Origin: a virus
IMG/VR virus record: IMGVR_UViG_3300042469_000164
Span: 1 to 26,124 of that record
Length of the DNA stretch: 26,124 bases
Strand: one strand, 5' to 3'
Part shown: positions 1-26,124 of the stretch, in pieces
How positions within the stretch are numbered: the first letter of the stretch is position 1
Layout: every line of letters begins with the position of its first letter
Program-made: the position numbers and the translations under genes
Notes under the pieces: generated by a model
What the model was told of the DNA's origin: nothing
Database searches by the model: none
The model's input: the letters and a program-made list of their open reading frames with translations, nothing else

Positions 1-122
1 ATCTTTGCCATATCAAGTTCATATTTAATCTCCTGCTTACGCTCAAATATTTTCACAACGGAAGGTAAAAGACTTCCCAAAATACCAAAAAACGGTGATA
101 GTAAGGATAAAATTGCTAACAT
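1..122 (-). CDS. Membrane protein, N-terminal part (runs off left edge)
   Basis: Forty N-terminal residues are visible; the gene continues beyond the window. It begins MLAILSLLSPFFGILGSLLP, a hydrophobic segment, followed by a charged stretch (KIFERKQEIKYELDMAK) that looks like the start of a helix or coiled coil. The ATG overlaps the stop of the holin gene as TAATG, so it is probably translationally coupled and part of the lysis cassette. A role as spanin or second holin is possible but cannot be shown from this fragment. Confidence 0.6.
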   Translation of the reverse strand, partial: MLAILSLLSPFFGILGSLLPSVVKIFERKQEIKYELDMAK

Positions 123-421
123 TATTTACCTCGTTTAGTCTGTGTAGGCGTCATGGTTGTAGTTGTCTTCTGCACTTCTTCACTGCCATCCATCAACTGT
201 ACAATCTTTTCTTGACCTCTTGTCCATGCGGCAACACCTATAATTGCTGCCATGGCCAGATGATAGAATCCACCTTCTTTTAGTGTAATAGGATCCCACG
301 GCTCTCTAACAATATACATATAGACTGAAGGAAATATAATGAAGTCGCAAACGCATACAATTAAATACTGCCATGCAATTGCCGGTCTCCAATATGTCTT
401 CAGCCAAGGAGATTCTGTCAT
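122..421 (-). CDS. Holin, GTA-type three-TM family
   Basis: 99 residues. The N-terminal SPWLKTYWRPAIAWQ followed by a hydrophobic helix (about 16-38), then a second hydrophobic stretch (about 52-65) and a polar Thr/Lys-rich tail, matches the layout of holins of the gene-transfer-agent 3TM family. Such holins form membrane lesions that release the endolysin. The start overlaps the stop of the upstream peptidase gene by 4 nt (ATGA), and its own stop overlaps the next membrane gene (TAATG), giving a compact lysis cassette. Family assignment is from motif memory; the membrane segments and context are visible directly. Confidence 0.65.
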   Translation of the reverse strand: MTESPWLKTYWRPAIAWQYLIVCVCDFIIFPSVYMYIVREPWDPITLKEGGFYHLAMAAIIGVAAWTRGQEKIVQLMDGSEEVQKTTTTMTPTQTKRGK

Positions 422-939
422 CTCAATCTAGCAAACTGCCAGTGCATACCGTCACAGCGGCGCTCGTCTAGTGTATTCTTGTTGCCGTTCCAATCACCAC
501 CCCAAACTGCACCTGTTTTAGCCCAAGCATCCAGAACTTCTGGAAACTGAGCAAAACGTGGAGTATTATCTGAGAGTGAATTGTTAGCCGGATCGAGGTC
601 GATAGCACAACCCCATGAGTGCATCGATAGACTGTTACCGCCACGCATCAAGCGATAGTTATAACAACCAGCAAAGGTAGATACGCCCCAGTGGTCTAAA
701 GTCTTTTGCTTACCGCCTGCGGCCTTGAGCAAGTTGTTGAATGCTTCTTGGAATCCAACCAGACAATTCTTGTTCACTTTGAATTGTGCTACATGTTTGC
801 CAGCATATGTAATACGGAATGGTGGTTTAAAAAATACCAGATATTCCGATTCCCACTTCGCTGATGGTTGTGTTACATTCTTGCCGCGTGGATTACCATA
901 GAAGGAATCACATTCGCGTTGTAATGGCCATTTTGTCAT
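418..939 (-). CDS. M15-type peptidoglycan peptidase (endolysin)
   Basis: 173 residues from the chosen start at 939 (MTKWPLQREC), which has GGAG nine bases upstream; an in-frame ATG at 963 would overlap the upstream gene. The C-terminal half carries the M15/VanY metallopeptidase signature: H107 and D114 in HSWGCAID, and H166 in DGMHWQF, the expected zinc ligands. The family cleaves peptide cross-bridges of peptidoglycan. Immediately downstream, with a 4-nt overlap, is the holin, so this is the likely lysis enzyme. No signal peptide is seen, consistent with holin-dependent release. Confidence 0.8.
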   Translation of the reverse strand: MTKWPLQRECDSFYGNPRGKNVTQPSAKWESEYLVFFKPPFRITYAGKHVAQFKVNKNCLVGFQEAFNNLLKAAGGKQKTLDHWGVSTFAGCYNYRLMRGGNSLSMHSWGCAIDLDPANNSLSDNTPRFAQFPEVLDAWAKTGAVWGGDWNGNKNTLDERRCDGMHWQFARLR

Positions 940-940
940 T

Positions 941-1273
941 TCATATATCTCCATAGCGCACATACATACAGGCGCCTGTTCTTTCGTCCTCTACAATTAT
1001 TGGACCTTTTCTTTTCTTTCGGGCATACTCTCTTAGGTCATAATAAGCATCATCTTCTTCAAGATATCTTTTCCAATGCATACCCTTTTTCTTTTGGTGT
1101 TTTATTGAATTGAAAGTGGAAGAAGAAACGATAAATGTTTCTCGCCCAAACATCTTTCCACGACGAGCGGGCGGTCGCGTTGGTTTAGTTAGACCGGGCT
1201 CTCTTTGATCTGGAGACAATCTACTATCACCTGTTCCTGCGATTGCGCTTACATCCATTTCATTCAACTTCAT
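941..1273 (-). CDS. Hypothetical basic phage protein
   Basis: 110 residues. The N-terminal half is rich in Pro/Arg (TKPTRPPARRGK); the C-terminal half has a KKKGMHWKRYLEEDDAYYD stretch followed by the basic KKRKGP. No catalytic motif is recognised. I recall similar GMHWKRYLEE-type proteins in other T4-like phages but cannot name a function. It has an AAGAG ribosome site close to the ATG and lies one base upstream of the endolysin start, so the two are probably co-translated. Confidence 0.6.
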   Translation of the reverse strand: MKLNEMDVSAIAGTGDSRLSPDQREPGLTKPTRPPARRGKMFGRETFIVSSSTFNSIKHQKKKGMHWKRYLEEDDAYYDLREYARKKRKGPIIVEDERTGACMYVRYGDI

Positions 1274-1280
1274 TTTTCTC

Positions 1281-1309
1281 TTGACTTTCTATTGACAACG
1301 TGGTATAAA
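1281..1309 (+). promoter_or_regulatory. Sigma70-like promoter facing right (candidate)
   Basis: TTGACT, a 17-base spacer, then TATAAA on the plus strand, lying in the 64-base gap between two minus-strand genes. There is no plus-strand gene downstream, so any transcript would be antisense to the genes at 1338-2380. It may equally be a chance match. Confidence 0.3.
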
Positions 1310-1337
1310 GGCTATGTCAGCCATCATATGAATAACT

Positions 1338-1724
1338 CTATAGTTTATTAAGTCTGCTACCGACGAATACATCTACTCCAATATCTGCTGAATTATAATG
1401 ATTACCACTAATACCATTGATATGTCGTGGCATAAAGTTCAAAAACAGTAGAAAAGTTTTCAGTATATCGTAGTCTTCCTTATCAATCTTAAAGAACAAC
1501 ATTCTAGCAGAGGGTTCAATTCCAAACACATTTGATAGAACGATAATGTGGTTGAGTATCAATCTTTCCTTTAGCTCACCCGTAGTCTTGTATCTTTTGA
1601 TAAGTCTCTTTACATACTTAATTCTACTTAAGTCTTCCTCAAATTCACTCATTATACAATTTGGTCTATCGTAGGCTTTCATTGCATAAATGATAAAGTT
1701 ATCATCATTTAAGTTTTCAATCAT
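1338..1724 (-). CDS. Conserved T4-like phage protein of unknown function
   Basis: 128 residues. It starts MIENLNDDNFIIYAMKAYD and contains ERLILNHIIVLSNVFGIE; this pattern (LNDDNF ... LILNH ... VFGI) recurs in T4-like marine phages as a small protein of unknown function, from memory. It is mostly helical in appearance, with no signal peptide or membrane segment. Its ATG overlaps the stop of the upstream 219-residue gene (ATGA), so it is probably made with that protein. Confidence 0.7.
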   Translation of the reverse strand: MIENLNDDNFIIYAMKAYDRPNCIMSEFEEDLSRIKYVKRLIKRYKTTGELKERLILNHIIVLSNVFGIEPSARMLFFKIDKEDYDILKTFLLFLNFMPRHINGISGNHYNSADIGVDVFVGSRLNKL

Positions 1725-2380
1725 TTATTCTTTTTTGCCATTGCCTTTTTAACTAGTTTAGCCACATCAATACTTTCATTTTTTGGCACACAATTAGGAA
1801 CTTTACGGCCGCCCTTCTTCTTCATACCAATCATCTCATAGTTATCCCAGCAAGGATCTTTGTCTTCTTTTAGATCATTGCCAGCCTTGTATGAATCAAA
1901 TGAATCTTCGGCATCGGCCTCATCGCCGTCTGATGTTTCTCCATCTTCCATTTCAGATTCCATATCATCTAAAATTTCTTGGAGTTCACTCTCTTCCACG
2001 ATCTCACAGAAGATATCAAATGAACCTCTATCATTCATTTGATACTCAAAGTATACGTAATATGGATCATAGTTCTTTACAACTACTGTTCCATCATTTG
2101 TCATACCCATCTTGTTTCCAAACTGACTGATTGGAAAAACTTCATGACCCGAATCCCCATCTAAGAAATTTGTCTGAGGTGGAAATATACTGAATGGTGC
2201 TAAAACCTTGCGAACCATTTCCAAAGCGTGGTATGGAGTCGCATGTGGTCTAGCAGTTACGGACGCTAGATGAATGTTAATGTTATCTCTAACAGGTCCA
2301 TTATCTACGCCTACAAAGCCCTTCTCGGTTTGAGCAAAGGGCATCATCTCTTCACTGAGAAATTCTTTAAATTTCTTCAT
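1721..2380 (-). CDS. Conserved phage protein with CW-type motif
   Basis: 219 residues. The N-terminal 120 residues form a mixed-fold domain (PHATPYHALEMVRKVLAPF, YVYFEYQMNDRGSFDIFCEI). Then follows an acidic linker (about residues 130-165, Asp/Glu-rich) and a motif DPCWDNYEMIGMKKKGGRKVPNCVP, ending in a Lys-rich tail. The same cysteine motif occurs in the 1046-residue protein at 5252-8392, so it may be a shared packaging or scaffold-related tag, but that is inference. It overlaps the next gene by 4 nt. Confidence 0.65.
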   Translation of the reverse strand: MKKFKEFLSEEMMPFAQTEKGFVGVDNGPVRDNINIHLASVTARPHATPYHALEMVRKVLAPFSIFPPQTNFLDGDSGHEVFPISQFGNKMGMTNDGTVVVKNYDPYYVYFEYQMNDRGSFDIFCEIVEESELQEILDDMESEMEDGETSDGDEADAEDSFDSYKAGNDLKEDKDPCWDNYEMIGMKKKGGRKVPNCVPKNESIDVAKLVKKAMAKKNK

Positions 2381-2383
2381 CTA

Positions 2384-2920
2384 TTAAGTTCCAGGGAAGT
2401 ATGTATTGTCAGCAGTATCGTCGTCAGTAATTGTTCCAGTAGCAACAAGAGTCTCATAGAACTTACGACCAGTACGACCGCTCATTGTAGCGGTAAATGT
2501 TGGACGAGATATATTTGCGCCAACATATGTTACTGTTGGTGTAGATGTATATCCTGTGCCTGGGTTGTTAAGAACAACAGAAGCTACTACATTCCAAGCA
2601 GGATTTGTTGAGTATGACTGTAGTGTATTCTGCGAATTTGCTGTTGTGTATGATGCGTTAGCATTTGCTCCACCACCACCAGAGATTGTTAAGAATCCTG
2701 CTGCGTTGATGCCTGTACCACCACCTGAGATGGTAATTGTTGCTACACCACCAGTACCTAGTGTCTGCTTTACCCAACCAGAGTGTGGCGGAATATTACC
2801 AGCAGCAATAGCCTGTGTGTTTGATTTTTCTGTTACAGATACGCCCATTGTACTTGCTACGTTAGCATACTTTGGCTTATTATTACCTGTAGCATTATCT
2901 GATTTACCCCATAGTGGCAT
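2384..2920 (-). CDS. Gly/Thr/Ser-rich virion structural protein
   Basis: 178 residues, beginning MPLWGKSDNATGNNKPKY, a start I associate with small structural proteins of T4-like marine phages. The centre is rich in Gly, Thr, Ala and Asn (ATITISGGGTGINAAG, NPGTGYTSTPTVTYVGA), typical of beta-structured surface or tail-decorating proteins. It has a clean GGAG ribosome site. No enzymatic motif is visible. Virion location is inferred from composition and from its place in the structural block. Confidence 0.65.
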   Translation of the reverse strand: MPLWGKSDNATGNNKPKYANVASTMGVSVTEKSNTQAIAAGNIPPHSGWVKQTLGTGGVATITISGGGTGINAAGFLTISGGGGANANASYTTANSQNTLQSYSTNPAWNVVASVVLNNPGTGYTSTPTVTYVGANISRPTFTATMSGRTGRKFYETLVATGTITDDDTADNTYFPGT

Positions 2921-2921
2921 T

Positions 2922-4250
2922 TTACTTCTCCTTGATTTCTTTGATATTTGTTGAATTTCTAGCGGAAAAAGTAGTATCTTTTGGATTTACTGTAACTTTT
3001 TCGGTTTTCTTGCCTGTTTGACCTGTTTCAGTTGGTCCTAAATCTTCTTCATCTTGTTCACCCATAGTGATAGTGTTACGTCCATAAACATTTTGATTGC
3101 CTCGCATTTTCTGACCTTCACTTCTCTTTACTAGTGCTTTGCCACCAAGATATCCTTTACCTTGTTGACCACCTTTGACTAAAGGTCCGTGAGCTTCCGC
3201 TACAGATTTTTTACGATGAGCATATTGATTAGGACTACCAGAATCCTGTTTGCCTTCAGGATGAACAGGATCAAAAGGTCCTGGTTTACCAATTATTTCC
3301 AAAAGTTTTTTCTCTCTGATCTGCTTTACTATTTCGGCAAGTTGTTTGTTATTCATTACACCTTCTTTTAGTTGAGATGATCCAATTGGTCGCTTAGAAT
3401 TTGCGGCATTTCTTGTAACTTTTCCTGTTTTAACTCCAAGACCGATAAGCTTTTTGTTTGAATTGCCTCTTTCAACCTGTCTATTCTGTTGCGCTCTTTG
3501 TGCGGGAGTCATGTTATTCTGTGTTCCAGCACTCTGAGATTTTCCAGCAGGTTTAACAATAACATTTGGCTTTTGAACAACACCTGGTTTTTTTGTCTGT
3601 GTTTGTGAAGCTGTTGTTGCAGGTTTAGGCGTAGGCTTTGGTGGTGTTCCTGGTTTAACAGGTACAGTACCGCCAGCAGCGTTTGGATTTCCAGTAGCTG
3701 TAACAGAAGGTGTCTGAGCGGCTTTGTAATTACCGCCGGCAGCACCACCAATGTTTGGATTCGTCGCTCTTGCCATTGGAGATTGAGTTGTAGGTTGATC
3801 TAAAGCAGAATCTCTTTTAGTATCTAAAGCAGGTGGATTCTGTCTCATTTTATTGAGACGATAATCGCGACCTACTTCTGGACGAGCACCTTGGGTTTGA
3901 TCAATAGGAGATCCTGCCATACCTTTATTAGGATAGACAGGACTCTTTGGTATAGTTCTATCAAGCGTTGGAGTTTTACCTGGTGCAGCAGGTCTAGATA
4001 CTACACCGCCCGTTGATCCTACATTAAAATTTTGACCAGCTTTCATCGCAGCTTGAGGAGATATAAAACCGCCAGGAGGTGGTCTATTTGGACCAGAAGT
4101 TTGAGTTGGCGCAGAGGCTGCTGGTTTAACAGGTGCAGCCTGAGCTGCACCTGATCCTGCGGCTTTCTTTTGCATTGCCTGAACAAATCCTCCAGACGCG
4201 CCGCCAGCCTCTTTTAAAGTTTTATATGTTTCTATAAGACTTTTTGCCAT
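2922..4250 (-). CDS. Ala/Pro/Gly-rich putative scaffold or virion protein
   Basis: 442 residues from the ATG at 4250 (MAKSLIETYKTLKEAGG); an in-frame ATG at 4274 would overlap the upstream gene by 20 bases, and AGAAGATAAG precedes the 4250 start. Most of the protein is low-complexity Pro/Ala/Gly/Gln/Thr, likely disordered. A shorter ordered helix (NNKQLAEIVKQIREKKLLEII) lies near residue 300, followed by FDPVHPEGKQDSGSP. The N-terminal GGFVQAMQKKA is repeated in the upstream gene product (GGFVQAMQKTA). Function unknown; a prohead-core or internal virion role would fit the composition. Confidence 0.65.
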   Translation of the reverse strand: MAKSLIETYKTLKEAGGASGGFVQAMQKKAAGSGAAQAAPVKPAASAPTQTSGPNRPPPGGFISPQAAMKAGQNFNVGSTGGVVSRPAAPGKTPTLDRTIPKSPVYPNKGMAGSPIDQTQGARPEVGRDYRLNKMRQNPPALDTKRDSALDQPTTQSPMARATNPNIGGAAGGNYKAAQTPSVTATGNPNAAGGTVPVKPGTPPKPTPKPATTASQTQTKKPGVVQKPNVIVKPAGKSQSAGTQNNMTPAQRAQQNRQVERGNSNKKLIGLGVKTGKVTRNAANSKRPIGSSQLKEGVMNNKQLAEIVKQIREKKLLEIIGKPGPFDPVHPEGKQDSGSPNQYAHRKKSVAEAHGPLVKGGQQGKGYLGGKALVKRSEGQKMRGNQNVYGRNTITMGEQDEEDLGPTETGQTGKKTEKVTVNPKDTTFSARNSTNIKEIKEK

Positions 4251-4254
4251 TATC

Positions 4255-5211
4255 TTATCTTCTGCCGCCGTCATCTCTTTCAGTTCTAGATAGTGGTCTT
4301 TTTGGCTTTGCTGTAACTTTTGGAGCTGGAGCAGAAGCAGCTTTAGGTGCGGCAGCTTTTGGAGCTGGTGCAGCTGGCTTTGGCTTTGGTTTAACTGTAG
4401 CCTTCTTAGCAGGCTGCGGATTTGAAGCTGAATGTGTATTCAAATTCTGAATAGCTTTGCTTGTTCCTGTGGCTTTAGCAGCAACTTGTGGTCGAGCAGG
4501 AGAATATCCAGCAGCCGCATTTGGACCTTTTGCTCCAGGAGCATTCAGCTTGGCAGTAGTTTCTTTAGCTTGTGCTGTCTTTTGCATTGCTTGAACAAAC
4601 CCACCGGGTGCGCGTTCATTTATTTGAAGAAGTTCCATCTGCTCTTCTGATAGCGACTCTAGGAAAATATCCAGACCTTCCTGTCCTTCACTTTCGTAGA
4701 TGCTGGCAGCTTGTTCGGCCAGATTGTTTGAAATTTCTTCCTGAATTGATTCCAATGTAGCTGCCTTTTTGGCTTCTTTAATGGTCATAGCTTTCTTGAC
4801 AATTAGATCCTTTAATTTTCTTTGATCTTGACTGTTGACGGAAGTTGCTTTTGGCTTAACTGTTGTTACAGCAGAACCGCCTTCATTTTCGCCTTTACCA
4901 ACTGTGTCAATATTAGCTTCTTTCATTCCCATGCGCTTCATTTCCAAATCTTTAGAATCAATATCGTTGTCATCGTCAACATCCATGTGATGCTTTTGAG
5001 CAGGAGAAAGTTTTTCATCAAGTGCTTTTACACCTTCTGTTAATACAGCCTTATAAGCAGCATCCCATTCACCTTGACGCTCATGTGGAAGAACTCTACG
5101 GTCTACCACACCAAACTTTTCGTTTACAACTTTTACAGCATTACGTTCAGCGTAGCTATCTTGCATAACTTTTTGAACTGCTGCGATTAATGGATCTTTA
5201 TTGTTAAGCAT
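4255..5211 (-). CDS. Phage protein with EF-hand-like loop and Ala/Lys/Pro tail
   Basis: 318 residues. Residues 1-60 look folded (QKVMQDSYAERNAVKVVNEK). Near residue 76 is DVDDDNDIDSKD, a close fit to a 12-residue EF-hand calcium loop with Asp at positions 1, 3, 5 and 12. A helical middle section (residues 130-200, Glu/Leu-rich) follows, then GGFVQAMQKTA and a long Ala/Pro/Lys-rich tail ending RRTERDDGGRR-like. The tail and motif resemble the start of the next gene, suggesting a tandem duplication. A CATAAATA late-promoter box lies just upstream. No function is assigned. Confidence 0.65.
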   Translation of the reverse strand: MLNNKDPLIAAVQKVMQDSYAERNAVKVVNEKFGVVDRRVLPHERQGEWDAAYKAVLTEGVKALDEKLSPAQKHHMDVDDDNDIDSKDLEMKRMGMKEANIDTVGKGENEGGSAVTTVKPKATSVNSQDQRKLKDLIVKKAMTIKEAKKAATLESIQEEISNNLAEQAASIYESEGQEGLDIFLESLSEEQMELLQINERAPGGFVQAMQKTAQAKETTAKLNAPGAKGPNAAAGYSPARPQVAAKATGTSKAIQNLNTHSASNPQPAKKATVKPKPKPAAPAPKAAAPKAASAPAPKVTAKPKRPLSRTERDDGGRR

Positions 5212-5239
5212 TTTTTTTAATTCCTTTTAGGTTTAATTG

Positions 5240-5247
5240 TATTTATG
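5240..5247 (-). promoter_or_regulatory. T4-type late promoter box (CATAAATA)
   Basis: CATAAATA on the minus strand, about 29 bases upstream of the ATG at 5211. It is one base off the T4 late consensus TATAAATA, which is read by a phage late sigma factor. No host-type -35 is evident. Confidence 0.4.
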
Positions 5248-5251
5248 AAAA

Positions 5252-8200
5252 TTACCACTTTACTTTGTTGGCCCAATATGCTGCGGACTTTGGACCTTTA
5301 GCAATGTTCTTTGCATGGCGAGTTTTAAATCTTTTATTACGATCTGTTCCATCTGGTGAACCTTGTACACCAGCTTGACCAAAACGAATAACTTTTTCTT
5401 TACCATCAAAACAAGCTTTGACTACGTGTGATTTACCATTATGACTGTCAGCACGAGGCGCGTTACATTTCATTTTGGCTTTGTCTACATTTTCTTCTAT
5501 CTGTTTTTCTTTCATAGCCTGTGCTGTAGCAATACTAAACTTCTTTTTGTCAGAATATTCAGGATTTTCTCTTTTTATAGCGTCAGCAATTTCATTTCTC
5601 TTTTTAATTTGTGCTTTAGACATTACTTCTTCAGCCTGAACAGGAACACTGCCTGGTTTTTCGCCTTCTTTTTCTGTAGGATCTTTACCAGATGAAGCGG
5701 CAGCAAATGCCATTTCTTTGATCTTTTTCAAAGATTTCTTTGATTCAGATGGCATATTGCCACAACCACATGCTTCAAGCTTTAATGCAGCCTCAATAAG
5801 TTTTTCTTCAGCAAGATTGCCATACTTATCGGCAAACTTCTGTTGTGTTTTTGGATTTAATGCCCATTCTTGAATAGACTGTGTTGCTTCATATACAGAG
5901 TTACCCACGTTAGCAAAGCCCATATAGAAACCTGGCGCTTTAGAAACATTAACTTCTTGTCCTAAACCATTACCAATTGGTAATCCACCGCGTGGAATGT
6001 TATTGTCTTCTTGAGCTAACTTCTTTCTAACAGCTTTAATTTTCTTATTTTCTGATACACAGTTTTGACCAGGAGTCATAGACTTATAAATTTGAGCTAA
6101 AGAATCCGTACCAATCTCTCTATTCGATGGTTTTTCCATGTACTTTTCAAATGTCTTATCCATTTCACTTACTGGTACACATTTATCTTTATTGTTCTTA
6201 GTGCCAGCATAACGATAACCTTTCCAGCAGGCTTTACCATCAATACCTTTTTTCTTTTCTTCGTTCATGTTTTGAACCCTTACTAGTTTACCACCTTTGC
6301 TGTGGAATAATACCTTGTTTTCGTTTCCTACTTTGCGACCAAATCTACCAAATCCATAGTATGATAGTCCAAGCTTTCTTGCTTGTGCCATCAACTCATT
6401 ATCTGGTTTATGGACAACGTTTGGAATTTCTTGACGAACCTGTGTGAGAGTTTTATTTGCTCTTGGTTCTTGATATGTGATGCCGCGCTTCTGCGCTTCT
6501 TTTTCAATCCATGCTTTTGCTGCTGGATTTTGATTATCGGCGCGAACAAACTGTTGTGCCATGCGACGAACACGATTGAAGTTTGTTTGAATCTTTTCTT
6601 TTTCTTCAGGAGATACTTTACGAACATCGGCAGTATTATCTACAACCGCAAACTTTTCATTACCAAAAATCTTTTGTAACTCACCAATATTCTTTTGTGC
6701 TAGATCCCACTTCTCTTGACGAATATCGGAAGAGTTGTCTGGCATACCTTGCTTATCAGTGCCATCTGGAACTTTACGCTTACCTAGTTTGCCGCGTTCA
6801 ACATTACGCTCACGCGATACATCGTTTGATGTGTTTACGAATACCATCATAGTTTCGTAACCATCAGCCTCGAGATTTCTCTTAACTGTTTTAATCTTTT
6901 CTAAATCGTCTGCGGTGCCATTAATGATAAGCCCTAGACGGCCTGAAAGAGCTAGTCTTTCTTGTTCTTTGGTAATGTTCTTCGCGCGACCGCGCACGAT
7001 ATCACGCTCAACTCTTTCTTCATCTGGCATTTCAAGATCAAGACCATTCTTTTGCATTAGATATTCAAAAGCAACATCCGAATTGACTTCTCTTAGACCT
7101 TCACCGCGAAGAACGGAATTCATTACGAAATCTTTACCTGAACCAGGACCGCCAGCTAAGAAGATAGCTTTTAATTTGCCTGGATCATTTATACCTTCTT
7201 GAAGATTTTTTTTCTTATATTCATCAGCAGTCTCATCATCTTTCCAATCACCTTCACCTGTATCTAAAATGTGAGTCTTATTAACCTTCTTCATGCTATC
7301 GGTATCTTTTATGTTCTGTAAAAGATATTGTGATGTTACTGTAGGAGAGACTTCACCTGTTACATATCCCATACCTCTTATGTCACCACCAGAAGCATGA
7401 TTTAGAGCATGATCTTCTATGATATGTTCTTTAGCAAACATATCTGGATTAGATTTCGCAAACCAACGCATGATCTTACCTGCTTCGGCATTGGCCTCAT
7501 TCTCTATATCCGAACCAGTAGAACCTTCCTTGGCAATGTCTTTGCCAAGTTTACCGTCTTCATTTTGTTTGTGATGTACCAATTCATGTGCGATAGAACG
7601 AAACACATCCATTGGATGTCTGTTCTTTGTTGAAATGGATAGTTCATTCTTTGAGGGATTATATGCTGCGAAAGAGTTGTAATCGTCTTCATCACTCTTA
7701 TATCTAACACCAGGTAAAGATTTGATACCAAGTTTCTTAGACGCAAACGACAAAAAAGAATCAAGCATTGGTGCCAGTTCTTTGCGTGTTACTTCTTCAT
7801 TTAAGGAGTGATGTTTGCGGATTTGATTGAATACCTTACGAACATGACTTTCAGGCATGCCTGGATGATATGCTTTAAAATGTTCGTAGTTGCCTTCTTT
7901 GGCCAACTTTTCAAGTTTGGAAGCAGATACAGAACTTGTTAGCTCTGCGCGACTCATCTTGCGAGGATCTTTGTCGCTTTCTGTGCGTTCACCACCAGCA
8001 GCATGTACTTGCCAGCTTTTAAAATGGAATGGAATATTGCCCTTCTTGTCTTTATTGCCATTATACTTTTGTAGGAAATTCCTGTATTCCTCAACGCGAT
8101 CTGAACCCGCGACAAGGTGTAAATGATCATGGTGCTTATTGAGATGTGATAAGAAAGCAGGTAAAGTCTTGGTATGCTCGGTGCCTGTATCAACAGGATG

Positions 8201-8392
8201 ACCGAATACTTTTTCTGCGTGGGATTTCTTGGTTTTGATATCAAGTGGTTCGGCTGTACCAGAAAGACCTATTGACAGTTTACCGCTTGTCTTGGTTGCT
8301 ATATCTTTAGCTTGATCAATAGCTGCTTTGTGACCGATAGTAGGTATACGTACCTTGCCATAGAAGGCAACACCTGTAGTTTTCTTTTTCAT
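5252..8392 (-). CDS. Multidomain nucleotidyltransferase / Zn-peptidase / P-loop kinase protein
   Basis: 1046 residues, apparently several modules on one chain. Residues 1-190: a cytidylyltransferase-like domain (GKVRIPTIGHKAAI with an HxGH-type PTIGH, and SSVSASKLEKL near 155). Residues 205-330: a metallopeptidase-like domain with HELVHH at 269-274 and an ENEANAEA stretch that may give the third ligand. Residues 405-590: a P-loop kinase-like domain with Walker A GGPGSGKD at 414-421. Residues 715-745: the CWKGYRYAGTK ... CVPV motif. Residues 980-1046: a small basic domain ending YWANKVKW. The ribosome site GAGGGAAG sits partly in a hairpin. A virion-associated or internal multi-enzyme role is possible but unproven; the frame is open throughout. 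Confidence 0.75.
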   Translation of the reverse strand: MKKKTTGVAFYGKVRIPTIGHKAAIDQAKDIATKTSGKLSIGLSGTAEPLDIKTKKSHAEKVFGHPVDTGTEHTKTLPAFLSHLNKHHDHLHLVAGSDRVEEYRNFLQKYNGNKDKKGNIPFHFKSWQVHAAGGERTESDKDPRKMSRAELTSSVSASKLEKLAKEGNYEHFKAYHPGMPESHVRKVFNQIRKHHSLNEEVTRKELAPMLDSFLSFASKKLGIKSLPGVRYKSDEDDYNSFAAYNPSKNELSISTKNRHPMDVFRSIAHELVHHKQNEDGKLGKDIAKEGSTGSDIENEANAEAGKIMRWFAKSNPDMFAKEHIIEDHALNHASGGDIRGMGYVTGEVSPTVTSQYLLQNIKDTDSMKKVNKTHILDTGEGDWKDDETADEYKKKNLQEGINDPGKLKAIFLAGGPGSGKDFVMNSVLRGEGLREVNSDVAFEYLMQKNGLDLEMPDEERVERDIVRGRAKNITKEQERLALSGRLGLIINGTADDLEKIKTVKRNLEADGYETMMVFVNTSNDVSRERNVERGKLGKRKVPDGTDKQGMPDNSSDIRQEKWDLAQKNIGELQKIFGNEKFAVVDNTADVRKVSPEEKEKIQTNFNRVRRMAQQFVRADNQNPAAKAWIEKEAQKRGITYQEPRANKTLTQVRQEIPNVVHKPDNELMAQARKLGLSYYGFGRFGRKVGNENKVLFHSKGGKLVRVQNMNEEKKKGIDGKACWKGYRYAGTKNNKDKCVPVSEMDKTFEKYMEKPSNREIGTDSLAQIYKSMTPGQNCVSENKKIKAVRKKLAQEDNNIPRGGLPIGNGLGQEVNVSKAPGFYMGFANVGNSVYEATQSIQEWALNPKTQQKFADKYGNLAEEKLIEAALKLEACGCGNMPSESKKSLKKIKEMAFAAASSGKDPTEKEGEKPGSVPVQAEEVMSKAQIKKRNEIADAIKRENPEYSDKKKFSIATAQAMKEKQIEENVDKAKMKCNAPRADSHNGKSHVVKACFDGKEKVIRFGQAGVQGSPDGTDRNKRFKTRHAKNIAKGPKSAAYWANKVKW

Positions 8393-8399
8393 TACTTCC

Positions 8400-8425
8400 C
8401 TCTATAGGAATGTTAATCTATAGAG
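8400..8425 (-). promoter_or_regulatory. Hairpin next to the ribosome site of the 1046-residue gene
   Basis: CTCTATAG and CTATAGAG form a perfect 8-bp stem around a 10-base loop. Its downstream arm ends in AG, the first bases of the GAGGGAAG ribosome site of the gene starting at 8392. Folding could limit ribosome access. No T-run follows, so it is not a typical terminator. Confidence 0.35.
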
Positions 8426-8439
8426 TTATTTAGTAAACT

Positions 8440-9126
8440 TTAACTTTCGTAGAGTTTACGCACTCTTGTCGATTTGGCAACTGAAATAATACCTTCGGCC
8501 AGTGCTTTCTTAGGTAAATACTTGCTCACTTTACCATCTTTTACAAGATATCCAACAGCTTCTACATCAGGATACATCGCAGCTACTTTGAATAGCATAT
8601 CCAGATTCTTTTCATGGTCATCCCACATACGAATACGATCCCACTTACCTTTGGCCAGATACTTCTTTAGAATAACACCCTTATTGATATGTGCTGGTGA
8701 GCTTGGCTTTAACTTTGATAGATTGCCAGAACGTTCAACATATACATGATCGATAGGGAATCCATGATCACGAAATGCTTCTAAGAACTCTTTGTGATCA
8801 TCAAAATCTGCTCGGGCAGTAATGATAATTGAATGAGAATTTTCTGACTGATTCCATACGATACTTTTGGCCTTATCCAGAACATTGCTGATGGGCTTAA
8901 ATGTTTCACGAAAGATTTTACCAGAACGAAACTGAGAAAAATCTAACTCTTCACCTTTTTCAAGCTTATATGAATTAAACTCACCAGGGGAAAGATATTT
9001 AATAACTTTGCCATTCTTTTTGATGTTTACTTTCGCAGAGGTTTTACCTAAAGTATCATCGATGTCCCAAACGTTTAAAGTCCGAACTTCTTTTTTATGC
9101 TCTTTTAGATAATCATTCAGTTTCAT
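8440..9126 (-). CDS. HAD-superfamily phosphatase
   Basis: 228 residues from the ATG at 9126, which overlaps the upstream stop as ATGA; the longer reading frame needs a TTG start. HAD motifs are clear: motif I VWDIDDT (D21, D23), motif II IIITARAD, a motif III lysine in HINKGVILKKYL, and motif IV MWDDHEKN. Such enzymes remove phosphates from small molecules or nucleic-acid 3' ends (compare the phosphatase half of T4 polynucleotide kinase). The neighbouring upstream gene has a ligase-like KxDG motif, so a nucleic-acid end-processing pair is conceivable; substrate is unknown. Confidence 0.8.
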   Translation of the reverse strand: MKLNDYLKEHKKEVRTLNVWDIDDTLGKTSAKVNIKKNGKVIKYLSPGEFNSYKLEKGEELDFSQFRSGKIFRETFKPISNVLDKAKSIVWNQSENSHSIIITARADFDDHKEFLEAFRDHGFPIDHVYVERSGNLSKLKPSSPAHINKGVILKKYLAKGKWDRIRMWDDHEKNLDMLFKVAAMYPDVEAVGYLVKDGKVSKYLPKKALAEGIISVAKSTRVRKLYES

Positions 9127-10358
9127 TTTGACCAATTCTTTGTGGCATTAAAGTTTGCCTGTGAAAATTCCAGTCTATCTATCAGTTTGACTGCTTTACC
9201 GATCTTGTCAATGGCAACAAATCCTTCAGGAGATGTTACTCTTAATCCAGTGGAATCTGTTCTGAGATATGTTCCGACTGTGTCCTGAACTTCTTGTAGT
9301 TTCTTGACTATCATATTTTTAGCACGAACCAGGATGTTTTGCAAGTCAAAAATCTTCTTTAGCTCATTTTTATTTGACTTATAGAAGTCCATGACGAGCT
9401 TCTTTTCCATTTGTCGCTTCTGTTTTGTATCTGCTTTCTTAGCTTCTAATATAGACTTGTTTAATTTTTCCTCTACACTGGAAATAAGACCAGCAACATG
9501 AGTAGCGGTGTTTGTAATTTCTTTTCCTTCACGAACCTTCAGATTGTTCCACGCTTTAATCGTAACCTTATATGTGTCATTTGTAGCAATCGTATTTAAC
9601 GTCCGAGGAGATATTGTTCTAAACAATGAACCAGCTTGTGATAGAATGGCGTTCAAAGCATCCGTCTCTTGCTTGGTAAATGTAGCAGTGCCAGAGGCAT
9701 CAACAAATGAAGCATCACGATACCAAACATTCTTTGATACCTTCATGCTACCAATATCAGCACCAAAAGATGCTTTCATATCGGCCATTGTATCACCATT
9801 ATATGTTGTGTGCCAAACAATACCCATCTTCGCAGATTTTATAGACTTAGCCAAAGCAGTATTATCAGGAACAGCGTAAACAATAGTATTAGGCTGGAAT
9901 GTAACATAAGAACTTCCATCAATCTTTTCCGTTTTAAGATCGGCAGACGTAAACATCATATCACCCTGCATCACACCTTTTATGCCAAGTTCTGGCAAAT
10001 AACGTAGAGCGACTTTTAGTTTGTCATTTAGTCCTTTACCAGGATAACTAGCATCAATGTCAGCATTTGTATAATTGAGCTTTGCGTTTTGAGCAAAAAT
10101 TCCTTTCGTACCAACAAAGAACTTGCCGTTCTCTGGATTGATACCAGCAAAGATGGCAGGTGCACCATCCCACTTTGTTGTTAAGTTCACTGACTTACCA
10201 GTAGCGTGACCAGCAAGCATATCACGAAGAGACTGTAGAAAGGATATTGCACCTCTTGTTCCAGTAACTCCTCCATTGAGTACTTCGTCCTCCAAGTGTT
10301 CTAGATGAAGGTTTTTACCTTCTTTTGATTCTGTTAAATAGTTTTGATACTGTAACAT
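9123..10358 (-). CDS. KWDG-motif conserved phage protein (nucleotidyltransferase-like?)
   Basis: 411 residues. Residues 60-90 read TTKWDGAPAIFAGI ... FFVGTKGIF; K62-W-D-G65 has the KxDG form of the adenylated lysine in DNA/RNA ligases, followed by an FxxxKGxF strand. Later blocks are GVMQGDMMF (128-136), NTIVYAVP and MGIVWHT, spaced like ligase motifs III-V but diverged. The C-terminal third is helical and Lys-rich. I recall this as a conserved protein family of T4-like cyanophages without assigned function. It overlaps the HAD phosphatase gene by 4 nt. The ligase relationship is inference from motif shape. Confidence 0.7.
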   Translation of the reverse strand: MLQYQNYLTESKEGKNLHLEHLEDEVLNGGVTGTRGAISFLQSLRDMLAGHATGKSVNLTTKWDGAPAIFAGINPENGKFFVGTKGIFAQNAKLNYTNADIDASYPGKGLNDKLKVALRYLPELGIKGVMQGDMMFTSADLKTEKIDGSSYVTFQPNTIVYAVPDNTALAKSIKSAKMGIVWHTTYNGDTMADMKASFGADIGSMKVSKNVWYRDASFVDASGTATFTKQETDALNAILSQAGSLFRTISPRTLNTIATNDTYKVTIKAWNNLKVREGKEITNTATHVAGLISSVEEKLNKSILEAKKADTKQKRQMEKKLVMDFYKSNKNELKKIFDLQNILVRAKNMIVKKLQEVQDTVGTYLRTDSTGLRVTSPEGFVAIDKIGKAVKLIDRLEFSQANFNATKNWSK

Positions 10359-10367
10359 GTTTAATCC

Positions 10368-11675
10368 TTAAGGCATTCTTACTTCATAATTGACCATACC
10401 CTGTTTCGCATCAATATCATCAATAGCAGACTTAGAGCCAATAATTTGAACTGATGCTTTGCCTGAAGAAACCATTCTATATTTGATATTGCCTTTTTTC
10501 CATTCCATAATATCTAGGTTAGCTTGCCAAAAATTTTTACCAGCTAAAATTTCAATCATTGCTTCTACAGACTTACCATCTGAATTTAATCTATCTGCCA
10601 TCGATCTAGAAAAAAATGAAGTCATAGAGAAAGGCAGTTTATCAGCAATTTTTTTATCTGCCATTTCTTTAATCTTATCTAAAACTAGTTTTGCCTCAGG
10701 TGATAACTTCTTTGTATTTTTACCATTTGTTTTTACATTTGTATATACAGCATACGGATCTTTAACAGCATTTCTAGACATGTTCAAAACTTTTCTAACT
10801 CCATATTCATACAAAACTTCTTTTGAACCTTGCTTTGATGTTAATGATGATGATGATACTCCTGCTCTTTTGGCAGAATCTACAACTTCACCTATCACTG
10901 TTCTAGGAGGCACACCCGCGTCTATTGCTTTGTTCAGTAGATTTGAAAAGAAAGATGCTTTAGCACCAACACCATATTTTGAACTGATAGGGACAATTGT
11001 TTTATCTCCAAGAATAAAAAAACTATCAACGCCTGAAAAAGAAGGATCAGTAGGAATACAAAAACTAAAAACTTTTCCTTTATAGAAGTTGGTATTAAAT
11101 GGAGTTTTGTTTCCTTTAAGTCCTAAGAGCCCGATTATGATTTCGCCTGCGTATTTGCCAAGTTCATTGATATCAGAATCTGGTATCTGTTTTTGCCACT
11201 TTAATGTAGTGTAATTGGTTTTTGCAAAATCTTCAAAAACCTCAACGATACTTTCTGATACTTTTGGATTAGTTTTTAGTCCACTAATGAGTGAGCGCAT
11301 AAGCGTTACATGACTATTGAATGTCATACATTCAACTTTTTTACCACCAAAACTAATCTGCTTTCTTACTCCTAATTTGGTAAGAGTTTCCGCTCTAACA
11401 CCTAAATTTTCTGTAGCGCCTTTCTTAGCGATAGGTTTGCCTACGTTTTTATCTGAAACAAAACCCTCAACCGCTTTTGATCTTTTAGTGTAAGATATGG
11501 CATATTTCGAAGAAAAAGTTTTCATCTTTAGGACAGTTATAGACGTACCGTCAGCTAAAGTATCAATTATGCTGTTCGTGCTATCATATATTTTTGCGGG
11601 ACCTTTAATGATAGCTGTGGCCACATCGCCTTTAGAAAAGTATTTTTGCCATTTATTTGCGCCAGTACTAGACAT
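10368..11675 (-). CDS. Large conserved T4-like phage protein with SH3-like N-terminus
   Basis: 435 residues. Residues 15-75 (ATAIIKGPAKIYDSTNSIID ... ITVLKMKTFSSKYAISYTKRSKAVEGFVS) have the look of a bacterial SH3-like domain. The rest is a mixed domain of unknown type (MTFNSHVTLMRSLISGL, DSFFILGDKTIVPISSKYG). I recall relatives in T4-like marine phages, usually near the KWDG protein, with no known function. A CATAAATA late box lies 28 bases upstream. No signal peptide, membrane segment or catalytic motif is apparent. Confidence 0.7.
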   Translation of the reverse strand: MSSTGANKWQKYFSKGDVATAIIKGPAKIYDSTNSIIDTLADGTSITVLKMKTFSSKYAISYTKRSKAVEGFVSDKNVGKPIAKKGATENLGVRAETLTKLGVRKQISFGGKKVECMTFNSHVTLMRSLISGLKTNPKVSESIVEVFEDFAKTNYTTLKWQKQIPDSDINELGKYAGEIIIGLLGLKGNKTPFNTNFYKGKVFSFCIPTDPSFSGVDSFFILGDKTIVPISSKYGVGAKASFFSNLLNKAIDAGVPPRTVIGEVVDSAKRAGVSSSSLTSKQGSKEVLYEYGVRKVLNMSRNAVKDPYAVYTNVKTNGKNTKKLSPEAKLVLDKIKEMADKKIADKLPFSMTSFFSRSMADRLNSDGKSVEAMIEILAGKNFWQANLDIMEWKKGNIKYRMVSSGKASVQIIGSKSAIDDIDAKQGMVNYEVRMP

Positions 11676-11702
11676 ATTTCAATCCAAAATTAGGGTTCTA
11701 CT

Positions 11703-11710
11703 TATTTATG
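11703..11710 (-). promoter_or_regulatory. T4-type late promoter box (CATAAATA)
   Basis: CATAAATA on the minus strand ending 28 bases upstream of the ATG at 11675. It overlaps the stop codon region of the preceding small zinc-finger gene. Confidence 0.4.
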
Positions 11711-11894
11711 TCTTTTCCAGATTCAATATTTTCCACTTATCTAAAGGACAAGAAGTGTATGGCATGAAAGCCTTGTATTCCATAAAGCATCCGCACTCCC
11801 TGCAACGCTTCTGATCCTTATCATAGCGTTCGCAGGAGTTACAGATTTCTAATCGTTTTTCTTTGATTACTCTTCTTTGTTCGAATGGGTTCAT
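11706..11894 (-). CDS. Small Cys4 zinc-ribbon protein
   Basis: 62 residues from ATG at 11894 (MNPFEQRRVIKEKRLEICN). It contains CNSCERYDKDQKRCRECGC and a later Cys in TSCPL, giving two Cys-x2-Cys knuckles typical of a structural zinc ribbon. Such small zinc proteins are common in T4-like phages, function unknown. The start lies only nine bases after a strong terminator hairpin, and no ribosome site is visible apart from the hairpin itself; a GTG inside the hairpin is a less likely alternative start. Confidence 0.65.
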   Translation of the reverse strand: MNPFEQRRVIKEKRLEICNSCERYDKDQKRCRECGCFMEYKAFMPYTSCPLDKWKILNLEKT

Positions 11895-11921
11895 AATACA
11901 AAAGGGCACCCGAAGGTGCCC
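11895..11921 (-). terminator. Rho-independent terminator
   Basis: On the minus strand GGGCACC-TTCG-GGTGCCC is a 7-bp G+C-rich stem closed by the very stable UUCG tetraloop, followed by TTTTGTATT. It starts a few bases after the stop of the gene at 11927-12238 and should end the dps-methyltransferase-glycosyltransferase-secreted protein transcript. Confidence 0.85.
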
Positions 11922-11926
11922 GTCTC

Positions 11927-12238
11927 TTATCTATAACATACGCGCTTTTTTACAACAGCATACTCATCCGCTTCCGGATTATATACTCGCTTCTTTTTGT
12001 ATACACAACGCACTGGCGCTGGTTCTACATATTCTTCATACACAATAGGAGGCGGTAGGTAGTATTGTGGCGCAGCGTAAACACGATTACCATTACCGAT
12101 AGCCTCACCGATAATTAAACCGCCAAGAGCACCGCCTAAAATTCCAATAATCACTTCTTCGGAATTATCCGCATAGGCTGGTACGGATCCTGCAAGCATA
12201 GTCAAAAGAACTACTCCCGCGACTATAAACTTTCTCAT
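11927..12238 (-). CDS. Secreted or membrane protein with glycine-zipper segment
   Basis: 103 residues. A classic signal peptide (MRKFIVAGVVLLTMLAGSVPAYA, likely cut after AYA) is followed by IIGILGGALGGLIIGEAIGNG, a glycine-zipper membrane-insertion motif. A Pro/Tyr/Val-rich region and a basic tail with two Cys follow. It resembles small glycine-zipper proteins common in Rhizobiales. The start overlaps the glycosyltransferase stop (ATGA) with ribosome site GGAGAAAAG, and a terminator follows the stop. A role at the host envelope is inferred. Confidence 0.75.
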   Translation of the reverse strand: MRKFIVAGVVLLTMLAGSVPAYADNSEEVIIGILGGALGGLIIGEAIGNGNRVYAAPQYYLPPPIVYEEYVEPAPVRCVYKKKRVYNPEADEYAVVKKRVCYR

Positions 12239-13047
12239 GACTTTTCTCCTGTTGTTGTGTAGTTTTTTCTAGGCAGAATATTATAAGCGGGATTATCTTT
12301 CTCATCTAGAAGATGTATATGATAAAACTTGAAATTGTTTCGACAGCAAATCCACATTTCATCTCTATGTCTCAAAGATCCGTTATATTTAAAATCCTGA
12401 TTATGAGACCTTTCTCTCATATTAAAATACCAATCAAGTTCAGTAGGGTCATCTAAATTTCTTATATATGATGCTTTTGACCACCAAATATCGCCGCTTA
12501 CATGTGGAGCTGGATCAGTCATAAAATTTGCGGATGCTATGTCATAGCCTTTATCTAAAGCCCTGACACATTTTTTCCAATTTTCAATAACTGCCCATTG
12601 TAAATATTGTCTCCAATTGAAATATAACAGATAAGCAAATATGTTGTGTGTTTTTAAATGTCTTGCGACTGACGTTACACCTTTACTATGAAGATATAAA
12701 ATGTTAAAGTCTTCTTTCTGACTATCATCAAATATCTTTTTCATAGTTACGTTTTCAGTAACAGCCGAATGATAGTAAGAATTTAGTTTCGAATCGAAAT
12801 ATACATCTTCACTAGATCCTATAGTATTAGGATAGTAAGTTATATTTGGATTTTTAAATATGGAGGTCGCTAAAAGCTCAAAAGTTTCCTTAGCGTGATC
12901 TGATGTGTATACGCAACCTATATTGATTTCATCTAGAGCGTCAATTAGATTGTGGTCTTCCATTAGTTTAACTTGTTCCATAAAAATGGAAGACCACGTA
13001 CCATAATCATCAGACAAAAATATATGATAATATAATTTGTTTTTCAC
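12235..13047 (-). CDS. Glycosyltransferase-like protein
   Basis: 270 residues starting with GTG. It contains ILYLHSKGVTS at about 117-126 and TDPAPHVSGDIWWSKASYI at about 177-194, which together mark a family of polysaccharide-linked glycosyltransferase-like proteins seen in bacteria and large viruses. No signal peptide. It lies two bases downstream of a methyltransferase, so the pair may modify a sugar on the virion or the host surface. Exact donor and acceptor cannot be read from the sequence. Confidence 0.6.
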   Translation of the reverse strand: MKNKLYYHIFLSDDYGTWSSIFMEQVKLMEDHNLIDALDEINIGCVYTSDHAKETFELLATSIFKNPNITYYPNTIGSSEDVYFDSKLNSYYHSAVTENVTMKKIFDDSQKEDFNILYLHSKGVTSVARHLKTHNIFAYLLYFNWRQYLQWAVIENWKKCVRALDKGYDIASANFMTDPAPHVSGDIWWSKASYIRNLDDPTELDWYFNMRERSHNQDFKYNGSLRHRDEMWICCRNNFKFYHIHLLDEKDNPAYNILPRKNYTTTGEKS

Positions 13048-13049
13048 AA

Positions 13050-13718
13050 TTATTGTTTGCCAGGTATCAGTATTCTATTCATAGGTTGTTTGCCAAACTT
13101 TTCAAAAACAACCACACTATCGTAGAAATATAGACCAGATAAGCCATCAAACGCCATGGCGCTTTTCTTTTCTAAAGATTCGGTTGTTTCTCTTTTCCAA
13201 TTGTTGTGAAGAACGTCAACAAAGTCTTTAGCATATTCTAAGAATGATGATTCTCTTCTAAGACCACCGCCCAATTCAGGCCAATAAGATGTGTGAGTGT
13301 CTTCGCATATAAAGATGCTTCCTGTTTTCAGCTTAGGAAAAACTTTTTCAAAAGTCACAATCTGCTGACCCATCGTATGACCGCCGTCATCAATGAATAT
13401 GTCAATATCAGTATTGTTGCTCAAAAACTCATCCCAAAAAGCAGGACTTTCTTGATTGCCTATAGTCACACTAATATTTTTATTTGGATATATTAACTTG
13501 GCACACTCGGGATCCACATCAATACCAATAATTTTACTATGTGGCCCAAAGTATGTGTGCCACATATCCAATGATCCACCTTTTTGTACACCAACTTCAA
13601 CTAGTGTAACGTTTTTACCTCGATAATCTTTAAGGTGCTTTTCGTAAATGTCAAAGTAGTTGCTCCACTTGTCTGATGGATGATCTACATTTTGGTGTAT
13701 CTGCATAAGTTCGTTCAT
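13050..13718 (-). CDS. Class I SAM methyltransferase (MycE/TylF-like)
   Basis: 222 residues. SAM-binding motif I LVEVGVQKGGSLDMW (39-53), motif II IIGIDVDPE (63-71), and IDIFIDDGGHTMGQQ (105-119) with ICEDTHTSYW (137-146) match sugar O-methyltransferases of the mycinamicin/tylosin type, in which DDGGH and EDTH supply metal-binding residues. It probably O-methylates a sugar, and the adjacent glycosyltransferase-like gene supports a glycan-modification pair. Ribosome site AAAGGA precedes the ATG. Confidence 0.8.
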   Translation of the reverse strand: MNELMQIHQNVDHPSDKWSNYFDIYEKHLKDYRGKNVTLVEVGVQKGGSLDMWHTYFGPHSKIIGIDVDPECAKLIYPNKNISVTIGNQESPAFWDEFLSNNTDIDIFIDDGGHTMGQQIVTFEKVFPKLKTGSIFICEDTHTSYWPELGGGLRRESSFLEYAKDFVDVLHNNWKRETTESLEKKSAMAFDGLSGLYFYDSVVVFEKFGKQPMNRILIPGKQ

Positions 13719-13732
13719 AATAAATATCCTTT

Positions 13733-14176
13733 TTAGGACTTCTTGCCCATTGTTGCCTTGATCATCCAGTTAAGTTTCATTTGAGCAGTAATACGATCCT
13801 GAAGATAGTTGGAAAGACCATACATCTTCTGTGCTTCTGCCATTTCATACGCTTCAATAACTAAGTTAGAAAGATTCTCGTTACAGGTCTGAAGATTGGC
13901 AATCATCTTTTCCGCAGTAGGAATTTTCTCATCCTCCATTATTATAGACAATTCTTTCATCCTTGTCAATGTCTGAGGTGCAAAAGCGTCCAACTGACGA
14001 ATGTGTTCCGCTAGTGGATCTACTGCACCCTGATAGTCCTCATAGATAGTTGCGAAGAAATCATGTAGTTGTGGGAAATCGGAACCAATTACATTCCAGT
14101 GATACGACTGAGCTTTAAGTCCAGCAGCAAAGGTACTTGCTAATACCGCCTTCATCTTTTCTACTAATTCTTCCAT
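13733..14176 (-). CDS. dps: Dps-like ferritin
   Basis: 147 residues, the usual Dps length. The ferroxidase signature is intact: QSYHWNVIGSDFPQLHDFF (H26, H38), then YQGAVDPLAEHIRQLD (D53, E57). Dps dodecamers oxidise and store iron and shield DNA from hydroxyl radicals. In a phage this may protect the genome or host DNA during infection. It has a GAGG ribosome site and a perfect TATAAATA late box 25 bases upstream, so late expression is likely. A perfect sigma70 consensus lies within the coding region at 13941-13969. Confidence 0.85.
   Translation of the reverse strand: MEELVEKMKAVLASTFAAGLKAQSYHWNVIGSDFPQLHDFFATIYEDYQGAVDPLAEHIRQLDAFAPQTLTRMKELSIIMEDEKIPTAEKMIANLQTCNENLSNLVIEAYEMAEAQKMYGLSNYLQDRITAQMKLNWMIKATMGKKS
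13941..13969 (-). promoter_or_regulatory. Perfect sigma70 consensus inside dps
   Basis: TTGACA (13969-13964), a 17-base spacer and TATAAT (13946-13941) on the minus strand, inside the dps coding sequence. It would fire into the methyltransferase and glycosyltransferase genes. The hexamers also encode ordinary residues, so chance is possible. Confidence 0.45.
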
Positions 14177-14200
14177 TTTATTTCCTCTAAATTATATCAC

Positions 14201-14208
14201 TATTTATA
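14201..14208 (-). promoter_or_regulatory. T4-type late promoter box (TATAAATA) for dps
   Basis: An exact TATAAATA on the minus strand 25 bases upstream of the dps ATG, directly abutting the CCA end of tRNA-Ser(GCT). Confidence 0.6.
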
Positions 14209-14298
14209 TGGCGGAAGGTGAGGGATTCGAACCCTCGGTACCGATTAAGGTACGTCTCGTTAGCAGTGAGGTGCCTTAGACCACTCGGCCAACCTTCC
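14209..14298 (-). tRNA. tRNA-Ser(GCT)
   Basis: Acceptor GGAAGGT/ACCTTCC, discriminator G and encoded CCA, D-arm GCCGAGTGGTCTAAGGC, loop CTGCTAA (anticodon GCT), long variable arm, T-arm with TTCGAAT. The anticodon stem has an A31-C39 mismatch. Its 5' end is one base from the L,D-transpeptidase stop. Confidence 0.92.
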
Positions 14299-14299
14299 A

Positions 14300-14725
14300 T
14301 TATTCTATTACACGTATATATGTATTCTCTTTGCCACTTTCATCTATTAGGCGATATAACCAACGAGCATTTCTCAGTTCAAGTCTAACACAACCGTGAG
14401 ATGCTGGAGATCCAAGACGCTCTACTTCGCCAGTCGCATGAATTGCGTATCCTTCGTGAAAGAAGATTGACCAAGGCATCGGCGCATTATCATACTTCTT
14501 GCTATAGTGAAGTTTCTTAAGTAGATACGGACGATATTCTCCAGACGGTGTATTGTATCCTTCTCGACCCGTAGAAATTGGCCATTCATATGTATCGGTC
14601 AAAGTTTCAACATACATTGTTTGATCCGACTTATCAATCGTAATGAATACTTCCGCTTTAGCTCCGACAACCAACGTAAAGATTGCGAAGATAACAACAC
14701 AAATCATAACGAAAAATCTTGCCAT
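14300..14725 (-). CDS. L,D-transpeptidase (YkuD domain), secreted
   Basis: 141 residues from ATG at 14725; the longer frame would start with TTG. A signal peptide or anchor (MARFFVMICVVIFAIFTLVV ... AKA) is followed by the YkuD catalytic core: AIHATG (H96) and SPASHGCVRLE with the nucleophile Cys112 after His110. L,D-transpeptidases make 3-3 cross-links in peptidoglycan or attach proteins to it. In Rhizobiales these links are abundant at growing poles, so the phage may strengthen or remodel the wall. The stop lies one base upstream of tRNA-Ser(GCT). Confidence 0.88.
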   Translation of the reverse strand: MARFFVMICVVIFAIFTLVVGAKAEVFITIDKSDQTMYVETLTDTYEWPISTGREGYNTPSGEYRPYLLKKLHYSKKYDNAPMPWSIFFHEGYAIHATGEVERLGSPASHGCVRLELRNARWLYRLIDESGKENTYIRVIE

Positions 14726-14726
14726 T

Positions 14727-14924
14727 TTAAACTGCTTCTCCAATCAACTTCATTACTTCACCAAGACTTTCTTCGACAGACCATGTAACATTCTCTGCAT
14801 GGACTTGAGTCAAAAGACTGCCTCCTTCAACGTGATCCTCATATACCACCTTGATATGATTTACATTGAGGTATAGAGGATCACCTTTTCGTTCAGGAAC
14901 CATATTCGTTAACTTGATAAACAT
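14727..14924 (-). CDS. FlbD-like small protein
   Basis: 65 residues. MFIKLTNM ... DPLYLNVNHIKVVYED ... VTWSVEESLGEVMKLIGEA resembles the FlbD family pattern (I-K-L-T ... hydrophobic ... V-x-E-S-x-x-E-V) known from flagellar clusters. Here it is part of a phage operon, so a flagellar role is doubtful; the fold is likely, the function unknown. The start overlaps the upstream stop by one base (TAATG). Confidence 0.6.
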   Translation of the reverse strand: MFIKLTNMVPERKGDPLYLNVNHIKVVYEDHVEGGSLLTQVHAENVTWSVEESLGEVMKLIGEAV

Positions 14925-15418
14925 TATGCTACCGCCTTATGTGCGTGTTGAATAGCGTCCTTATATCGATCCGCACAGTAAGATGCGGCCCAAGCATTTG
15001 GCTTAACTAGAGGTATGATGTTACACATGCCACGAATGTAGCCAACAGCTTCGTTGATAACGCATGAAGAACCATGCTTCATGTCTGGATTAATGTCCAA
15101 GTGGATTTCTGTTTCACGATCCTCAAGCACATCGTATAGTTCCAGATATAGCGAAGCAGTCTTCATTACTTCATTCATCAAACGCATCCGTGGCTTGTCC
15201 TTGTTCTGGTCATAGTCGCGCTCACGCACGATACCACCAAATACCTTACAACCGTTCTTGCCGTTCTTATGAACAACTACCACATTGATGTAGTCAGCAT
15301 ACCACACGCCATCGATTTGAAAGCGTTCGGAGTCGCCACCAAGATATACCTTTGTTTCTGGAGATTGTGATTGAATAAACGCACGAACGGCGTCTAGGTC
15401 GAGATGCTTTCTAATCAT
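14924..15418 (-). CDS. YkuK/DUF458-type RNase H-like protein
   Basis: 164 residues. KVYLGGDSERF gives the first acidic strand of an RNase H-like fold. RERDYDQNKDKPRMRLMNEV, EIHLDINPDMKHGSSCVINEAVGYIRGM and PNAWAASYCADRYK match the YkuK family closely. A nuclease role is suggested by the fold but has not been established as far as I know. Ribosome site AGGA precedes the ATG; the tRNA with anticodon TGT lies 20 bases upstream. Confidence 0.8.
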   Translation of the reverse strand: MIRKHLDLDAVRAFIQSQSPETKVYLGGDSERFQIDGVWYADYINVVVVHKNGKNGCKVFGGIVRERDYDQNKDKPRMRLMNEVMKTASLYLELYDVLEDRETEIHLDINPDMKHGSSCVINEAVGYIRGMCNIIPLVKPNAWAASYCADRYKDAIQHAHKAVA

Positions 15419-15437
15419 TATTAAGTTCCTAAAAAAA

Positions 15438-15524
15438 TGGTGCTGGCCACAGGATTCGAACCTGCAATGGGATTACTCCGACGGATTACAAAACCGTTGC
15501 CTTCAGCCGTTCAGCCAAGCCAGC
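15438..15524 (-). tRNA. Class II tRNA with Thr anticodon (TGT)
   Basis: Acceptor GCTGGCT/GGCCAGC, discriminator A, CCA, D-arm GCTGAACGGCTGAAGGC, anticodon stem ACGGT/TCCGT with T31-T39 mismatch, loop TTTGTAA (anticodon TGT), a 15-base variable arm, T-arm GCAGG/CCTGT with TTCGAAT. D-arm and long variable arm look like a serine tRNA, yet anticodon, G1-C72, C2-G71 and A73 suit threonine. Confidence 0.8.
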
Positions 15525-15531
15525 ATGTAAC

Positions 15532-15539
15532 TATTTATA
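15532..15539 (-). promoter_or_regulatory. T4-type late promoter box (TATAAATA)
   Basis: Exact TATAAATA in the spacer between two tRNA genes, on the minus strand; would transcribe the TGT tRNA, the YkuK-like gene and onward. Confidence 0.5.
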
Positions 15540-15613
15540 TGGTGCCTCTAACAGGTATCGATCCTGTGTCTCGGCTTTACCAAAGCCGTGTACTACCTTT
15601 ATACTATAGAGGC
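15540..15613 (-). tRNA. tRNA-Thr(GGT)
   Basis: Acceptor GCCTCTA/TAGAGGC, A73, CCA, anticodon stem CGGCT/AGCCG with loop TTGGTAA (GGT), short variable loop, T-arm CAGG/CCTG. A normal class I threonine tRNA, unlike its neighbour. Confidence 0.93.
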
Positions 15614-15618
15614 GTAGT

Positions 15619-15700
15619 TGGTGCGGATAGAGGGACTTGAACCCCCACGCCGAAGCACTAGTTCCTAAGACTAGCGTGTCTGCCATTTCACCATATCCGC
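15619..15700 (-). tRNA. tRNA-Leu(TAG)
   Basis: Acceptor GCGGATA/TATCCGC, A73, CCA, D-arm GTGAAATGGCAGACAC, anticodon stem CTAGT/ACTAG around CTTAGGA (TAG), long variable arm with TTCG loop, T-arm with TTCAAGT. Confidence 0.93.
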
Positions 15701-15705
15701 GTTAT

Positions 15706-15781
15706 TGGTAGCCGATGAGAGATTCGAACTCCCGACATTCTCGGTGTAAACGAGACGCTACTACCACTGAGCTAATCGGCC
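15706..15781 (-). tRNA. tRNA-Val(TAC)
   Basis: Acceptor pairs with a G1-T72 wobble, A73, CCA, anticodon stem TCTCG/CGAGA with loop TTTACAC (TAC), T-arm with TTCGAAT. The first ten bases overlap the 3' end, including the TAG stop, of the heme-oxygenase-like gene. Confidence 0.92.
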
Positions 15782-16269
15782 TTAATTTCGTCCATAATCT
15801 TTAGAAGAGCATGAAAACAGTTTTTAGATTCCTCTGCAATCTCTTCACGCTCTCTAAACTTGTTTAGTTCCACAAGTGCAGCTTTACGATCATCCCATTC
15901 CAGATGTGTAGTAGGATAACCAACAAGACGCCTACGCATAATCTCGCCGCCCATCAGGTGCGCTCCAGTAAGAACATAAGCAGCGCCTGCAATATCTTTT
16001 TCCGTTATCAAGGAATTGGTATATTTGTTAGCAGCACGTATTATATTAGCAGGACAGTTTGTGGCTGTCAAGTCATTTTGAACTCTTTCCGTTCTATGGA
16101 TGACTTTCGGAATATGTTGATCAACTTCCCAGTGTATAGTGTAAAGAGCGGAAAGCCAGTCAGCATACCATTTCATAGGTGGACTACCACTTGCCATAGC
16201 AGCACCAACAGGATGCGCTTCACAAGCATGGTGTAAGTCTCTAGTCGCTTCCCATAATGGTCCAGGCAT
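15772..16269 (-). CDS. Heme-oxygenase-like protein
   Basis: 165 residues from ATG at 16269 (AGGAG six bases upstream); an upstream GTG is rejected. MPGPLWEATRDLHHACEAHP offers candidate proximal histidines (13, 14, 19). YVLTGAHLMGGEIMRRRL (about 98-115) parallels the distal-helix GDLSGGQ motif of heme oxygenases, and the all-helical layout and size fit a short bacterial heme oxygenase. The family opens heme to biliverdin, releasing iron and CO; cyanophages are known to carry such genes. The stop codon is inside tRNA-Val, which is unusual. A related all-helical thiaminase/TenA-like fold is the main alternative. Confidence 0.55.
   Translation of the reverse strand: MPGPLWEATRDLHHACEAHPVGAAMASGSPPMKWYADWLSALYTIHWEVDQHIPKVIHRTERVQNDLTATNCPANIIRAANKYTNSLITEKDIAGAAYVLTGAHLMGGEIMRRRLVGYPTTHLEWDDRKAALVELNKFREREEIAEESKNCFHALLKIMDEIKAD
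16043..16071 (-). promoter_or_regulatory. Sigma70-like promoter inside heme-oxygenase-like gene
   Basis: TTGACA (16071-16066), 17-base spacer, TAATAT (16048-16043) on the minus strand. It would transcribe tRNA-Val, -Leu, -Thr and downstream genes independently of the protein. Being inside a coding region, chance is not excluded. Confidence 0.35.
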
Positions 16270-16284
16270 TAATGCTCCTATAGT

Positions 16285-16607
16285 TAATAAGGTGAGGTGG
16301 GATTCGGGTACACCCACAAGTCACGGCCCAGATACCTGTTCAACGCGACAGCCTAGATTTTCTTGGTCGGAAACGACACGTCTTCTACTCTCGTAGATCA
16401 CGCGCGGGCACCACACCATCTAGCCAAGTTAGCCGGTCTTTGCGTCCAGCCATTTCCTTGCACTCGACCGATTCCCGTCGGAATCGGCATTTAAATTGGA
16501 GGCCCGTTAGCGGTTACTGCGATCAGTGATTCCTTATGGAAGGGTCAAGGCAGGAACTTACACCCCGAGGATTTATATACCGTCACGGGCCAACGACGGT
16601 TCTTTAT
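16285..16607 (-). ncRNA. Candidate structured RNA, about 320 nt, no ORF
   Basis: No coding frame is found in this stretch. Helices seen by eye: a 7-bp closing stem GGCCCGT/ACGGGCC (16585-16591 with 16501-16507) followed by TCCA like a tRNA acceptor end; an 8-bp hairpin CCGATTCC/GGAATCGG (16468-16487); CTAC-GAGA-GTAG (16385-16396); GTCG-TTTC-CGAC (16366-16377); and two crossing pairings (16353-16358 with 16418-16423, and 16362-16366 with 16424-16428) that would form a pseudoknot. It does not fit a tRNA, tmRNA, RNase P RNA or group I intron by the motifs I know. Strand is inferred from the neighbours. Confidence 0.45.
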
Positions 16608-16781
16608 TTACATTCCAGAAATTAGTGAAGATACTGAATCGTGAACCCAGACCCACCAAGCAGCAGCAGCGGCTACGATAGCAGCGCCACCCTTCTTAAG
16701 ATCCCAACCATTCTGCCACATTTCCCAGAGAACCCAGAGAACGGCAGCGACTAGAACTAATACAACGAGTGTGTTTAGCAT
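16608..16781 (-). CDS. Tiny membrane protein, 57 residues
   Basis: MLNTLVVLVLVAAVLWVLWE is a membrane helix, then WQNGWDLKKGG and a second Ala/Trp-rich hydrophobic stretch (IVAAAAAWWVWV) before a polar end. GAGG lies seven bases before the ATG. Two membrane passes with a short basic turn fit a small holin-like or membrane-stress protein; no family is recognised. The candidate structured RNA begins right after its stop. Confidence 0.65.
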   Translation of the reverse strand: MLNTLVVLVLVAAVLWVLWEMWQNGWDLKKGGAAIVAAAAAWWVWVHDSVSSLISGM

Positions 16782-16827
16782 GTTAATACCTCATTATTGG
16801 CCTTGATTGACCGTGAAGTATTTAGTT

Positions 16828-16903
16828 TGGTGCGTCTTCCAAGTTTCGAACTGGGTTGTTCGGCTTATGAGACCGATGAGATTGCCAACACCTCCCAAGA
16901 CGC
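16828..16903 (-). tRNA. tRNA-Met(CAT), elongator type
   Basis: Acceptor GCGTCTT/AAGACGC fully paired including 1-72, A73, CCA, D-arm GAGGTGTTGGCAATCTC, stem TCGGT/GCCGA around CTCATAA (CAT). A paired 1-72 argues against initiator. Could be the lysidine Ile-2 type, but the CAT tRNA at 23198 fits that better. Confidence 0.88.
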
Positions 16904-16912
16904 TTTGTGTGA

Positions 16913-17539
16913 TTAGGTACCAGGGCCGTATAGACCGGTGGAAGGATCAAAACCCTTTATGTCATTGCTGTTGAGTTGAGGAGAGTTTGAGTTATTACCA
17001 CCGCCGTTGTTATTGTCGGGCTGATTGCTATTATCTCCAGGGCCGTTGCCATTACCTTCGTTGCCGGTTCCATTACCACCACCGCCACCGTTTCCTATGC
17101 CGCAGTTACCGCCGCCAGCTCCTTGGCAACCACCATCGCCGCCATTATTGCCACCGTTGCCATTGTCACCGCCATTACCGTTATCACCACCGTTACCGTT
17201 ATCGCCTCCATTGTCGCCTCCGTTACCGTTGTCGCCTCCGTTGCCATTATCGCCACCGCCGTTGTTGCCATCACCGCCGTTATCGGTACCGCCGTTGCCA
17301 TTACCATTGCCACCGTTACCGCCTGGCTTTCCTGGCTTGCCGTGAGACTTCGGATTAAACTTAAAGTCTGGAAGATTCTTATTATCTGCGCCTGATCCCT
17401 TATTACAACCAGACCATTCCTTGCGAAGAGCATTATAACATTGCTTGTCAAGGCCGCCAAGAGCGGCACTGGCATGAGCGAGTGGAGTGAAAGTAGTTGC
17501 GGCCAGTGCTACTGCGCCGATTAAAACAATAAACTTCAT
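16913..17539 (-). CDS. Secreted Gly/Asn/Asp-rich repeat protein
   Basis: 208 residues from ATG at 17539 (AGAGG upstream). Signal peptide MKFIVLIGAVALAATTFTPL-AHASA, then a short Cys-containing segment (DKQCYNALRKEWSGCNKG) and a long low-complexity region built from NGGDNG-type units, ending GFDPSTGLYGPGT. The repeats probably form an extended, possibly calcium-binding or sticky, secreted chain. An exact TATAAATA box lies upstream, suggesting late expression. Function unknown; repeat number is likely to vary between related phages. Confidence 0.75.
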   Translation of the reverse strand: MKFIVLIGAVALAATTFTPLAHASAALGGLDKQCYNALRKEWSGCNKGSGADNKNLPDFKFNPKSHGKPGKPGGNGGNGNGNGGTDNGGDGNNGGGDNGNGGDNGNGGDNGGDNGNGGDNGNGGDNGNGGNNGGDGGCQGAGGGNCGIGNGGGGGNGTGNEGNGNGPGDNSNQPDNNNGGGNNSNSPQLNSNDIKGFDPSTGLYGPGT

Positions 17540-17597
17540 TTTTGTATTCCTCTTTTCACGATTACGTATTAGTAACATACAACATAGTGTATATACT

Positions 17598-17605
17598 TAT
17601 TTATA
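17598..17605 (-). promoter_or_regulatory. T4-type late promoter box (TATAAATA)
   Basis: Exact TATAAATA on the minus strand, 58 bases upstream of the Gly/Asn-rich gene start. Confidence 0.55.
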
Positions 17606-17617
17606 ATATATGCGATT

Positions 17618-17693
17618 TGGTGTGTTCTCTCTGGATCGAACAGAGTTCTTTCGCTCTTCAGGCGAACGTGAGCACCAGCTTCACCAAGAACAC
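17618..17693 (-). tRNA. tRNA-Phe(GAA)
   Basis: Acceptor GTGTTCT/AGAACAC, A73, CCA, anticodon stem TTCGC/GCGAA around CTGAAGA (GAA), T-arm CTCTG/CAGAG. Two bases from the stop of the mini-CDGSH gene. Confidence 0.93.
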
Positions 17694-17695
17694 AT

Positions 17696-17842
17696 TTATT
17701 CCTTTAGTAGTTGTGGGGCAGATTCCATTAACTGCTTCTTTTCGTATTCTTTAAGTTTAGCAGAATAATCTTCGTTTGTCAACCCATGCCAACCAATACA
17801 TTTTCCAGTTGGACTTCTTCCGCAACCACAGTCTTTACTCAT
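17696..17842 (-). CDS. Mini CDGSH-like iron-sulfur/zinc protein, 48 residues
   Basis: Begins MSKDCGCGRSPTGKCIGWHG. C6-x-C8 ... C15-x3-H19 resembles the CDGSH [2Fe-2S] ligand set (C-x-C ... C-x3-H) with a spacing two residues shorter than usual; zinc binding is the alternative. The rest is a charged helix (DYSAKLKEYEKKQL). AAGGA lies eight bases before the ATG. I recall similar CGCGRSPTG proteins in marine phages. Coding is well supported by motif and ribosome site. Confidence 0.7.
   Translation of the reverse strand: MSKDCGCGRSPTGKCIGWHGLTNEDYSAKLKEYEKKQLMESAPQLLKE
17754..17782 (-). promoter_or_regulatory. Weak sigma70-like promoter before tRNA-Phe
   Basis: TTGACA (17782-17777), 17 bases, TAAACT (17759-17754) inside the mini-CDGSH gene, directed at tRNA-Phe and the Gly/Asn-rich gene. 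The -10 is poor. Confidence 0.25.
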
Positions 17843-17859
17843 ATTGTTTTCCTTTTAAT

Positions 17860-17966
17860 TGGATCGGGTACGTGAGCCTCTGCACGACCTGAGAAAGTCA
17901 TTTAGCGGCTTTGCCAGCAGTTACTCATTAAGCCAGTTGTCTCAGTTACTCTGGCTTCGTCCCGAA
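17860..17966 (-). ncRNA. Candidate pseudoknotted RNA with acceptor-like CCA end
   Basis: No ORF. TCGGG (17965-17961) can pair with CCCGA (17868-17864), which is followed by TCCA, mimicking a tRNA acceptor. Inside is a perfect 7-bp hairpin AAGCCAG/CTGGCTT (17930-17936, 17951-17957) whose loop carries CTGAGA-type sequence complementary to 17889-17894, giving a pseudoknot. A 4-bp hairpin (17871-17886) sits next to the closing stem like a T-arm. No tRNA anticodon arm can be fitted. Confidence 0.4.
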
Positions 17967-17968
17967 AG

Positions 17969-18056
17969 TGGCGGATAGAGTAGGATTCGAACCCACGAAA
18001 CATTTCTGTTTTCCAGTTTTCAAGACTGGCGCCTTCAGCCGCTCGGCCATCTATCC
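17969..18056 (-). tRNA. tRNA-Ser(TGA)
   Basis: Acceptor GGATAGA/TCTATCC, G73, CCA, D-arm GCCGAGCGGCTGAAGGC, stem CCAGT/ACTGG around CTTGAAA (TGA), long variable arm, T-arm with TTCGAAT. A canonical serine tRNA whose D-arm closely resembles the TGT tRNA at 15438. Confidence 0.94.
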
Positions 18057-18155
18057 AAATTCGATGCGATTTCTTATAGTGGTTACGCCCTCCACTTTTA
18101 TGATTAACGAGAGTTTCCAGTCAATTACAGTCCACTCACAAACCTCTAACACATA

Positions 18156-18503
18156 TTATTTTATCACAGCTATTTGTACTTTACAAACTCCATGACATCC
18201 AATCTTCCGAGCAGCAGCCCTGGAAAGATCAATATGACGACCCTTAATAAATGGGCCGCGATCATTTATTCTCACGACAACTGACCTTCCCTTATAGGTA
18301 ATACGAACTTTTGTACCGAAAGGAAGAGTCTTATGCGCCGCTGTCAACGCATTGGGGTTAAATCTTTCCCCGTTAGCAGTAATCTTGCTCTTACTACATT
18401 CACCCGGTTTCACACAATCATACCAGGAAGCAACGGTAGCATGAGCAGAAGGCATTGCCACAAATAAAAATGATGTAGCAATTAAAGTTTTAATAAGCTT
18501 CAT
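18156..18503 (-). CDS. rlpA: RlpA-like secreted double-psi beta-barrel protein
   Basis: 115 residues. Signal peptide [22 protein letters not shown], then the RlpA core: [44 protein letters not shown] and [15 protein letters not shown], covering the whole conserved domain including the catalytic-type Asp of NDRGP. RlpA proteins are lytic transglycosylases acting on denuded glycan at division septa; no SPOR domain is present here. AAAGGA precedes the ATG. A phage copy suggests wall remodelling of the host. Confidence 0.9.
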
Positions 18504-18519
18504 TAATTTTTTCCTTTAA

Positions 18520-18611
18520 TGGAGCATTCGACAGGATTCGAACCTGCATTAGTTGTTATACCATTTCCAGTTACCTTTCTCTCCGTTCGTAGCGGAGGGG
18601 GATACGAATGC
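18520..18611 (-). tRNA. tRNA-Arg(ACG)-like gene without D-arm
   Basis: Acceptor GCATTCG/CGAATGC, discriminator T, CCA, and T-arm GCAGG/CCTGT with TTCGAAT are intact. Directly after TA-TCCCC comes a perfect anticodon arm CTCCG-CTACGAA-CGGAG whose loop equals that of tRNA-Arg(ACG). No D-arm fits between, and the variable region is about 33 bases. Either a D-armless tRNA or a decayed/rearranged one. Confidence 0.6.
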
Positions 18612-18616
18612 ATTAT

Positions 18617-18692
18617 TGGAGGAGCCGATCAGATTCAAACTGATACCTCAAGGATTTGCAGTCCCGCGCATTAATCGTTTTGCTACGGCTCC
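18617..18692 (-). tRNA. tRNA-Cys(GCA)
   Basis: Acceptor GGAGCCG/CGGCTCC, T73 (the normal cysteine discriminator), CCA, loop CTGCAAA (GCA), T-arm ATCAG/CTGAT. Confidence 0.92.
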
Positions 18693-18708
18693 ATTAACTT
18701 ATTTATTC

Positions 18709-18782
18709 TGGCTGCCAGGCATGGATTCGAACCACGATAGCATGAGTCAGAGTCATGCGTCCTACCGTTAGACGACCCGGCA
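18709..18782 (-). tRNA. tRNA-Gln(CTG)
   Basis: Acceptor TGCCGGG/CCTGGCA, G73, CCA, stem CATGA/TCATG around CTCTGAC (CTG). T1-A72 and G73 fit glutamine identity. Confidence 0.92.
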
Positions 18783-18784
18783 AT

Positions 18785-18829
18785 GTCTATTCGTTTGTAC
18801 GCGAAGCGTCTATATGTACAAATGAATGA
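18785..18829 (-). repeat. Hairpin in the tRNA-Gln/tRNA-His spacer
   Basis: ATTCATTTGTAC and GTACAAACGAAT pair over 12 positions (one G-T), with a smaller nested ACGC-TTC-GCGT hairpin in the loop. No T-run follows. May guide tRNA processing or be a weak stop signal. Confidence 0.4.
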
Positions 18830-18835
18830 ACAAAG

Positions 18836-18910
18836 TGGTCCCGAGTGGTGGAATCGAACCACCGTATCATGTTCCACAGACATGCGTTCTAACCATTGAA
18901 CTAAAACGGG
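18836..18910 (-). tRNA. tRNA-His(GTG)
   Basis: Anticodon stem CATGT/ACATG around CTGTGGA (GTG), T-arm GGTGG/CCACC, A73, CCA. The acceptor CCCGTTT/ACTCGGG has two mismatches (5-68 and 6-67) and there is no G at -1 or C73, so charging by a normal HisRS is doubtful. Confidence 0.85.
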
Positions 18911-18911
18911 T

Positions 18912-18987
18912 TGGTTGCGGATGTTGGATCTGCCCCAACTCCTTCGGCTTATGAGACCGACGACTTACCTTCTTTGTCCTATCCGCC
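18912..18987 (-). tRNA. Initiator-type tRNA-fMet(CAT) with unusual T-loop
   Basis: G1-A72 mismatch, A11-T24 pair in the D-stem, anticodon arm TCGGT-CTCATAA-GCCGA and end CCGCAACCA all point to initiator tRNA. The T-arm GTTGG/CCAAC encloses GGCAGAT instead of the usual TTCRANY loop, so tertiary contacts may differ. Confidence 0.8.
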
Positions 18988-18990
18988 TTA

Positions 18991-19122
18991 TTACTTAAAT
19001 GTACTAATGTATATCTCTTTCTTCTTGTCATAAATTTGTGAGACCAGTTTGTAACCGAATCTCACATACTGCTTGGCCAACGACTTAGCTCCGATAGCAG
19101 ATAATGAAGTGAGTTTGAACAT
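18991..19122 (-). CDS. Small basic hypothetical protein, 43 residues
   Basis: MFKLTSLSAIGAKSLAKQYV ... KLVSQIYDKKKEIYISTFK. AGGAG lies five bases before the ATG at 19122; a second ATG at 19125 is too close. It has an amphipathic basic look with no known motif. It fills the gap between tRNA-Glu and tRNA-fMet and its stop is three bases from the latter. Confidence 0.55.
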   Translation of the reverse strand: MFKLTSLSAIGAKSLAKQYVRFGYKLVSQIYDKKKEIYISTFK

Positions 19123-19136
19123 CATAACTCCTTGAT

Positions 19137-19211
19137 TGGTAGTTCCAGCGGGAGTCGAACCCGCCTCTGATCCTTGAAAGGGACCTGACCTAACCGATAG
19201 TCGATGGAACC
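19137..19211 (-). tRNA. tRNA-Glu(TTC)
   Basis: Acceptor GGTTCCA/TGGAACT (G1-T72), A73, CCA, stem GGTCC/GGATC around CTTTCAA (TTC), T-arm GCGGG/CCCGC. Confidence 0.92.
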
Positions 19212-19216
19212 ATATT

Positions 19217-19291
19217 TGGAGAACCCTCTGGGATTCGAACCCAGGACAGACGGATTAAAAGCCCGCTACTCTACCACTGAGTTAAGGGTTC
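19217..19291 (-). tRNA. tRNA-Lys(TTT)
   Basis: Acceptor GAACCCT/AGGGTTC, T73, CCA, loop CTTTTAA (TTT), T-arm CTGGG/CCCAG. T73 is unusual for lysine. Confidence 0.92.
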
Positions 19292-19294
19292 AAT

Positions 19295-19368
19295 TGGCTG
19301 GGAGACTAGGATTCGAACCTAGATAGCAGGAATCAAAATCCTGCGTCCTACCTTTAGACGATCTCCCA
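19295..19368 (-). tRNA. tRNA-Gln(TTG)
   Basis: Acceptor TGGGAGA/TCTCCCA, G73, CCA, stem CAGGA/TCCTG around TTTTGAT (TTG), T-arm CTAGG/CCTAG. Confidence 0.93.
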
Positions 19369-19411
19369 ATATTAACTATATACTTTAAATGTCTACTACA
19401 GGATTAGCACT

Positions 19412-19801
19412 ATGAAAAAAGGACTTAGAACTATGCCAACACTGTTATTACTTTTGCTTTGTGCCATTTCAGTTTTCACAACGTTCTATCTTTTATTTGA
19501 AGCCAGAAACTATTATGCCTCGGCTAAGCAATATCAGGAACAAGCATCAATAGCACAACATAACCTTGAAGTTGTTATCAAAGAGAAGACTGATCTTGAA
19601 GGTCAGATCACAACTCTAACGGAAGATGTTGATTATCTTAATACAAAGGTTGAGGATCAAAGACTTGTTATCAATCAACTCAACAAGGAACTTAAGGCAG
19701 CAAAGCAGAAGCCTGTTGTAATGCCTGTGCCTAAGCCTACACCGCCACCGAAGAAAAAGAAGAAGCGTATTCCATACGACATTGCTCCAAGTCAGCAGTA
19801 A
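19412..19801 (+). CDS. Membrane-anchored coiled-coil protein (i-spanin-like?), plus strand
   Basis: 129 residues and the only convincing plus-strand gene in the window. An N-terminal membrane anchor (MPTLLLLLLCAISVFTTFYLLF) is followed by a coiled coil (about 35-100, with repeated Leu/Ile/Val heptads such as LEGQITTLTEDVDYLNTKVE) and a Pro/Lys-rich end (VPKPTPPPKKKKK). This topology fits an inner-membrane spanin or other tethered periplasmic rod. AGGA lies eight bases before the ATG, and a weak TATACT -10 sits within the preceding spacer. It is flanked by minus-strand tRNAs, far from the lysis genes, so the spanin idea is tentative. Confidence 0.8.
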   Translation: MKKGLRTMPTLLLLLLCAISVFTTFYLLFEARNYYASAKQYQEQASIAQHNLEVVIKEKTDLEGQITTLTEDVDYLNTKVEDQRLVINQLNKELKAAKQKPVVMPVPKPTPPPKKKKKRIPYDIAPSQQ

Positions 19802-19802
19802 T

Positions 19803-19877
19803 TGGTTGGCACAGAAGGTAACGATCCTTCCACCCCTGTCTTATCAGGACAGTGCTCTACCTCTGAGCTATGCGCCA
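19803..19877 (-). tRNA. tRNA-Ile(GAT)
   Basis: Acceptor TGGCGCA/TGTGCCA, A73, CCA, stem CTGTC/GACAG around CTGATAA (GAT), T-arm GAAGG/CCTTC with loop ATCGTTA. Confidence 0.92.
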
Positions 19878-19880
19878 GTA

Positions 19881-20100
19881 AATTAATTGGTCGGGTATTT
19901 CTACACCCAGAGCGCACGGGCTCATGCCCTGCCATTTCTACCGACCACTAGGCCTGCTTCGTATGCCTTTCGGCAAGTTCTTATTCTTTACACCCTATCG
20001 GTTCAGCCCATTGCGCTTATTGAGGTAAGCAATCCGATATTAGCAAGCATTCCCCTCTGATAGTCTTGCGAGGTCTCTCCAGCATGTCTAGAATACTGGA
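19881..20100 (-). ncRNA. Candidate structured RNA region without ORF
   Basis: No credible gene. Two parts are visible. 19889-19946: a 6-bp closing stem GGTCGG/CCGACC around a GGGC-ATGA-GCCC hairpin, with GTAGAAAT present twice; it looks like a shrunken tRNA but has no T-arm or anticodon loop. 19964-20039: a TGCC-GAAA-GGCA hairpin, then TATCGG/CCGATA (19996-20001, 20034-20039) enclosing a hairpin GCTTA/TAAGC extended by ATT/AAT. Strand follows the neighbours. Confidence 0.35.
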
Positions 20101-20105
20101 TAATT

Positions 20106-20191
20106 TGGTGGGTGAGGTTGGATTCGAACCAACTAAGTACTAGACAGGGGATTTACAGTCCGCCGCAACTCGCCGTCGTTGCCGCTCACCC
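20106..20191 (-). tRNA. tRNA-Tyr(GTA)
   Basis: Acceptor GGGTGAG/CTCACCC, A73, CCA, loop CTGTAAA (GTA), medium variable arm, T-arm GTTGG/CCAAC with TTCGAAT. Confidence 0.92.
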
Positions 20192-20309
20192 AAAACTGCT
20201 GTACCTCACGCGGTCGGTACGAATGTGCTTGATATTTGGCGACTTATCTTGATAACATTATTCCAACCTCAAGCGGATGGTGTCTCAAGCGTAAGTAATC
20301 AAGTCAAAC
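20192..20309 (-). other. Spacer without recognisable feature
   Basis: 118 bases between tRNA-Ala and tRNA-Tyr with no ORF and no strong hairpin that I can see; the heptamer GCTTGAG occurs twice. Confidence 0.4.
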
Positions 20310-20384
20310 TGGTGGAATGCCAGGGAATCGAACCCTGTCGTCCGCCTTGCAAGGGCGGCATGCTCCCGTTATCATCAGCACCCC
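20310..20384 (-). tRNA. tRNA-Ala(TGC)
   Basis: Stem CCGCC/GGCGG around CTTGCAA (TGC), T-arm CAGGG/CCCTG, A73, CCA. Acceptor GGGGTGC/GCATTCC contains two G-T pairs (3-70 and 4-69); G3-T70 is the alanine identity pair. Confidence 0.93.
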
Positions 20385-20389
20385 ATTAT

Positions 20390-20464
20390 TGGCATCAGTG
20401 TAAGGATTTGAACCCTAGACGCACGGTTTTGGAGACCGGCATGTTACCGCTACACCACACTGAT
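20390..20464 (-). tRNA. tRNA-Trp(CCA)
   Basis: Acceptor ATCAGTG/CACTGAT, G73, CCA, stem CCGGT/ACCGT around CTCCAAA (CCA), T-loop TTCAAAT. Confidence 0.92.
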
Positions 20465-20562
20465 AGAATTGCTGGCGCGTTTTTATAGAGGTGTCAGCCT
20501 GTCCTCTACTGGTACGCACAAGAGACAGAGTGCACCTACCATCTCTATAGTAATCCAGCGAT
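20465..20562 (-). ncRNA. Candidate nested-hairpin RNA in tRNA spacer
   Basis: Four nested helices are visible: GCTGG/CCAGC (20471-20475 with 20555-20559), TATAGAG/CTCTATA (20484-20490 with 20543-20549), GGTA/TACC (20511-20514 with 20537-20540) and GCAC/GTGC (20516-20519 with 20530-20533). There is no ORF. The order is strictly nested, so one long interrupted rod would form. Confidence 0.45.
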
Positions 20563-20641
20563 TGGTCAGTGTAGGTGGATTTGAACCACCGATCCCTACC
20601 TTCCAAGGGTAGTGGGGACGGCCAGACTCCCCTACACACTG
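20563..20641 (-). tRNA. tRNA-Pro(TGG), copy 1
   Basis: Acceptor CAGTGTG/TACACTG, A73, CCA, D-arm with GGGG/CCCC stem, stem CTACC/GGTAG around CTTGGAA (TGG), T-arm GGTGG/CCACC. Base 37 is A, whereas proline tRNAs normally have G37. Confidence 0.9.
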
Positions 20642-20715
20642 TTTTAAAACTCGGCGAAGTTTCCTTCGCTTCGGCTCGGGAGTGACCCGGCGTTCCCTTT
20701 AGGGGCTTACTAAAT
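20642..20715 (-). ncRNA. Three-hairpin spacer
   Basis: In minus-strand order: CCC-TAAA-GGG (20695-20704), CGGG-TCACT-CCCG (20677-20689), and a perfect GCGAAG-GAAA-CTTCGC stem with GNRA tetraloop (20654-20669), then CGAGTTTT. The last could act as a weak terminator. No ORF. Confidence 0.4.
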
Positions 20716-20793
20716 TGGTCTGGGTGGAAGGATTTGAACCCTCAGTCTTCTGCTCCCAAAGCAGACGCGATAACCAGATTACGCTACACCCAG
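20716..20793 (-). tRNA. tRNA-Pro(TGG), copy 2
   Basis: Acceptor CTGGGTG/CACCCAG, A73, CCA, stem TCTGC/GCAGA around TTTGGGA (TGG, G37), T-arm GAGGG/CCTTC. Its first 15 bases overlap the end of the endonuclease VII gene, whose TAA stop is in the D-arm. Confidence 0.92.
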
Positions 20794-21099
20794 ATAACTT
20801 TTTAACTTATAGAACGGAACTTTATTTTCCATGTAACCAACGAAAGTGTTACATTGATGGCAAAGTATGCCTCTTACTGTTCCATTTTTATGGCAATGGT
20901 CAACGTTACCGCTTTTGTAACTACCACCATTAAACATCTTAACTTCTTTATCACACAAAGCACATTTGCCATTTTGACTCTCATGTAGAGTAAGAACATC
21001 ATTTCTGTTCATGTTATAGTTATACAGATTGTCCTTACAAACTCTACACGATAGGCCGCGCATGTTGTGTTCTTCTCCACAGTGTTTACAGATTTTCAT
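20779..21099 (-). CDS. Endonuclease VII-type HNH nuclease
   Basis: 106 residues. N-terminal zinc knuckles C4-x2-C7 and C18-x2-C21 precede the Endo VII core: C46-x2-C49, GNVDHCH (D67, H68, H70), TVRGILCHQCN (R76, C80, C83, N84). T4 endonuclease VII resolves branched DNA; short stand-alone versions also act as homing-type nicking enzymes in phages. An exact TATAAATA and AGGAG precede the ATG. Its position amid tRNAs suggests a mobile gene; at 106 residues it is shorter than T4 gp49 (157). The stop overlaps tRNA-Pro. Confidence 0.85.
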   Translation of the reverse strand: MKICKHCGEEHNMRGLSCRVCKDNLYNYNMNRNDVLTLHESQNGKCALCDKEVKMFNGGSYKSGNVDHCHKNGTVRGILCHQCNTFVGYMENKVPFYKLKSYLGVA

Positions 21100-21118
21100 A
21101 GAATACTCCTTTTGAGAG

Positions 21119-21126
21119 TATTTATA
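21119..21126 (-). promoter_or_regulatory. T4-type late promoter box (TATAAATA) for the Endo VII gene
   Basis: Exact TATAAATA on the minus strand, 19 bases upstream of the ATG at 21099. Confidence 0.6.
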
Positions 21127-21319
21127 AAACTGTAGCGTTACACTGTGTCGCTAATAGAATAACGGCTTTCGTACTGCGAGGGTGCCGTCAACCCTACCCA
21201 GCGTATCCCGAAGGATGCTCGGCGTACTAAATGGTGGAGGAGTTTCATATCTTAATACTTTATATCTCTCCCCAAGCCCGTATGTCAGGCACCCACATTG
21301 TCAAGAGGTGGGCTGTTAT
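21127..21319 (-). ncRNA. Candidate structured RNA region without ORF
   Basis: Between tRNA-Asp and the Endo VII gene. CGAG/CTCG (21177-21180 with 21218-21221) can enclose two hairpins: ATCC-TTCG-GGAT (21205-21216) and GGGT/ACCC (21180-21183 with 21191-21194). Nearer the Endo VII gene TAGCG/CGCTA (21133-21137 with 21149-21153) is followed by CAGTTTTAT and may terminate. The upstream half (21232-21319) ends CTCCTCCACCA and has CCCAC/GTGGG, but no tRNA fits. Confidence 0.35.
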
Positions 21320-21393
21320 TGGCGATCTTGACGAGGCTCAAACTCGTTACTCCTCTTAGACAGAGAGGTGTGATATCCATTCACTACAAGACC
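21320..21393 (-). tRNA. tRNA-Asp(GTC)
   Basis: Acceptor GGTCTTG/CAAGATC (G2-T71), G73, CCA, D-arm GTGAATGGATATCAC, stem CCTCT/AGAGG around CTGTCTA (GTC), T-arm ACGAG/CTCGT. Confidence 0.9.
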
Positions 21394-21399
21394 ATGGAT

Positions 21400-21474
21400 T
21401 GGTGTGCCAGAAGAGAATTGAACTCTTGACCGTCGGTTTAAGAGACCGCTGCTCTACCACTGAGCTACTGGCGC
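21400..21474 (-). tRNA. tRNA-Lys(CTT)
   Basis: Acceptor GCGCCAG/CTGGCAC with a C2-A71 mismatch, A73, CCA, loop CTCTTAA (CTT), T-arm AAGAG/CTCTT. Confidence 0.91.
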
Positions 21475-21478
21475 GTAT

Positions 21479-21553
21479 TGGAGCGGGAAATGGGGATCGA
21501 ACCCACGACATTCACGTTGGCAACGTGACGCTCTACCTCTGAGCTATACCCGC
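21479..21553 (-). tRNA. tRNA-Gly(GCC)
   Basis: Acceptor GCGGGTA/TTCCCGC, T73 (normal for glycine), CCA, stem TCACG/CGTGA around TTGCCAA (GCC), T-loop TTCGATC. Confidence 0.93.
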
Positions 21554-21557
21554 ATAT

Positions 21558-21634
21558 TGGCTCCCTTAATAGGATTCGAACCTATAACGGCCTGATTAAC
21601 AGTCAGGTGCCGGTACCAACCCGGCTCCAAGGGA
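21558..21634 (-). tRNA. tRNA-Asn(GTT)
   Basis: Acceptor TCCCTTG/TAAGGGA, G73, CCA, stem CCTGA/TCAGG around CTGTTAA (GTT), T-arm ATAGG/CCTAT. The structured RNA upstream ends in a T-run at its 5' boundary. Confidence 0.93.
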
Positions 21635-21635
21635 A

Positions 21636-21765
21636 TAAAACTTATCACTTCCGCGACACACCAGCTAGTTTAGTTCGATAAGCTAGTATCGGACGCAGAC
21701 GTTTCGAACCAACCTGTCGTCCTGTCTGGTGTGTCTCGGAAGAGATAACTTTCGTTATCTCTAGG
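21636..21765 (-). ncRNA. Kissing-loop three-way-junction RNA with switch-like hairpins
   Basis: Helix P1 pairs 21642-21664 with 21726-21748, 21 of 23 positions by hand count. It encloses P2 (GGACGaCAG/CTGCGTCC, 21691-21722) and P3 (CTAGcTTA/TAAaCTAG, 21665-21686). The P2 loop contains GTTCGA and the P3 loop TCGAAC, exact complements able to kiss. The outer part of P1 is also an arm of a perfect 9-bp GAAA-capped hairpin (21741-21762), so the two folds exclude each other. P1 is followed by GTTTTATT right before tRNA-Asn. This looks like a switch or attenuator controlling the tRNA run. Confidence 0.6.
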
Positions 21766-21792
21766 AACTTAACAATGTAAATCAGCAAGCCG

Positions 21793-21987
21793 TTATTCTT
21801 TGAGATCACTAAAGGATCGACTACGCGGCTCCTGATTAAAAGAGCCAGTAGCAAAGACAACGGTATCATCGGGAGTTATCTCCCGTCGAGCACGAAGATC
21901 CCATCCCGGATGGATGAAATCTGGTAAACCAAACACGCGACAAGCCCGAAGGTATTCGTCGCCTTTAAACCCTACGAAGTGAAGCAT
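21793..21987 (-). CDS. Small conserved phage protein, 64 residues
   Basis: MLHFVGFKGDEYLRACRVFG, then PDFIHPGWDLRARREITPDD and VVFATGS ... EPRSRSFSD. I recall this FVGF-x-GDEY ... DFIH-x-GWD pattern as a common small phage protein of unknown function. The ATG at 21987 has AAGGAGG upstream; the longer frame lacks a ribosome site. It follows the promoter-like element at 22011-22041. Confidence 0.75.
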   Translation of the reverse strand: MLHFVGFKGDEYLRACRVFGLPDFIHPGWDLRARREITPDDTVVFATGSFNQEPRSRSFSDLKE

Positions 21988-22010
21988 CGCCCCTCCTTCT
22001 CTCAATCTCT

Positions 22011-22042
22011 CACATACTATAGATAATGCCTGCAAGTCTGTT
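22011..22042 (-). promoter_or_regulatory. Promoter-like element TTGAAA-N21-TATAGTAT
   Basis: On the minus strand TTGAAA, a 21-base gap containing TTGC, then ATCTATAGTATGTGA. The same arrangement (TTGAAA, 21 bases with TTGC, ATCTATAGTATATGA) recurs at 25711-25749. It lies between a terminator and the gene at 21987. The long spacing is not sigma70-like. Confidence 0.45.
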
Positions 22043-22089
22043 TTTCAATGTTTTGTTTTGCATGGCAGCTATGTTTATTTCGCATAACT

Positions 22090-22119
22090 AAAAACCCCGA
22101 GAGTTTCCTCATCGGGGTT
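22090..22119 (-). terminator. Rho-independent terminator
   Basis: AACCCCGA/TCGGGGTT, 8 bp, with an inner GAG-GAAA-CTC stem, followed by TTTTTAG on the minus strand. It closes the short transcription unit that starts at the promoter near 22294. Confidence 0.85.
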
Positions 22120-22147
22120 CTTTAAGAATCTAAGTCTGTAACAAGAC

Positions 22148-22231
22148 TCAAATCATAGAACCCCCGTTGCCTGCCCATGATGGACGACCTTTTGGTTGAT
22201 TATTCGCAATGGGGCAATAATGGTGTTTCAT
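22148..22231 (-). CDS. Possible 27-residue peptide
   Basis: MKHHYCPIANNQPKGRPSWA ... GGSMI between a strong promoter and a terminator. No ribosome site is evident before the ATG, so this may instead be a small RNA. Residue composition looks protein-like but the length gives little support. Confidence 0.3.
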   Translation of the reverse strand: MKHHYCPIANNQPKGRPSWAGNGGSMI

Positions 22232-22270
22232 TTTTTGTTGGAACGATTCTCTTATTAACTTGTATTCTTA

Positions 22271-22299
22271 TTTATATCACATCCAATCTGGATTGTCAA
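22271..22299 (-). promoter_or_regulatory. Strong sigma70 promoter overlapping a late box
   Basis: TTGACA (22299-22294), 17 bases, TATAAA (22276-22271) on the minus strand; the -10 is also part of an exact TATAAATA late box (22276-22269). The spacer contains GATTGGAT, as does the promoter at 23872. It drives a unit of about 170 nt ending at the terminator at 22090. Confidence 0.7.
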
Positions 22300-22318
22300 G
22301 TATTATAAAATTTATTTT

Positions 22319-22400
22319 TGGTGCGAGTGGAGGGACTTGAACCCCCATGCTTACGCGGTGGATTTTGAGACCACTGTGTCTACCGTTTCACCACACTCGC
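22319..22400 (-). tRNA. tRNA-Leu(CAA)
   Basis: Acceptor GCGAGTG/CACTCGC, A73, CCA, D-arm GTGAAACGGTAGACAC, stem GTGG/CCAC plus a T31-T39 mismatch around CTCAAAA (CAA), long variable arm, T-loop TTCAAGT. Its first 21 bases overlap the membrane-protein gene. Confidence 0.92.
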
Positions 22401-22559
22401 CCGATATTGTTTAATAAGTCCTACCGCTGTAATAGATAGAGCACCAATCATTAGAGCGCCATAACTCGTAACGCCAGTATTACTCAAAAGCAAATCAGCA
22501 ATCCACATAAAGCTGACCCAACCAATACAGAAAAGTCCTTTATCAAGCCATTCGTTCAT
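22380..22559 (-). CDS. Small two-TM membrane protein, 59 residues
   Basis: From ATG at 22559 (GGTGA upstream): MNEWLDKGLFCIGWVSFMWI, a first membrane helix, then a second (ALMIGALSITAVGLI) and a basic end KQYRASVVKR. Topology suits a small holin-like or host-membrane protein. The last seven codons, including the TAG stop, are also the 5' end of tRNA-Leu(CAA). Confidence 0.65.
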   Translation of the reverse strand: MNEWLDKGLFCIGWVSFMWIADLLLSNTGVTSYGALMIGALSITAVGLIKQYRASVVKR

Positions 22560-22563
22560 ATCA

Positions 22564-22764
22564 TCACCATACATCATAATCGGTGATATCGATAAAGATG
22601 CCTTCCGATTCAGTAGTCTTAACTCTGGCCTGTGTCGCGGTACCAATACCGTTGCCACATTCCTGTTCGATTACAACTCGGTGTGTTCGCTTTAGGCCGT
22701 GCTTTTCAAGCCAAGCAGCAAGATCCAAAATCTCACCGATATTCATTTCCATCTTCGTAATCAT
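22564..22764 (-). CDS. Hypothetical protein, 66 residues
   Basis: MITKMEMNIGEILDLAAWLE followed by KHGLKRTHRVVIEQECGNGI and an acidic end. The ATG at 22764 has AGGA eight bases upstream; the ATG at 22770 abuts the ribosome site. No known motif. The downstream membrane gene starts four bases after its stop, so coupling is likely. Confidence 0.6.
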   Translation of the reverse strand: MITKMEMNIGEILDLAAWLEKHGLKRTHRVVIEQECGNGIGTATQARVKTTESEGIFIDITDYDVW

Positions 22765-22766
22765 CT

Positions 22767-23000
22767 TCATCTTCCTAATTTGGTTGGCGTGCTAGGTTTC
22801 GATCCTAGTCGAGAACAGTCATCTACTGCTAAAGGGTTTATAAGGCCCTCTTGTGTACCAACACCCACGCCATTATTCACTGTAGATTGTTTCAGTCCAC
22901 ATGTATAGTACGGACAATTCAAAAGAGCATCGATATAATCATCTCCTTTGAAAGTCTTCTTACATTTAGGACATTTTACCTTCAATCTTTTTGATTCCAT
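22767..23000 (-). CDS. Zinc-ribbon-like ORF that reads through a tRNA gene
   Basis: 77 residues from ATG at 23000 (weak ribosome site). Residues 1-40 hold LKVKCPKCKKTFKGDDYIDA and NCPYYTCG, a Cys4 zinc-ribbon pattern. From residue 43 (NNGVGVGTQEG) the frame is the sense of the class II tRNA at 22781-22872 and continues to TPTKLGR. The start overlaps the upstream gene by 35 bases. The Cys region looks genuine; the tRNA-encoded tail may be an accident of insertion. Confidence 0.5.
   Translation of the reverse strand: MESKRLKVKCPKCKKTFKGDDYIDALLNCPYYTCGLKQSTVNNGVGVGTQEGLINPLAVDDCSRLGSKPSTPTKLGR
22781..22872 (-). tRNA. Class II tRNA with Ile anticodon (TAT)
   Basis: Acceptor TGGCGTG/CACGCCA perfectly paired, A73, CCA, T-arm CTAGG/CCTAG with loop ATCGAAA, variable arm with CAGT/ACTG, compact D-arm GTGT-TGGT-ACAC, anticodon stem AGGG/CCCT plus C31-A39 mismatch around CTTATAA (TAT). 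Isoleucine tRNAs are normally class I. It lies wholly inside an open reading frame. Confidence 0.72.
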
Positions 23001-23181
23001 ATACATAGTTCTCGGCCGCATCTTCATGATGAATAAGACCTCGATCTTGATATGATTCGGTCGTTACTAAGAATCCATTTTTACAATAATCGATTTCATA
23101 CTGATCATTATGAGGATTGTAATATACAATAGCTTTGAGATCCATATCATCGGAACGAAAAACAGACATTTGGACTCTCAT
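22966..23181 (-). CDS. Hypothetical phage protein, 71 residues
   Basis: From ATG at 23181 (GAGGAAAG upstream): MRVQMSVFRSDDMDLKAIVY, then NPHNDQYEIDYCKNGF and a polar end. Appears to be a small alpha/beta protein, unknown function. It lies 16 bases downstream of the CAT tRNA. Confidence 0.6.
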   Translation of the reverse strand: MRVQMSVFRSDDMDLKAIVYYNPHNDQYEIDYCKNGFLVTTESYQDRGLIHHEDAAENYVYGIKKIEGKMS

Positions 23182-23197
23182 TACTTTCCTCATTATT

Positions 23198-23273
23198 TGG
23201 TGCGCCCACCAGGATTCGAACCCGGAACCAGACGGTTATGAGCCGTCAGCTCTAACCATTGAGCTATAGGCGC
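23198..23273 (-). tRNA. tRNA(CAT), probably Ile-2 (lysidine) type
   Basis: Acceptor GCGCCTA/TGGGCGC, A73, CCA, D-arm GCTCAATGGTTAGAGC, stem GACGG/CCGTC around CTCATAA. D-loop length and TGGTT variable loop resemble bacterial tRNA-Ile-2, whose C34 becomes lysidine; elongator Met is the alternative. Confidence 0.85.
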
Positions 23274-23278
23274 TTGAT

Positions 23279-23361
23279 TGGTGTCCCCTGCCAGACTCGA
23301 ACTGGCACTCCGAAGAAGCAGATTTTAAGTCTGCCGTGGCTACCGATTACACCAAGGGGAC
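23279..23361 (-). tRNA. tRNA-Leu(TAA)
   Basis: Acceptor GTCCCCT/AGGGGAC, A73, CCA, stem GCAGA/TCTGC around CTTAAAA (TAA), long variable arm with TTCG, T-arm GCCAG/CTGGC. Confidence 0.93.
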
Positions 23362-23362
23362 A

Positions 23363-23439
23363 TGGCGGTTCCGGAGGGATTCGAACCCCCAACTCGTCGC
23401 TTAGAAGGCGACTGCTCTATCCAGTTGAACTACGGAACC
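23363..23439 (-). tRNA. tRNA-Arg(TCT)
   Basis: Acceptor GGTTCCG/CGGAACC, G73, CCA, stem GTCGC/GCGAC around CTTCTAA (TCT), T-loop TTCGAAT. First tRNA of the cluster in transcription order. Confidence 0.94.
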
Positions 23440-23446
23440 AGTTTTT

Positions 23447-23454
23447 TATTTATG
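23447..23454 (-). promoter_or_regulatory. T4-type late box (CATAAATA) before the tRNA cluster
   Basis: CATAAATA on the minus strand, 8 bases upstream of tRNA-Arg(TCT), overlapping the stop of the preceding gene. Confidence 0.4.
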
Positions 23455-23638
23455 CTACATCCTCAAGAATATAACCCTTGACATAACATCCATCAAGAAA
23501 CTTATGGCCAACATAGTGAGCATCATCCGAATTGCGGTAGAACTGCTCATGGACACAATCATCTTCTTCAAAACAGTATAGCATGAATCCAGCACGATTG
23601 TCAAGAACATAAAAATCTACATCATAAGACCTAACCAT
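23450..23638 (-). CDS. Hypothetical phage protein, 62 residues
   Basis: MVRSYDVDFYVLDNRAGFML ... ILEDVA. Many aromatic and acidic residues, no motif recognised. The start overlaps the upstream stop by one base (TAATG) with GAGG nearby. Contains a sigma70-like promoter directed at the tRNA cluster. Confidence 0.6.
   Translation of the reverse strand: MVRSYDVDFYVLDNRAGFMLYCFEEDDCVHEQFYRNSDDAHYVGHKFLDGCYVKGYILEDVA
23575..23604 (-). promoter_or_regulatory. Sigma70-like promoter toward the tRNA cluster
   Basis: TTGACA (23604-23599), 18 bases, TATACT (23580-23575) on the minus strand, inside the 62-residue gene and about 140 bases upstream of tRNA-Arg(TCT). Confidence 0.45.
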
Positions 23639-23865
23639 TACGCGACCTCGCGAAGCTTAATACCAGTGACCCGTTCAAATGCGATAACAGAAACGGGGTA
23701 CTGAGGATTGCCAGTGTATAAACGAAAAGTATCTTTATGATCATGTCGCTCACTTTTAATAACCCTTCCAGACTTGATAGAGACACTGTGTCGTGCGCCG
23801 TACTTGTATTCCGTACGAACATGAACCAGATCACCGACTTGAATATTCCGTTGCTTTGTCATCAT
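23638..23865 (-). CDS. Hypothetical small protein, possibly leaderless mRNA
   Basis: 75 residues, MMTKQRNIQVGDLVHVRTEY ... with VGDLVHV and SGRVIKS strands suggesting a small SH3/KOW-like barrel. The ATGATG start lies only about seven bases after the -10 box of a strong promoter and has no ribosome site, so translation from a leaderless transcript is plausible. Function unknown. Confidence 0.6.
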   Translation of the reverse strand: MMTKQRNIQVGDLVHVRTEYKYGARHSVSIKSGRVIKSERHDHKDTFRLYTGNPQYPVSVIAFERVTGIKLREVA

Positions 23866-23871
23866 GTTTAT

Positions 23872-23900
23872 ATATTAGCACTATCCAATCGGTTTGTCAA
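23872..23900 (-). promoter_or_regulatory. Strong sigma70 promoter
   Basis: TTGACA (23900-23895), 17 bases, TAATAT (23877-23872). The spacer contains GATTGGAT like the promoter at 22271. Predicted start of transcription falls at or next to the ATG at 23865. Confidence 0.7.
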
Positions 23901-24406
23901 GTCTTGTTGAAACGCATCAGCTTACCGCCGATGTAAAGTTTTCCGTTCTTGAACTTGACCTTTTCCGACTTCAACATCACCTGATAGAACAGGTAGAGCG
24001 AACGGTCACGCCCATAAGCTTCCACTTCCCAAGGATAGTTGAGATAGTCCTCAAACGAATTGGTAATCTTGTAGACCTTACCCTGCCACTTCGCGGTGAT
24101 CAATTCGGAAGACAACTCACCACGGGCATACTGCTTCACATGAACCATCTCATGCGCGAGACACTGGAGCATCTTATAACGCTGGAGTCTTGGATTGATA
24201 CCAATCTCAAACGAACGAGGACGCCGTTCAGCATCAATAGGATTACAATGCCCTTCGGCCATCTTACCCTGATCCTCGAAACGGATTTCAAAGTCAAGGT
24301 TTTTGGCTAGACGCTCACCCATCACATAGTTGGCAAAGAAGGCGGTAGCGAACTTGATTTCGGCCTTACACATGTGCTTGGCCTTGCCGATGATCTTAAT
24401 GTCCAT
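23897..24406 (-). CDS. SprT-like zinc metallopeptidase
   Basis: 169 residues. LAHEMVHVKQYARGE gives HExxH (H85, E86, H89), and NYPWEVEAYGRD supplies candidate third ligands E127/E129. The order is that of SprT/wss1-type peptidases, which cut proteins cross-linked to DNA, but the phage homologues have no known substrate. GAGG lies before the ATG. Its stop overlaps the -35 of the next promoter. Confidence 0.75.
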   Translation of the reverse strand: MDIKIIGKAKHMCKAEIKFATAFFANYVMGERLAKNLDFEIRFEDQGKMAEGHCNPIDAERRPRSFEIGINPRLQRYKMLQCLAHEMVHVKQYARGELSSELITAKWQGKVYKITNSFEDYLNYPWEVEAYGRDRSLYLFYQVMLKSEKVKFKNGKLYIGGKLMRFNKT

Positions 24407-24411
24407 TAGTT

Positions 24412-24600
24412 TTAGTCCTCAATTGTAATTGCATCAATACCGAACTCTTCCCAGTCCATGTACCACGAATTACTTTCTTTCATCTTTGTAATTTTTCTCT
24501 CGGCGCCTTCTTTCGTTTTGTAGTAGCCGAGAATTTTGATATCGGATCTAGAAGCCCAATCTATTCGAGCCGTTAGACCAACCGCAGCATAAACTTTCAT
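24412..24600 (-). CDS. Hypothetical protein, 62 residues
   Basis: MKVYAAVGLTARIDWASRSD, then YYKTKEGAERKITKMKESN and DWEEFGIDAITIED. Compact alpha/beta look, no known motif. It starts directly after the upstream stop (TAAATG) and its tail provides the ribosome site of the SprT-like gene. Confidence 0.6.
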   Translation of the reverse strand: MKVYAAVGLTARIDWASRSDIKILGYYKTKEGAERKITKMKESNSWYMDWEEFGIDAITIED

Positions 24601-24858
24601 TTACTTTGCCTTTATCATCGCCATGAAGTCCGCGACCTCATCAGGCTTTACCCAACCCTTGACCTTACCATTTTCGGTATCAAAGTAATACCAGTTGTCA
24701 TCCTTGTCCCAAGCGGCAATCTCAGCATCAACACTCTGGCCGTGATGACCACGATCCGAGATATAGTTACCCTTGCCGAATTGAACCGATACAGTCCAAC
24801 CGTTTGCGAAAGTCATATGAAAGCCGTTCATATAGTCATTTTTATCGGTGCTAAACAT
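24601..24858 (-). CDS. Conserved small phage protein, 85 residues
   Basis: MFSTDKNDYMNGFHMTFANG with GWTVSVQFGKGNY and DAEIAAWDKDDNWYYF. I recall the FHMTFANGWTVSVQ pattern as a frequent small protein in phages, function unknown. Its start overlaps the upstream gene by 8 bases. Confidence 0.7.
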   Translation of the reverse strand: MFSTDKNDYMNGFHMTFANGWTVSVQFGKGNYISDRGHHGQSVDAEIAAWDKDDNWYYFDTENGKVKGWVKPDEVADFMAMIKAK

Positions 24859-25039
24859 TGTAACCCTCTTCCTTCAGAGCCTTACACTCAATTTCATCCA
24901 GCATTTCTATGAGAAAGTTGATATCTTCCTCAAACGCTGCAATCTTACCATCGGAATAATCTTCATAATCTTCCGAGAGATTAGAAATCCGAGTTTTCAG
25001 AAACGCAATTCGCGCTTTAATCTTTTCAGAAACGGTCAT
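24851..25039 (-). CDS. Coiled-coil hypothetical protein, 62 residues
   Basis: From ATG at 25039 (MTVSEKIKARIAFLKTRISN), with GGAG seven bases upstream; it overlaps the stop of the tiny membrane gene (ATGA). Nearly all helical with heptad-like Leu/Ile spacing and an acidic second half; may dimerise. Function unknown. Confidence 0.65.
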   Translation of the reverse strand: MTVSEKIKARIAFLKTRISNLSEDYEDYSDGKIAAFEEDINFLIEMLDEIECKALKEEGYNV

Positions 25040-25176
25040 TCCAATTCTCCATGCATAAGCATTGAATAGAAGCCCCAAGCCATGAAGCCGAAGCCGATGG
25101 TACCCATCACAATCTGTAAGCCAAGACCAGTCGTGGCCGAAGCGCCCAGAACCATACCGAGTAGAAATCTAAGCAT
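25036..25176 (-). CDS. Tiny membrane protein, 46 residues
   Basis: MLRFLLGMVLGASATTGLGL then a second hydrophobic stretch (VMGTIGFGFMAWGFYSML) and HGELE. Two membrane passes. It starts in TAATG overlap with the gene before and ends in ATGA overlap with the gene after, which strongly supports that it is translated. Confidence 0.7.
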   Translation of the reverse strand: MLRFLLGMVLGASATTGLGLQIVMGTIGFGFMAWGFYSMLMHGELE

Positions 25177-25271
25177 TAGAGCACCCACGAATAAACCGTT
25201 GACCAGAACCAGACAAGATATGCGATTAGCGCAATAAAGAGCGAAACGCGAACAAAAATTTCAAGGGCCAT
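25176..25271 (-). CDS. Tiny membrane protein, 31 residues
   Basis: MALEIFVRVSLFIALIAYLV then WFWSTVYSWVL: one membrane helix with an aromatic end. TAATG overlaps at both ends place it inside a coupled chain of genes, the main evidence that it is real. Confidence 0.65.
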   Translation of the reverse strand: MALEIFVRVSLFIALIAYLVWFWSTVYSWVL

Positions 25272-25696
25272 TAGAGCCATCCATCCTGATAGTTGTGAGC
25301 CACATAGTCAATCGGAAGCGGAGCTTCATCGCGCTTGATGTTTTCTTCCTCAGCGTCTTCCTGAATGTAGATCATCTCCTGAGCGCGCCATTCTTCCTCG
25401 CGCTTGATTTCGTCTTCCATCATGCGGCTGAGAAGGTTAATCTCATGTTCCAGTTCCTCGTCGGACATGTCCTTTAGGTTGATGTGGCGCGGGCGACAAC
25501 CCGTAACGTCCTTGTACATCTCCCAGAAGAAACTTTCGTTTTCGTATCGCTTGAACTGAGCCACGGTCGTGACGCCCATCTCAGCCCAGAAATCGAGTTC
25601 CTCGACATAAAGACCAGTCCAGCGATTATCGGGATCTTCGGCGATCCAAGCCAGCTTCTCAGCATTGAGGGCAGCGAGGTGTTCAGCGAGGGTCAT
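25271..25696 (-). CDS. Conserved phage protein, 141 residues
   Basis: From ATG at 25696 (GGAG six bases upstream): MTLAEHLAALNAEKLAWIAE, then FKRYENESFFWEMYKDVTG and RPRHINLKDMSDEELEHEIN, ending in a long acidic/basic helix. The KDVTG-x-RPRHI block is one I recall from other phages, function unknown. It is the first gene of a coupled operon behind the promoter-like element. Confidence 0.7.
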   Translation of the reverse strand: MTLAEHLAALNAEKLAWIAEDPDNRWTGLYVEELDFWAEMGVTTVAQFKRYENESFFWEMYKDVTGCRPRHINLKDMSDEELEHEINLLSRMMEDEIKREEEWRAQEMIYIQEDAEEENIKRDEAPLPIDYVAHNYQDGWL

Positions 25697-25710
25697 GGTA
25701 GTCTCCGTCA

Positions 25711-25749
25711 TCATATACTATAGATGGGGATGGCAACCCCGATTTTCAA
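25711..25749 (-). promoter_or_regulatory. Promoter-like element TTGAAA-N21-TATAGTAT (second copy)
   Basis: TTGAAA, 21 bases holding GGGG-TTGCCAT-CCCC (a small hairpin), then ATCTATAGTATATGA, directly before the operon that starts at 25696. It matches the element at 22011-22042 in order and spacing. Confidence 0.5.
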
Positions 25750-25787
25750 GGGTTCATTCCGCATACCTGCTATGCTCTGGCCGCATG

Positions 25788-25826
25788 GGCTAAGTCATTG
25801 ATTTCTCGTCCGGCTAAGTCATTGAT
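25788..25826. repeat. 15-bp direct repeat pair
   Basis: GGCTAAGTCATTGAT occurs at 25788-25802 and 25812-25826, a 24-base period, in the non-coding stretch upstream of the promoter-like element. Possible protein-binding sites. Confidence 0.6.
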
Positions 25827-25853
25827 ATCATTGGGTCGAATCCAGACGCAATA

Positions 25854-25931
25854 GGAAGCGGCTGGAACGGGTGGTTTGAGGCTTGGCGTAATCGTACCAA
25901 CCGCTCTCCAGACCCGTCTCCAGCCGCTTCC
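25854..25931. repeat. Large inverted repeat
   Basis: GGAAGCGGCTGGAACGGGT (25854-25872) pairs with the sequence at 25912-25931 over 19 positions with a single bulged base, around a 39-base loop that itself contains short pairings. It lies in the non-coding stretch 25750-25965. No T-run follows on either strand, so it is not a standard terminator. Confidence 0.6.
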
Positions 25932-25965
25932 AAATCTGTCAAATCTGAGCGGTTCTGGGGTGCTG

Positions 25966-26124
25966 CTACTTGCTCAAAACCAGCTCACTAAACTTCTGGT
26001 TGATATCTTCCTTGACTACAACCTTTGTTAGAAGAAAGCCTGGAGTCCAGCCAGAGAATCCAGCACCGCGGTCTAAATGCTTTGCCATTCTCATGGCATC
26101 TTCCTCAAAGAAAAAAGTTTCAAT
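25966..26124 (-). CDS. Phage protein, C-terminal part (runs off right edge)
   Basis: Fifty-two C-terminal residues, including EEDAMRMAKHLDRGAGFSGW and a TPGFLLTKVVVKEDI stretch, ending ELVLSK. The start is outside the window. No function recognised; the frame is open to the edge. Confidence 0.6.
   Translation of the reverse strand: METFFFEEDAMRMAKHLDRGAGFSGWTPGFLLTKVVVKEDINQKFSELVLSK

Follow-up and report, generated by a model that had tools for sequence, protein, structure and literature searches.

The window analysed here, meaning the whole stretch of DNA and in this case a virus record of 26,124 bases, contains 28 tRNA genes identified by ARAGORN, all of which lie on the minus strand, and this strand was taken as the sense strand of the element described below. 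The element sits between a conserved leader and a tRNA-Asn gene, and the features of this region, from upstream to downstream, are as follows.

21793..21984, minus strand: ORF of 63 aa preceding the leader; a Shine-Dalgarno-like sequence was noted by eye
21764..21786, minus strand: conserved leader GCTGATTTACATTGTTAAGTTCC, upstream of the element (27 viral stretches with the core pattern)
21741..21762, minus strand: P0, a 9-bp GAAA hairpin, AGAGATAAC-GAAA-GTTATCTCT (sequence, fold energies)
21726..21748, minus strand: 5' arm of P1, the acceptor-like long helix (fold, covariation, stem scan)
21714..21722, minus strand: 5' arm of P2, the D-arm-like hairpin (one pair with a both-sided change, none broken)
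21704..21709, minus strand: GUUCGA inside the P2 loop, complementary to the loop of P3 (6/6 pairs invariant, 5 distinct sequences)
21691..21698, minus strand: 3' arm of P2 (alignment covariation count)
21679..21686, minus strand: 5' arm of P3, the T-arm-like hairpin, which abuts P1 directly on its 3' side (alignment covariation count)
21673..21678, minus strand: P3 loop, UCGAAC (alignment)
21665..21672, minus strand: 3' arm of P3 (alignment covariation count)
21642..21664, minus strand: 3' arm of P1 (fold, covariation, stem scan)
21637..21640, minus strand: TTTT (the "T-run"), not conserved (sequence, relatives)
21558..21634, minus strand: tRNA-Asn(GTT), the next gene downstream (ARAGORN and Rfam tRNA search)

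The outer helix, P1, pairs 21748-21726 with 21664-21642, and 21 of its 23 positions are paired, the mismatches being U.U and A.G. Within it, P2 pairs 21722-21714 with 21698-21691 and P3 pairs 21686-21679 with 21672-21665; UCGAAC (21678-21673) makes up the entire P3 loop and is a perfect complement of GUUCGA (21709-21704). The GAAA hairpin P0 is itself perfect and has 8 nt (21748-21741) in common with the 5' arm of P1. An earlier note, made from the sequence alone, had described a 23-position helix with 21 pairs enclosing two hairpins, perfectly complementary GTTCGA and TCGAAC loops, and an overlap of the outer helix with a perfect 9-bp GAAA hairpin, and we found the helix on the minus (RNA) strand, the complementary sequences in the loops of P2 and P3, and the overlap as described. 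The T-run that the note placed at the tRNA-Asn boundary is present as four Ts, but it is absent from the related sequences L011 and L103. A 74-aa ORF spanning the element (21645-21869) was not taken as coding because L003 carries a 1-nt deletion in it. The 63-aa ORF upstream of the leader has no PHROG match; its sequence is kept in L003, L011 and L103, and was not seen before the leader of L102.

The minus strand folds with an energy of -52.1 kcal/mol (z -6.0), and none of 200 shuffles folded as well. The plus strand, at -51.8 kcal/mol, has the better z-score (-7.2) and beats 200 of 200 shuffles. P1 is the top-scoring stem of the window in a scan for arms 30-280 nt apart; dinucleotide shuffling of the entire window reached its score of 19 once in 100 trials, and a 6-nt loop-loop match arose by chance in 0.7% of loop shuffles that preserved sizes and compositions. 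The two competing folds proposed in the earlier note were borne out by folding, as the structure with the GAAA hairpin (-50.8 kcal/mol) lies within 1.3 kcal/mol of that with the full helix. The kissing-loop junction it proposed stands with respect to the loop complement and the pair-keeping helices (see below), but in the minus-strand minimum-energy fold the complementary loop sequences pair within a nested helix instead of forming a kissing three-way junction. For the core, the nested fold has an energy of -42.2 kcal/mol versus -39.2 kcal/mol for the kissing three-way junction, the latter excluding the loop pair, whose value as a free duplex is -5.7. On the plus strand, the minimum-energy fold is the three-way junction. 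Since the inner helix of the nested fold shows no both-sided changes, and three of its pairs are unpaired in one sequence (L152, by alignment), the three-way junction is the better supported reading from sequence comparison. The minus sense of the element is supported by the direction of the tRNA genes. It is also supported by one G-U pair seen in the L004 group and three seen in L152, all four of which would become A.C if read on the plus strand, although one cue points the other way, as a P3 mismatch, C.A, would turn into G.U on the plus strand.

Seven viral stretches match a P1-core pattern. These include near-identical copies of the element in sister phages, before tRNA-Asn; ARAGORN placed tRNA-Asn 20 nt after the P1-core in six of the seven, and the seventh, L006, ends inside that tRNA, which is present in L105 from the same contig. 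L011 is a closer variant with a C-G to U-A exchange in P1, and a loop-pattern search returned one diverged copy, L152, with 85.5% identity over 83 nt (E 2e-20). In the resulting alignment of five distinct sequences, which represent only two independent occurrences of the window type, 10 of 45 pairs show both-sided changes and 94.2% of cells are paired; none of 500 shuffles scored as high, and the values exceed those of all slid versions. Because six of the ten changes sit in columns of L152's own tmRNA acceptor/CCA strand, the fair count is four, comprising two in P1, one in P2 and one in P3, so that the compensatory changes anticipated in the earlier note occur in each of the three helices. 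Of the eight substitutions that distinguish the window from L152 at paired positions of P2 and P3, every one preserves a pair or makes a new one, and the loop bases are unchanged. The loop-loop pair itself is invariant at six of six pairs in the five distinct sequences and, as it never varies, holds no covariation information.

Consistent with the statement in the same note that the sequence matched no known family, Rfam gave no match over the element at the gathering score or at E<=5. Searches of isolated phages returned no element match in 50,697 records at E<=1, and the element was found in 0 of 385 alphaproteobacterial genomes under strict filters in a search run without a positive control. 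Pattern matches in 53 bacterial contigs were taken as chance rather than as homologues, because a covariance model, R1, recovered just one, L200, at E<=5 (18 bits, E 0.5); R1 was built from L152 among others, and its score on L152 is therefore by construction. The viral pattern matches L153 and L154 were not recovered by R1, and that in L154 overlaps a C4 antisense RNA match on the opposite strand. We conclude that the element is a real structured RNA and, as far as Rfam and literature searches tell, a new family.

The diverged copy lies in a different genetic context. L152 is a 5,952-base phage fragment whose genes include PhoH and a calcineurin-like phosphoesterase, and its copy of the element is located between ...CCTCCACCA (CCA end) and GGGGGTG (5' G) of a permuted tmRNA (RF04321, 106 bits; RF01849, 61 bits). 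It thus forms the intervening segment of a permuted (two-piece) tmRNA gene, a segment that is by definition absent from the mature tmRNA (PMC11915505, excerpt), and in the fold P1 and the acceptor stem of the tmRNA form a single continuous helix that has one mismatch. The alphaproteobacterial permuted tmRNA model differs from this arrangement in that its consensus has a short unpaired linker only, unlike the stem of L152. The window record, itself a fragment, has no RF04321 match, and the copy in the window lies before tRNA-Asn and not within a tmRNA. Permuted tmRNAs scored above the cut-off in seven of 20 related records, namely four of the window clade, behind L094, L115, L122 and L147, and the more distant L042, L044 and L045. 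Together with L152 and the cultured phage DSS3P8, these seven relatives have tmRNA spans of 249-517 nt (9/9), compared with a median of 216 (182-419) for 68 hits from 76 alphaproteobacterial genomes, five of which reach at least 249. The stems of the intervening segments resemble those of the cassettes described below; for example, CAGACACACTGG...CCAGTGTGTCTTTGAT in L328 is similar to CAGACACATG...CATGTGTCTTTGAT of one cassette type before tRNA-Asn.

A pattern scan for viral permuted tmRNAs returned at least 120 stretches, and 26 of the 80 loci listed (L208-L287) were parsed as permuted, with L152 left out and with L285, L259 and L240 looking like false parses. Among the matches listed, 10 of these 26 have short linkers of 4-32 nt, and 15 have segments of at least 60 nt, nine of which carry a stem continuing the acceptor stem, one a weak stem and three none, the other two being false parses. 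The first eight of the 15 were picked for visible arms, and all eight show the acceptor-continuing stem; the remaining seven comprise one with a stem (L286), one with a weak stem (L237), three with none (L234, L277 and L278) and two that were unusable (L259 and L240). The intervening segment of the phage permuted tmRNA in L334 is occupied by a 104-aa ORF (1629-1943, minus strand) that gives a borderline HNH endonuclease match (21.1 bits versus a cut-off of 21.4). A phage stretch, L119 (5689-5870; also L120 and L121), carries what may be a circularly permuted gene for tRNA-Phe(GAA), in which an anticodon arm, T-arm and CCA half is followed by a cassette as the intervening segment and then by the acceptor and D-arm half. 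This candidate has no RF04321 match, and the rival reading of it as a degenerate ordinary tRNA scores 26.8 bits, under the threshold of 29. Permuted tRNAs have been reported in algae and an archaeon (PMC3978253, excerpt).

Roseobacter phage DSS3P8 (L354) is matched by a tmRNA of this sort (RF04321, 107 bits), for which its record lists no feature and whose intervening segment of ~106 nt has a long stem. Upstream of its tRNA genes, DSS3P8 also has a pair of long-stem structures that overlap, with one strand serving as 3' arm in the first stem and as 5' arm in the second; one of the pair includes a tRNA-like part as judged by eye. The permuted tmRNA and the long-stem RNA structures lie at 601-854 and 3026-3149. 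The window-type element was not found in the DSS3P8 genome. As this phage is cultured, on Ruegeria pomeroyi, and has similar structures, the ideas set out below are testable.

We identified the leader pattern GATTNACATTGTTAAGTTCC in 27 viral stretches, in which it is followed by 16 distinct, related downstream sequences. An outer helix of 22-25 pairs, a count that for the window type takes in four A-U pairs beyond P1, is present in 16 of 16 of these cassettes, while their interiors fall into approximately five types. The outer pairs vary together from one cassette to the next (TTATC/GATAA, TTGTC/GACAA, CTATC/GATAG). The cassettes are distributed as follows.

L002, L003, L004, L011: window cassette type
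L103, L122, L134, L144: second, tRNA-like cassette type, with conserved GTAGCTAC in the D-loop place
L115, L113: second cassette type without the exact leader
L116, L117: second cassette type as a second cassette
L094, L109, L137, L139, and L014 with a slightly different leader: cassette type with a GGTGGCCAC-hairpin and a tRNA-like part
L102, L110, L116, L117, and, with other leader spellings, L016 and L124: other cassette types

The eight sequences of the second type (L103, L113, L115, L116, L117, L122, L134 and L144) show both-sided changes in P1, the D stem and the T stem. In total, 10 of 28 pairs have both-sided changes and 95.0% of cells are paired, and none of 500 shuffles was as high on both measures; on the measure of further pair types the alignment was not above shuffles (67 of 500 as high), and only 72% of cells are paired for a short stem at the anticodon position. 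The tRNA-like part of the GGTGGCCAC-hairpin type scores 38 bits with RF00005 in L146, from the contig of L109. Some cassettes of types other than the window's precede tRNA-Pro (L134) or tRNA-Lys (L144, L113) and not tRNA-Asn, and in L113 (1075-1520) three stem-closed cassettes stand in tandem, followed by tRNA-Lys. A helix scoring at least 18 lies upstream in 16 of 29 distinct tRNA-Asn upstream regions; the 13 helix-less regions include four clade members (L101, L113, L114 and L127), and L113 has no helix directly before tRNA-Asn yet has three before tRNA-Lys. A GAAA hairpin overlaps the stem in seven of the 16 distinct leader cassettes, being bulged in L134. Eight of the nine GAAA-less cassettes have no perfect hairpin of at least 6 bp over the 5' arm of the helix, and the ninth, L102, has one unrelated small hairpin there. 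The tRNA-Lys and tRNA-Pro contexts, the varied interiors and the presence of the GAAA hairpin in seven of 16 cassettes point to a site for cassettes rather than to a regulator of tRNA-Asn.

The leader itself may be related to a known element of ribosomal operons. A boxA consensus and a processing stalk are known features of rrn leaders, and a leader-like sequence, TGCTCTTTGACATTGTG / AGCTGTTTGACATCG, was seen by eye upstream of 16S in two of eight alphaproteobacterial leaders. On this basis, GCTGATTTACATTGTTAAGTTCC would resemble the alphaproteobacterial rrn boxA leader.

Our preferred explanation for these observations, which we hold tentatively and which may well prove wrong, is that they reflect exchangeable tRNA-shaped RNA cassettes, carried both in the leaders of phage tRNA arrays and in tmRNA intervening segments, whose long stem serves as a processing site. 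What the analysis shows directly is that the element folds and is conserved, that the stem length is constant, that sites are shared and that cassettes are exchanged. The element could be described as a tRNA shape minus the anticodon arm, in which P1 would be an over-long acceptor stem, P2 would take the place of the D-arm and P3 that of the T-arm, so that the loops of P2 and P3 would pair where the D- and T-loops of a tRNA meet (the elbow). P1 and P2 are separated by 3 nt, while P3 and P1 are separated by 0 nt, as are the T-arm and acceptor stem of tRNA. For the window type, which has no match to a tRNA model in Rfam at the gathering score or at E<=5, this likeness would be one of topology and not of homology.

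In the mechanism that we envisage, in which we infer transcription, boxA function, cutting by RNase III and a further role of the released RNA, this phage group would keep cassettes near the head of its tRNA run, behind the boxA-like leader, and in permuted tmRNA genes of phages the same kind of cassette would make up the intervening segment. The stem of ~22 bp would close during transcription and create a double-strand processing site, for which host RNase III would be the obvious enzyme. The cut would part the inner RNA from both the leader and the tRNA array, or one tmRNA piece from the other, and the inner RNA would be released as a stable tRNA-shaped RNA. An RNase III processing stem requires a helix of about two turns, and all 16 cassettes have 22-25 pairs. 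Given this constant two-turn stem, its covariation, the boxA-like leader and the segment that is cut out of tmRNA, the long stem probably functions as a double-strand processing site, whose cleavage would release both the inner RNA and the array, although the length of the stem could alternatively be kept for stability alone. We assumed the host enzyme because no RNase III (PF14622) was found in 14 related phage records. A broader version, in which cassettes are interchangeable between tRNA-array leaders, permuted tmRNAs and the apparent permuted tRNA-Phe genes of L119-L121, and are released on processing as functional tRNA mimics, seems to us rather doubtful.

Other accounts assign the function to the inner RNA or to none. 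The inner RNA may imitate a tRNA or act as a decoy, directed for instance at a defence nuclease that cuts tRNAs, at an enzyme that modifies them or at a protein of the Ro60/Rsr type, while P1 would be only an end-closing stem as in Y RNAs; we regard this proposal as unlikely. Several cassette types do have tRNA-like folds lacking the usual anticodon arm, the inner tRNA-like part of one type reaches the above-mentioned RF00005 score (L146), and the Y RNA layout of a long terminal stem plus a tRNA-like domain is similar, as bacterial Y RNA/YrlA (RF02553) also has its ends joined by a long stem and a tRNA-like body. However, the inner domains are so different that a single common target is hard to see, and there is no TROVE/Rsr gene in 12 related phage records, in a search whose control was positive. 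The YrlA matches obtained, of 26-28 bits where the threshold is 69, fell on ordinary tRNA stretches, and none covers the element, so Y RNA/YrlA was rejected as its identity. It is less probable still that the cassettes are neutral or selfish passengers, where any insert that joins its own ends is tolerated in leaders and tmRNA segments and is spread by recombination or homing endonucleases. The occurrence of one cassette type at different sites and in different phages would be expected of passengers, and the borderline HNH match in the tmRNA segment of L334 and an endonuclease VII gene within the window's tRNA array (20779-21099) are in keeping with it. Against this, at 85% identity the window type has kept its loops and junction almost intact, and its helix changes preserve pairing, which makes the inner fold look selected.

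The earlier note had likened the architecture to that of riboswitches and attenuators, a reading that was not supported. As an account of the window, it would have the junction bind a ligand, with the choice between the GAAA hairpin and P1 deciding termination before tRNA-Asn. The purine riboswitch topology consists of P1 with P2 and P3 of similar length in a three-way junction with kissing loops, and the element shares this layout; the two folds within 1.3 kcal/mol of each other, the overlapping GAAA hairpin where it occurs, and the overlapping stems of DSS3P8 would also suit a switch. A predicted glutamine riboswitch lies in the ssrA gene of phage Melnitz, which has a two-piece tmRNA (PMC9004378, excerpt), and is alike as a compact aptamer-like RNA tied to a phage two-piece tmRNA. 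It is a different RNA family, and the glnA riboswitch had no match in Rfam-type searches of the window and its relatives. In contrast to purine riboswitches, the element has a P1 of 21 pairs, no Rfam match up to E 5, and no regulated gene start or conserved terminator. No conserved expression platform, whether terminator or sequestered start, was found, unrelated inner RNAs replace the element at the same place, and the copy inside the tmRNA precursor of L152 has no tRNA-Asn or start codon to switch. With the GAAA hairpin missing from nine of 16 cassettes and no conservation of the T-run, the element is unlikely to act as a terminator/antiterminator or as a switch for tRNA-Asn, and we consider this the least probable of the explanations by some distance.

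Published work on permuted or two-piece tmRNA, phage tRNA clusters, permuted tRNA, decoys and YrlA yielded no such cassettes in open-library listings, and the element, which is conserved, folded and real, appears to be undescribed. One published case, a permuted tmRNA with an intact tRNA-Ala gene in its intervening sequence (PMC11915505, excerpt), is similar in having a tRNA-like body within that segment, but differs in that the body is an intact tRNA gene and not a tRNA-shaped RNA lacking the anticodon arm. Our comparison joins two loci between which we saw no link in the literature searched, namely the leader region ahead of tRNA runs in phages and the segment that two-piece tmRNA precursors discard. 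If tRNA-shaped cassettes are released and kept, phage tRNA arrays would also make tRNA-shaped RNAs that are not tRNAs, which would bear on why phages carry these arrays and on tRNA-targeting defence. If the cassettes provide processing stems only, they still suggest how long phage tRNA transcripts are opened.

Several other features of the window were noted during this analysis. The tRNA array contains a manA RNA (16289-16485, minus strand; RF01745, 58.1 bits), an RNA that occurs in cyanophages (PMC2864571, excerpt), and the endonuclease VII gene mentioned above (minus strand), which matches PHROG 423 and others as well as Pfam PF02945 (60.7 bits). A weak tRNA of 35.5 bits without an ARAGORN call lies beside tRNA-His (18915-18987, minus strand), and a 14-bp inverted repeat with a 50-nt interior is found at 25854-25931. 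Finally, a 1046-aa protein (5252-9135, minus strand) matches cytidyltransferase/ATPase PHROGs and has a Zeta-toxin kinase domain; its gene adjoins a polynucleotide-kinase-like gene, and the two are possible RNA-repair genes beside the tRNA array.
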